From positions 1,302,001 through 1,366,000 of the forward strand of contig NC_089452.1 of the NCBI RefSeq assembly GCF_026210795.1: a stretch of DNA of 64,000 bases. The letters are read 5' to 3'. Made by a program: the position numbers and the translations under genes. Shown here piece after piece: positions 1 to 64,000 of the stretch (position 1 is its first letter; each line of letters starts with the position of its first letter). The stretch comes from Rhizophagus irregularis (taxonomy: Eukaryota > Glomeromycota > Glomeromycetes > Glomerales > Glomeraceae). The notes beneath the pieces were generated by a model. The model worked only from the letters and a program-made list of their open reading frames with translations, ran no database searches and was not told the origin of the DNA.

Positions 1-4
1 CTTA

Positions 5-109
5 CCTTTTTTAGAATGGTCAGCCAGAATTTTGGATACTGACGGGCATTATTGTAAATCCGGCCCGAAAATGCAAATCAAATAAATTTCTGACTATAAA
101 ATCGAATAT
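5..109. repeat. Interspersed repeat, copy A, left part
   Basis: This stretch and 6406-6548 together match the uninterrupted copy at 59541-59886. Shared blocks include CCTTTTTTAG at the left edge, TTGTAAATCCGGCC in the middle and GTCAATGTG at the right edge. The hAT element at 110-6405 separates the two parts. The repeat contains an internal inverted motif: CCGGCATTATTGTAAATCCGG against CCGGAATTTACAATAATTTC. It has no coding content and its class is unknown. Confidence 0.75.
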
Positions 110-963
110 TAGTGTTTGGATCCGTAACCGGATTCAACCGGATATATCCGGATAATTTTTTTTTTCAGATATCCGGATAATTGCGGTTTTTACCCGGATA
201 AGAAACCGGTTAAAAATTATCCGGGTTGACCCAGAATCCGGATAAAAAAAATTTTTTTTTGATTTTAATTTTATCCTTTTAATTTTCATTTCATTTGTAA
301 AATATTCTATTTGTATCATTGATTTATTAATAAAAAAAGATTTATTTGTCTAATAAAATTATTTTATCATGATTTAGAATTTATTTTATATAATACAATA
401 AATCTTATACTGTTAGAATAGAATTATTCAATAAAAGAGTAAAAAAATATAACTTACTAAAAGATTTATCATTAAAACACTAAAAGATTTGTTGGTTGCC
501 GATCGTACTAAAATAGAAAAGCTTGATTTGAAATGTATTTATATAATCAGCAAATCAATACCAAAGATGGGGGATCAGCATCTTAAAATGGAAATCACTC
601 AAAAACTAATCTTATGTTAACGTTAAGTTAACGTTAACCTATCATGACATGTCAATCATTTCAAGTCATAACAATAACGTGACGCGCCACCCACCCACCC
701 ATAGGGTGATATTGCACTTATATAGAATGATCTTTCTTGCTTAAAAATTATGGGATAAAATTTTTAGCAAATCATGTGAAAACTGAATAATTTTTTTGTT
801 AGCCAAAAATGATCAACAACCGGATGACAAATTTTAATATTATGTAAATAAACAATTTGTTTGTATTACTTATTTAAATATAGATACATTTTTTTTTTAT
901 TTTGAACCAAAAAATAAACAATAATCAAATGGTAAATTTTCATTATCGTCGTCATTACATTAT

Positions 964-2241
964 CATTATAATTAAAGTTCCCTGCCGAAATTAGGGAGTT
1001 TCGGCATGTCAAAATTGTCAAAACTATTTTGACATGTCAAAATTGTCGAAACCTAAAAATATTACATTTCACGTAATAACTCCGCGTCCAATGATCATAG
1101 AAAGATGCACTATAGCTCGTTGGAATCGTCTCATAACGACGAGTCGAATGGTGGCTAAATCGTCTTTCTACGATCACTGGATGCCGAGATATTAAGCGAA
1201 ACGTCAAAAATCGGCATTTTGTATTTTGCGATACTGCGCCATTTGACGTTTCACTTAATAACTCGGCATCCAATGATCGTAGAAAGATGCACCATAGCTC
1301 GTTGGAATCGTCTCATAACGACGAGTCGAATGGTGGCTAAATCGTCTTTCTACGATCACTGGATGCCGAGATATTAAGCGAAACGTCAAAAATCGGCATT
1401 TTGTATTTTGCGATACTGCGCCATTTGACGTTTCACTTAATAACTCGGCATCCAATGATCGTAGAAAGATGCACCATAGCTCGTTGGAATCGTCTCATAA
1501 CGACGGGTCGAATGGTGGCTAAATCGTCTTTCTACGATCACTGGATGCCGAGATATTAAGCGAAACGTCAAAAATCGGCATTTTGTATTTTGCGATACTG
1601 CGCCATTTGACGTTTCACTTAATAACTCGGCATCCAGTGATCGTAGAAAGATGCACCATAGCTCGTTGGAATCGTCTCATAACGACGAGTCGAATGGTTG
1701 CTAATCGTCTTTCTACGATCACTGGATGCCGAGATATTGAGCGAAACGTCAAAAATCGGCATTTTGTATTTTGCGCTACTGCGCCGTTTGACGTTTCGTC
1801 TATTATCTCGGCATCCAATGATCGTAGAAAGATGATTTAACCACCATTCGACTCGTCGATATGAGACGATTCCAACGAGCTATGGTGCATCTTTCTACGA
1901 TCATTGGATGCCGAGTTATTAAGTGAAACGTCAAATGGCGCAGTATCGCAAAATACAAAATGCTGATTTTTGACGTTTCGCTCAATATCTCGGCATCCAG
2001 TGATCGTAGAAAGACGATCTACCCACCATTCGACTCGTCGTTATGAGACGATTCCAACGAGCTATGGTGCATCTTTCTACGATCATTGGACGCCGAGTTA
2101 TTACGTGAAACGTAATATTTTTAGGTTTTGACAATTTTGACATGTCGAAACTATTTCGGCATTTCGGCATTTCTACAGGTTTTAGTTTCGACATTTCGAC
2201 AATAGCCTGTAGAGTTTTGGCAGGCAACTTTAGTTATAATG
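964..2241. mobile_element. Foldback-like palindromic element nested in the hAT
   Basis: The ends are inverted copies of about 23 bp (964-986 and 2219-2241) with two mismatches. Inside are four direct repeats of 182 bp starting at 1080, 1262, 1444 and 1626, then units in opposite orientation up to about 2110. Each 182-bp unit is two palindromes back to back. One has arms CGGCATCCAATGATCGTAG and its complement. The other has arms around GCGAAACGTCAAA and TTTGACGTTTC. Apparent short reading frames here are by-products of the palindromes. Long inverted arms built from tandem repeats are the hallmark of foldback elements, so that class is inferred. No transposase and no certain target duplication were found. 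Confidence 0.7.
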
Positions 2242-2770
2242 CTATCATGAAAATTTTTTCAGGGTAGTAATTCTAAAAATGATTAACAATCAGATAATAA
2301 GATTGTTGTTTTATTATAATGTTATCATAAAATTTTTTTTTCTCAACAATTGGATGATAAAATTAAATAAATGTTATATCAAGTAATTTTTTATTTTGAA
2401 ACAAAACAATAAACAACAACTAAATGGTAAAATTTCATTATCATTGTCTTATTATTATGATATTCAGTTATCATAATTTTCCAGAACTAAAAATGATCAA
2501 CAATCGGATAGTAGAATTGTTTTATTACAATATAATCATGAAAAATTTTTTTCCAGAGCCGTAATTCCAAAAATGATGATAGTAAATATTAAATAAATGC
2601 TTTATCAAGTAATAAACAATCTTTCTGTATTGTTATTTAAAGTTAATCACATATTCTGATATATATATTTTTTTATTTTTAAACCAAAAAATAAACAACA
2701 ATCAAGATAATTAACCTTAAAATGATTAACAAGTGAAATAACTAAGCCAAAAATGATTAACAAGCAAAAT
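2242..2770. repeat. Imperfect AT-rich repeats around AAAATGATCAACAA
   Basis: About three degenerate copies of a 200-300 bp unit are recognisable by AAAATGATYAACAA, then CGGAT and AATAAACAACAATCAA. A related copy lies at about 806-950, left of the foldback element. This suggests the foldback element landed within this array. No open reading frame was seen. Confidence 0.6.
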
Positions 2771-3265
2771 AAACCGAAAATGATCATCCTTTACCAAATG
2801 AGAAAAAAATTATGTTAATAGCTAGTTAAGAGTAATTTCTCATTTTTTTTTATAGATATGTTAAATATAATCAAAAATTTTGCAAATAAAGTGAAAGTTA
2901 TGGTTTGGCTAGAAAAGCCCGGCGAGCGAAGCGAGCCAAATGAAATTGCATCATCATAATAAATCACATGAATATTTAATACACAATCACATGATCTACC
3001 AGTAATTTTTCCACCAGTTAAAATTTAGAAATTCTCTTTAAATCTTAAAAACTATTTATCATAATAATTATGATACTGTATGGTAGTATAAACCAACTTA
3101 ATTAAAAAAAAAGTCAGAATTATTACAGTTCTAATTATACTATGACTATAGCTCCCTGCCATGTTTAATGTTAACTTGTTTTATTTAATAAAAGTAAAAT
3201 TCACTTTATTTAAAAACATTTACATAATAAAAATAAGACACTAACAAAAATAAATTTAATATCAA

Positions 3266-5626
3266 TTATTCTAATACATCCTCATCCTCCACAAAATCAT
3301 TATTTTCCACTTCTAAATCTGGTGGAAATACATTAATATGATCCATAGTTTGCATGTTGCGTTTTAAAAATACCATTTTTCCTACTAAACCAGGATCCAA
3401 TAAACTTCTTTTTGCCGTAATGTGATTCCCTGCATCAGAAAAAAGTCGCTCAGAAGCTACAGAAGTAGCAGGAATTCCTAAGTATTTTTGTGCAATAATA
3501 GAAAGAATTGGAAAAATTTCTTTTTTAGTCTTCCACCAATTTAATGGATTTTTATTTTCTCTAGCAACTGGCAAGAGAAAATAAGTAGTAATTTCATCAG
3601 CTATTGTTGATGATGCAGTAGATTTTTCTGTTGTTTGAAATACTTTTCTTATTGATTTTCCACGCATCTCTCTATACTCATGTAAAGATCTTGTACTGGG
3701 AGTTGAACTTCTACTAGTATCAGCTGAAATTGTTGAAATTGGTGTAATTGTGGGTGATGGTGGAGTACTAATTTGTTGTTGCATTTCTCTTTTCAACTGA
3801 TCATATTGTATCTGTAAACTTGAATGAATTTTTACTTTTATATTTTCATCAGATATAAAATTAAGATCTTTATATCGTGGGTCTAAAAGTGCTGCCATAA
3901 TGCCAAACTCATCTGGCATTGACCAGTAGTGTTTTAAGCCTATATATATATTTTTTTTTACATTTTTTAAAACTTCTGAAATATTATTATAATCTATTCC
4001 AGTTGACTGGTTAGTTAAATTCTCTTCTGTATCAGATATAATGGTATTATCATCAGGTTCTTCATATTCCTCATGTAAATTATCAACTGGTTTTAAGGAA
4101 TTTGTAAGATTTGTAATGATGGGGAACATTTGACTTAATGTTATATAGGTACTTCCAGAAAAATCTCGTGTAGCTTTTTCAAATGGTGCTAATATATTAC
4201 ATAATTCATCCAATAATTCTCATTCATTATCCTTTAACACAAGTTTTTTTAATCTATTACCATCAGCTTTTTCTTCAGGTTTGAGAGAACATGACAAATT
4301 TATATTTAGTTGAAGTACTGCATATTGAAGAAAAATAAGCCTACCCATGCTAAATAAGAAGAGTTCCACCTTAAATAATCAAATAAAATTACATCAAATT
4401 TTAATTAAAATTATAATAATAAAATATTAAAATTTAATTGAATAGTAATTAATTAAATGTAAAAAATTTACCTAGTAGATATATCTTGTATTAAATGGTA
4501 TGTTTCTTCATAACCAATGTCTTTTTGAACGTTAATCAGTCTTTCAATTTGTTTTTGAGTGGAAAAAAAATTGATTAATTGTTTTACACTTGATACCAAA
4601 TCTTCTACAACCTTTAAACCTTTATTAATTGCCAATTGTAAGGTATGGGCAGCACAGGAGAGTCTTTTAATTGGTTCTAAATCTCGAATGGCAGCTACTA
4701 TATTAGCTCCATTATCTGCTGTTATTGATATAACCTGGCTTTCAATTTCCCATTTTTGAATAGCTTTTTTGATTACTTCAGTAATTGCTTGTGCAGTATG
4801 TGGGGTTGGAAAATAAGAAATTTCAAGCAAAACATCCATTATTTCAAAATCTTTATTGATCCAAGTTGCTGTTAAACCCAAATATCCATGTTTTGAACGA
4901 GAAGACCATAAATCAGTAGTTAAATATATTGATTGAGCAGTTTTTAAAAGTAGCTTTAATTTATCTCTATTATACCCATAACTACGAGCAATCATCATTC
5001 TTATTTTTTTTGCTCCAGGAATTGTGAATATTGGATCAATAATATGCATATGCTCAATATAGGCCTTATTAGTTACAGTAGAAAGTGGTTGGGTTGTTAA
5101 AAGAATCCATCGTAATGTAGATAATTCTTTTTCTTTTTGTCCATTAATATTGGACATAGTAGATTGAGTTGGCATTGATTTATTTTCAGATGTAATACTT
5201 TCTGTAGGTGGTGTAATTCCGTGTTTAATAGCATGGTAACTAAGATTTCCTGTAGATCCATCATATTTATAGTGTTTTGAACATTTTTCCCCATTTTCTA
5301 ATATAAACTGACAATATGCACGTACCTCCACTTTCATTTTGCTTTTTAACAAAATAATCCCATACCCAACTTACTTTTGTTTGTGGCTTGATTTTTGAAG
5401 TAGTTTGCTTAAAGGGATTTGAATCATTTGATATTTGACTTGTTGATTCAAATGCAGTTAATGATTCTTGATCTGATTTTTCACTAGTACTTGCCATTTT
5501 TTGTTTTCCAAATGTTTTAGATGATTTTGCAGGGCATCCTCTTCTTGATGGTATTGGAGTAATTTCTGCAATTTCATCACTAGAACCTTCATTTTCACTT
5601 AAGACAATATAATTTTGATTTTCCAT
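3266..5626 (-). pseudogene. hAT transposase, frameshifted, BED finger plus hAT dimerisation domain
   Basis: This is the transposase of the surrounding hAT element. Starting from the ATG at 5626, a low-complexity N-terminus leads to a BED-type zinc finger: VWDYFVKK, then C and C residues and an HxxxH pair in NLSYHAIKHG. RNase-H-fold landmarks follow: TTDLWSS, SITADNGAN and LSCAAHTLQLA. An intron of about 102 bp (4370-4471) splits the TRWNSSY motif. The C-terminal dimerisation domain contains PATSVASERLFSDAG and ends at 3266. Three lesions are visible: a frame change near 5335 inside the BED finger, another near 4345 just after TRWNSSYLAW, and a TGA at 4220-4222 where the reading would otherwise give W. 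The copy is therefore probably inactive. The assignment is firm from the motifs; the order of the mutations is unknown. Confidence 0.93.
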
Positions 5627-5821
5627 AATTTTATGAATTATTTTATTTATTCAATAAATGAAATTATAAAAAAAAATCCAGAAAGATGGAAAATAAATGC
5701 ACTATTTATTTATTTCAATTAAGGCTTAGAACTAGATTAATTTTGATAAAAAATAAATAATTCATAAATCAAAATTTAATTAATAAAATTTTGCAAATTT
5801 TAATTGGCACAAATGTGTATA

Positions 5822-6232
5822 AATTTCAATCAAATAAATGCCACAAATTTAATCATATAAATGCCACGAATTTAATCATATAAATGCCATGAATTTAATC
5901 ATATAAATGCCACGAATTTAATCACATAAATGCTATGAATTTCATTTAAATAAAGCCTTGCACAAATTTAAAGCCATCAATTAATCAAATAAATGCCACG
6001 AATTTAAACAAATAAATGCTATGAACTTAATCATATAAATGCCACGAATTTAATTTAAATAAAGCCACAAATTAAAGCCATCAATTTAATCAAATAATGC
6101 CATGATTTTAATTAAATAAATGCCACGATTTTAACTAATAAATGCTATTGTTTTTATGATTAATTAAATAATTGCCACGAATTTAATTAAAAGCCACAAA
6201 TAAGTACCACGAAATTTATTTATTAGGTTCCA
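5822..6232. repeat. 23-bp minisatellite inside the hAT
   Basis: The unit AATTTAATCATATAAATGCCACG recurs about 15 times with drift (CACG/CATG/TATG variants). It lies in the 5' flank of the transposase gene, between the transposase start and the right terminal repeat. Confidence 0.8.
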
Positions 6233-6405
6233 CAAAATTATCTGTTAAAACCGATCTACAAAAAAAATTTTTATATAAATTTATCCGGATTTTGGTTTTT
6301 ATCCAGATATATCTGGATTTTTATTCGAAACGGATAACCCGGATAAAAACTGGATAATTTTTTTATTTTATCCGGATGACGGTTTCTATCCGGATCCAAA
6401 CACTA

Positions 6406-6548
6406 TCGAATATCGACACTTTAATCTATTCGCCGGAATTTACAATAATTTCGGTTGAGAAGAACTATCGATAAAAATCGTTTTCAGCAAATTTCACAAG
6501 TTGGTATAATCCGGAAAATAATGAATTTCCACAACTTAAGTCAATGTG
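6406..6548. repeat. Interspersed repeat, copy A, right part
   Basis: Continues the repeat broken by the hAT. It matches about 59754-59886, sharing CGACACTTTAAT, CGCCGGAATTTACAATAATT and the end GTCAATGTG. The first eight bases are the right target duplication of the hAT. Confidence 0.75.
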
Positions 6549-6944
6549 TAAAAATAATAACATAAAATATTTAAGGTAAATACCAGAAATTACGAAAATT
6601 ATTAATATATTTCATTATCACTATCATTATGTTAATAAAAAAAATAACTATTATGAATTTATCATTGTATCATAAATGATTACTACAAAATTTGGTTACG
6701 ATTATTTTGATCAATCTCTCCGATATTTTTTTGTTATGGTTATCTCTTCTATACTAATATTTTACTTCTGTCTTGTTACCAATTTCTCTATGAACTTTTC
6801 CTGTGGATCTCAAAAAAGGAAGTTCCATATTGTCACTATCTACCAATCACATCTTTTTATAATTTGATTCAAAATTATGATATATATAGTATATATATAT
6901 TTAAGATATCGATCATTATAATTGAAAGCTGAAGATAATAAAGA

Positions 6945-7032
6945 TTAAAAGTATGCGGCTTTTTTATTAGGCTTAGAAGGAACTGGTGGTGGAACCTTCT
7001 TAAATATTTTGCTTAGAGGAATGCAGTCTTTT
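6945..7032 (-). pseudogene. Possible 3' end of a proline-rich gene (relic)
   Basis: On the minus strand an open stretch reads KIFKKVPPPVPSKPNKKAAY and then a stop at 6945-6947. The composition is unlike the AT-rich surroundings, which suggests former coding sequence. No upstream exons or family could be recognised. The assignment is weak. Confidence 0.2.
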
Positions 7033-7871
7033 ATCAAATAAACTAATAAAGGTTTTATAATTCGTGTTAAGTGTGATTCGTTTTACATGATTTATGAAAG
7101 CGAGTTTAAACGTCCATTTAAGATGTTATATATACTATCGGGGTAGCAATTTACTAGCAACCACTTGTTGCTTCGTACCAGGATCAATGGCTTAATAATA
7201 ATAAGAGTATAAAAATGATATGACTACTATATGAGTCCTAATTTTAACAAGTTCATTAATTAATTTGATGGAGACGTGCTATATCGCCTATATGTTATAC
7301 AGTATAACTTAAATATCACCAAATTTTTTATGTTAACATATTCCAGTTTTATTTTTATTTTCAAAAAAGATTGAGATACAATATACAATATTAGAATATT
7401 TCAAGTCCAAAAGAAAAATGGCATCTTGAATAGTTTTCATGAATAGTATAAATGCAACAAGCATCTCTTTTCTTGCTCATATTTTATGAAATATTTCCTA
7501 TATTTTGTTGCTTCTTATTTTATTTTTTATTAGTGAAATAAACTAAATATTAACATATCTAAGTTCAATTTAAATTTTACAATTTTATACCAATATACTA
7601 AACTAGTTTTTGAATAGTTTAGAATATCCTAGAATTAAAATGACCATTAATCCAATCTCAATAATATTTAATATATAGTAGCGTAATTTTTAAATCATCA
7701 ATTAATTCATTCATCATTTCATCATAATTTATTAATATCTGTAAAACTGTAATATATTAAAATCATTATTTATTATTTTTTTGATATTTAATAATAATTT
7801 TAAACATTTAAGAAAAAAAAGACTTTTTTATCTAGATAATAGGACAAGCCTGATGATTTTATTAGATAAAG
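7033..7871. other. Intergenic, no gene seen
   Basis: AT-rich sequence between the hAT-bearing repeat and the F-box segmental duplication. No coding motif, repeat array or RNA gene was recognised. Confidence 0.5.
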
Positions 7872-8193
7872 ATCATTCTATCAGGATATCTGTTCATAAT
7901 TTATTCTTCTATAAATAATTATATCGTACGCTTTTACAATTTCACATTTCTTTTTTTGTGTTCATTTAATTATGATATTCATTCTTTTTTTCAAATTTTT
8001 AGTTGTCACCAGTGTTAGAAATTTAGATTATTTTATATGCACAGAGAGTTAACTACATAAAAATAGTGTACTTTTTTAAAATTGTTTTTTAATTTAATAT
8101 AAAAATTGCATGCAGAATGAATAATATATAATAATTCTCTTAATAGATACACAGTAAATATAAATTATGATTATATATACATCATACATATTC

Positions 8194-9924
8194 CTAATAC
8201 ATCTCATCTATAAATTTATCATAGGCTTTAATATATAAATTATTATATTCTTTAACTTTAATGTTATATGATTCAAATTCCTTCAATTCATCTGTCATAG
8301 TAAACAACTCTTTTTTCTTCCAATATGTACTATTTTTACTTGTTTGGATTGCTATAAATCCTTCAATAGCTAAATATTCAGCCCTTTTTTCTTTCATAAT
8401 ATATTCCTTTATATATGGTAAAATATCATCAAATAAATTATTAATTTTTAATAATAATTTCTTAATAAAAATATGTTTTAAATTTTTTAAAAATACTTCC
8501 CAAATATTTTTTCTAATATGAGTATTAAAATGTAAATTCAAATATTCTAACTTATAAGGAAGAACATGTACTAATCTTAAAAACATTTCTATCATGGATT
8601 CATTTGTTTCATTACAACAAAGAGAAACATATATGGAAAAATAATTAAGGTTTTGTCCGAAAATTTTGACTGAATCTAATGCAATATGAACTTTCTGAAT
8701 ACTATATGTATATATATCAAAAAATTTAATTCTCTTACAATAATTATTAATAAATTCTAATGCTCTGTATTGTATTACACCATCTACACTTGAGGCAAAT
8801 CTAATATTTTCCAAATATTCCCCAAATTTTTGAAATAATAATTGCATTAATTCGACTTGTAAATTTCTATTTTCATCACTATTAAACCTAAACTCATCCT
8901 TTATAAATAAAGATATTAATTTAAATGGTTTATTAAGATCAATGATTTGTTGAATAAAATTAGAATTAAAAATAAGGCACTCAAGTATGTGAATAAATTC
9001 TAAACCATTTAATTGTTTAAACGCCTTTTTTATATGTAATGTCTTCTCAAAATTAATTCCATAAAATATAATTATCTTTAAAGAATTTGTACTATTAGAA
9101 TTACCTATAATATTATATAATGGTATACTATTATATAAAAGTGGATAATAAGGATTTAGATATTTTCTATCATGTGCAAAAATAATTTTTTCAAGATTTT
9201 TTTGTGAATTAATAATTTGTGATAATTGGTTTTCATTTGTCATGTGGTTATGTCTAAAACTTCCATATTCAGAAAATCTAATATGAAGTGATGAAATTGA
9301 ATTGCAATGATAATAAAAACATTTCAAAAATTCATAATCAAATTTATATTTTACAATTTCTTCATTAAAATTAAGTTTTAAATTTTTTATATTACTAATG
9401 AATTTGGGATTTTGTAAAATTAATTTAAAAATAGAATTAAAAAATTTTCTACTCATAAGGTATTTAAATGCAATTTCAATTTCAAAAGTATGTAATTTAG
9501 CTTCATTTTCTATAAATACTTTAATTAATAATAAAAAAATACGTCCTTTTGAACAGGTAAACTTTTTGTTAATTTTAATCCAATTTACAATATTGGAACA
9601 TATGTTTCGTGTATTTATACATTTAATAAAATCGGAATAATTAAATAATGTTTTTGAAGGAAATACATTATTATTAATTCCACATCTATTTAATTGTGTT
9701 TTGTCTTTTTCATTTATTTTTTGTAAATAAATTTCAATAAAGTGAAAATTTTTAGGATTTTTCATTGAAAACGGATCTTTCCATAATAATGGAATCGCAA
9801 TTTGACACCAAAATTTATTAACTAAAATACATGAATGTAATGTTGGAATATCATCCCGAAAATATTGAATAATATCATCTGTTAATTCGGGACAATTTCC
9901 TAACAATACTTTTGAGCATGCCAT
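8194..9924 (-). CDS. F-box-like protein, 576 aa
   Basis: A single open frame encodes 576 residues. Residues 1-50 resemble an F-box: CPELTDDIIQYFRDD, then SCILVNKFWC, then IPLLWKDPF. The rest is rich in leucine, isoleucine, asparagine and phenylalanine, with degenerate leucine-rich periodicity, as in the large F-box-like families of Rhizophagus. F-box proteins usually present substrates to SCF ubiquitin ligases; here that role is inferred from the family. The ATG at 9924 is chosen because the paralogue at 12038-13669 starts identically and the F-box begins a few residues later. The paralogue has a frameshift near its C-terminus while this copy stays open to FIDEMY. The upstream region has a purine-rich stretch but no clear TATA box. 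Confidence 0.88.
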   Translation of the reverse strand: MACSKVLLGNCPELTDDIIQYFRDDIPTLHSCILVNKFWCQIAIPLLWKDPFSMKNPKNFHFIEIYLQKINEKDKTQLNRCGINNNVFPSKTLFNYSDFIKCINTRNICSNIVNWIKINKKFTCSKGRIFLLLIKVFIENEAKLHTFEIEIAFKYLMSRKFFNSIFKLILQNPKFISNIKNLKLNFNEEIVKYKFDYEFLKCFYYHCNSISSLHIRFSEYGSFRHNHMTNENQLSQIINSQKNLEKIIFAHDRKYLNPYYPLLYNSIPLYNIIGNSNSTNSLKIIIFYGINFEKTLHIKKAFKQLNGLEFIHILECLIFNSNFIQQIIDLNKPFKLISLFIKDEFRFNSDENRNLQVELMQLLFQKFGEYLENIRFASSVDGVIQYRALEFINNYCKRIKFFDIYTYSIQKVHIALDSVKIFGQNLNYFSIYVSLCCNETNESMIEMFLRLVHVLPYKLEYLNLHFNTHIRKNIWEVFLKNLKHIFIKKLLLKINNLFDDILPYIKEYIMKEKRAEYLAIEGFIAIQTSKNSTYWKKKELFTMTDELKEFESYNIKVKEYNNLYIKAYDKFIDEMY

Positions 9925-10151
9925 GATATTGCAAACGAAAAAAGAAAAAAAGGGAGTACTTTTATTATTTCTCAGTTATTTTCTTGATATATATGGTGAT
10001 CAAGTTATATACCTATTCCATTTATAGATAACAAAGGATTATCATTTAACCAATCAGTTTTCAGAAAATCGCAGCAAAAAATTTTATGTCGATCATTATT
10101 AAACACGTGATTTAGTTATATTAATTATAATTTGTTTATTACTTCTGCCTC

Positions 10152-10303
10152 CTATCTATCATAGTCTTGAAAAGATACTACCTTGATTTCAATGGAATAG
10201 ATTCCATCACTTTGTCCAAATCCAAAATCCACAAAATCCCAAGGTAGTAACAAATTTTTATATGTTGCATATGGAAGCAATTCTCCACACACATATATTG
10301 TAA
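10152..10303 (-). pseudogene. Unknown gene fragment upstream of the F-box gene
   Basis: A minus-strand open stretch reads GELLPYATYKNLLLPWDFVD, continues through FGFGQSDGIYSIEIKVVSF, and stops at 10152. It looks like a terminal exon. The second duplication copy (about 13905-14045) retains the same fragment in poorer shape. The MITE at 10304 interrupts its upstream side. No family was recognised. Confidence 0.35.
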
Positions 10304-10606
10304 CAGTGTTCGGCAAATGACTTGAAATGACCAAATGATTCAAATGATAAATGACAAATGACATGTCATTTCAATGCTCAAATGACAAATGATCTTGGTC
10401 ATTTGAATGTAATTTTGGCCAGCATTATGATTTTTGCCTACACTACATTCATTATTTTTTAATTATAGTCACATGATTATTTATGTGATAAATAGTATTA
10501 GCCAATCAAAATCAAAAATGATCAAATGACAAATGATTATAAATAATGACAAATGATTTCATAAATCATTTAAATGGTCAAATGACCAGGTCATTTCTGA
10601 ACACTG
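10304..10606. mobile_element. hAT-type MITE, 303 bp, TSD TATTGTAA
   Basis: The ends CAGTGTTCGGCAAATGAC and GGTCATTTCTGAACACTG are imperfect inverted repeats. The 8-bp duplication TATTGTAA flanks both ends (10296-10303 and 10607-10614). The interior is made of repeated AAATGACAAATGAT motifs. The matching site in the second duplication copy (TTTATTGTAATAGATAAAAC at 14071-14090) is empty. There is no coding capacity. CAGTG fits the hAT end consensus. Confidence 0.92.
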
Positions 10607-10894
10607 TATTGTAATGGATAAAACAGCTTGAGAGTTCATATGAAATGAATAAGAAAAAATAAAAAAAGAATCATATATTTTTTATTTTTAATTCTCAAAA
10701 TGAACCAAAGTTATAGTTTATATAGTTAATATTGAAAACTTCATTAGTATACCTAGTTTATACTCATGTCAGTCATGTGACAAAATGATCACGTGACATT
10801 AAGATTTTAATTTACTGATTTACCTATCATAAAAACGTATTACATTTTATAATTAACATTGCAATATTTCAATTATTTCATGGCACTACAATGG

Positions 10895-11553
10895 TAAAGC
10901 GCTAATCAGTCCAGTCCTTATCTGGCAATCTGGACCAAAAATTAGGATTGGTCCAGTCTGGGTTGATGCTTCAACCCAGACTGAAATATTCGGTCTGGTC
11001 TGGTCCAGTCCTGGATTATAAATCTAACCTGGATTGAATTAAACAGGTTAGGACTGGATTGGACCAAATAATTGTTTTCGCAATAGTTTTATAATAAAAG
11101 CATTGTAATTGTTTAATTATTAAATAAAAAAATGTTGCAAAATGTTTTTTTTTAATATATTATTATAAAAAAAATGTTTTTGCAACATTTCTATAATTAA
11201 TTTAATGAAAAAATATTGCAAAACGTTTTTTCAAAGTAATTTTAATTAAAAAAATGTTGTGAAATATTTTTTCAAAGTAATTTAATTAAAAAATGCTTTT
11301 GCAATATTATTTTAATTAATTTAACAAAAAAATGTTGTAAAACATTTTTCAAAGTAATTATAATTAAAAATATTTTCACAACATTTTTTATTATTATAGA
11401 ACTAGGCTGGGCCAAATTAAATAACTGGTTCAGTCTGGTCTGGTCCTGAATTATCTTTTAACATAATCCAGATCAGATTGAAATGAAGTAATTTTTTAAT
11501 CTGGTCCTAGATTACTCTTCAACCTGGACCAATCTGAACCATTTAGAGCTTTA
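10895..11553. mobile_element. hAT-type non-autonomous element, 659 bp, TSD TACAATGG
   Basis: Begins TAAAGCGCTAAT and ends ATTTAGAGCTTTA, an imperfect inverted repeat. The exact 8-bp duplication TACAATGG lies at 10887-10894 and 11554-11561. Subterminal zones carry many GGTCTGGTCCAGTC-like motifs in both orientations. The centre has repeated TTGCAAAATGTTTTT palindromes. No open frame. A related decayed piece may lie near 49090-49125. Confidence 0.88.
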
Positions 11554-11603
11554 TACAATGGCCAAAAAAAGGAAATATAAAGTGTCAGTTTTTCTAGCAT
11601 CAC

Positions 11604-14137
11604 TCTATCAGAATATCTGTTGGTAATTTATTCTTTTATAAATAATTATATCATACACTTTTACAATTTCACATTTCTTTTTTTGTGTTCATTTAATTAT
11701 GATATTCATTCTTTTTTCAAATTTCTAGTTGTTACCAGTGTTTGAAATTTGGATAATTTTATAAGTATGAAGAATTTATCACATAAAAATAGTGTATTTT
11801 TTTAAATCAAATAATATTTATTTTATTCTGTTTTTTAATTTAATATAAAATTGAATACAAAATGAATAACATATAATAATTCTCTTAATAGATATACAGT
11901 AAATATAAATTATGATTTAGTACATTATACATATCCCTAATACATCTCATCTATAAATTTATCATAGGCTTTAATATATAAATTATTATATTCTTTAACT
12001 TTAATGTTATATGATTCAAATTCCTTCAATTCATCTGTCATAGTAACAACTCTTTTTTATCCCAATCTATACTATAGTAGTATTTACTTTGGGTTTCTAT
12101 ACGTCCTTCAATAGCTAAATATTCAGTCCTTTGTTCTTTCATAATATATTCCTTTATATATGGTAAAATATCATCAAATAAATTATTAATTTTGAATAAT
12201 AATTTCTTAATAAAAATATGTTTTAAATTTTTTAAAAATACTTCCCAAACATTTTTTCTAATCTGATAATTAAAATGTAAATTCAAATATTCCAACTTAC
12301 AAGGAAGAACATGTACTAATCTTGAAAACATTTCCATTATAGATTCATTTGTTTCATTATGAGAAAGAGAAACATATATGGAAAAATAATTAAGGTTTTG
12401 TCCGAAAATTTTGACTGAATCTAATACAATTTGAGCTTTCTGAATATTATATGTATAAATATCAAAAAATTTAATTCTCTTACAATAATTATTAATAAAT
12501 TCTAATGCTCTGTATTGTATTACACCATCTATACCTGAGGCAAATCTAATATTTTCTAAATATTCCCCAAATTTTTGAAATAATAATTGCATTAATTCAA
12601 CTTGTAAATTTCTATTTTCATCACTATTAAACCTAAACTCATCCTTTATAAATAAAGATATTAATTTAAATGGTTTATTAAGATCAATGATTTGTTGAAT
12701 AAAATTAGAATTAAAAATAAGACATTCAAGTATGTGAATAAATTCTAAACCATTTAATTGTTTAAACGCCTTTTTTATATGTAATGTCTTCTCAAAATTA
12801 ATTCCATAAAATATAATTATCTTTAAAGAATTTGTACTATTAGAATTACCTATGATATTATATAATGGTATACTATTATATAAAAGTGGATAATAAGGAT
12901 TTAGATATTTTCTATCATGTGCAAAAATAATTTTTTCAAGATTTTTTTGTGAATTAATAATTTGTGATAATTGGTTTTCAATTGTCATGTGGTTATGTCT
13001 AAAACTTCCATATTCAGAAAATCTAATATGAAGTGATGAAATTGAATTGCAATAATAATAAAAACATTTCAAAAATTCAGAATCAAATTTATATTTTACA
13101 ATTTCTTCATTAAAATTAAGTTTTAAATTTTTTATATTACTAATAAATTTTGGATTTTGTAAGATTAATTTAAAAATAGAATTAAAAAATTTTCTACTCA
13201 TAAGGTATTTAAATGCAATTTCAATTTCAAAAGTATGTAATTTAGCTTCATTTTCTATAAATACTTTAATTAATAATAAAAAAATACGTCCTTTTGAACA
13301 GGTAAACGTTTTGTTAATTTCAATCCAATTTACGATATTGGAACATATGTTTCGTGTATTTATACATTTAATAAAATTGGAATAATTAAATAATGTTTTT
13401 GAAGGAAATACATTATTATTAATTCCACATCTATTTAATTGTGTTTTGTCTTTTTCATTTATTTTTTGTAAATAAATTTCAATAAAGTGAAAATTTTTAG
13501 GATTATTCATTGAAAACGGATCTTTCCATAATAATGGAATCGCAATTTGACACCAAAATTTATTAACCAAAATACATGAATTTAATGTTGGAATATCATC
13601 CCGAAAATATTGAATAATATCATCTGTTAATTCGGGACAATTTCCTAACAATACTTTTGAGCATGCCATGATATTGCAAACGAAGAAAACGAAAGAAAGA
13701 AAAAAGGGAGTACTTTATTTTATTTTTTTGGAGTTATTTTTCTTTAACATATGTGGTGATCAAGTGATATACAGTACCTATTCCATTTATAGATAACAAA
13801 GGAATTATCATTTAACCAATCAGTTTTCAGAAAATCGCAGCAAAAAAAAAATTTATGTCGATCATTATTAAACATGTGATTATTAATAAATTTATAATTT
13901 GCCTCCTATCATAGTCTTGAAAAAATACTACCTTGATTTCAATGGAATAGATTCCATCACTTTGTCCAAATCCAAAATCCACAAAATTCCAAGATAGTAA
14001 CAAATTTTTTTATGTTGCATATAAAATAAGTATGTTGTTGAAATTCATCACATTGTTGTTGCCTTTCATATTTATTGTAATAGATAAAACAGCTCGAGAG
14101 TTCATATGAAATGAACAAGAAAAATAAAAAAAGAATC
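11604..14137. repeat. Segmental duplication, copy 2 (F-box gene block)
   Basis: Direct repeat of 7872-10675 without the MITE. It includes the second F-box gene and the fragment of the unknown gene at about 13905-14045. Differences are scattered substitutions and small indels. Confidence 0.9.
12038..13669 (-). pseudogene. F-box-like paralogue with a C-terminal frameshift, 543 aa open frame
   Basis: Near-identical paralogue of 8194-9924. The same start (MACSKVLLGNCPELTDD), F-box and repeat-like body are present. One A is missing in the stretch CATAGTAACAACTC near 12045 (copy 1 has CATAGTAAACAACTC). This changes the frame at KKEL and stops the protein at 12038. The DNA for the lost tail is still present down to about 11942. 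About 33 C-terminal residues are therefore replaced by two. The product could still be made and folded, so pseudogene status is a judgement. Roughly 25 amino-acid differences were noticed between the copies. Confidence 0.75.
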
Positions 14138-14617
14138 AGTTCTTTTATTTATTTATTTATTTTATGGCTAGGAGGACTACATTGAAGATCAAAAGGTAAC
14201 AACTGAAAGTAAAAAATGAGATACAGTATAGAACTTCACCTAGAAGTAACGAGCCAAAGATCGTTAAGACAGGTCCTAACTAGTATTATATATAAAAACT
14301 GTCTAGGGAAAAATCGACCCCAAACAGGAAAACTTCCAATCTAATTAAAAAAAAGACCCGTATATTCTTTCGACTAATAGTCGCCATCTGTAAATACTGT
14401 CATAGATGGAATGGTTCACACTATTCTAATTGTTATTATATAAACCTAACACGAAAAAATAGAAATAGATAAACTATATAAAAGTTATATTTTTTTTAAA
14501 AAAAAATATAAAATTCCAAAATCGTTATTATAAAATAACTAAAAAAAAAGAAAACAAAAAATAAGACTAACAAAATCAAAAGATATAATTATCTAAAAAA
14601 ATGAAACTAAATTAGTA
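14138..14617. other. Intergenic, no gene seen
   Basis: AT-rich, with ATTT runs and homopolymers. It lies between the duplication edge and the 3' end of the decayed unknown gene. Nothing recognisable. Confidence 0.5.
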
Positions 14618-16043
14618 CTAGTAAGACGAACCCGCCACCGTGGAGTTAACGTCTGATATAGAATCATGGCGTGCCCGTTTACGTACTACCAAATTACGTC
14701 ACGTTTAAGGGGCCGACATTCGAGGTCTTTAGTATCCTCTGAAGTAGAAGCAGAATTCTCATCTGTCGTACGATCTTTGTGTGCATAACGACGCGCCGGT
14801 AAAATACCTGTATCTTGAGGAAATCAAAGAAAGAATTCTTTCATTTCTGCTTTAAGTTTCCGATGTTCTTTTGTCAAACTATCTTGATTATACAAGAGTC
14901 TTTTGCGATACCTAGACATAGAGTCGTGATAAATCTTATTCAAAGTTGTCGAATCATCCGTAAGTTTACGTCTTTTGTCGAGATAATGCGGAGTCGTGCC
15001 ATAATAACCAGCTTCATCACGCGCTAATTTCTGGGCCCTAGCCTTATGCTCTTCACGTGCGATCTGTTCTTCTTGTATAAGTCTTAAATGACGTTCTTCT
15101 GCGACTTTAATAGCCATTTGTATCTCCATCTTGTACATAAAGGTGAACCATTCCCAAGAACCTGGGACGATAAAAGAACTTTTTTCATCATAAATGGGAT
15201 CTTTTGGAATAATGTTCCGGTATTTGTGAGGAATAAACATGTCCGGTATCAGATTATAGGGTAAAGCGGTTCGGCTAATGTTTCAATAATCTCGTCTGCT
15301 TTTACATCTGCAACCACTGGAACTGTCTCAGAAGCGTGAGGGATGGAAAATTGGAACTGGTTAGCAATCGGAGTGATACGAGTTCGGGTGTGCTTCAAAT
15401 GACTGATGCGTTTGTTGACATATTGCGATTCGAGGAAAAGAAGCCATATTTGCGTCCTATAGAAATAAGTTCTTTGTAGTTGAGTTCACCATTATTTTTA
15501 GGAATAATCAACCCAAAGACACGTCGGAGTGAACGGTTAAAGCGTTCTCTTTGTTTTCGAGCTGTACTAGCTTTGGTACTAGGTACGAATCGGAAATTAT
15601 CCAATGTTTTGGCATACATGTATAACGGGATTTATAAGAAATACCCGTACGTTTGGAGAAAATAGTTTTCTTTTCTTTTGATGTCCATCTATCAAATAGC
15701 AGATTAGCATGTCCAACCTTATGTTAGGAGTTTGAGTTGAGTTTTTCAATACAATGATTTGGTATTTTTTGGAAAAGTGGACGCCGCAGGCGTGCCTATG
15801 ATTAGACAAAACAATAGGACTTGGAACTGAACAGGAAAATGATAAATCATTATTGAATGCGGGCTTATCTACATATTCACAAGGGATATGAATACCAAAA
15901 TAAAAGCGATATTGCTTATAGGAAAAATTGAAAAAGCTTTTTTTAGAACGATTTCGATCGTCAACTTTCTGTTCACGTGATTTCATTATCTTGATACGAT
16001 CTAATAGTTGAGATTTGATGATGCTGGTTTCAGTTTTCATCAA
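14618..16043 (-). pseudogene. Unknown gene, decayed by several frame changes
   Basis: A protein-like reading runs through most of this minus-strand interval but changes frame repeatedly. It starts at the ATG at 16043 (MMKTETSIIKSQLLDRIKIM) and changes frame near 15605. It continues as MYAKTLDNFRFVPSTKA, changes again near 15432 into ESQYVNKRISHLKHTRTRI, and again near 15247 into MFIPHKYRNIIPKDPIYDEK. It meets a TGA at 14824-14826, continues as FPQDTGILPARRYAHKD, changes near 14690 and ends GSSY at 14618. The middle has a charged helical stretch (AEERHLRLIQEEQIAREEHK). GC content is clearly higher than in the neighbours. I do not recognise the family. It could be a transposon-encoded or lineage-specific nuclear protein (basic C-terminus). 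Confidence 0.6.
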
Positions 16044-17014
16044 ATTTCAAATGTATTTTTTTTTTTACCATGTAATATCTCTTACATTTACTAATAAAGA
16101 AACGCATTCATCAAAAAAAAAAAAAAAGAATACGCTTAAGATAACAAGAATAACCCTTCAAACAATTCAATCGGGTTTAATCAACTGTAACTAAAAATTA
16201 TTAGAATTCTAGAATTTTTTTTATAGGAATTTTCATAAATTTAATAAGCTTTATAAATGTCTAAACTTGAGATTATTTCCTTATTGAGGTTTTTTAAACA
16301 TATTAGGGAAGTGTATCAATGTCTATAAAATATGAATATCAACTCGTACTCTTAAACAAAAATGAAAATTTCTAAAAAAAATTGAAATGGTAAGTAAAGA
16401 AAATTCCCATCAAAGAGATTCCCACTTATTATCTTATCTCATTATATGTTACGTACCATTTATTAAAATTCAGTTACTCCGAGTATTTAACTTGTATTTT
16501 TATCGTCCGTGCTTTTACTTTTTTTCAGATCTCTTTTATGATTAAAATAAATAAATTGTCAAAATAGTCTTAAAAATACATATATTTTTTTAAAATTGGT
16601 TGTTTCTATAAAAAAATAAGTTTATGAATTATAAAAATTCCTTGGAGTCAAATATAACTTTTATCAAAAAGTTCTTACTTCTCAGTATGTTCAACAAACG
16701 TTTGGTTTAACAAATGAACCAATTGTTTTATTATTTTTTACTTTTTAGAAATCATTCTCTTTTTTTAATACTTTAATTTAATCACGTTATTTAAATTAAA
16801 TAAATTACGCCAAATGTTGTTATTCTTTAAAAAATCGGCTTAACGATTGTATTACATTATTTCAACTAGCCAGAACGAAACTTGACAATTATAATAAAAA
16901 TGTAAAACCATGTCGATTAATTGCATTCTAAATCCCTTAACATTTTACCCAAAAAGAACAAGAAAAAAAAATAAAATAAATTGAAATCAAAAACATCAAA
17001 TTTAACCTTTCTTG
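16044..17014. other. Intergenic, no gene seen
   Basis: AT-rich with long A and T runs. It ends at the target duplication of the MITE at 17015. Confidence 0.5.
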
Positions 17015-17238
17015 TAGTGCTTCGATCCGGATGAAAACTTGAATATTTTCATATGACGATTATGGCTGAGAAAGATTATGAATTTCAGATTTAAACAGAC
17101 TATAATTTAAACCAACATTAAAGTATTATTATCCCAAAAATTTATACTAATTCTGGCCAAACTCATAGTGCCAGCGAAATTTAATGATATTCAATCCGGA
17201 TGAAAATCCGGATAAAACCGCTATAGATCGAAGCACTA
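17015..17238. mobile_element. hAT MITE, 224 bp, TSD CTTTCTTG, related to the large hAT
   Basis: Begins TAGTGCTTCGATCCGG and ends GATCGAAGCACTA. The exact 8-bp duplication CTTTCTTG lies at 17007-17014 and 17239-17246. The end matches TAGTGTTTGGATCCG of the 6.3-kb hAT at most positions and carries the same ATCCGGAT subterminal motif. It is probably a non-autonomous relative. No coding sequence. Confidence 0.93.
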
Positions 17239-17540
17239 CTTTCTTGATTGAATTTTTTCTTGTTTTCTTTCGATTTTGACGAAATTCATTAAAAAGATAA
17301 TTATCATCATGTGTAAATTAAACTAAAATTAAAGATTTCCCAGTCATTTATAAAACAAGTTAATCACCTTGTTTTAACCAGTTTGTCCTAAATTTTCAAT
17401 TTATAATTATTTAACTATTCCATGACTATTTTTATTATCATAGGATAAAATATTCGATTAATTTATTTATATAAAATTTTAAAACATGCATTTTAAAGGT
17501 ATAAATTTGATAATTGTATGTACAGTAAGTAGATAATAAA

Positions 17541-17880
17541 TTAATAGATAATAAATAAAGGATAGAGGAATTCTATTGGGATACTACAATCACCTATTTT
17601 TTCTTCCACATGACGCTTCTTAGTCACTGGTTCTTCACCAGCTGATACCCTATCCATTAACAACCATAACCTCTAAATCCTCTTTACACTCTTGTGTAAC
17701 TCGGTTGAATCCTTGAAAGCGTCTTCTGTCAATGAAATTTGATCTTCAGTCTTGCTCATGCTATAGATGCACTCATTACTGTGAAGAATGAAGTACCAGT
17801 CAGTTCTAGCACTGCTATACCATATAGTATTCGTAATTAAGATCAAATGCGTTATCAGCCTTTCGCTTTTTCTTTTTCAT
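17541..17880 (-). pseudogene. Relic of an unknown gene
   Basis: The minus strand from 17880 reads MKKKKRKADNAFDLNYEYYM up to a possible intron (about 17760-17825). A stretch SKTEDQISLTEDAFKD follows, then STELHKSVKRI. A TAG interrupts before RLWLLMDRVSAGEEPVTKK. The reading then runs to a stop at 17541. Codon content is clearly protein-like and richer in GC than the flanks. No family was recognised. Confidence 0.35.
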
Positions 17881-18086
17881 ATCTACAGTATATTTATCTA
17901 GAGTAGCGAAGTAAGTTAGTTATACCTATGATCAACCTGTAGCAAGCAAGCAGAGTAGAAAAATTGTTATACTTACATCACACGCACTTTGACATTAGTT
18001 TTGGCAGTCACCTGGTTGAAATTTCCCATATAAGCATTGCAATACTATAGATTTAAAAGTATATTCTTTTCCATTAATAACTTCAG

Positions 18087-19577
18087 CCCTATAAGAAATA
18101 TGTATACGGAAAGGATACGTTTTGTATACATTTTATGTACGTTTCTATAGATTCCGTATACAAATTCCGTATATTTAATAAGCAATTCATTTTTGAACAT
18201 TTTTTAAAAAAACTAATGTATACGAAATGTATACAGAAAAAATTAATCATACGGAATGTATACGGAATTTTTAAACTTAATATTTTTAGAAAATAATTTT
18301 TACAAAAATCTCGTATCATAACACGAGATCACGTGATTGTTTATTGTTATGATACGTTTTTTGTTTTTTATATAAACCCTTACTTTGATGAAGTTTGATC
18401 TTCCGATCTTCCTTTCTGTCTTTCCCTTCCTTCTCTTTTCTCTTGTCTTATTTTTGTTATTTTTTCTAAATTTTTCTTCTTTTTTCGTCACCCCCCTTAA
18501 AAAAAAAATTTTTTTTTGATTTTATTCTTTTATTCCCACTATTCCCACTCTTCTTTTTTTTTAAAAAAAATTTTCTTCTTTCTATTTCTATTTCCTCTTT
18601 ATAAAAAATTTTTTATTTTTCTAACTTTGACGTCCTCCCTTTAAAAAAAAAATTTTTTTTAACTTTCCTAACTTCGTTACCCTCTTTTTAAAAAAATATT
18701 TTTTTTTGATTTATTCTTTATTCCCCTTTCTTTTTTATATATATCCCTTTTTTTATTTCATAGGCCAGCAGATTTTTTTTTGTGAGAAGATTCAGTTTCT
18801 TTTTTCTTTTTTGTAGATCAGTTTGGGAGTCCTTTTGTAGGATTGTTTAGGATTCTTTTCTTTTTTTAGGTCGGTTCAAATTTTCTTTTTTTTTTGTAAG
18901 TTGGGTTCAGATTCTTTTCTTTTGTAGGTTGTTTCAGTTTGTTGCTTCAGAGTCTTCTTTTTTTGTAGGTCAGTTTTGGATTTATTTTGTTGTTTTGGTT
19001 TCTTTTTCATCAGATGCTTCATAATTCTTTTCATTTATGTGGGTCAGACATTCTGGAGTTCTCTTTCTTTTTTTGTAGGAATGCTGACCTTTGGTGACTT
19101 GGACGATTGCAGATACTATATGAAGGGGGGGTTTTGTTTCCAATTAAGTTAGACGTTCTTATGTTTCTTTTTTTGTTTTTTTTAGGTTGTTTGACTCCAA
19201 ATGAACCTGAACTTATAGATAATTTTGGTTGCAATAGGTGGTTTTAATAAGGAGGGAATTTTCATAATGTATTTGTATTATGTTTATTTTTTATTTTATT
19301 TAATTTAATAAAGTAAAATTAGATTTATGTAAATATAATTATAGTAAACTGTAATACAAATAGTAAATTCAGTGACCAAATCGTATAAATTTCGTGATAA
19401 AATCAGTGATCAAATCATGTAAATTCCATATGAATTCCGTGCAAATTCCGTATCCAAACCATATTTTTAGTGATACGGAATTGTGCATTTTTCCGTATGC
19501 TATTATGATACGTTATTTCTAAGGAAAAAAATCGTATAAAAACTTTATAAAAAACGTATCCCAATTTTTTTATAGGG
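18087..19577. mobile_element. CCCTATAA-ended non-autonomous element, 1.49 kb, 3-bp TSD CAG
   Basis: Begins CCCTATAAGAAAT and ends TTTTTTTATAGGG, an inverted pair. The 3-bp flank CAG is repeated (18084-18086 and 19578-19580). Subterminal sequence is full of TATACGGAA/TTCCGTATA motifs. The centre is T-rich with AAAAAAAAATTTTTTTT palindromes. Short reading frames inside are low-complexity and not credible genes. A 127-bp relative lies at 62572-62698. The superfamily is uncertain; 3-bp duplications occur in PIF/Harbinger and CACTA elements. Confidence 0.75.
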
Positions 19578-19580
19578 CAG

Positions 19581-20872
19581 GAGCCATGCAAGGAAGATTT
19601 CCATGTATATGTGTTGATGGTTTATTTACAGGACCACAAAATCCCAGATCACTAATATACCAAACATCATTAAACTGTGAATACAATATATTCTTGTATT
19701 ATAAAAAGAAAATATGGATAAATCTTTTTTAACCACTGAAATTTCTGGGGAAATTTTAAAATTTCATTATTTTTGACGATTTATTTTTTTTTTTAATATA
19801 TATATATTATTAATATTAAGCTATTAAATTATATATATATATACAGTATATATTAATTAATATCTTAAATATCTGATGGAATACTTTATAATACGGTGAA
19901 AGAAATTTAGGAAAATTGAAATCAAATAAATCAAATTTTTTTGATGTTTAAATGGTATACAACATATATTTAAGGTTAATACAATGCTATTTTTAGTTAT
20001 AACACTGTCATATTATGTTTTGTTACTACTGTGGAATGCTTATTAATGGCCTCTATTACTATTAAACCTACTTATGAAGCTATTAAAATTTTTTTGTAAA
20101 AGAGATCTTTCAAAGTTTTATGAATATAATAAAGTCATTATACATTAAAAAGTTTAGCATTCATTAAATAGTTATTTTACACAAAGTACTGAATTCATGA
20201 AATCTCTTTATCGTGTGATAAATAATTTTAGTTCAACTTAAAAACTTATTATAAACATGCCAAGCTCCTTTATGAAAATGGTATTTGATTGAAGTTAATA
20301 ATATATAAATAAGCGAGTAAATGAAAGTTATTGTAAAAAAATGACTTTACCTTCACTTTTTATTTTTCAAGATGACTGAGGAAAAATCATCAATTTTAAA
20401 AAAAAATGACATTACGTATAAAGCTTGCTGGTAAAGAACAATTGTAATAACATGGTAGGTAAAAATCCAGAAAGATAACATATCGTCTATAGTAGGTAAA
20501 TGTGATGAAAGTTGTTGTCCTATGATTTTTGCTAGAATTCGGGGTGATACAATTTTTCAAGCAAGTTGCGTAACTGGGTAATGGGGATTGATGATTTATG
20601 GAAAATACATATGTAGGGTACTTGCTAATTATGTATTTCATGTTAGGAGACTTTGACGAGAGTGCATACTCTTTGTTGAAGGTAGTCCATCTGTCCATAG
20701 CAAATCTTCATTGTTCATTATGACTGTCATACGCGTAAGTGTATTGTGCTCAAGCCTTAAAGGGAAATTTAGGGTATTTTTGGTTATACGACAGTCCAAC
20801 TGCACTGATATTTGCGCCCATCCACCTGATCGACAACTATAGACTTGTAAGGTTAATAGATCCTTTAATAGA
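19581..20872. other. Intergenic, no convincing gene
   Basis: AT-rich. A 100-codon open frame on the minus strand (20396-20698) has no recognisable motif and a composition that does not support coding. Confidence 0.45.
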
Positions 20873-20992
20873 AAAGGAATGATTTACATGTGATTTTTGA
20901 TTTCTTTGTTGTCTTTTTATGGAAAATTACACAACTATGAAAATTGATATTTATTTTTTGAAACGAAAGCAACCTTCTTTACCTTTACGAAC
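20873..20992 (+). promoter_or_regulatory. Conserved upstream block of the F-box family
   Basis: GGAATGATTTACATGT and CTTTTTATGGA with the intervening spacing recur upstream of four F-box family copies: here, at about 32051-32160 (reverse strand), at about 39430-39480 and at about 54185-54235. It probably contains the promoter or 5' untranslated region. It is conserved among paralogues because it was copied with the gene, so function is inferred only. Confidence 0.5.
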
Positions 20993-22276
20993 ATGGCATG
21001 CTCAAAAATATTTTCAGGGATTTACCTGAATTAACAAATGAAATTATACAATATTTACGGAATGATATTTCAACATTATATTCATGTATTTTCGTTAATA
21101 GATTATGGTGTCGTTTGGCCATTCCATTATTATGGGAAGATCCATTTTCAATTCCTACCCAACATTATCATTGTATTGAAATTTATTGAATTAAATTAAA
21201 TGAAAATATCAAAACAAAATTATATGAATATGGAGTTAATAATAATTTAGCATCTTCAAATACATTATTTAATTATCCTAGTTTTATTAAAAACTTAAAT
21301 ATAGATAATATCTTAAGATTTATTCAAACGTGGGTTGATACTGTAGTGGGTAAAATCCAAGAGAAGCTAGTAAACTTAATTTATAGGTCATAACTTGAAA
21401 TTTTTATTGAAAATGAAGGAAATTTACATTTAGAAATTTAACATTTTGTATTTTTAATTATATTTCTTCATATCAAAATATAATTAAATCATTAAAAAAT
21501 TCGAATTGTTCAAATACTTTAAATACAATTATATTTATTACAGTTATTTTTAGTATTTTACAAGAGGTTTTTGATCAATTTAATGTCTTAGAATCTATTC
21601 ATTTTATTTATTGTCGTTCTTTAAATTCTGATTTTGTTCAACAAATTATTGAGGTTAATAAACCTTTTAAGTTGAGATCATTACATATTTATGAAAGAAA
21701 TATTACATGTTGGATCGTATTAGAGAAAGTTGATGATTGTTTAGAAAATTTTGGATTTGGATTTATTAAAGACGAATATAATGAACCAAAACGAATTTTG
21801 ATTCTGGTATACCTGATGATAATAATATTTATCTATTCATTAAAAGTAATGAACAAAATATTAATTATCTTAATATTGAATTGGGTGTTAAATTATAATG
21901 AATATAGTTCAACTGTATTACAAAATTTAGGACAAGTTCTTCCTTCTAAATTAGAATATTTGTGTTTGACTCTTTCATTTAATACAAGTGGTCTGGAAAT
22001 ATTTTTAAAAAATTCACAAAATACTTTTATTAAGAAATTATTAATTGGACATAAAACGCAAGATAATGATGGAAATACTATTTTATTTATATAAAGGAAT
22101 ATATTATGAAGAAGGAAAAGGTTAAATATTTGGCTGTTATTTTAGATGATGATTTGACTAATGAATTATTTTCTTTAAAAGACGAAGTAAATGAATTTAA
22201 ATTTCATAATGTTATAGTTAAAAAATTCTTTGATTTATATATTAATGAATATAGTTTTATAAACTTTTTTAGATAA
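20993..22276 (+). pseudogene. F-box-like pseudogene related to 30428-32050
   Basis: Starts ATGGCATGCTCAAAAATATT and continues as a clear relative of the intact gene at 30428-32050. One G is missing in the run just after TTTTCAGG near 21017, shifting the frame after MACSKIF. Further stops and deletions follow, including a TGA at 21187-21189 after CIEIY and loss of a block near 21480. Later islands, such as LQNLGQVLPSKLEYL and the C-terminal KDEVNEFKFHN, match the intact paralogue. It ends at a TAA at 22274-22276. The 3' flank also matches the reverse complement of 30060-30420, so a whole gene block was copied. Confidence 0.9.
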
Positions 22277-23256
22277 ATTAAAAATAAAGCTTTAAATGAT
22301 TTTAATAATGAAAGTTGTTACTTTTAATTTATTAATGTGAATTCGTGTTATGTTTGGTTATGAGAAAACAAGCCTTTGCATTACTATCAAAATATATAGT
22401 GTTTTATAACTACCAGAATTATTAAATAATTTGTGGAAAGTGTATCGTGAAAGAATTAATAGTTTTGAAAGTAATTGGAAAGTTTAAGCATAATGTCACA
22501 TATAATATATTAATGAAGCTTAAAGATTTTACTTTAAAGATATTTTTTAACTCTTTAATAAAGTTACTGATTTTTTATAGAAAAATTCACGCAAAATTTT
22601 TTTCTATTTAATATGAAATTTTGTAATACGTAATCAACCAATCATAATGATTTTTAACCTATGCTTTTTTATGCTAATAATCATAGTTTTTCATTAATAT
22701 TTATTGTTCTTTTTAAAAAATTTTTTATACATAAACTAATACATCTGAGTAGGTAGATTATTTTTGGCATAAAAGATTTAACATTTGAAATACATGAATG
22801 ATAATTATGTAATAAATTCCTTTTTCTAAGACGCAGTGTTAAATTAAAATGTTGCGCAGTACCAGACAATCAGATAAAATTCTCATTATAACAGTAAAAT
22901 TATAAATTAAATACTTACTACGAAAGGCTAAAATAAAAATTTATATAATAATGACACTTACTATAAAAGTTTTAAATAAAAATCACATAACAATAACTAG
23001 AATTTATTCATTGTTTCCGATTCGAATTCATTTTAGGATTCATTAAAAAAAAATAATAATAATACTCATGGCAATGGAAATATTTAAAACATTTACGTGC
23101 TAAAAAAAGCTTTAAAAAGACAATTTTATCACTTATTTTTAATTACTAAAAGAATTAATAAAGTATGTTATAATTTCATCTTACGTTGATGAGCTTTTTT
23201 TCAATTGCAACTAATTAATTTATTCCTTTTTTTATTCTTTACATATAAATTATTAG
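22277..23256. other. 3' flank of the F-box pseudogene and intergenic sequence
   Basis: 22277-22510 resembles the downstream flank of the intact F-box gene at 30428. The remainder is AT-rich without recognised features. Confidence 0.5.
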
Positions 23257-23940
23257 GTATTGTATGATCTAAGTCGTGTCCCACTATCATCTTTTAGTGC
23301 TGGTCCTATCGACAATGATCTTTTTCATTGACAAGCGTCAATTATAAGTCCGTAAGTAATATTTTATCATGTGTAAAGATTATAATAACTTCGCTTGAAT
23401 ATTATGGTATAATTTGGATTAGAGGGATACTTAATACTCTGGAGGTATATTTTATCTTGATATTCGTCTTCCAAGTGAATATCCATTCAAACTACCAAAG
23501 GTATACTTTTGTTTGTACTGTTATTTAATAGCATGATTCAGTTGATTCACGTACTAAATTTATTATATATACAGGTGACTATCATCCGAATATTATTGAT
23601 AGTGAAAGTATAGACGTGGATTTCTTAAGGGATCAATATTCACCAGCAATTACCATCTCTAGGGGTAATAATAATTTATTATGTGGTATTTTTTATTATA
23701 TAAAAAAAAATATTAATCAAATCTTTTATTCTATCAAGTACTCTCGGGAATTATCAATTGTTGAGATATCCAAACCCAGGTATTTTAATTCATTTTTTCA
23801 TATTCATTATTTTATGATTAATTTCAATTAAAAATTATTTATCAATAAATTAGAATGCTCAATCGTACAAGACTGATCGTAATCATTATGAAGCTGCTGT
23901 TAGGGAATGGACTCGTAAATATTTTAGTGAGACATTATAA
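23257..23940 (+). pseudogene. Ubiquitin-conjugating enzyme E2 pseudogene (Ubc4/5-like)
   Basis: Exon-like islands with splice signals between them match E2 landmarks in order. These are PLSSFSAGPIDNDLFH, then a TGA at 23329-23331 where E2s have W; YSGGIFYLDIRLPSEYPFK; then YHPNIIDSESIDVDFLRDQ, SPAITIS, PNP and AQSYKTDRNHYEAAVREWTR, ending at the TAA at 23940. E2 enzymes carry ubiquitin on a cysteine in the segment HPNI..(S/G)IC.DIL. Here that position is aspartate (GAC at 23613-23615). An additional stop (TAA near 23431) and a shortened region before the last exon confirm decay. Donors and acceptors such as GTAAGT at 23352 are retained. The identity is firm and loss of function is very likely. 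Confidence 0.88.
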
Positions 23941-24210
23941 GATTTTTTCTTTATTGGCATTTTTATTTAAGTTTTATTATCTAAACCCATACATGTCCCA
24001 CTAATGTCTTATTTTAAATATCTTATTTTAAATGTAATTATTGATCAAATAAATCTAAAATATCTTAGTATAGAAAGAAAATTTATTGAATATTTAAACA
24101 AGTGGAAAAATAATTATTAAGTTATATAGTTATGTTATTTAAAGGTAGATTGAAAATGAGTCGCAACCTAAAAAACTATCAGCCCAACCAAAACATTTAT
24201 TACGCACAAT

Positions 24211-24253
24211 AATTAATAGTTATTCGGCACGAAGTGCCGAACAACTATTAATT
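24211..24253. repeat. Near-perfect 43-bp palindrome
   Basis: AATTAATAGTT, A, TTCGGCAC, loop GAA, GTGCCGAA, C, AACTATTAATT. The stem is 19 bp plus one mismatch around a 3-base loop. It could form a strong hairpin or cruciform. It lies between the E2 pseudogene and the kinase gene. Confidence 0.85.
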
Positions 24254-24570
24254 ATCCGGTATCACGTGATTTTTATAAATACATTGAGTGGAATATTGGT
24301 AGTTGTAAATATATCACAGTTTACATTTAACAATCAAATAATAATCATCAAAAAAATTTAAAATCTTTATTTATATAGAATATTCATAAATATAAAATCC
24401 AATAAATCCAATAAATCTACTGTATACATACTATAATATACTACGTGAATAAAAAAAACTAAAGATAATAATTTATAAAGCATAATGAAAGAAAAATAAA
24501 GTAAACTTAACTTCTAGTAATTTAAACTATTTGACTCTAACTTTCACATAAAAAAAAACTTCATTCGATA

Positions 24571-26467
24571 TTATTGTTCACTATCTTGACTAATTTCATT
24601 TAGTTCTATAAAAAAAAAAAATAGATTAGATAAAGGAAATATTAGTAAAATTACAAATTAAATAATAACTTACCCAATTCACTTAATTGAACATCTAAGC
24701 ATTCTGAAACTGTATATTATGTATTCATAGTATTTAAATGTTAACAAATGTAAATGAAATAATTATAATAATAATAATTAAGAGAATACTTACTTGGATT
24801 TGCTAATGTTGATTGAGCAGTATAATTAGCATCTATTAAAAATTAAATAACATAAATAATGTAAAATGGATTATATGATAAAAACAAAATTAAATTTAAT
24901 TACCTGAGCTGAATTGAAAAGATGATGAAGAATTTACTGGTTTTGGAAGATTTTTAAAATTTAAAAGTCTACTAGTATAAATTGCTTGTGGATGCGTTTT
25001 GAAGCTTTTGGATTTATCTTCATTTGACCTGTTTTTGAATTTTTCTTTTCTAATTTTATCACATTCCTTTGTTTGAAGATAAATTTCACTATTTTGACTA
25101 TCTTCACTACCTTCAATATCTTCAATTTCATCATTCCATTTCTTTAATAGTTGGTACAATTCTTTAGTGGTTGGCCTATTTTTTATTTCAGCATTCCAAC
25201 ATTTTATCATTAAATCTGCAAGTAACTTTGGTACATCTTTAGAAATTGTTGGTCTAAGCCCTTTACATATTTTAATAGCCAAAAATTCATCATGAGGAAT
25301 ACCATTAAAAGGAATTTCTTCAGAAAGAAGTTCATTCATTATTATTCCAAATGAGTAAATATCTGCTGCTTTTGTATATTGTTGTCCACATAAAACTTCT
25401 GGTGCCATGTATGGTAATACTCCATGAATTCCTTCTTCTTTAATTGATTGCTTTAAATTTGCTGGTTGACACATACCTAAATCACTTATAAATGGATAAC
25501 CACTGACATTATATAATATATTACCTGAATGAAAATCTTTGTAAACTTTTTCAGCATTATGAATATCTAAAAGTCCTCTTGCAATTTGTAGTAAATGATA
25601 AATTTTTGAATTATAATTTATATAATTTTTAGATTTATTTAAATAATTTCTCAAATTTCCATCATCACAATAATATAAAACCATCATATACTCTTTATTA
25701 TTTGGATTTTGAGTAATTCCATAACATGGAACAATATCATCAATATAAATCTGAAGATGAGATTTAATCTAATTATCATCAAAAAGGAAAAATTTTATTA
25801 ATAAATAAATGCAAATAACAAACTTTATATATAAGACAAAGTAAGTTTAAATTACCTCATTTAAAAAATCTGAACATATATCAGAAGAATTATTCAAACT
25901 TTTCAATGCATATTTATCAATATTGTCTCTAAGCCAACTTTGATTTTCAATATCCCAATAGTAAATATTTCCTTCAGGCCATTTTGCTGAATAAATCTTA
26001 CCAAAACCACCTTCTGCAATATAAGTGATATTTTGAAATTTTTCAAAAGGTATCCATTCAAGAAATGTATCATAACTTACAGCATTAAGTTGTGATTGTT
26101 GTATAAATTCATCAATATTTTTATTTCCACTAGTCCAATTTTTAAAGTTATCCTTAAATCTTTTAGCATTACAAGATTGACACCAATCTACTCCTGTGCC
26201 AGGTTCTTTACATTTTCCACATATTCCAAATGCTTGTCTTCTTTCTTCTAAATCTTCGATATAAACTATTCTTTCATCTACATTTTCTGATTCAATAGTT
26301 GAATCAATAGTAGAAATTGTAACATATCTCTTTTAATAGACAAAAAAATTTTTAATATCTTTAACTACAAAAATTCAATAAATAATTATAATTATTAAAA
26401 AATATTAAATTACTATTACCTGATATTTATCATCATACTTCCATAAATTTTTTGGTTTTTCATCCAT
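24571..26467 (-). CDS. TKL-type protein kinase with N-terminal zinc motif, six exons, 498 aa
   Basis: Exons on the minus strand: 26420-26467, 25856-26329, 24904-25768, 24794-24832, 24674-24709, 24571-24605. All introns are GT..AG, and the last three are phase 1. Lengths sum to 499 codons including stop. Residues 53-69 form a CxxC..CxxC zinc motif. The kinase domain starts near residue 105 (EWIPFEKF). It has a glycine loop AEGGFGKIY (121-129), a lysine in YALKSL (K159), the catalytic loop YKDFHSGN (D252, N257), DLG in place of DFG (270-272) and the PYMAPEV activation-segment end. The usual HRD is YKD; aspartate is kept but H and R are not. The tail has TSRLLNFKNLPKP, a motif shared with the kinase at 51150. 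Substrate unknown. Activity is plausible but unusual. Confidence 0.9.
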
Positions 26468-27670
26468 ATTAATTAATTTGAGTTGTGGATTATAATTTTA
26501 ATTTTAGTTATATAAATAAATAATTATGTTACTCGAAATAAATTTCATAATTATTATAAGTAAAAGAAAAAAAATTAAGAGTTGAATAAATTGCGCACAT
26601 TTATTTGTATTACCATTTGTATTACTATTTATACAACTATTTTATACAAACATTACTATTTTTGTGATTTTGTGACAAAGAAAATTCGTAAGCAGTTGCT
26701 GATCATCATAAAAAAGAAAGAAAATAAAATGGTTAAAATGATGGTTACATAAGGAGATTCAGGTCCAAATTTAGACAATGCTTTGTATGTTTAAGTTTAA
26801 AGTAAAAATAATTTTACTTCGCATTTTTTCAGTATTATTTTTTTCGGTAATGTATATGTAAATCATTATCAAAATAATAAAAACTTTATACTAAAACCAT
26901 TGCCAAATTATATATCAAAAATTTTAAAAAATTTATTTTAATCAAAGCTAGATGATGACGTTTGCTCATTTTTTACATAAGCTTTTTTTTGTCTTTACGC
27001 TAGGAAAATAATTTTTGGATTAATAATAATATTATATGATTATAGTTAAATGAACCTTATCTAGTAAATATGGTAAATAAAATAAATAAAAGAAATGTAA
27101 GGTATTTCATAATATCCGTATAGTGAAGTTATTATTACGAAGGTGACCAATATTAAAGGATCGAAAAATTATGCTCAAATAGTAAATGGCTCTTATATTA
27201 ACAAATTCATTCCTATAATAAAATATTAACAAATGTTTTTAAAAAAGACAATAAAATTTTGTCCGCTACTTCTGTAAAAATCTTGTAAATATGAACCTTT
27301 TATATGATTGCGTTTAATTTAATAAAAAGAATAATTTAACGAAAATACATTCTTTTATTTATAAAACCTTAAAGAATATTAATTTATCTGCAGTTATGTT
27401 AAAAATTTATTCGTTTATTTTGAGTTGATCTGAACCTAAATAAAGTAGTACTGTAGTTTAGTCTAAAGTAGAGTTACGATTCGAAAGAGTACATTTGGTA
27501 ATTATACACGGATTTTAATTAATAACAAGATGTATAAGAATGTCAAAAGCATCTATCAATAATTGCTTATTGATTACAGAATTTTGAAATCCGTAAGATG
27601 ATAATCATATGATCAGAATAATATGACTATTTAAGACTGATTAAAATAATCAAATAATTATATTTCTAAA
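26468..27670. other. Intergenic, no gene seen
   Basis: AT-rich spacer between the divergent 5' end of the kinase gene and the 3' end of the small membrane protein gene. No motif or repeat was recognised. Confidence 0.5.
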
Positions 27671-28188
27671 TTAAAGTTCTTGCTTTTTGTTACCCTTAAT
27701 ATTATCTTCAATATTATCGAATCTTCCTTCGAATATTCCTTTGATATTATTGAATCTTCCTTGAACGACATCGAATTTGTCGTTAGATATAGCAATTGAC
27801 AAATCAACTTTTTTTTTTAGTCCTTCCTTCATAGTTCGAATTTCCTAAAAAATGAATTATGTTACTGTCATATGAAGATTGCGTGATATGACGATCATTC
27901 ACATTTCATACATACATTTGTTGACATAACTACATAAAACAACATTATTGCAGCGAGAACTACTCCAACAATAATTTTATAATAGCCAAGATACTTCTTA
28001 ATCTGATTCATAATGACTGAGATACAAATTTGTTAATATGTCGACTAGCAAATGGTGCGTAAATAGACCAAGATGTTATTTAAGGGTTAGGGTATTGCGT
28101 AAAATAAAACCTTTCTTGCCATGAAAATACCTCCATCACTATCTTTATCGCCCTCTTGTCGTTTAGCTTCTTCTTGTTTATCAGGCAT
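27671..28188 (-). CDS. Small single-pass membrane protein, three exons, 110 aa
   Basis: Exons: 28131-28188 (58 bp), 27916-28016 (101 bp), 27671-27844 (174 bp). Introns are 114 and 71 bp with GTATTT..CAG and GTATGT..TAG ends. The joined frame is open with phase preserved, totalling 111 codons including stop. The N-terminus is charged (MPDKQEEAKRQEGDKDSDG). One strongly hydrophobic helix follows at about residues 34-51 (IIVGVVLAAIMLFYVVMS). A charged amphipathic C-terminal region has a doubled motif GRFNNIKGIFEGRFDNIEDN and a lysine-rich end. This looks like a membrane-anchored helical protein. Topology and organelle cannot be read from the sequence. I do not recognise the family. The correct phase across both introns argues that the gene is real. 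Confidence 0.75.
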
Positions 28189-28423
28189 TTTGTAAAAGTT
28201 GTATGATTTGTGACGGCGAATGATTATATGATTTAATGAAAATCCAGGAGTTCAGTCAGTATGTCGTATATATTTATCATTCTTGTTGTTACACAATCTA
28301 TATTATTTTTTTCGCATACTGATAAATTAATTTTTTGATGTATTACATCATAACAGCCACCAATTATCTTTTTTTTCTATTAATAACATATTGATACTAT
28401 AATGAAAATATATTCAACGTTTA

Positions 28424-28731
28424 TCATGTGATAAACTCCCAATGACATCCTCCAGAATTATTTCGAATACCTCGGCATACTTGTCCAATATTTACTTTGT
28501 CAATCCCTGTTACACGTTGTGCTTCTGCTATGGACGAAAATTCTTGAATAGAGCCGTCATCAAAAATCTGCTTGACAGCACGTTTGGTAGGTTTATTGTT
28601 ACAAAGCCCAAAATGTACGGCCTTCATTCGAACAAAATACTAATGCCACCAAACGATGAACCTAATATTTATGAATCATCCGGCCAATTCGGTAATAGCC
28701 TGTATATAATGATCCTTTGGTAATTTAAGCC
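28424..28731 (-). pseudogene. HNH/NUMOD homing-endonuclease-like relic
   Basis: The C-terminal 67-codon frame (28424-28627) carries a NUMOD1-like DNA-binding module: DDGSIQEFSSIAEAQRVTG, then VCRGIRNNSGGCHWEFI. Upstream in another frame is YTGYYRIGRMIHKY, a TAG, then VHRLVALVF, the segment that normally precedes the HNH zinc and catalytic core. The HNH core itself is missing between the two, and at least one frame change and one stop are present. Intact relatives cut DNA as homing endonucleases and occur in phages, giant viruses, organelles and Rhizophagus nuclear genomes. This copy is a fragment. Confidence 0.8.
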
Positions 28732-30250
28732 GTTGGTTAAATGAACCCTTCCCAAGGATGAGACTCTGAATTTTTGTGAATTAATCTATCACCTAAAATT
28801 CCAGACTCATAGAAAACAAGTCCTCCATTTTCTTTATTTTATTTATTTGTACCTTGTAATGCAAAGTTATTATTTTAAGTAATAGCTATTTATTTTTATA
28901 TATGTACTCCGTGAAGTTCCCATCAAAACACTTGCAATAAATACCTTTTTTGGTCATGATCTACTTATACGTTTAAATTGGGTGAAATTTTAAATAATCA
29001 TTAACCATTAATCATTATTGAGTAGAGTAGCGCCCCTCCCTCCTTGTGAAATTGGGTATTATTTATAAAAAATTAAATGCAAAATGAAAAATTTTTTTAA
29101 CGAATGAATTTATGACGCGTAAAAAAAAAAAATTAAATCCGAAAAAAGGTAATCAATAAGCCCCCAGCGACTAATTTAAAAAAATCACAGCAACAGTAAA
29201 ATTGTTTTATTATTTAGGAAATATTGAGGCTTAATGAACTGCAGTTATTATTATTATCAAAATATATGTTTAAGGAATAATAATAAATAAATAATTGTGA
29301 AAAAAAAATAAAAAAAAATTTTAAATGAATTTGTTAATTGTGAAAAAAAAAATTTTTTTTTTTTACGTGAATTTATTTTAATCAATAAGCCCCCAGTGAC
29401 TAATTTTAGTAACGACATTATAATTTTTCATTACCTTCTTAGGAAAATCATTTTCATTTTATTATTATTAATAAATCATCAATTTTGTTAAGACTGCGGT
29501 GGAAACGTAGTTTACTACGGGCGTAGGTCTTACAATGGTCAACGATCAATACACCAAAAGCTGCGGTTTGTGACCGTATCTTCAGTTTTGGCTATAGAAA
29601 ACGTCGCACATCAACTTACTGTATATCAAATTTTCTTACAAAATATACGTCATTTACCTTGGTTTATACATCATTCCCTGCGCTTTCTTTTTTCATAATA
29701 TGTCAATAATTTCTCTATAAAAAGTATAAAAAAAATTATAAAAATTCGTTAAAATTATTTGAAATTATTAAATTATGGATTGCGCATAATCCAAATTCTT
29801 GATAATAACAATAATAAAGTTTAATTTAATTAAGCTTTCTAAAGAAAAATTCGTGTGAACTTTTCTTTTCTTTAATATATTAAACAATTATCAAAAAAAA
29901 AAAAAGTCGCGTGAATTTTTCTTCCCCTAAACTGGTAATTTTATTATTTATTACTAATAATTAAAAAATTTTTATTTTTATTTTTAACATGTAAGACGAA
30001 GTTGAGGGGTAATAATATAAGTGACGCAGTAATATACAAAAACAGTCAATTAATAATTATTAAGCTACATTAATACAGTATATTACATGTGACTTTATGC
30101 TTAAATACTTTCAAAACTATTAATTCTTTTATTATTATTAATGATTAATTATAACGCTACACTTCGCAAATTAAATTATAGTAATGTAAGGATTTGCTTT
30201 CCCCAAACCAAGCATAACATGGATTTGTCAATTAGAATTGATTAGATTTT
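28732..30250. other. Intergenic with a short duplicated block and a hairpin
   Basis: AATCAATAAGCCCCCAG plus GACTAATTT occurs twice (about 29149 and 29380), marking a degenerate tandem duplication of about 230 bp with A-rich filling. A nested hairpin, TAAGAC..CGTAGTTTACTACG..GTCTTA, lies at 29489-29532. The rest is AT-rich. 30060-30250 is 3' flank shared with the F-box pseudogene at 20993-22276. No gene. Confidence 0.5.
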
Positions 30251-30257
30251 TCATATT

Positions 30258-30375
30258 CACTGGAAAAAGTTTTGGCCAAAGAGGAGTTAAAGCAAGAGGT
30301 TAAAGAAGCAAAAAAAATAAAGAGGAGGTAGAAAAAAATCGCAAAGAATTAGAGAAAAATAGTATGGAATCATGA
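30258..30375 (+). pseudogene. Coiled-coil gene tail (relic)
   Basis: The plus strand reads LEKVLAKEELKQEVKEAKK. It then changes frame to KEEVEKNRKELEKNSMES and stops near 30373. The charged heptad-like content indicates a former coiled-coil C-terminus. It sits just downstream of the F-box gene at 30428 and is absent from the corresponding flank at about 22330, so it is an insertion into that flank. Confidence 0.3.
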
Positions 30376-30427
30376 CATTAATAAATTAAAATACAACTTT
30401 TTATTTTTAAAATAAATGTGCAGGTCT

Positions 30428-32050
30428 TTATTTATTAAAATCATTATCATTTACAAAACTATATGCATCAATATATAAATCAAAGAATTTTTGAACTATA
30501 ATATTATGTAATTTAAATTCATTTACTTCGTCTTTTAAAGAAAATAATTCATTAGTCAAATCATCATCTAAAATAACAGCCAAATATTTAACCCTTTCCT
30601 TCTTCATAATATATTCCTTTATATAAAATAAAATAGTATTTTCATCATTATCTTGCGTTATATGTCCAATTATTAATTTCTTAGTAAAATTATTTTGTGA
30701 ATTTTTTAAAAATATTTCCAAATCACTTGTATTAAATGAAAGAGATAAACTTAAATATTCTAATTTTGGAGGAAGAACTTGTCCTAAATTTTGTAATACA
30801 GTTGAACTTAAATCATTACAATCATCATGAAAATCCATTTCAATAGTAAGATAATTAATAGTATGTTGATTATTTTTAATGATTGAGTAAATATTATTAT
30901 CATCAGGCATACCCGAATCAAAATATCTAATCTTTGTACAATATTTCATAATTAATTTAAATAATTGTCGTCTTTGTTCAATATATTCGTCATATTCGTT
31001 ACTTGTAAGTCCAAATCCAAAATTTTCTAAAAAATCACCAAATTTCTCTAATAGTAATTGTAATGATTCAATATGTAATATTTCATCCATAAATAAAGAT
31101 CTCAATTTAAAAGGTTTATTAACCTTAATAATTTGTTGAACAAAATCAGAATTTAAAGAACGACAGTAAATAAGATGAATAGATTCTAAAACATTCAATT
31201 GATCAAAAACCTCTTGTAAAATACTAACTATATTGTTAAAATCAGTGTGATAAAATATAATTGTATTTAAAGTATTTGAACAATTAGGATTTTTTAATGA
31301 TAAAAATGGATTATATAAAATAGAATTAGTTTCAAATGAAATTTTTTTGAGATTATGTTGTGAGATAATTATTTGTGACAAATATTTTTCAATTAATGAA
31401 CGATTATTGATATCATAAATAAAAATTTTAAAAACAATTGATGAGATTGATCTGCAATTAGAATATAAAAATTTTAAAAATACAATAGTATTTTCAAATG
31501 AAAAATTATCTAATCTTAAATTTCTAATGTTGCATGTAAAATTTGGATTTTTTAAAATTAAGTTCATATTATCATTAAAATATTTATGATCAATATCCGT
31601 AGGTAGCACAACTTCAAAAGAATGTAAATTTCCTTCATTTTCAATGAAAATTTCAAATAAATACCTATAAACTAAGCTTTCTAGCTTCTCATGATTGTAT
31701 TTATTCACCCATTTTCTAGCAGAACAATAAATTTTATATGTATCTAAGTATTTAATAAAACTAGGATAATTGAATAATGTATTTGAAAATAATAAATTAT
31801 TATTAATTCCATATTCATTAAATTTTGCTTTTCCATCTTCATTTAAAAAGCATAAATAAGTTTCAATACAACGATAATGTTTGGTAGGAATTGAAAATGG
31901 ATCTTCCCATAATAATGAAATGGCTAAACGACACCATAATCTATTAACTAAAATACATGAATATAATGTTGATAAATCTTTTCTAAAATATTGTATAATT
32001 TCATTTGTTAATTCAGGTAAATCCCCTGAAAATATTTTTGAGCATGTCAT
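30428..32050 (-). CDS. F-box-like protein, 540 aa
   Basis: Open frame with an F-box-like N-terminus: GDLPELTNEIIQYFRKD, SCILVNRLWCRLAI, LLWEDPFS. A long leucine/isoleucine/asparagine-rich body with degenerate leucine-rich character follows. An in-frame ATG 22 codons upstream (32116) gives 562 aa. The start at 32050 (MTCSKIF) is preferred because every paralogue begins M-T/A-CSK at this point and the DNA before it is the conserved upstream block. It is the intact relative of the pseudogenes at 20993-22276 and 54341-55380 and of the scrap at 39540. By family it would be a substrate adaptor of an SCF ubiquitin ligase; the substrate is unknown. Confidence 0.88.
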   Translation of the reverse strand: MTCSKIFSGDLPELTNEIIQYFRKDLSTLYSCILVNRLWCRLAISLLWEDPFSIPTKHYRCIETYLCFLNEDGKAKFNEYGINNNLLFSNTLFNYPSFIKYLDTYKIYCSARKWVNKYNHEKLESLVYRYLFEIFIENEGNLHSFEVVLPTDIDHKYFNDNMNLILKNPNFTCNIRNLRLDNFSFENTIVFLKFLYSNCRSISSIVFKIFIYDINNRSLIEKYLSQIIISQHNLKKISFETNSILYNPFLSLKNPNCSNTLNTIIFYHTDFNNIVSILQEVFDQLNVLESIHLIYCRSLNSDFVQQIIKVNKPFKLRSLFMDEILHIESLQLLLEKFGDFLENFGFGLTSNEYDEYIEQRRQLFKLIMKYCTKIRYFDSGMPDDNNIYSIIKNNQHTINYLTIEMDFHDDCNDLSSTVLQNLGQVLPPKLEYLSLSLSFNTSDLEIFLKNSQNNFTKKLIIGHITQDNDENTILFYIKEYIMKKERVKYLAVILDDDLTNELFSLKDEVNEFKLHNIIVQKFFDLYIDAYSFVNDNDFNK

Positions 32051-32165
32051 GTTCGTAAAGGAAAGAGAGGTTGCTTTTTGTTTCAAAAATAAAATATAAT
32101 TTATACAATTTTCCATAAAAAGACAACAAAAGAAACAAAAATTATATGTAAATCATTCCTTTTTT
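32051..32165 (-). promoter_or_regulatory. Conserved upstream block of the F-box family
   Basis: Reverse-strand version of the block at 20873-20992, including GGAATGATTTACAT and CTTTTTATGGAAAATT. It lies directly before the preferred ATG at 32050. It probably holds the core promoter and leader; no experimental element can be named. Confidence 0.5.
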
Positions 32166-32835
32166 ATTAATTCCGCGTATAATTTTGTCAATTGGTGTAA
32201 TTCCGTTACAGTGTTAGGAAATGACACAAATGATCTATGATCTACAGTAAAGCATTTGGAGAGATAATATTATTATATCATGTGATCTATAATGCTAGCC
32301 AGAATTATCAAACTGCGGCATTTTGGTGTTATACTTCTGATAGTACTGTACAGTATCTATTTTAGCTTTAGTATGGAATTTTACATGATTATTAAATATT
32401 ATATAAATTCCTATATTACTATACAGTATTACTACATATAAGTATGTAATATTATTTCAGTTATTTTGTAACAATGTAGCATTATTTGTTCAATAGCAAT
32501 TTTAATCTAAATTTATTATTGTAACAACGTAAACTGGTAACTGGTGCTTCTAAAGGATTATCAAATAAAATCAAGTAATTTCCAACATGCTAGTATCTGC
32601 TTTCAAAATCATATGGTCTTTCATCAGATTTACCTATATAATTTTCACTATCTAATTGATTTATACCATATCGATCCAATCTTCAATTATTTTGTTAGTA
32701 ATATTTTCAGAGATACCATCGATGGTAATCATTAATGACATTGTCACTTAAACATGACATGTGTCATTTTATCATTTGTCATTTTCAAATGATATTTTTT
32801 TAAATCATGATATAATTTTTATGTCATCTAGAATT
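32166..32835. other. Possible second member of the CAGTGTT/AAATGACA MITE group
   Basis: CAGTGTTAGGAAATGACAC at 32209 resembles the left end of the MITE at 10304. AAATGACA-type motifs recur at about 32735-32790 and 33570-33600, on both sides of the 32836-33538 element. A decayed MITE split by that insertion is possible. No matching 8-bp flanks were found, so the ends are not assigned. Confidence 0.3.
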
Positions 32836-33538
32836 TAGTGTTTCGATCCGGATAGAAACCGAAATCCGGATAAGATTAAATATAAGAAAATTTTTTCATC
32901 AATTGATCTTAACAAGATAAGTTAGTATATTTTTAATTAAATTAGTGATACTTTATTAATTTTAAATAAAATAAAATTCTAATTTTGGCCTGCAACCATG
33001 AATTTTGCCTGAATTATGCCGAAAATTTGAGAAACGTAAAATTTTGACAATAAGTACATTATAAATAATGAAAGGTTAGTCATAAAACTAATCAGGTTTG
33101 TTATGTTTATATACTATTTTGCTAATCAAATTCAACTTATCTATTAAAAAAAAAATTTTTTATATCATGGACCGACAGCAATTTGGGCCAAATGTATAAT
33201 GGCAGAAAAATTACAAAAATCCTAAATTTCGTTTAACTGGGATACTGCTGCCTCTTAAGTCTTGTAAAATATCAATTTCGCAAAATTCGGGCTGGCATTA
33301 CAGACGGCCCGAATTACTGCCAACCAACAAATATTATTTTAGCGAGGTAGGTTTAAATATGATAATTAATAGATAATAATTTAAATAAATAAGTAAATTT
33401 AAATGATTTAAAAAAATTTATTATAATTTTTTTTTATCCGAATAATGGGCCAAACTGGATATTTTCTATCCCGGATAATTATTTTTTTTTTCAGATATCT
33501 GGATACCATGGTTTTATCCGTACACGATCGAAACACTA
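32836..33538. mobile_element. hAT MITE, about 703 bp, same terminal family as the 6.3-kb hAT
   Basis: Begins TAGTGTTTCGATCCGGAT and ends CGATCGAAACACTA. Flanks ATCTAGAATT and ATCTAGATAT are imperfect direct repeats, consistent with a decayed target duplication. Internal ATCCGGAT and TTCAGATATCTGGAT motifs match those of the large hAT. No open frame. Confidence 0.8.
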
Positions 33539-33599
33539 ATCTAGATATCATTTAAATTCATTGAAATTAGTCAAATGGCAATGTCATTTAACATCACTA

Positions 33600-34589
33600 C
33601 GTCAAGGTGAGTTAACATTTCTTGCAGAGACGCACACTCTTGATCAGCATGTTCTTTGTTTATTGAGAAATTTCTTTTTGACACTGTCAATGCATTTAGT
33701 TTGTTAATAATATATATATTTCATATTCCTGATACATTAGACACAAATAATATTTTGACACCTTTCTTATAAATTGTCTGTATTAGTGTCGGTAGAATGA
33801 CAGTAAAATGACAATATACTGTCATCCATAGTAATTCTTTTATTTGCCTTTGATATAAATAAGGAATTAATCTTCAATTGAAAATATTTAGATATGTGAT
33901 ATGAATATTATTGCAAAACCATTTGGTTTAATATAAAGAAGTATGAAATTCAAATTTAACATAGTATGTATTTTCATTTAAATTGGTCTTTTAAAAGGTA
34001 CTATTTCTATAATAATTATTATAATATTTTGTAACTTATATGTTTGCTGGTATCTTGAACACTGAAACTTAATGATCGTAAAGAAAGGAAAAGAATCCAG
34101 GCAATATTTACCTATCTAAACAATATTGATTGCACATGAATGATTTGGCTATTGAACCCTTTTAGTTATTGTTTTATTAATAAATGTAGTATTCATTAAA
34201 CGGTGTAAATATAAATAATCACAAATTTATATTTCAAAAATTATCCCCCAGAGAAAGAAGTTAGATTTTGCACTCATGTAAGTTGGAATCTTTCTATAGG
34301 TACGGTAGAGTATGAGTAAGACTAAAACTCATAATCCCTATACGATTTATATTACGACGTGATTGGATTATATACTAGTAGCGTTAGTCATATATACTAA
34401 TAGATTCAGATTAGAATAGAATGCATTATTATTCGAGTAAAAGACTAACAGCTGATAAATTATGTTAAAACTGTGATTTCTTGGTATGACCAAACATAAA
34501 AGGATTTTGTTGCTTTAACAGACGATGATAAAATATAAATTTATTTATATAAAATACCTTACACTAAACAAAAAATAATTAATTAAGAT
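33600..34589. other. Intergenic, no gene seen
   Basis: AT-rich sequence 3' of the F-box-like gene at 34590. Nothing recognised. Confidence 0.5.
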
Positions 34590-35945
34590 TTACAACACCA
34601 AATCACTATTGTAATTTTTAATTACTCCTTCTGATTTATATTTTTCTATCAAAACTTCTATATCTTCCGTTTGACGCACAAATTGTAATATCATAGGATG
34701 TCTACCTTTCCAATTTTCAAAAAACAGTTCCAAAGAATCCAAATCAATTTGAGAAAAAGAAAATTTAAATTTAAATAAATTAGTTGGTGATGATCTTGTT
34801 AATATTCTAAATAAATTATTCAAATCAATCCCATCATAATCAAAAAGGTATAATTCATCCAAATATTGACATCTAATTAATAATTCTTCTAATTCTGAAA
34901 TACTACTATTTCTTAATACTAGTTTAAGATACATAAGATTTTGACATTTTTGATAAATAGTTTGAATAATTTTTTTATTATTAGTTACATTATTACTCGT
35001 ACTCGATTTCATACTTATATCAATAAGACTTCCACTCGTATTTTCAATTAAACTTATTAGAATACTGGTTGGAACAAATCTAGTTTTTAAAACTTGTAAG
35101 AAAGGTAAGGTCACATTCTTTAAATAATTATAATCCCTATAATCACCATTTAATTCCAATTCTAATACTCTTAAATTAACAAAAGATGAAAGAAGATTTA
35201 TGACAGGTGGTTTAGTTATCTTAAAATATTGCATGGTATTCGCATGTTTAATTAAAGAATTTTCTATAATATTATTAAAAGATTCATGTCGTTTATAAAA
35301 ATCAAATAAACAAACATTAAATAAATTTTTCTGATTTTTAATTAAATTAACAATCCCATAATTATTATTTTTTTCAAAAAGTACTTCCAATTCTTTAATT
35401 GATTTGCATATTTCTGTTAATCCATCTAAAATATAATTTTCTACACTAGCGTTACATCTAAGGAATTTAATTTCTGATAGACAACTTTCAGCTCCAGGAA
35501 TAAGATGTATTTGAAAATTTACTTGATAAGGTAAATAAAGATGTGTAAATTTTGTATTTTCATTAACAAAAAGTTTGATAATTTCATTTTCAATAATTTT
35601 AATTTTAGATTCTTCATAAATATTATAAATTATATTTTGAATTCCACTTAAATTTAAATGTTTACAAAAATTAATATAATTAAATAAAGGTCTTTGATAT
35701 GAATTTATAAATATATTATTTTGATTTAAATTATTTTTTGATTCTTTTGATAAATGTGAAATTATTACGTTTAATAATAATCTCTCTTTCCCTTTCTTTA
35801 AGAATTTCCATGGATTTTTCCATAAAATTGGAATAATTATTTCACAAAATTCTTTATTAATCGAAAGACATGAATAAAGAGTCTTTTCATCATCTCGTAA
35901 TTCTTCGAATATCAAGCAAAAAATATCGTTGTTCAATTTAGACAT
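34590..35945 (-). CDS. F-box-like protein, 451 aa, distinct subfamily
   Basis: Single open frame. Residues 1-50 are F-box-like: NDIFCLIFEELRDDEKTLYS, CLSINKEFCE, PILWKNPW. The remainder has irregular leucine-rich repeats such as LRVLELELNG, LMYLKLVLRN and LDELYLFDYDG. It is clearly separate from the MACSK/MTCSK subfamily. The ATG at 35945 follows a run of A in the coding sense and places the F-box at the extreme N-terminus, as usual. No frame break was noticed. The expected role is substrate adaptor in ubiquitin ligation (family inference). Confidence 0.85.
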   Translation of the reverse strand: MSKLNNDIFCLIFEELRDDEKTLYSCLSINKEFCEIIIPILWKNPWKFLKKGKERLLLNVIISHLSKESKNNLNQNNIFINSYQRPLFNYINFCKHLNLSGIQNIIYNIYEESKIKIIENEIIKLFVNENTKFTHLYLPYQVNFQIHLIPGAESCLSEIKFLRCNASVENYILDGLTEICKSIKELEVLFEKNNNYGIVNLIKNQKNLFNVCLFDFYKRHESFNNIIENSLIKHANTMQYFKITKPPVINLLSSFVNLRVLELELNGDYRDYNYLKNVTLPFLQVLKTRFVPTSILISLIENTSGSLIDISMKSSTSNNVTNNKKIIQTIYQKCQNLMYLKLVLRNSSISELEELLIRCQYLDELYLFDYDGIDLNNLFRILTRSSPTNLFKFKFSFSQIDLDSLELFFENWKGRHPMILQFVRQTEDIEVLIEKYKSEGVIKNYNSDLVL

Positions 35946-38507
35946 TTTTTTTTTTTTAATGTTAAAAAAAAGTAAAAATTGATTTTGGTTTAAAAGGGGC
36001 GTAAATTTTTATTTAAGTGTTACAGTTTTGTATGTTGTACGGTACATGATTTACGTCGTATTCACGTATCACATTTCAAAAAAAAAAAAATTTAACCTGT
36101 TTCTATCCGGTTGATCATGGCGGTGATCCGCGCAATTTCTACTTTTAGTTAGATTATATTAAACTACTATTAAATTAAAATATTTTTGTTCAAAACGTAA
36201 AAAATCATTTTTTCAGAAAAATGAATCCCAAAAAATCACAAATAAAAATTGAATTTAATAAGTCAAATATCTCAAGTAGAGACGCCGTCCTGTAAACAAC
36301 AAAAAATTGTTCATATCGCATGAATGATAGAATATGTATGAACTAGGAGTATTAGAACTTTGTGGGTCTTTAGTTAATTAGTTAATTCACAAACTAAATT
36401 TATGATATAATTTAATTTAGAAAATTCATTACCAAACCTTGTTGATTCAATAATTATTACTTTTTATGAATAATGAAGAAAGTAATAAGAATATTTTTAT
36501 TTAAAAATTCATTTTTTTTAAAAATAATTTTTTAATTCTAACAGATCGCGATTCTCAATTATTTGTTTAACGTTGTTTAACCATTAACTCTTTATTTTCA
36601 CCTTTTATTATTATTTGTTTGATGGGAAAAGAGTAATTTTATTCTTCTAAAATGTCTCAAATTTCTTAGAAAATAACTTTTTTTCGCATCATTTAGCTAG
36701 CAGCCGCATTCCTGAATGTGAGCTCGCAGTCATAGATTATCATGGAATTCCACGATTTCTGCAATAATCCAGGTCCAACCACATAATAAATTTAACAGTT
36801 AACGATTATGGATTACGTTTGTAATACGGTTTCAACTAAAAAAAAATCATACAAAAGATATTTATTCAAATAAAAAAAAATATTTATTTCGACTATATCA
36901 CAGTACTGACTTTAATCCAAACCTAAAAGGTGAAAGAATGAAATAATTAGGAAAAAAAAAATATTATTAAAAATAAAAATCGAACTTACCGTAGCACCGC
37001 AGCATCGATCCCGAACATTGATCCAGGCGAAAAAATTAGGAAAAAAAAATTATTAAAATGTGTCAAAAAAAAGATGCTTACCATAACACCGCAATGTCAA
37101 TCAATTACTGATCTAGATTCAAGTCTAAAAAATAAAAATAAATAATAATGTACTTATATAACAATAAAAAAATATATAAAATTGAATAAAAAAAACTTAA
37201 AAAAAGTTCAAAACAAAATCGAAAAGAAAAATGAAAAAAAAGTTTAGGTTTTAGGAAAAAAACCAAACCGAATAAAGGAAAATATTAAAAAAAAAATTTA
37301 TTTAAAAAAATTTAAAAAAAAAATTTGAAAAAAAAAACCGAAAAAAAAAAGTTTTAAAAAAAACGTCCCGAACGAGCCACAGAAGACTTGAAATAAATTC
37401 ATATAATAAAAATAAAAAAACCATTTTGTATATGTTTATACAAAAATACATTACTAGTAAAGAAATGCACATTACTGAACTTTTTTCGTTAGAATTAACC
37501 AATCGAAATTTCATTATGTATTTGTGGATGGTATAATGCGAGTCAAATGTATATAAACTTAAATTTTTGGCTCAATTTACATAAATATAATAACAGATAA
37601 GCCTTAATATTAGATTTATAGCTCCGGCATATAAGTCCTTTAAAATGGGTCACTTGAAATCGAAAAATTCATTTTTTGATGGCACATCAGTTTATCATGT
37701 ACGATATTTTGATGTTCACTAAGAAACCATAAATGACGTCACAGAACGTCATAAAAGACTATAAGTAAAAAGTGTTTTTAATTCTTTTATACAATTATAT
37801 TAATCTTTAATACTAATTAAAAAAAAGAGAGAGCTAGTGGTAAAGCATAATACATATTTTTTTAAATGCATATTTTATACACATAGCACAATATTTTTTT
37901 CTTCATCATTGTCACCTGATATTGTTTACTACTTTCTAGATATAAATAAAGCGAAAATTTTTGTGTTATATTAATAAAAACGTCTCTTATTGCAAAGTTG
38001 TGATTAACATGTCATTCAATATATTATATATCACCATGTAAGGTCGTAAGAAAAGCAATTGTCGTATTTTTGCACAATGCCTACAAGTTCTAATTTGTTT
38101 GGGACCCAATTAGAGATACATATACCTGAACCAACCCAAGCTGTTGCTGAGGTTGGTTCAATTGTTTTAAAAGACTTGTAAGGTAAACTACAAACATTTG
38201 ATGCTATTGATATGCAAATCAGGTGAATAAATTTATTGCTTATATCCATTTTCCAGTGTTAATTCATCATGATTGCGATATATTGTACGAAATAGATGAC
38301 AATATTTGAAATTAATTGATAGAGCTTATTCTTCTCATCATTATTATCTTTTGCGTTACTTCCAATTAAATCCACTTACAATAGCCAATACAGAGATAGC
38401 AACGAATAGGTTAAAGATCAAAGTCTATTTATTACGCGAAAAAAAAAAATAAAAGCTAAAAATTATTTAAGTGAAAATTTTCGTGGTAAAACTAATCATA
38501 AACAAAA
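35946..38507. other. Long AT-rich intergenic region
   Basis: Contains A-rich tracts (36830-37380). At about 36985-37110 a short block with CTTACCRTARCACCGCARYRTC repeats twice, each time like a reverse-strand exon end before a GTAAG donor. A palindromic TGACGTCA lies at about 37734. A 72-codon minus-strand frame at 38031-38249 overlaps a plus-strand reading starting MPTSSNLFGTQLEIHIPEP; neither is convincing. Confidence 0.4.
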
Positions 38508-38745
38508 CATACTCCTTTTTTGTGAGCAATCTTCTCTCCTTCCTTTCTTCCTTCATTTCGTTCATTTAAAATCACATTAAGGTAAGCTGTTTGTAAGCGA
38601 AAATGGAGTCAGTCCATCATAAATTTTTTGCAATTCTGGAGTAAGTGATTCCCAGGAATTCATTTGTATGATCGCTGAAATGATAGATCGCCATTAGTAG
38701 ACTTTACTAGATTAAAAAATTTTATATATTTCTAGTACTTACAAT
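38508..38745. repeat. Inverted duplication, left arm
   Basis: Matches the reverse complement of about 39862-40090. Shared stretches include ACATACTCCTTTTTTG, AATTCTGGAGTAAGTGATTC and GAATTCATTTGTATGA. The arms enclose about 1.1 kb with an F-box scrap. The sequence includes a former coding exon (next entry). Confidence 0.75.
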
Positions 38746-38780
38746 CTGTACTTGTACTTTGTGAAGCGGTAAGAAGATTT
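38596..38780 (-). pseudogene. 3' end of an unknown gene within the inverted duplication
   Basis: The minus strand reads SQSTSTD up to a donor GTAAGT at about 38750. After an acceptor TTCAG near 38684 it continues IIQMNSWESLTPELQK, IYDGLTPFSLTNSLP and stop near 38596. The second arm carries MNSRESLTPELLIIYKWSKH, a diverged version. The consistent intron phase suggests a true terminal exon pair. No family was recognised and the upstream part is absent. Confidence 0.4.
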
Positions 38781-38784
38781 TATT

Positions 38785-39540
38785 CAATAAAAAATATTGT
38801 ATATCCATTTTTGAGAATATTATTGACATTTCAAACGAAATGAAAATTATTTATAAATTAATTTGAATTGTATAACGTGTAACATTCTCCATACGGATTG
38901 CTGTCATAGAATAATATGTCATATTATGGAATAATTTAATCAATATTATGTCATACATGGTAATAATTTGATCGATAGATAATTTCCATTGGTTATATCA
39001 CAATTTATTAGATTTGTGTAACCTATATTGTTCAAGTTCATAAAAAAATTGTCATCATAATGATGTTCTTTTCCAAAAGCTAATCCAAATTAGTACAAAT
39101 TTTCTATCAAGAAAAATTGATTTTTATCTATATCCGTATTGTTTATCTCAAGGTAAATCATTGATAATAATGCGAAGCAATGATGAATTCTTTCTTCTAA
39201 ATCAGTTCATTTAAAAATTTAAAATCAACTCGAGTAACTTTTAAAAATATTCTCAAATATTTTATTTAAAAGGTTATTCATCGGTTAATATAAATAGAGA
39301 TGATGAAAATTTATCATGACTTTTAAATTACATAATTTCGATATTATTTCTCCTAGCACAGACATTATTAAATCGACAACCGATAAATATAAAATATAAG
39401 AGATGGTAAGCCTGGATTATCTAAATTATACAAGGAATGATTTACATGTTATTTTTAGATCCCTTGTTGCCTTTTTATGGACTAAAATTGATAAATTTAA
39501 TCTTTTTTTAAAATGAAAACTACTCTTTTTCCTTCTCAAT
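38785..39540. repeat. Duplicated flank shared with 53690-54345
   Basis: Blocks such as ATATCCATTTTTGAGAATAT, AACGTGTAACATTCTCC and TTATACAAGGA recur in the same order at 53690-54345, ahead of the F-box pseudogene there. The segment moved with the F-box 5' region. Confidence 0.75.
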
Positions 39541-39625
39541 TCCTACACAAAAATTATCGTATTATCGTTGTATTGAAATTTATTTACACTTTAAAATTGG
39601 AGTCATTATTTCCAATAACTTAATG
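39540..39625 (+). pseudogene. F-box-like scrap
   Basis: TTCTCAATTCCTACACAAAA and then TCGTTGTATTGAAATTTATT match the PFSIPTxxYxCIEIY segment of the F-box family (compare 21150-21190 and 54490-54530). It lies after the conserved upstream block, but the start and F-box are deleted. Confidence 0.6.
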
Positions 39626-39861
39626 ACTATTTTCAAAAATCAAATGCTCGTACAAACCTTCTCACAATATTGGTTAGTGGCTTATTATACTACTTACAAA
39701 TCACGTCATGAATCACAATATTAACAGAAGAGTATATAAACTCAACCTTTTATAAACTTTTACCAAACTAAAACTTTCACCTGGTGATTTCTTTTTTTAT
39801 TAAATAAAGACATCTTACCGATGTCTTCACAAAATACAAATACGGATTAAAAATTCTAGAG

Positions 39862-40090
39862 ATATATATAAATTTTTTTAATCTAGTAAATCCTACTAAC
39901 GGCTTCAGTGGTCATACAAATGAATTCCCGGGAATCACTTACTCCAGAATTGCTTATAATTTATAAATGGTCTAAGCACTAACGCAGATAAAACAACTTA
40001 CCTTAATATAATTCTAAATTAACGAAATGAAGCAAGAAATGAAGGAAGAAATGAAGAAGAGATGATTGCTCGCAAAAAAGGAGTATGTTA
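39862..40090. repeat. Inverted duplication, right arm
   Basis: Reverse complement of 38508-38745 with several substitutions and a few small gaps. Confidence 0.75.
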
Positions 40091-40467
40091 TATTTGCTAA
40101 ATTTAATCATATTTAGTATAATATTTGTGTAATGCATTAGATTTAAACAAATTATATTAACATATATATCAAAATGATTATTTATTAAGAGAAAAAAATA
40201 ATTATTGCATAATACTTGACAATTATCATTTTGTAATGGTTTATTACATTATCTGACAATATTCATGTTAACATACATGATAACATGTATTTATATATCA
40301 ACATTATGATTACATGGATGTCATAATGATTGTAAAATTATGTCGAAACAATTGGCCTTAACAGTAAAGTAGGTCTATAATGTGACTTAATATGACATAT
40401 CATGATTTACATATATGTGCTAATATTTAAGGAACTCTTTTGCTGATTGTGAGTGTATTTTTTTATC

Positions 40468-42090
40468 ATGGATAACAAAAGTGAGAAATTGTCTAATTAT
40501 TCAGTCAAATCAATATAGACGATGATGACCCAGCACTGGATGTGGATATAAATGTGTTACAGCAGTATGCTTCCTGTCGTTTAAACAGACACTGTATTTG
40601 CGCTCGTAGATTAACAAGAGGGCTCTATAATGAAATTTATTTGCTACAATTCGAAAATGGACCAGATTGCATCGCCAGACTCTCACGCGAACTAACTCAC
40701 CCCGCATCAAAATTTGCTAGCGAAGTTGCGACTATGAAATATGTCACTCAAAACACTAATATCAAAGTACCAGCGGTATATGATTGGAATGGTACTGCGC
40801 AGAATCCCATAAAAACCCCTTACATTTTCATGGAACGGCTTCCTGGACAACATTTATATATAAAGTTTGGGATGAGTTAACTATTGAACAAAAGAAGTGT
40901 GTTTTAAGCCAAATTGTTGACATATTGTTCGAGTTATAGACGAAATGTCAGTTCAAAGAGATTGGTTGTCTTTACATGGATGAACAAACTTCAAGTGTAA
41001 GTGTGATAACATCTTATTTACATTTATAATTGAATTGGAGCCTTACATAAAGCACATAATAATTATTATAATATTCAATGATGTACCGTATAATTAATTC
41101 ATGTAAAAAGTCAGCGACGTCAACTTTCCAAATAGGACCTGTTGTGAATTATTTATTTCACTCCAAAGGAAGAGACTCCATTCCTAGTTCCACTGGTCCT
41201 TTTAAAAGCTTGAAAGAGTTGTATGGCACTTTGATTCAAAAAGAAAAGGAATTCTTCGAAATTCATGGTGCTCAAAAACTACTACATTTAGAAGGAATAA
41301 AAATAGATCACGGAATGGAAGTAACTAGAGTGAAAAATCCAATAAAGAAATTAGGCTTACTTCAATCCAAGCTATCCAATATTTTTGATGAATTGGTAGA
41401 TCAAAAACCCTTTACTCTTATCCACAATGATTTCGATGCACAAAACATGCTTGTTGAACGTTCTTCAACTAATGATATCAAAATTGTAGGCATTATTGAT
41501 TGGGAGTTTTCACGTACAGGTACTTTATGGGATTTATGCAAATATCCAGTTTGGATCCAAGAAATAGATGAGCTGCCCATCAGTGATGCAAATTTGAAGG
41601 AGAATCATGAAAAACAAAATCTAAGAGACTTTTTTTATGATGAGATGGTAGTAAAATTGAGGAACGGAGGTGGACAGATGCTGAAAATGAAAGAACAAGA
41701 TAAGAGGATTGAAGACTTAGATGTTATGTTTGCTTTTATAGTTAAAAGTTCAATATTTTAGAGGGCTTATTAGTACATTTCTTTTATAATTATGGGTCAG
41801 AGGCAAAAGCCAATATTAAACTTGCTGACCTTATTATGCGGTTATTTTGGGGTCCAAGCCTTACTAAAGTTCAAATTCCATCTGAAAGAACTATCAATTC
41901 ATATTTATTATCAGCAGATAGATTATCAGACACAGAGATGAAGGTTCCTGATCATTACGTAGCATCAGTATATTGTGAACTTAAATCTAGAGATTATAAT
42001 TTTTCTTGGCAACAAGCTTCTGTTATAGCATTTCACATGCAGAATAATGAATCAAAAAATTCGGCTAGTGATGTGAACAAAGTGAGTTAG
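40468..42090 (+). pseudogene. APH/choline-kinase-like phosphotransferase, broken
   Basis: The reading order matches fungal APH-type phosphotransferases. MDNKSEKLSNY starts at 40468. After a frame change near 40512, NVLQQYASCRLNRH leads to LTRGLYNEIY (nucleotide loop region) and CIARLS. Then come a frame change near 40865, KVWDELTIEQKKC and a TAG near 40938. A putative intron follows at about 40998-41113. IHNDFDAQNMLVE supplies the catalytic HxDxxxxN and IIDWEFSRTG the metal-binding aspartate. A last frame change near 41758 leads to GLLVHFFYNYGSEAKAN and on to the stop at 42088-42090. Catalytic motifs are intact, but three frame changes and one stop make a product unlikely. Family members phosphorylate small molecules; the substrate here is unknown. 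Confidence 0.82.
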
Positions 42091-43014
42091 TATTTTTTGG
42101 TGAATTAATTAGTTTGAAGCATGAGGTGTTGTGTTCCTCCTCTTTTTGTTATATATTTAGCACATTTCTTATCCCTATATAAATATTATTTTGCGTATGA
42201 CACTGACGATCACATCTGTGAACAAAATATTATAGCTTAAAAGTCACTCTATCAGATTATTCGGTAGATCTATTTAATTAAACAAATTTTATTTTTTACT
42301 TCATATAATCTTATTAATTGCTGTTGCATATCTGAAATTTTTATATACTTGGCTATTTCTTTATCTTTTGAATAACCAGTCCTGCCTCTTTGCTCTTTTT
42401 CCAAACTCTTCCTTCTTAAAAATTTTGGTTTTTTTTTGTATTACATTACATTTACTTATCCTGCTATATGAATTTGTATGTTCATATAATTTGAACAAAT
42501 TTATATAAATTTGGCCGGTATTATATTACAAATTCGAATTATAATATCGTTAGCATTATAATAAATTTTAAATTTAACTCACGCTTACAAATTTGGCTAT
42601 AATGCAATTATTGTAAATCAGTTTTTTAAAGATAAAGTCTGTATATTATCATACAACTTAGCACAATATAGAAATTATACAGGTACAGCAGAATTAGTAT
42701 AATGATATTTTTACAACAATTTTGTATGAATGGTATAGGGTAATTATAATATTACTTAATTACACTGAATTAATAATAATAATACTAGCCAGTAAATTTT
42801 AAAATAAAGATTTGAAAGTTAAACTTAAATTTACTAAAAAATTGTAAATGAAAAATAAACTTTATTTAAATAATTAATATACAGTGCTTGTAGTTAATAA
42901 TGCTTAATTCTTATTACTTTATTGTAAATACTGTAAAATACATAATATAAATATTTTCTGTATAATAGCTGGTGAATATAATTCAACAAATAAAGAATGA
43001 ATAACAAATTGATT
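42091..43014. other. Intergenic, no gene seen
   Basis: AT-rich region between convergent gene remains. Nothing recognised. Confidence 0.5.
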
Positions 43015-44929
43015 TTAAATTTTAACTATACATTCCACCAAATCAGAATATTCTTGAACAAAGCTTTCACTAACATTCTTAGACTTTTCTATTTCTTTAG
43101 AAACATTGCGACTTGTGTAATATTCTTGCGAATGAGATTGTATAATAGAGATATTTGCTTGTTCTTGTACTAAAGCTTCATTTGCTTTTACAAATTCTAA
43201 CATATTATTTTTTAATTTTTTTAATTGATTATCAATATCAGGTACTCCATAGATATAATTTACATCCCTGTTTAATTCATAATATTTATTAACACATCTA
43301 ATCCAATCAGATATAATATTTTCAAGAATTGCTATGGTTGGTCTATTGGAAGGACTTGGATCCCAACATTTTTTCATTAAATCTATATAACATTTTGGAG
43401 TATTTTCAATAATTTTAGGACGTTTCCCTTCACAAACACTCAAAATAAGGTGATGATCATGTGCTTTACCTTTAAATGGAGTAATACCTGATGTAAATTC
43501 CCACATCATCATTGAAAAACTATAAATATCACTTTCTGGAGTATAGGGTTTATTTCTTAATATTTCAGGTGCCATATAAGGTAAAACTCCATAAATTTTA
43601 TCATCAGAATCTTGTAAATCACTTATAGGTTTACATAATCCTAAATCAATGATAAATAACTCATGATTATCTGACATTAAAATATTACCATCATGAAATC
43701 ACCATGAGTTAAATTTGATTCATGAATTACTTTAAGTCCCAATACAATTTTTTTCAATAATTGTAATCTGTCTTGCCATTTAAATTTAATTATATCAGAT
43801 AAACATTTTCTTAAACTTCCTTTTTTTGCATAACTCATCACTATTGCATAATTCAAATTATTTGGATTTTGGGTAAATCCAAAGAATTGAATAAATTTTG
43901 AAAATGATTTTTTCTGACAATTATAATGATACTTCCACTATATGAATAATAACAAAAGTATTAAATTTTTGCAAAAGAAATAAAATTTTTTATTAAATAT
44001 AAATACCATACCTCATCAAAAAATTTACTATTCAAACTTGATGAATTCTTAAATATTTTAAGAATAACCTCATAATCTGTTTGTCTATTCCATTGTTGTT
44101 TATCAGAATCCCAATTAAAAATAGGTCCATCTGACCAGATAGCTTTATGAATTTCACTAAATCCTCCTTCATCATAATAACTAATACTTGACAAATTATT
44201 ATAAGGTATCCATTCTAATATTTCATAACTATTTTTAGCATTCAGTTGTGCTTCTTGAATAAATTTATCAATAAATTCATTTTTACTAGTCCAATTTAAA
44301 AATTCTTGTTGAAATTGTTTAGAATTACATTGTGGGCACCACTGGTAATCAATATATGGTTGTTTGCATTTATTGCATTGATGGTGCCATGGGTACTCAA
44401 TATGTGGCTTTTTGCATTTATTACATACCTTAACTTCATCTTTAGAACTTAATTTAGTACATTCTGCTACTTTTTGATGCCAATAAAATGCTTTTTCTAA
44501 ATTTTTTTCCGTTCCTTCTCCATTTTCATAACATAAGGCTAAATTATTCATTGCTTCAACATGGTCTTTCTCTGCTGCTTTTTGATACCAATGAAAGGCT
44601 TTTTCTAAATTCTTTTCTGTTCCTACTCCATATCTATAACATCCGGATAAATTAAATATTGCTGCAACATGGTCTTTTTCTGCTGCTTTTTGATACCAAT
44701 GAAAGGCTTTTTCTAAATTTTTTTTTGTTCCTTCTCCATTTTCATAACATTTGGCTAAATTATACATTGCTTCTTTATCACCATTTTCTACTAATTGTTC
44801 CAAAGAATTAATGCATTCTTTACACCATAATTTTTCAGTAAAGGGTATATTGCAATAAGAACAATTTTTGGTGTTTGTTGTATTAGTATCTTTATCTAAT
44901 TCACTAAATTCAGTTGCCATATTGACCAA
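43015..44929 (-). pseudogene. Sel1-repeat protein kinase, frameshifted at the catalytic loop
   Basis: Exon 1 (44012-44929) gives 306 residues. It has a zinc-like CxxC pair (C23/C26, C36/C39) and three Sel1-type repeats at about 53-156 (A.YNLA.CYENGEGT..N..KAF.WY). Two or three more CxxC pairs lie at 169-201. The kinase start EWIPYNNL follows, then the glycine loop DEGGFSEI and lysine in VILKIF (K291). A 74-bp intron (43938-44011) leads to exon 2 (43015-43937). At the catalytic loop the reading HGDF changes frame near 43695: one base seems missing before DGNIL. The second frame then runs openly through DLGLCKP, VLPYMAPEIL and SPSNRPT to VECIVKI. Exon 2 has 923 bp, one short of a codon multiple, as a single deletion predicts. 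Either a recent null allele or an assembly error. Sel1 repeats normally mediate protein contacts. Confidence 0.85.
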
Positions 44930-45905
44930 AAAAATTTTTTTTTAATAATTCCTAATAAATAAACTACTAAAAAGGGATATTTTAATAAAAGTAGAAGTTG
45001 CAATAAAAAAAATATTTTTTCGGGCTATATTTTTTACGATACACTGATTGGATGATGTGGGAACGAATCGTATGTTAAAAGGTGATTTTATTGTTATGAT
45101 TAGTGGTTTGGGTGAAACTAGTTTGCCTAAGTGGTCTATAAAACGTTTCCAAATTTAGGTTTCTGGATAGCTAGTTTTGGTTTATATTTGGCGAAACTTT
45201 GGTGAAACGCTTAGATTTTCAAAGTCGAAACAATAATTATTAGTAAACACGTTGACCCAATCCAATGCAAAAATAGGTAACAAGAAATCGGCACTCAGGT
45301 ACTATCCAAAAAAAGGTAAGATCTACACATTATTTTGGTTCATTTACCACATACCCTTCTCATATTTTTTTTTTTGTTTTACTTTTTAGGTTAACATGTG
45401 ATTTGTATGTTTTTTTTTAGTTTAGCTTAGCGTAAAATTTAGTTAAACATAAATTTAGGTTAGTGGTTGATTTTTGTTAGCTAGTTTTTTTTAGATGGGA
45501 AATACGGTTTATTGTATTGATATAATTATCTCATGGTTACGATGTTATACAAATTGGTGATATTGCCTAAAAAGTAATTAGTCAAATATTGTATTGCATC
45601 ACTATTTAAAAATCAGTGTAACATTTAAAATTAGGTTCGCCAAAAATTTTTTAGGTAAAAATTTTTTTCTTTAGCGATGCTGCATACGTCTTTCTAATTT
45701 GATCAAAAAATATTTCCTTACTAGTAGAAATTGCATTTATCGTTCCTACATTAGAGGTCTGCGTTAACCACTATTGGACTATTATTATATCATTTTGTTG
45801 TAAAAACAAAAAATCGGCCAACTTAATTTTGGCCAGTTTAATTTCGGCCAGAATTAAGACGATTTTGACCAGAATTACGAAATCCGGGTTTAACGAAAAT
45901 CATGT
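44930..45905. other. Intergenic, no gene seen
   Basis: 5' flank of the Sel1-kinase, then AT-rich sequence. Repeated GGCCAGTTTAATTTCGGCCA motifs at 45820-45880 recall the interspersed repeat family at 59541 but could not be aligned convincingly. Confidence 0.45.
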
Positions 45906-46010
45906 GCCGGTCCGGACCCGGCCCGGGTTAATTTTGAAGAAATTTTGCTGGCCCAAACCCGGTTCCGGGTCCGGGCCGGGTTAGGTTTCCGGGTTCCGGG
46001 TCCCGTTGAC
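45906..46010. repeat. GC-rich CCGGGT island
   Basis: Short CCGGGT/ACCCGG repeats in both orientations (GGACCCGGCCCGGGTT, GGGTCCGGGCCGGGTT) form the most GC-rich stretch of the window, in sharp contrast with the AT-rich neighbours. It is non-coding by appearance and can form strong secondary structure. Confidence 0.75.
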
Positions 46011-46300
46011 CTACATTATTCAATTACAAGTGTAACAATCACAAATTTAATATATTTTTTTGTTTTTTTTTTGTTTATACAAATTATTTACCAGCATAAT
46101 AATTATTGTAAATTCCATAATCCCGTTATTACTCACAAATAACATAAATAGTATTGAAAAAATAAATTTTTTTATAATATATAAACATCATATATAATTT
46201 ATGGTATATAAAGGGTTGAATGTATAAGTATCTATTTTTTTAAAAAATAAAGAGAAATCAGTAATTAATTGAAATAACTCTTTGAATTTCTTAATTACGC

Positions 46301-47073
46301 ATATCCGCCGATCTGCGGAATTAACAAAATTCGTCTAAATTAAGGAATTTGACAATAATTTAATAAAAATTAGGTAAATTAAGTTTTGCAAAAATGATCA
46401 CACTTGTGCTACATGATCATATGACAGATATTAAGAAATTACTTCAACAAAAAGTAGCGTTAAAAAAAATTTTTTTCTTTCGTAAACTCCCTATTAAACT
46501 CCCCATCAACTCCCCATCAACTTTTCAAACAGTTTTTACATCAAGTAAGTTGAGAATTTTTGCAAGTATATTTGTAATTATTTTATATTAGATACAACTT
46601 GGAGCTGTTTTTTTATTTTTTTTTTTATAGTTTATAGAAAAAATTTATTTAGAAAGCAAAATTATTCAAAAAAAATCTTTTCAATAAATAAATAACTCTA
46701 AATATTAATAACAATGTTTTAGCGAATTTAGATTATGTATTGATTAGTTGTTTAATTAAAATCTATTTGATATTTATTATTAATTATTTTTCAGTTAATT
46801 TTTTTTCGTTAAATCATTAAATATTCTGAATTTTGTAAAGTTTTTCTTTTGTTTTTTTTAATAAACTAACTTTATAATATTTTTTTCCTTTTTTTTCTAG
46901 AAACTCCTTCTACTGGCTTCGGGTTAAAGAGGTAAATATTTTGGGAGAGGTCTTAAAAGTTTTTTTATATATTTTTTGACATTTTTTCTTACGTAGGAAC
47001 GGGTTTTGATCGATTTTAATCGGTACTGCGCCACATAACTGATGATCGGCAAATTCCGCAAATCGGCGGATAT
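46301..47073. mobile_element. Putative terminal-inverted-repeat element, 773 bp
   Basis: ATATCCGCCGATCTGCGGAA at the left end is matched by the reverse complement of the right end (ATATCCGCCGATTTGCGGAA) with one mismatch. No convincing target duplication is visible. It may carry a small spliced reading (next entry). Confidence 0.55.
46394..46935 (+). CDS. Possible two-exon small protein inside the 773-bp element, 61 aa
   Basis: ATG at 46394. Exon 1 to 46544 ends before GTAAGTTG; a TTTTTTCTAG acceptor lies at 46900; exon 2 is 46901-46935 with the frame kept. The protein would start MITLVLHDHMTDIKKLLQQK and end TPSTGFGLKR. No domain was recognised. The splice signals fit, but a 356-bp intron is long for this window, so support is weak. 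Confidence 0.2.
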
Positions 47074-48193
47074 GGCATTCATTTATATGTTTTTAATCAA
47101 AATTTCTCCTCATTTATATTATTTAAATTGTAAAACAATTATGAGAATCCTCTATATAGAATAGAATGTATATTATACAATGTTTTTTTTTTTTTGCTTT
47201 TCCAATTATTAAAAACCCAATTCAATTTTGATCACAATAATTTTTCTCTAGGTGTAATGTATTAGCAAATATTTGCCAATCTATAGAATCGTCCTAAATT
47301 AAGGATTTATAAAATTTATCAAATGTGATTTCTGTTTCACAATTCTAAATTCAAATTGTATTACATTATTATCTTGCATTGACCGATAAAAAAGATTTTT
47401 TTTTTTTTGATAAAACATCGAAAGTTAATCATGTAAACATTTTTTTTTTTCGTTTTCAAAAAAGTTTGTTAATGAAGTTAACCAAATTTGGTATGATTTA
47501 TTTATTTATTTATTTTTATGTCATATTTAAAGGATTTTAAGTAATTACAAAATTTTTACTATTGTTGATTCTAAAGTTAAATGAATTTTATTATTCAAAA
47601 ATCTGAGATGGTGGGAAATTTTGTGACCTTCTTAATTTCAAATTCTATATTAATATCATTTGATTAGTTTATAACCTATAAAAAAAAAATAAATAGATAA
47701 CTTAATAGCTAATATCTGCCTTAGGAGATCCCAATAAAGCAAAACATTAGATATACTCGAATGAAGTTTTGTAAGATATCAAAATATCAATATTAGTTTA
47801 GTATTTACAATTATTAATGACTGTATATAGGATGGGCTTTCTCTAAAAAGAAATTCATTAATGCAGTTTCATCTTAAATAGTGAATGGTTTTAAATAAAT
47901 TTGTTACAAAAATAACATGGCGCTTAGGGATTTCTAAAGCAACAATAGATGATTATGTATCTATAATCAAAAAGTTAAATAGAAAATTTGCGGTAATATG
48001 TCATGAAAGAACTATTAGAAATAATATACGATCTAGGCAAAAAATTGATCAGAGCCTTATCAAATATTAAAATATTTATAATCTTTGACGTCATGTTTTA
48101 TACTCGATCATCGTACACTTACCAGAGTAATATAGGCTTAGGTGAAAAATCGTATAATAACATATTTGTATACGTATTTTAGACGGTTACGGT
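47074..48193. other. Intergenic, no convincing gene
   Basis: AT-rich. A 61-codon frame at 47885-48070 (MVLNKFVTKITWRLGI start) lacks recognisable motifs and has stops just upstream. Confidence 0.4.
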
Positions 48194-48345
48194 ACATTTC
48201 GCCGAAACCCATTTCGCAGAAGCCATTTCACTGAAGGGATATTTCACTGAAGGGATATTTTCATATTTTACCGAAGGGACGTTTCGCCAAAATACCATTT
48301 CACCGAAACCACATTTCAAATTCCATTTCATTCAAGCCATTTATT
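48194..48345. repeat. Degenerate CATTTCRCYGAA minisatellite
   Basis: About nine copies of a 12-16 bp unit such as CATTTCGCCGAAACC and CATTTCACTGAAGGGA, with one longer spacer. The copies are imperfect but aligned head to tail. No coding role is apparent. Confidence 0.8.
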
Positions 48346-48882
48346 GTTTTTATACTAAATACATGAAGAAATGTTTTCTAGAAAAACTTTTGAATTAGCT
48401 GATTTTTATTAAATTTATTTCGTTGTTATAATAATTAAAATGGTACCTAGATGGAAAGAAAGTTGTTTAATTAATATTATATACTAACTTTTCTAGATTA
48501 AATACGTAATCAGAGTAAAAAATTATTTTATTTCTTTGCCATCGAAACATACAATAAAACTAAAATGTAAAGAATTGATACATTAAAGTGTTTACTCCTT
48601 TCGGATGTACTCTCTTTTGCTTATTTCATTCTAATAGAATACAAAAAAAATTGTTATCACTAAAAGTTATTCCTTTTTATACCAAGCTTTTATCTCTGAA
48701 AAACAATTATTTTATAGAAAAAGTACATTTTCTTGTATTTTATTTTTCTTTGTCTCTCAATTTTTGCATTGATAGCTTAGAGGAGAATAGACTTTTTGGT
48801 TGACTTATGAAAGTTAAATATTTTGAGAATCTATAACAAAAAATAATTACTTATTAAACAACTAACCTTTTTGGAAATATCT

Positions 48883-49062
48883 TCAGATACTTTTTATAAC
48901 ATTAGATTCAGTATTATTTGCGCATGAAAGGCAGTTATTAATAACACTGTATGTCACGGCAGATAATATGTTGTTCTGTGAATGTTTTGGAGTCTCCTTG
49001 TCAGAATATTCCTCTTTATTATACAGATCATGTATTGACACAATATCTAAGCCACTAAAGTC
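48883..49062 (-). pseudogene. Possible exon of an unknown gene
   Basis: Open minus-strand stretch DFSGLDIVSIHDLYNKEEYS continues through TPKHSQNNILSAVTYSV and NNCLSCANNTESNV to a TGA at 48883-48885. Codon use is protein-like. A stop lies just upstream, so it is at best a terminal exon or fragment. Not recognised. Confidence 0.25.
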
Positions 49063-51149
49063 TTATCCTAGGGTCTGATCCTTTTATCTGGGACTGGACT
49101 AGACCGGTCTTTGGACTGTTAAAACTTAAAAGCCTAATTTATTTTTGATCATTAATCATTAATACAGGTTGTAGCTAAAACTTAAATAATAAACAATAGC
49201 AATGAAATGATAATAAGATAAAATATCATTTTTTTTTGTACTTCAATTATTTAACATAAGCAGATACAATGATTTCTGTTGTATACTGTAAATGTAATGA
49301 TACCTATCTAAAACTCTAAAATCTATTATTTTTATTGCCTATTTTCATTACCCGTCCCAGCCATAAACCCATAAATCACTAAGAGAAGACCTAATGAAGA
49401 AAAAACCTAGACAAAGAGAAGAAATACCTAAAAAAAAGATGAAAAAAAAGAAGATAAAGAAAGCCTTAAAAAAATCCTTATACATCCAGGTAAGAGTTTA
49501 ATTGAGTAAAAATAGTTATCTCAATTTTAGTCAGAGTTAAATTTTCCGGCTAGAATTGAGTAAAAGTTTGTTAACTTTAGCTAAATGTTTATTACTCGCC
49601 TCGTAAATAATGAGTAAACGGTTTCAACCTAAAATATCAAGACTTATGTGTTAATTTACTTATTAATTTATAAATAATTTCTATTTTTCCACACATGAAA
49701 AAAAAAGAAAAATATTTTATGAATTTCTGATTTAAAAAAAATTTTTGTTTCGTAAATCTGGAAAAACTTGGCGTAAAAATTCCCACGACTGTTAGAATAC
49801 AATAGTATGTTTCATTAGTATCGCTCTTACGTTTACTAATATTTTAAAAAGGAATGACGGATTATTTTTGGCCTACTTGCTGTTTAAGGTAAATAATAGA
49901 TTAACATAAATTTATTACGAAATAATGCAGTATGATAAATAATTAATTACCAAATCCTTTTGTCTTGTTAAGAAATACGTTTTTGATACTTATAGAAAAT
50001 ATCCATATACTGTACGAAGACAGTATGTAATAATTCCAGCATTATTAACGTGATAGCTAGACCTCTAAAATGTGCTATTTCTGTTTTTGGTTTTAACACG
50101 GTACAACGTTTCACGTCATTGCTAACAGTTTAAATAATTTTGAAAAATTCTTTTAATTATTTGCCGAATGAAAGAAGATAAATTGAACTCACCTTCATTA
50201 CTAAATAGAATATTGTAAATTGTTAAAAATGCAACCAATGATTAAATAATTTTTACCTACAAACAACCTTATAATATTATTATCAGCCAATTTCTTTTTT
50301 CTATAATATAATTACTTCAATAATAGGATATACTTCAATAATTTTATGCAAGTGATGAGTATAATTTTCTAATAGCCTAAAGTCCCAGTAAATGATTTTT
50401 TTGCATTAAAAAGTGAATAAAAAACGATGTTTAAAATAAGGATTTACGAAAAAGGCAATAAATTTTGCCTGAAAAATATTTTACTATATTATAATATCGA
50501 AATATTATGCAAATAAAAGTTTATAATCAAAAATTGAATTTTTGATTTCGCCTTTTCATTCAAAACTTCAAAATTTGACTCATCAAACATCAATTGCCAA
50601 TAAAAAAAAAATTATCCTAAGTAATAACTAAAATAAATATTATTAAAAAAGAAAGAAAGAAAGAAAATTAATCCATTATTAAATATTTAATATTTTTTTA
50701 TTACCATCGATATTTATTGATAACATAGACAATCATCATCACAAATATGGCAATTGAAATTTTATTTTATTATTTTATTATGAATTTAAAGGTGTTTTCA
50801 TTTTTGAATTCTATAATGATTTGATAAAATAAGTTTTTTTCCAAAAATATCTTTAAAATTAAATTTGCAGTAAATAATTTCTAGTCTACAAAAGCTTAAC
50901 GTCATTTGTACCTTTATAGTTTTTACATCATATATGTACAATAAAAAAAAATAATAAAAGATCCAAGTTGTCGGTAATGACGGATTGTTTTGTCTATATT
51001 GTATGATCAGATGATCATTGTTTTTTTACAATGCAAACACATGACAGTAGACAATATTAAAATTTTGGTGGTCGCACAACTTATTTGTTTAACCTTCTAT
51101 GTAAACTATTTTTTTTGCACTTGAAAATATTTCTTTTTTTTTTACAAAA
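49063..51149. other. Intergenic, no gene seen
   Basis: AT-rich. GGACTGGACTAGACC and its surroundings at 49090-49125 resemble subterminal motifs of the 10895-11553 element. A GAAA microsatellite lies at about 50650. The last 30 bases are T-rich before the kinase ATG. Confidence 0.45.
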
Positions 51150-53428
51150 ATGTCCAATATTCGGGAAGAATTAATACGAGCAGCGCTTAGTAGAGCAGAA
51201 TCATCAATTGATTATAATATTCACGTTGGCTTTCATAAACAATACGAATTTTGTGAACAATTCGTTCTTGCTGATAATTCTCTTACAGAAGAAGAAAAAA
51301 CTGAAGCAATAAGATTGATTAAAAGAGATCTTGACCGAGATAAAATTATTAATAATGATGGAACAAGAAGAGTTTGTGAAAATTGTAACCAAAAATGTTT
51401 AGCTACATTATATTGTGAATATTGTGTTCGAAATTATTTAAAATCTAATTTTTCAAATTGGACTTCTGGAAATAATGTTATTGATAATTTAATAAAAAAT
51501 TGTCAAATGGAAACACTTGCACCAAATGTTATTATTGAATGGATCCCATTTAATAATTTAGAAAATATTAAATATCTGACAAAAGGTGGATTCTCAGAGA
51601 TTTATACAGCAGATTGGATTGATGGATACTATATTGAATGGGATTCTAAAGAGCAACAATTAATAAGATCTGGAACTCTTGCTGTAATACTTAAAGAATT
51701 AAAAAATGTTGAAAATGCAAGTCAAAGTTGGTTTGAAGAGGTTTGTAAGTTAAAAATATTTAAAGAACTTAAATTTAAAATTTAATCGTTAATAATAATA
51801 TTTATTATTTTTTAAAGGCTAAATCACATTTAACTTTAGGCAACAAAGAATCAGCTATCGTTCAATGTTTTGGTTTAACACAAAATCCATCAAATAGAAA
51901 TTATTCACTTGTAATGATGGTGCTTGATATGAATTTAAGAGAATATTTACAACAAAATTATAATCAACTTACATGGAAAGAAAGAATTAGAATTACTTTT
52001 GAAATAATTGATAAACTTTATTGGATTCATGAAAAGAATTCAATTCATAGAGATTTGCATTCTGGAAATATATTATATTCACAGTTTAATGATTCTTGGT
52101 TTATTAGTGATCTTGGATTTTGTGGTCCTGCAGACAAACCATCAACAAGTATATATGGAAATCTTCCTTACATAGCTCCTGAAGTTATTAATGGAAAAGG
52201 GTATACTTATAAATCTGATATTTATAGTATTGCAATGCTTATGTGGGAAATTTCATTTGGGCAACCTCCATTTATGAATTATGAACATGATAGTATTCTT
52301 GCAATTAATATCATTGATGGTATAAGACCAAAAATTATATCAGAAATTCCTTCCGAATATAAAAGTCTAATGGAACAATGTTGGGATGCTAATCCATTAA
52401 AAAGGCCTGATATTAATACACTTTATAATAAGATGAATGAAATTATGTCATATTATCGAAATAATCCAAATGAATTACCTCAATTAATAGCGAAAATAGA
52501 TAAAGAAAAAATTAATAATATGAGTAGTAAATTATTTACAAGTAAGATTCACAATTTTGAAAATCTACCTGAACCTAAAAATGCGACAGAAGGTATGCTT
52601 TTTTAATGTTTATTAACTGTTTAATTTTTTTTCTTTAATATTATAATTAATGATACCCTTTTTTAATTAAATAATAATAGAAGAACAAAATGGTAATGTA
52701 AAGTTAATAATAATGTTTTAGTATAAATCCTTTAATTAATGAATAGATTGAAATAATCTTTTTTTTTAAAAAAAATAGCATTTTATATCACTAGATCATA
52801 TGATTTTAGTATTTCTGGTAATAGTAAGTATTTATTAAAATAATATTGAATTTTATATATTTTGTATAAATATAAATATCTTTTCATTATAGCTAGTAAT
52901 CATAGTAAATCAAGTAATCAGTATAAATCAATTAATTTTAAAGGTAATTTATTCTTAAATTAGAGTTTATAATAAACAAATACTAATAATTTATATCTTA
53001 ATTATAGATGATGATAGTAAAGAGTCATCCAGATTATTTAAAAAATTGAAAATGGAGAATGGTAAAGCCTTAAATATTTCATTCTAATTTTCATTGAATA
53101 TAAGATTGAATTTTTTATTAAATTTGATTTATTTAATAATAGCAGACATTCAAAATGACTATAAGAGAGAAATAATGCAGCAACGATCAAATATTAGTAT
53201 TGATGGTAAGTAAAATAAATTATTTATAATAATGATCAGTTATTATTTTTCTAATTTATCTTATTTTTATAGATGAAGTACAAAATAATCCAAATCTTCA
53301 TTCAGAAGAAAAAGATAAACAAGAAACTCCCGATGGTTTGTTTATAATTTAATATTTTAATAATATTAAAATGATATAATATATTTACTTATTTACTAAT
53401 ATATTTATTCTCTTTAGATGGATTTTAA
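51150..53428 (+). CDS. TKL-type protein kinase with zinc motif, nine exons, 552 aa
   Basis: Exons: 51150-51740, 51818-52592, 52681-52692, 52779-52817, 52893-52943, 53008-53061, 53143-53205, 53273-53335, 53418-53428. All introns are GT..AG. After the first (phase 0), seven successive introns are all phase 1. The sum is 553 codons including stop. N-terminal residues 1-70 are helical and charged. C76, C79, C89 and C92 form a zinc motif. The glycine loop is TKGGFSEIY (144-152), the lysine is in VILKEL (K182) and the catalytic loop is HRDLHSGN (D276, N281). DLG is at 295-297, then PYIAPEV. FTSKIHNFENLPEPK precedes a tail built from tiny exons (one is 12 bp). All key kinase residues are present, so activity is likely. 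The pathway is unknown. Confidence 0.92.
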
Positions 53429-53689
53429 ATTAATTTACTTGAAAGAAAACTCATTTTACTATTTATTATTTTATTTTGAAATTATTTAAACACTAAGATT
53501 AGAGTAGTAAAAAGATTCTTAGTTTGTAATTTAAATAATTCAATTCTTTATTTTTTATAGGACTTTTCAATTATTAAATAAAAATAATTATAAATTTATT
53601 ATAAAATATTATGTGTAAGCAAAGTAATTTTGTAATAACGCATTAGATTACGTCCAGTTCTCATCCTATAATCAATATCCAGTTTCAAT
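53429..53689. other. 3' flank of the kinase gene
   Basis: Short AT-rich spacer up to the duplicated block that begins near 53690. Confidence 0.5.
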
Positions 53690-54345
53690 CAAATATATCC
53701 ATTTTTGAGAATATTATTTGAATTTCAAAGTTGACGAAATGAAATTTATTTATAAATTAGTTTGGATCATGTAACGTGTAACATTCTCCGTACGGATAGA
53801 ATTATGGTAATAATTTGATGGAGATTTGTGTTTAAATTTATTAAATGTATCATAATTTTATTATTTGTGTAGTTAACCTATTTTGTCTAAGTTCATCGAT
53901 CCTCATGTGAAGCAACGGGCTTGTTGCTGGTTCTAATATTTAAATAATTAAATTTTTAAAATTTTTCCAATTATATTACAAAATTTGGTATGAATTCTTT
54001 CTTCTGAATCAGTTCATTTAAAAATTTATGATCAACTTGTGTGACTTTTAAAAATATTCTCAAATATTTTATTAAAAAGTTATTCGTCGGTTAATATAAA
54101 TCGAGATGATGAAGATATATCTTGACTTCAAATTACATAATTTCGATATTATTTCTCAATAGCAGTAAGCCTGAATTACCCAAATTATACAAGGAGATTT
54201 ACGTGTTATTTTTAGATCCCTTATTACCTTTTTATGAACTAGTAACAACAAACGTTACTAAAATTGATAAATAGAATCTTTTTTGAATGAAAGCTACTCC
54301 TTTTTCTTCTTTCTTTCCTTTTGATAGCCCTTTTGCCAACATGAC
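53690..54345. repeat. Duplicated flank shared with 38785-39540
   Basis: Direct-orientation copy of the block ahead of the F-box scrap at 39540. It includes the conserved F-box upstream region (GGAGATTTACGTGTTATTTT, CTTTTTATGAA) at about 54190-54240. Intervals that differ between the copies suggest independent small deletions. Confidence 0.75.
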
Positions 54346-55384
54346 ATGCTCAAATTATTTTCAGGAGATTTACCTGAATTAACAAATGAAATTATACTAT
54401 ATTTTAAAAATAATTTTTCAACGTTGTATTCATGTATTTAGTTAATAAATTTTGGCGTCGTTTGGTGATTCTATTATTATGGGAAGATCCCTACACAAAA
54501 TTATCGTTGTATTGAAATTTATTTACACTTTTTATATGAAGATAGTAAAACAAAATTTAGTGAATATGGAATTAATAATAATTTAGTAACTACAAATACA
54601 TTATTCAATTACCCAAGTTTATTTAATGTTTAAATATACAAAATATTTGTTATTCAATTAAAAAGTGGGCTAAAATTTCAGTGATGAAATATAATCGTAA
54701 GAAGCTAGAAAATTTAGTTTATAAATCATTGTTCGAAGTGTTCATCGAAAATGAAGGAAATTTACGTTCTTTTTAAGTTGTAATTGACATTAATAGTGAT
54801 TGTAGAGATTTTAATGAAAATATGGAATTAATTTTACAAAATCTAAATTTTATTTATAATATCAAAAAAATAAAACTCAATTTTCCTCATTCATTTCCAA
54901 ATGTCATGAATACTATACCATTTTACAATTTTTATATTCTAATTGTAAATCAATTTCATCAATTGTTTTAAATTTATCTTTATTGTATAAATTCAAGAAT
55001 TTTTCATTGTTTGAAAAATGTATATCACAAATAATTATTTCACAACACAATCTCAAAATAATTACATTTGAAGATATTTTATATCATCTATATTTTTCAT
55101 TGTTAAAAAAATTCTAATTGTTTAAATACTTTTGAATACAATTATATTTTATTATATATTGATTTTAATGATATAATTAATATTTTACAAGAGGTTTTTG
55201 ATCAATTGAATGTTTTAGAATCTGTTCATATCATTTATTGTGATTCTTTAGATTCTAAATTTGTTCAACAAATTATTAAGGTTGTAAACCTTTTAAATTG
55301 AAATCTTTGTTTATGGATGAAATATTACATGTTGAGTCATTACAATTACTATTACAAAAAATTGGTGATTATCTAGAATTGAAT
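54341..55384 (+). pseudogene. F-box-like pseudogene, truncated at 3' end
   Basis: Starts ATGACATGCTCAAATTATTT, the family start with two bases lost, so the frame breaks within the first ten codons. Family islands follow: GDLPELTNEI in another frame, RRLVILLLWEDP, KLENLVYKSLFEVFIENEGN, then EVFDQLNVLESVHIIYCDSL and SLFMDEILHVESLQLLLQK. Multiple stops and frame changes occur throughout. Similarity to 30428-32050 ends abruptly near 55384, where an inverted kinase fragment begins. Confidence 0.88.
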
Positions 55385-55536
55385 TCATATATTATCATTT
55401 TTATAATAAACAAATGCATCAATTCTTTATCTAATATTAGCTTATCAATTAACAAATTTTGTTCTTCTGTTAATCCCTCATAGTCAAAATCTTTTATTTG
55501 CTCAATTACATCATCACTGAGCTTAAATTCTTCCAT
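55385..55536 (-). pseudogene. 5' fragment of a kinase-family gene, inverted against the F-box pseudogene
   Basis: The minus strand from the ATG at 55536 reads MEEFKLSDDVIEQIKDFDYE, then GLTEEQNLLIDKLILDKEL, and loses similarity after about 48 residues. The charged helical N-terminus with LTEEQ..LID resembles N-termini that precede the zinc motif in Rhizophagus kinases (compare LTEEEKTEAIRLIKRD in the 51150 gene). Its kinase body is absent; the F-box pseudogene begins instead. Family assignment is from recollection of the family and moderate. Confidence 0.5.
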
Positions 55537-57376
55537 ATTAGATTACTGGTCAATTTATGCAGAAGATGATTAGTTTTTTTTTAAAAAAAAATTTACGCCT
55601 ATATGTTGTACTGCAGTGATCGACAAAGTTTAAATCATTAAATCAGCTGATGATCACAAAATAAAATATTGTTACACGAAAAAGCAACTACAAAGTGATA
55701 ATTGTATTTTATAATCTAGAAATTATTATCTTTTAATGCACTCTGTTATTGATAATGATATTCTTTTACGATTGAATTACTGTGATTCAACTTAGAAGTT
55801 ATTTGATCATTAAATAAATGAAAGTATAATTTAATTATTTAATCTTTAGAGTAATTAAGAAATTTCAACTGTTGGTAAAAAAAATTGTAATGAAATCAGA
55901 AAATTAAAATTTTATTTTAACAACTTTTTATATAACATGAACTTTTATTGATAATTGATTTGTTTTTTTTTGTTTCCAAAAAAAAAAAATAGAGTATTTA
56001 AACTTTTTTTTGAGTTTTTGGCTAATGACGTAAAATGTTTCTAAAATATAGTAACTCAATAAATTTTGTACTCAAAATATTGTGAATAAACAAAAATAAA
56101 TTTATTTCTAGTAAAATAAAATTTTAAAATATCATAATTTACTTAAATAAATAAATAATATCGATATTATTAAAATTTACCGTATTCCAAAAGTAATAAA
56201 ACATAAATTAAATAATTTCTTGCAGTTATGATGTAGCGGTGTGTTCAAACTATAGAATTCTAAGGAGGGATACAACAAAGAATACTAAAGGATTAAATAA
56301 ATTGAAAGTTGAACGAAGTTGTAGTTGTGGCGCAGCTTATTGATTGCAATAAGCAACGTTCGTGTATTAAGATTTTCACGACTTCTCAATAATAGATGGC
56401 TATTGGATTTACTAAGATTAAACTTTTTTATATATGAGTAATTAACGTAAAATCTATTGAAATCTACATTTTTATAAAACGACAAACGTTTTAACTACTA
56501 TTATATGAATAATTAATGAAATATAAAAATAAAATAATAAAGATATTTTAGAAATAAAAAATGGTTCTTTAAAAACTTACTTACGTATCATGGATATAAG
56601 AACCCTTTGTTCCATTAAAGAAGAATTTTGACCGGCATTATATATATATATATTCTATTAAAGAGAAGTTTTGATCGGTACTATATATATGTAAAGTTCA
56701 TTTAGAATCTTATACGATTAATACGATTTGATTACAATTTCTTGGATCGCCACTGAAAGAACCCAAGAATAAGGGTGTCTCTTTTCACCGTTTAAAATTC
56801 TTTCAGGGTCAAATTTATTTGGATTTTTCCAAATTTAGGATCATTATGAACGTGTCAAATATTGACACTTATAAGATTTTGGAGAAATAATATATGGACC
56901 AACTTGAACGTAATCGTTTGGAATTGTTAAACGAATAGATGAAATATTTTTAAAATTAAACCCACAGGATATTTAGCGAGGTGATAGATAGCGACGCTGA
57001 TATTTAAATAAATATGTATGAATATGTTATCCTTTTAAATTTAGGACATTAATAACTTACGCCAAATTTATAAGCGAAAGCTACTTAAATAGTTTACATT
57101 GTCATATCATAAGTATTTATACATTGGCCAACTTTCTTTGCATGCACCACGTTTAAGAAAAAAAAAAAGCTTTACTTTTATTTCAGTTGTTATTTATACT
57201 TGTGCTGCTATTCGAAAAAAGAATACCGTTACTGGCTTACCGTAAAAATTTTGCTCTATTTCCTAAGTTATGTTGCATTTTAGGAACAACATTCTCTACA
57301 TTTGTAATGCAATGTTATTTTTTTTGCCATGATAAATAAAAAAGGAAGAAAAAAAAAATACTTACCTGATTTGTTA
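55537..57376. other. Intergenic, no gene seen
   Basis: AT-rich. Two copies of ATTAAAGARRARTTTTGAYCGG, each followed by a TATA run, lie at 56617-56690. Otherwise featureless. Confidence 0.45.
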
Positions 57377-57892
57377 TTATATATTCAACATCTTGAAAAT
57401 AAAAGAAAGTTATGGTTCCAGTGTTCGCCATATAAAATTTCATTTCAAAAACGTGATAAAATTACCTCAAGAATTCCTTCATGAGAAACTCCCGATTTAA
57501 TTCCTTGAATTTTATCTTGAGATTTTTTCCTAATTATAGACCACACAAATTTTAGTGAAAAATCGTTCCAAACTGTTAAAAAAAAATTATCATATTTTCC
57601 ATAATCAAAAATTATTAACTACGAGTTTATAACAAAATTTAAAAACGTGGGAAAGTTTTTAAAATTCTCGCCATCGAATTATCCACTATTAATTATTTTT
57701 ATTGTTCATAATTGGATTAGTATACGTTACTCGATCAAATTCATTGCTCAATCATTGGTAATGTGCTACAACATCCTGGAGATGCTGGATAAAACAACTT
57801 ACAATGTGAACAATACCGAGTGGTGACTTTGGCGTGTTATTCTTATGATAAACGATCGCGTCATTATCGATTCCACAATTAAATATACTCAT
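57377..57892 (-). CDS. Candidate small three-exon gene, 85 aa
   Basis: Exons proposed: 57803-57892, 57466-57618, 57377-57391. Introns of 184 and 74 bp have GTAAGT..TAG and GTAATT..AAG ends. All junctions are phase 0 and the sum is 86 codons including stop. The protein begins MSIFNCGIDNDAIVYHKN. It continues with an aromatic segment (DYGKYDNFFLTVWNDFSLKF) and a basic stretch (RKKSQDKIQGIKSGVSHEG), and ends EMLNI. No family was recognised. Reading through the first donor gives an alternative 49-residue end, so the model is tentative. The third exon also ends at a strong donor in another frame, which may indicate different splicing. Confidence 0.4.
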
Positions 57893-57896
57893 GCTA

Positions 57897-58000
57897 GATC
57901 ATGATGATGGTGATGATGATAACAATGACGGTTATAACGATAATGATGACGGCGACAATGACGGCGATGATGATGATGATGATGTTGATTGTAATGATAC
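57897..58000. repeat. GAT/GAC microsatellite
   Basis: An imperfect (GAT)n run with GGT, AAT and GAC variants. Read in frame it would be aspartate-rich (ATG at 57890, about 50 codons), but nothing else supports a gene. Confidence 0.75.
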
Positions 58001-58818
58001 TACATTAAGAGCGCACACACTTGCAGGTAAAATTATGAAGTAAAATTTACTTGATGAATCAGAATATTCATAATCCCTAGTTCGATGCTACACTAGTAAT
58101 GGACGGGCGTCACAACCGTCACTATATCCTTGTTCTCGGTATTTCTCGTTGAAAAAAACCGCTCAATGTCAAATTTCTTCAAGTACTAATATAATTAAAC
58201 ACGGCTACTATACGAAAACAATAGATTTGACTAAGTATTTTCCAGATTTAAATACACGCGCAACTTGAGGTCACTGGTACAAATTTTCGATCTTGACACA
58301 TTCCATTGAGATCAATGGATAAGTGACATTTAATGTTTTATTACACAGAATATTAAATAAGTGGCGGACAAATCTTCGTTATAGTACGATTAAAATATAT
58401 TTCAGAAATTATAAGAATATATCAAGCTATCTTGGTTGGGTTTCGAACGCCACTGTGCCGTTATTAACATAAACCTTTTGCAATTTTTTTTTTTTTTTCA
58501 CGATAAGGACTATATATACGATTTAGATAACAAAGGAAAACGGTTAATGTGGCAAAATGACGATACTTTATTTGGTTAAAAGGAATTAGTAAATAGTTTA
58601 AACAAGAGTACTTTTGAAGATTTTAATAAGCGTTTATGGTATTAAATTTCTTAAATTGAGCTAATATTTTTGATTAAAAAAATCCAAAGCCTTTTATTTA
58701 TAAAATATTAAAAAGTATGAATATTTTTAAAACTAATATATTGTATACAGGAAATTTAAAAAAGAATATTATTTAAAAGCTAAAAGAAAGTGTTTTAAAA
58801 AATATATGTAAACGAAAA
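58001..58818. other. Intergenic, no gene seen
   Basis: Mixed-composition spacer followed by the AT-rich 3' flank of the Hsp20 gene. Nothing recognised. Confidence 0.5.
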
Positions 58819-59330
58819 TTATTCAATAGTAATTTTCTTTCCAGTAGGAGCACTCTTTGGAAGTTTCAATTCAAGAAGTCCATCCTCAAATTTAGCCGTG
58901 ATATCTTCTGCTTTTACATTTGGTGGCAATGAAATACTACGAGTGAAAGAACCATAGGAACGTTCTTGAATAAGAGTTTTTCCTTTTTCATATTTTTGGT
59001 CTTTTTTGGTTTCCCCAGAAATTATAAGAGCGTTGTCACGAACATCAATGTTAATTTGATCTTTATTCAATCCCTACAAAATTATAATGTTAATATATCA
59101 GATATAAGAAATTAAAACGACGTAAGAAAGTTTGAAAAATAAAATAGTTAAATACATACTGGTAATTCTGCATTGACGAGAAATTCTTTATCATTTTCGT
59201 GAACGTCTATTAAAGGAGCAAAATAAGTATTATTTCCACGACCAGAACGAGTACCTCCACGTCTGGCTACGTTCAAGTCTTTAATAAAATCATCGAAGAC
59301 ATGATTAATATTGCTTTGGTAGAGAGACAT
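58819..59330 (-). CDS. Small heat shock protein (Hsp20/alpha-crystallin), two exons, 141 aa
   Basis: Exon 1 is 59160-59330 and exon 2 is 58819-59073. The intron is 86 bp with GTATGT..TAG, phase 0. The N-terminal arm is short (MSLYQSNINHVFDDFIKDL) with a glycine/arginine linker. The alpha-crystallin domain follows from about residue 38: FAPLIDVHENDKEFLVNAEL, then DNALIISGE, then RSYGSFTRSISLPPNV, ending with GLLELKLPK. A KKITIE tail follows. Length is typical for a compact cytosolic small Hsp, an ATP-independent holdase that binds unfolding proteins. No targeting signal was seen. The start is the only ATG before the conserved part. A heat-shock element and TATA box lie upstream, which fits heat or stress induction. 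Confidence 0.95.
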
Positions 59331-59438
59331 TTTGTACTATTTAAATTTGAAAGTTGGTTTTAAAAAGATTTTTTTTTCTGGTGTTATTTTTTGTAATCTT
59401 TGATAAAATTGGTGTCTTGAAATCCTGGATTCAGGATA

Positions 59439-59446
59439 TATTTATA
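59439..59446 (-). promoter_or_regulatory. TATA box of the Hsp20 gene
   Basis: TATAAATA on the minus strand, about 110 bp before the ATG and 43 bp downstream of the heat-shock element. Position and context support a core promoter. Confidence 0.6.
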
Positions 59447-59489
59447 TTTCTAAAAATTTCCGCTAGCAATTTCTAGCATAAATTTCATG

Positions 59490-59507
59490 GAAACTTCACG
59501 AAAATTC
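59490..59507 (-). promoter_or_regulatory. Heat-shock element upstream of Hsp20
   Basis: GAAACTTCACGAAAATTC has four alternating GAA/TTC units at exact 5-bp spacing, the binding pattern of trimeric heat shock factor. It lies about 160 bp before the ATG. Confidence 0.8.
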
Positions 59508-59540
59508 TATCACATGGTAGAAACGATTGCGTAGATCTTT

Positions 59541-59886
59541 CCTTTTTTAGATTGTGGCAGCCAGAATTTATTGCATTTTTGGATACTGACCGGCATTATT
59601 GTAAATCCGGCCTAAATAAAATTTACCTCCATAAGGGGCGTCCTACGATTGGCCGGATTAGGAGTTATGCACTTGCACGTGATAGCGTTAACGTCCAGTT
59701 CGTACATTAATATCGTATATTCACTGTAAAGTAACCCGCCCCATAAGTCCATAATATCGACACTTTAATTTATTCGCCGGAATTTACAATAATTTCGGCT
59801 GAAAAGAAACCCTCGATGAAAATCATTACAGTAAATTTCACAGTTGATATAATTCGGAAAATGACACAACTTATGAAGTCAATGTG
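59541..59886. repeat. Interspersed repeat, copy B (uninterrupted)
   Basis: Full-length relative of the repeat broken at 5-109 and 6406-6548. It retains the ends CCTTTTTTAG and GTCAATGTG and the inverted internal motif TTGTAAATCCGGCC / GCCGGAATTTACAA. It also has a middle section (59620-59750) not matched in copy A. It lies about 35 bp upstream of the heat-shock element. Confidence 0.75.
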
Positions 59887-60442
59887 AACAATGCAATTTG
59901 GGCGAAAAGAAGTAATTTATTTTAATTATGCATATATTAATTTTTATTTACTTATTTATTTATGTTTTATTAATAACGATTCTTTTTATCTTTTTTACAG
60001 GATTCTGATCAATGTTGCTGCACCTCAACGTTGGTGATCAGGTGGAAACAAAACTTAGCTAAAACAGTAACGAATTTTTAAAAAAACGTTAAAAATTAGA
60101 TTTGAAAAGATGAGAAAAGTTATTTATAATTAGGGTGAATTATTCACCCCGATTACGTTGAAAATTTATTTGTTTGTTTATGTACTGTAATTATACTGCA
60201 TAATATGCACGTCACATTTACCTACATGACCGAATTAAAACACTCTTTTACTTATCAAAATCTTGTAGAAAAAGCAGTCTTTATTTAGTTTACTTTCTAA
60301 ATATTCATTTTTTCTTTCCAATTAAAGTCAACAAAAAATAAGGAACCATACCAAAATTTACCAGTAATTTACCGTTATGTTAAAATTTTAAGTTAAATTT
60401 TTAGAGATACTTATTTAAATACATTTTTCTTTATTTTAAAAG
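59887..60442. other. Intergenic, no gene seen
   Basis: AT-rich spacer. Ends at an acceptor-like TTAAAAG before the next relic. Confidence 0.45.
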
Positions 60443-61420
60443 AAAATATTCCAATGGAAAGTAATAATGAATATAATGTTCCAAATGGTGAAGGAAGTAG
60501 AATAATTCAAAATAATAGCACAAATTATAACGAAAGGGACAACAATTTGATAATTACTGGAAATGTATTAGGTAAAAGTTATTATTATTTATTGAATCCA
60601 TAAATCTTTTATGGCAATTTCGTCTATACAAGTATTAATTTATTATTTGAATGATTTTTTTAATTGTTAGCAAATTTATGAATGAATTTAAAATTGAAGT
60701 TTCATTATTTTGTTACTTTGTAAATGATTAACAGACTATAAATTTTGACAGAATTTCATTCTTTATCGTTTATTTTAATGGTTTTATTAAAGTTTATTAT
60801 TTTTTTCTAATGTTATTTATTATCTTTTATCATTTAATGTTATTAAAGCAAGTAACAGAATTCATTTAATGTAATGGACAATTACCATAATTCAGATAGA
60901 AATTAACTTAGAGATTGCCATCTCTTAAAATTGCAGAATGTTACGTTGAGCAGTATGCAAAATAACAGTACTTTGCAGTTTTGAAGTTTTAAAGCAAAAC
61001 TTGAACTTTATGAAGATAAAATATTCTGCTGAAAGAAAGTTTTCAAGTGTCAAATTAAAGAAAGGAAATAGATTATGAATGGCAAATTAACTTGAGAAAG
61101 CAAAATTCCTCATTACATTGATTAAAGACATTCATAATCATAATGCTTTTAAAGAAACAATTAAATTTGCTTCTGTTTTCAAAGTATTTAGAATTTACTC
61201 TAGTGATAATGTAAGAAATTGCATTTTATATAGTGAATGACCATTGTGATGCTACTACAATTTGGAAACTTTTGCAACAAAAATATCCTGAATGAGTTTT
61301 TTTAACTCAGGATATAGATAATGCAGTTAAGCAGCAGTATAATGATATCTAAACTGGAGATGCTTCATCTTTATTAATTAAACTGCTTCAATTACAACAT
61401 GAGTTTTATCTTGGTTTGTA
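60443..61420 (+). pseudogene. Possible copia gag-like relic
   Basis: An exon-like stretch between AG (60442) and GTAAAAG (60572) reads MESNNEYNVPNGEGSRIIQN and on to LIITGNVLG. Decayed islands lie downstream. DHCDATTIWKLLQQKYP near 61230-61290 resembles the UBN2-type gag of Ty1/copia elements (pattern A..IW..L...Y). TQDIDNAVKQQYNDI follows. Stops and frame changes occur throughout. No long terminal repeats or polymerase were found, so the class is tentative. Confidence 0.3.
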
Positions 61421-61841
61421 AAGCTTTGGATTGATGATTCTTCTCATCAATTATATATATATATATATAGAGAATGTTCTTAACAATGTAAATGATGGCT
61501 TCATTTTAATGATATATATTATTATTATTCATGATAGCACTGCTGCTAAAACAAATAAGTATAATTATCCATTAAGTTTATTTATATTAATAAATAATTT
61601 AACAAAAATAAACTAGTTGCACAAGCATTTCTTGCAGATAAGCAGCAGGAATCATATATTCAACATGTTTGGAGGCTACGGGTGTACGATCAAAAACATT
61701 TGTTACAACGCTGATCCTGCTATTCTTGTGGCTTCATCAGTAGTTTTTGACAAATTTCATATGTAGTATCTTTATCACCTTTATCAAAATATTCCCAAAA
61801 ACTTTCGTTCGTGTCTTTATACAAATTAACAAAATTTTATT

Positions 61842-62470
61842 ATGGATTTCAAGTATATTCAAAAGTCATTAACAGAAGAGGTTTTTAATATTGATAAATA
61901 TGACAAATATCTAAATGGAGAGAGGTATATTACAAATACAATATTTAATAGGATAGGAAACTCATCGTGTCAAATTAGAAAATTTTTTTATTCAGAAAGC
62001 AGTACAATCTTCATTTACTTTTGCTTCAAGTTGAGAAATTGTAGAACAACATCTTGAAACAGAAATATCAACAATCATATCAATACTCTATTTAAAAAGC
62101 TTCTACTTGCTTTAATTTATATACAACCCTTTATTGCAAGTAATTTTTTTCCAGAAGTTGATAAAATAATCAAAAAATATGTCACAAAACTGATTCACGA
62201 ACAAATGTATGAATAGTCAGTACTTTATAAGGCATATTAGATATCTTTAAATGAAATCAATTATGATGAATTTGAACCAATAGTCATGAACCTCAAAAAA
62301 CATCTAATACCAAAATTTTCTTAAAAATAGATGAATACCGTGAGATGTATTTACAATCAGTAAGTCTAACTTTTTTAAGAATACGTCGCATAGTTATAAC
62401 AGAAATAGGCTGTTTTGTACGGGATGTCCATACGGTCGAAAGTTTTCTTGAACAAAACTGATCTTTTTTA
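61842..62470 (+). pseudogene. Unknown gene relic
   Basis: Protein-like stretches in changing frames: MDFKYIQKSLTEEVFNIDKY from 61842, then EQHLETEISTIISILY, ASNFFPEVDKIIKKYVTKLI, SLNEINYDEFEPIVMNLKK and RIRRIVITEIGCFVRDVHTV. At least three frame changes and stops are visible. It may be a transposase or lineage-specific protein; no domain was recognised. Confidence 0.4.
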
Positions 62471-62571
62471 GCAAAATCTTTGAGCTGAGGAATTAAAAAA
62501 TGGTGGACGACCAGTTCTTTTTTTTTTTTGTGTTAAAGAATGAGTTTCATGAAAACGTTTTATTATATCAT

Positions 62572-62698
62572 CCCTGTAAAAAATCTGATCCGTGTTTTAT
62601 CTTTCCATGTTTTTCCGTGAATGTATCATTTTTCACGGAATTTTTATGGAAGACACGGAGAAATAATGGAAATATACGGATAAAAATCTTTTATAGGG
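62572..62698. mobile_element. CCCTATAA-family MITE, 127 bp, 3-bp TSD CAT
   Basis: Begins CCCTGTAAAAAATCTGATCCG and ends CGGATAAAAATCTTTTATAGGG, an imperfect inverted pair. CAT is duplicated at 62569-62571 and 62699-62701. The interior has CCGTGAATG / TTTTTCACGG palindromes. It is related by its ends to the 1.49-kb element at 18087. Confidence 0.75.
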
Positions 62699-63345
62699 CA
62701 TTAACGGTAGTATTCCCACACCCCAAATTTTTAGCAATAGTGCGGACTCGATTGTCCACGTAAATAAATAAGATGCATTATTTACATCATAACAATATGT
62801 CATGATCTACTATCTGCATAACCGTAGATTTTTTGGGTAAGTGGCTTCATATTTTCAGAAAGTTCTAGAAAAAATGGGTTTTGGGAGTACAAAATTATGC
62901 ATTGTTACGTCATAACAATATGTCATGGTCTGCATAATTTTATCAAACCGGATATATAATAAAATGATAAACCTCTTTAACATACTTATATAGTTCTCAA
63001 AGAGCGGTTGGTTTCGGAAAAATGTATGATGCACATTAACACACAAGTATCGAACGATGATCAACATATGCATCATAAATTATCCAAGAAATAGTACTAC
63101 TTTCTTTCTTTGGCAAATATACAAAGAAACATTTTCATCACAAAGAGAGATATTTTTTTTTTCATAAAAATTCAATGGATGCCGTACAACTCCTCGGAAT
63201 TAAATAATTTAACTTATGAAAAAATAACTAGACAGCAATTATTAGAGGAAAACTTATAAATATAACACATAACAGTCATGGATTTTTATCAATATTCCTT
63301 AAAATATAACAATAAAATAATCGTAAATAAAAGCATTTAATTAAA
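62699..63345. other. Intergenic, 5' flank of the last kinase
   Basis: Mixed sequence. A 73-codon minus-strand frame (62855-63076) has no recognisable motif. Confidence 0.45.
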
Positions 63346-64000
63346 ATGATAAGAATTATTTTAATTGTGATTTTGATTTATTATTTTATTATCACATTTT
63401 TCCATTCAAAAACACTAATAATATGGATCCCATTTTCTCAAATAAAATGTTTAAAAGTAAAAGCAAGAGGTCATTTTGGCATTATATACCGAGGTATTTG
63501 GATAGATAAAACTGTTGCTATAAAGAAATTCTTGGACTCAAAAGATTTTGATGCATATTTTTGGAATGAGGTATGTACTGTTGCAGTTTTTTTTTTCTTT
63601 AAATGATTTTTGGGAATTTATTATAATTATTAAAATTATTAGTTAAAATCACATTGCAAGTGCTGTGGCTGCGGATGTATTAATAGGTGTTACGGTATTA
63701 CAATGGATCCAAAAACCAAAGATTATATGTTAGTGCTACAATATGCAAAGGAGAATTTACATGAATATTTACAAACTAATTATGTCAAGATTACATGGAA
63801 AGAAAAGGTTGAAATGTTATATCAAATATCAATTGGGTAAATAGTATACAGTATATTTAAAATAAACCAGTTTGTTAACCAGATAACCATTGAACATAAT
63901 TTGAGCCAGTATTAAACCTTTCGGTCAGAATTATTTCTTTTTATTCTCAAATCATACTAAATTAGCCAAATATTTAATCCTGGACGTAATTATGTTTTAA
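63346..64000 (+). CDS. Protein kinase with N-terminal hydrophobic segment, 5' part, cut by window end
   Basis: Exon 1 is 63346-63570 (75 codons). A 72-bp intron follows. Exon 2 is 63643-63836, then a GTAAAT donor; the rest lies past the window or in unrecognised exons. The protein starts with a hydrophobic stretch (MIRIILIVILIYYFIITFF), a possible signal anchor. The kinase domain begins IIWIPFSQIKCLKV. It has a glycine loop in ARGHFGIIY, lysine in TVAIKKF, and then CINRCYGITMDPKTKDYMLV (hinge region) and LHEYLQTNYVKITWKEK. It resembles Rhizophagus TKL kinases but lacks the zinc motif in front. A cysteine cluster (HCKCCGCGC) sits at the start of exon 2. The catalytic loop is not in the window, so activity cannot be judged. 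Confidence 0.75.

What the first reader, a model, noticed from the sequence alone, without database searches (positions are those of the whole stretch)
52593..53428. Kinase tails built from strings of tiny phase-1 exons
The 51150 gene ends with seven exons of 12, 39, 51, 54, 63, 63 and 11 bp, all joined at phase 1. The kinase at 24571 ends with three of 39, 36 and 35 bp, also phase 1. Each internal exon can be skipped or added without changing frame, so the tail looks like a modular, evolvable extension. One exon is only 12 bp.
Basis: partly seen in the sequence, partly recalled or inferred. Interest (0 to 1): 0.7.

Follow-up and report, generated by a model that had tools for sequence, protein, structure and literature searches.

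The report
Kinase tails of phase-1 mini-exons
In a mycorrhizal fungus, hundreds of protein kinases end in a flexible tail encoded by a string of very small, same-phase exons; the string is real and conserved, but within each kinase subfamily it is passed on almost unchanged, and nothing here shows that its pieces are swapped or skipped.

Summary
The 51150 gene encodes a 554-residue kinase. Its last 99 codons come from seven tail exons of 12, 45 (not 39), 51, 54, 63, 63 and 11 nt, all joined at phase 1. The kinase at 24571 has three tail exons (39, 36, 35 nt), also phase 1. Introns in the kinase cores of both genes are phase 0.

The genome is almost certainly Rhizophagus irregularis DAOM197198. 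Thirty-six related copies share the seven-exon layout. Splice sites are conserved, stop codons are depleted in the predicted frame, and exon indels are mostly multiples of three (40/57 versus 216/786 in introns). dN/dS is about 0.6. The tail is therefore coding, frame-constrained and weakly residue-constrained. At least 509 places carry the pre-tail motif, and tails with one to seven exons occur.

'Modular, evolvable' is only partly right. Tail type follows the kinase tree exactly in my sample, exon number is nearly fixed within subfamilies, and differences mostly sit at the distal end. I found no sign of shuffling or duplication. Exon skipping is untested; fungi rarely skip exons. The architecture resembles schistosome micro-exon genes and aphid bicycle genes. 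Its place at the end of an expanded kinase family appears undescribed.

The parts
51150..51740 (+). Exon 1 of the kinase: N-terminal region and first part of the kinase domain; joins exon 2 at phase 0
   Evidence: same layout in most copies
51818..52592 (+). Exon 2: rest of the kinase domain plus the pre-tail motif NFENLPEPKNATE; ends at phase 1
   Evidence: (Pfam PF07714, E 2.5e-35); pre-tail motif at 509 places against 3 in the control
52681..52692 (+). Tail exon 1, 12 nt micro-exon (9 nt in three copies); tandem acceptor AATAGAAG
   Evidence: GT conserved 100% and AG 91% across copies; tandem acceptor in 29 of 34; also present in sister subfamily A2
52779..52823 (+). Tail exon 2, 45 nt (reader gave 39), encodes AFYITRSYDFSISGN
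   Evidence: donor GTAAGT/GTAGGT in 34 of 34 copies
52893..52943 (+). Tail exon 3, 51 nt; 30 to 72 nt in other copies, almost always in steps of three
53008..53061 (+). Tail exon 4, 54 nt, encodes DDSKESSRLFKKLKMEN
53143..53205 (+). Tail exon 5, 63 nt (60 with the alternative acceptor of TAGCAG)
53273..53335 (+). Tail exon 6, 63 nt, encodes DEVQNNPNLHSEEKDKQETPD
53418..53428 (+). Tail exon 7, 11 nt with stop, encodes DGF*
   Evidence: acceptor conserved 100%
24794..24832 (-). Second kinase, tail exon 1, 39 nt, phase 1
   Evidence: 36 related copies
24674..24709 (-). Second kinase, tail exon 2, 36 nt, phase 1
24571..24605 (-). Second kinase, tail exon 3, 35 nt with stop
24904..25768 (-). Second kinase, exon 3 (kinase domain and pre-tail motif NFKNLPKPVNS); entered at phase 0, left at phase 1

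Best explanation
The gene is a protein kinase of the expanded kinase repertoire of Rhizophagus irregularis. After the kinase domain and a conserved pre-tail motif (NLPEPKN) it carries a roughly 100-residue, charged, Ser/Asn-rich tail that is probably disordered, encoded by seven small exons with only phase-1 introns. Shown: the exons are coding, frame-constrained, weakly residue-constrained, and inherited with the kinase core. Shown by sampling: related subfamilies have tails of one to seven exons, differing mainly at the distal end. Inferred: the short introns (about 60-100 nt) are recognised across the intron, so every tail exon is normally included. The same-phase layout is an old feature that tolerates in-frame loss rather than an active exon-swapping device. 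The tail probably works as a flexible segment carrying short docking or regulatory motifs for the kinase; this last step is the weakest (about 0.4 on its own).
For: Conserved splice sites and stop depletion in 33 copies besides the window gene. Frame-preserving indels, P = 1.5e-10. dN/dS of the tail 0.64 (95% 0.44-0.90) against 0.65 for exon 1 and 0.49 for exon 2. Tail type follows the kinase tree with the minimum 6 changes for 7 types, as low in 0 of 200 shuffles. The motif and phase-1 junction recur: 509 pre-tail motifs (3 in the control), at least 116 A-type and 98 B/D/E-type exon|intron junctions with 0 in controls. Tail composition: 33-38% S/T/N/Q, 22-23% hydrophobic, no Cys or Trp in three members. 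Assembly identity: 32 scaffolds, scaffold N50 5,085,394 = length of contig C13, published size 146,773,001 bp (PMC10234402). That paper counts 2,533 members of the expanded kinase repertoire.
Against: No transcript was examined. Codon-position divergence in the tail is almost flat (0.157, 0.175, 0.174), so residue constraint is weak. dN/dS was computed by a simple counting method on members chosen as intact, in an AT-rich genome. Some copies with an intact kinase core have lost a tail splice site or frame (for example L003, L007, L011), so parts of the tail can be dispensed with. Docking function rests on composition and conserved short motifs only.
Confidence: 0.78

Rival explanations
1. The mini-exons are alternatively included (exon skipping or tandem-acceptor choice), giving many tail isoforms per gene, as proposed for schistosome micro-exon genes.
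For: All internal tail exons are multiples of three in phase 1. Tandem acceptors are kept at tail exon 1 in 29 of 34 copies and at tail exon 5 in 19 of 34.
Against: Splice sites are conserved at all seven introns. Fungi show low exon skipping in a 65-species RNA-seq survey (PMC6142364). No whole internal exon was lost cleanly in 30-odd close copies.
Confidence: 0.15
2. The tail exons are exchangeable modules moved between kinases by exon shuffling or built by tandem exon duplication.
For: Uniform symmetric phase is the classic requirement for shuffling. Exon number varies between subfamilies.
Against: Tail type tracks the core tree perfectly in 27 kinases. No exon pair resembles another above shuffles on the family consensus, and only one marginal intron pair does.
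Confidence: 0.06
3. The region after exon 2 is untranslated: the protein ends shortly after exon 2 (GMLF*), and the downstream conservation is regulatory.
For: A stop lies a few codons into intron 2. A conserved non-coding element does lie just after the tail.
Against: Stops are depleted mainly in the predicted frame, indels keep frame, splice dinucleotides are conserved. Sequence after the exon 2 donor differs between copies.
Confidence: 0.04

Closest known systems
Micro-exon genes (MEGs) of schistosomes
   Same: Strings of short symmetric exons (6-36 nt in MEGs, PMC5825161) that can be removed without frame change.
   Different: In MEGs about 80% of the coding region is micro-exonic and the products are secreted or membrane-anchored. 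Here only the C-terminal tail of a kinase is, and no alternative splicing is shown.
Bicycle effector genes of aphids
   Same: Many small internal exons of one uniform phase in a rapidly evolving, expanded family. Genes with many exons of similar size and the same phase are described as rare in most genomes (PMC9168663).
   Different: Phase 2 by that paper's convention, about 17 exons across the whole effector protein. Here phase 1, at most seven tail exons, and only the tail of an unrelated kinase.
SP7-like effectors of R. irregularis (PMC11333574)
   Same: Same fungus; modular hydrophilic proteins defined partly by gene structure.
   Different: Secreted repeat proteins; the kinase tails show no repeats between exons.
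PF07714 protein kinases (R. irregularis expanded kinase repertoire)
   Same: The core domain belongs here.
   Different: The mini-exon tail lies outside the domain and has no Pfam match.

Membership tests
PF07714 protein kinase | Profile match over the kinase domain above the gathering score | tested here: met
   122.5 bits against cut-off 23.1, residues 139-402
PF07714 protein kinase | Catalytic activity | not testable with these tools
   HRDLHSGN and DLG motifs are visible in the translation, activity unknown
Micro-exon gene (MEG) | Most of the coding region made of short symmetric exons | tested here: not met
   299 of 1665 coding nt lie in tail exons
Micro-exon gene (MEG) | Protein variants made by alternative splicing | not testable with these tools
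   no transcript data
Bicycle gene | Uniform-phase small internal exons | tested here: met
   all seven tail introns phase 1; but the phase differs from bicycle genes and the core introns are phase 0
Bicycle gene | Member of the bicycle protein family (effector) | tested here: not met
   kinase domain by Pfam; no secretion signal was tested
Exon-shuffled module array | Modules move between unrelated or distant cores | tested here: not met
   tail types each on one branch of the core tree

The most novel reading that the evidence does not exclude
An obligate plant symbiont uses a large kinase repertoire whose same-phase mini-exon tails act as a splice-tunable set of docking motifs, so that one gene family yields many kinase wirings by isoform choice or by small in-frame tail changes.
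Probability: 0.1. Interest if true: 0.8.

Novelty: new variant of a known kind. Interest (0 to 1): 0.42.

Why it matters
Genes with many small exons of one phase are rare and mostly known from secreted, fast-evolving proteins. Finding the layout confined to the C-terminal tails of hundreds of signalling kinases in a mycorrhizal fungus gives a natural set of dozens of copies in which the origin and upkeep of same-phase micro-exons can be studied. It also warns that automatic annotation may miss 9-12 nt exons and truncate these kinases. If tails turn out to carry docking motifs, they would be a handle on what some 2,500 kinases do in this symbiosis.

Tried and rejected
Exon duplication within the tail: per-gene alignments gave inconsistent high scores, and the family consensus gave none. 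Introner-like origin of the tail introns: only one intron pair of 21 was marginal (P about 0.05). A codon-model omega from IQ-TREE was not printed by the program, so a counting method was used instead. My first splice-site predictor over-predicted (4.5 introns per shuffled sequence); the stricter version gave 0.6 against 2.4 for real loci. A first kinase tree was discarded because rows were cut at the wrong motif. Paper searches for a description of these tails found none.

Full report
WHAT WAS CLAIMED.

WHERE THE WINDOW LIES. The held genome has 146,748,485 bases in 32 contigs, and the window is C24:1302001-1366000. The published Rhizophagus irregularis DAOM197198 assembly has 32 scaffolds, 146,773,001 bp and scaffold N50 5,085,394 (PMC10234402); contig C13 here is exactly 5,085,394 bp. 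I take this as the same assembly. That paper counts 2,533 members of an expanded kinase repertoire.

THE GENE. Joining 51150-51740, 51818-52592, 52681-52692, 52779-52823, 52893-52943, 53008-53061, 53143-53205, 53273-53335 and 53418-53428 gives an open frame of 1665 nt and 554 residues. Pfam PF07714 matches residues 139-402. Intron 1 is phase 0 and the seven tail introns are phase 1. The second kinase has two phase-0 core introns and three phase-1 tail introns.

IS THE TAIL CODING? A DNA search with the tail found 45 matches; 36 copies with enough sequence, the window gene included, were aligned, and two broken ones (L014, L015) were set aside for most counts. True splice dinucleotides are conserved in 67-100% of copies, other GT/AG in the introns at a median near 50% (P = 8e-6). 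In the predicted frame 1.2% of tail codons are stops, against 3.2% and 25% in the other frames and 11% in introns. Gap runs in tail exons are multiples of three in 40 of 57 cases, against 216 of 786 in introns (P = 1.5e-10); this count used all 34 usable copies, not only intact ones. In 21 intact genes dN/dS is 0.64 (bootstrap 0.44-0.90) for the tail, 0.65 for exon 1 and 0.49 for exon 2. Divergence at the three codon positions of the tail is nearly flat, so residues are weakly constrained while frame is strongly constrained, as expected of a disordered segment. The tail has 33-38% S/T/N/Q and 22-23% hydrophobic residues in the three members measured.

THE 12-NT EXON. Its sequence (AAGAACAAAAAG in the consensus) and both splice sites recur in nearly all copies, and in the sister subfamily A2. 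Three copies use a 9-nt version. A tandem acceptor is present in 29 of 34 copies. Because the exon is frame-neutral, inclusion cannot be proved without transcripts.

HOW WIDESPREAD. The pre-tail motif (NLPEPKN in degenerate form) occurs 509 times, against 3 for the reversed control. Of 40 further loci taken from two contigs, 35 of 36 with a predicted intron begin the tail at phase 1, and 79 of 96 predicted tail introns are phase 1, against 53 of 121 in shuffled sequence. The splice model used for this was trained on family A, but only on intron positions and codon use, not on phase. Specific junction patterns occur at least 116 times (A-type) and 98 times (tail following YS), with none in controls. 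The single-locus predictions are rough; family A, family C and A2 were checked by alignment.

HOW IT EVOLVES. Family A (window gene) keeps seven tail exons. Family C (24571) keeps three across 36 copies, some with a frameshift in the second tail exon (for example L079) or a GC donor (for example L109). A2 has five, B two, and others one or two. Twenty more A-type loci include full seven-exon tails (L135, L141, L142), tails cut short (L138, L139), one that has lost the last exon (L149), and one (L144) in which the end of tail exon 4 and the following intron are gone in frame. A tree of 27 kinase cores puts each tail type on one branch: six changes for seven types, the minimum possible, and as low in 0 of 200 shuffles. 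So tails descend with their kinases and change mainly at the distal end. No similarity among tail exons was found on the family consensus, and only a marginal one between two introns.

MECHANISM. Shown: coding, frame-constrained, same-phase, vertically inherited. Inferred: introns of about 60-100 nt are recognised across the intron, so the mini-exons are normally all included; fungi show low exon skipping (PMC6142364). Inferred and weakest: the tail carries short docking or regulatory motifs, for example the basic stretch SRLFKKLKMEN and the conserved end NPNLHSE...DDGF.

COMPARISON. The layout resembles schistosome micro-exon genes (PMC5825161) and aphid bicycle genes (PMC9168663), which are built of small symmetric or same-phase exons, but those are largely secreted proteins with small exons through most of the coding region. 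A tail-only version on an expanded kinase family appears undescribed in the papers searched. That search was limited to open-licence papers.

LIMITS. No RNA or protein evidence, no other species, dN/dS by a counting method, a tree from one exon, and loci sampled mainly from a few contigs.

Noticed in passing
window 53477-53541 and 3' flanks of family A and A2 loci (for example L001 2392, L055 780, L134 957): A conserved inverted-repeat element, GAATTATTTAAACACTAAGA...TCTTAGTTTGTAATTTAAATAATTC, lies about 50 nt or more after the stop codon; an exact-pattern search finds 267 copies genome-wide, 0 in the control. It folds into a hairpin in single sequences, and an inner hairpin shows paired changes (GTAAAAT.ATTTTAC, GTAAGAT..TCTTAC), but the alignment-wide fold energy is weak. 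No Rfam match. Structured 3' RNA element or foldback transposon remnant.
   Followed up: partly
L031 (G000:C1:647800-653700): A unit of about 1015 bp containing the last tail exons of a family A kinase is repeated in tandem four times (96-99% identical), giving spare tail ends next to one gene.
   Followed up: partly
L019, L026, L030, L032 tail introns: Insertions of about 90-290 bp enlarge single tail introns while the exons stay in frame.
   Followed up: no
L079, L081, L083, L084, L097: A one-base insertion in the 36-nt tail exon of family C gives an early end in most of these copies (SECLDC.I..*), so the distal tail is lost or changed.
   Followed up: no
L064 and L073: A similar stretch (MATVGHGRSSVGHDRSRTFDRPTDRL when read as protein) interrupts the tail region of two different kinases, probably a repeat insertion.
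   Followed up: no
window 43015-44941: A third kinase in the window, with Sel1-like repeat sequence upstream, shows no convincing mini-exon tail by the predictor.
   Followed up: partly
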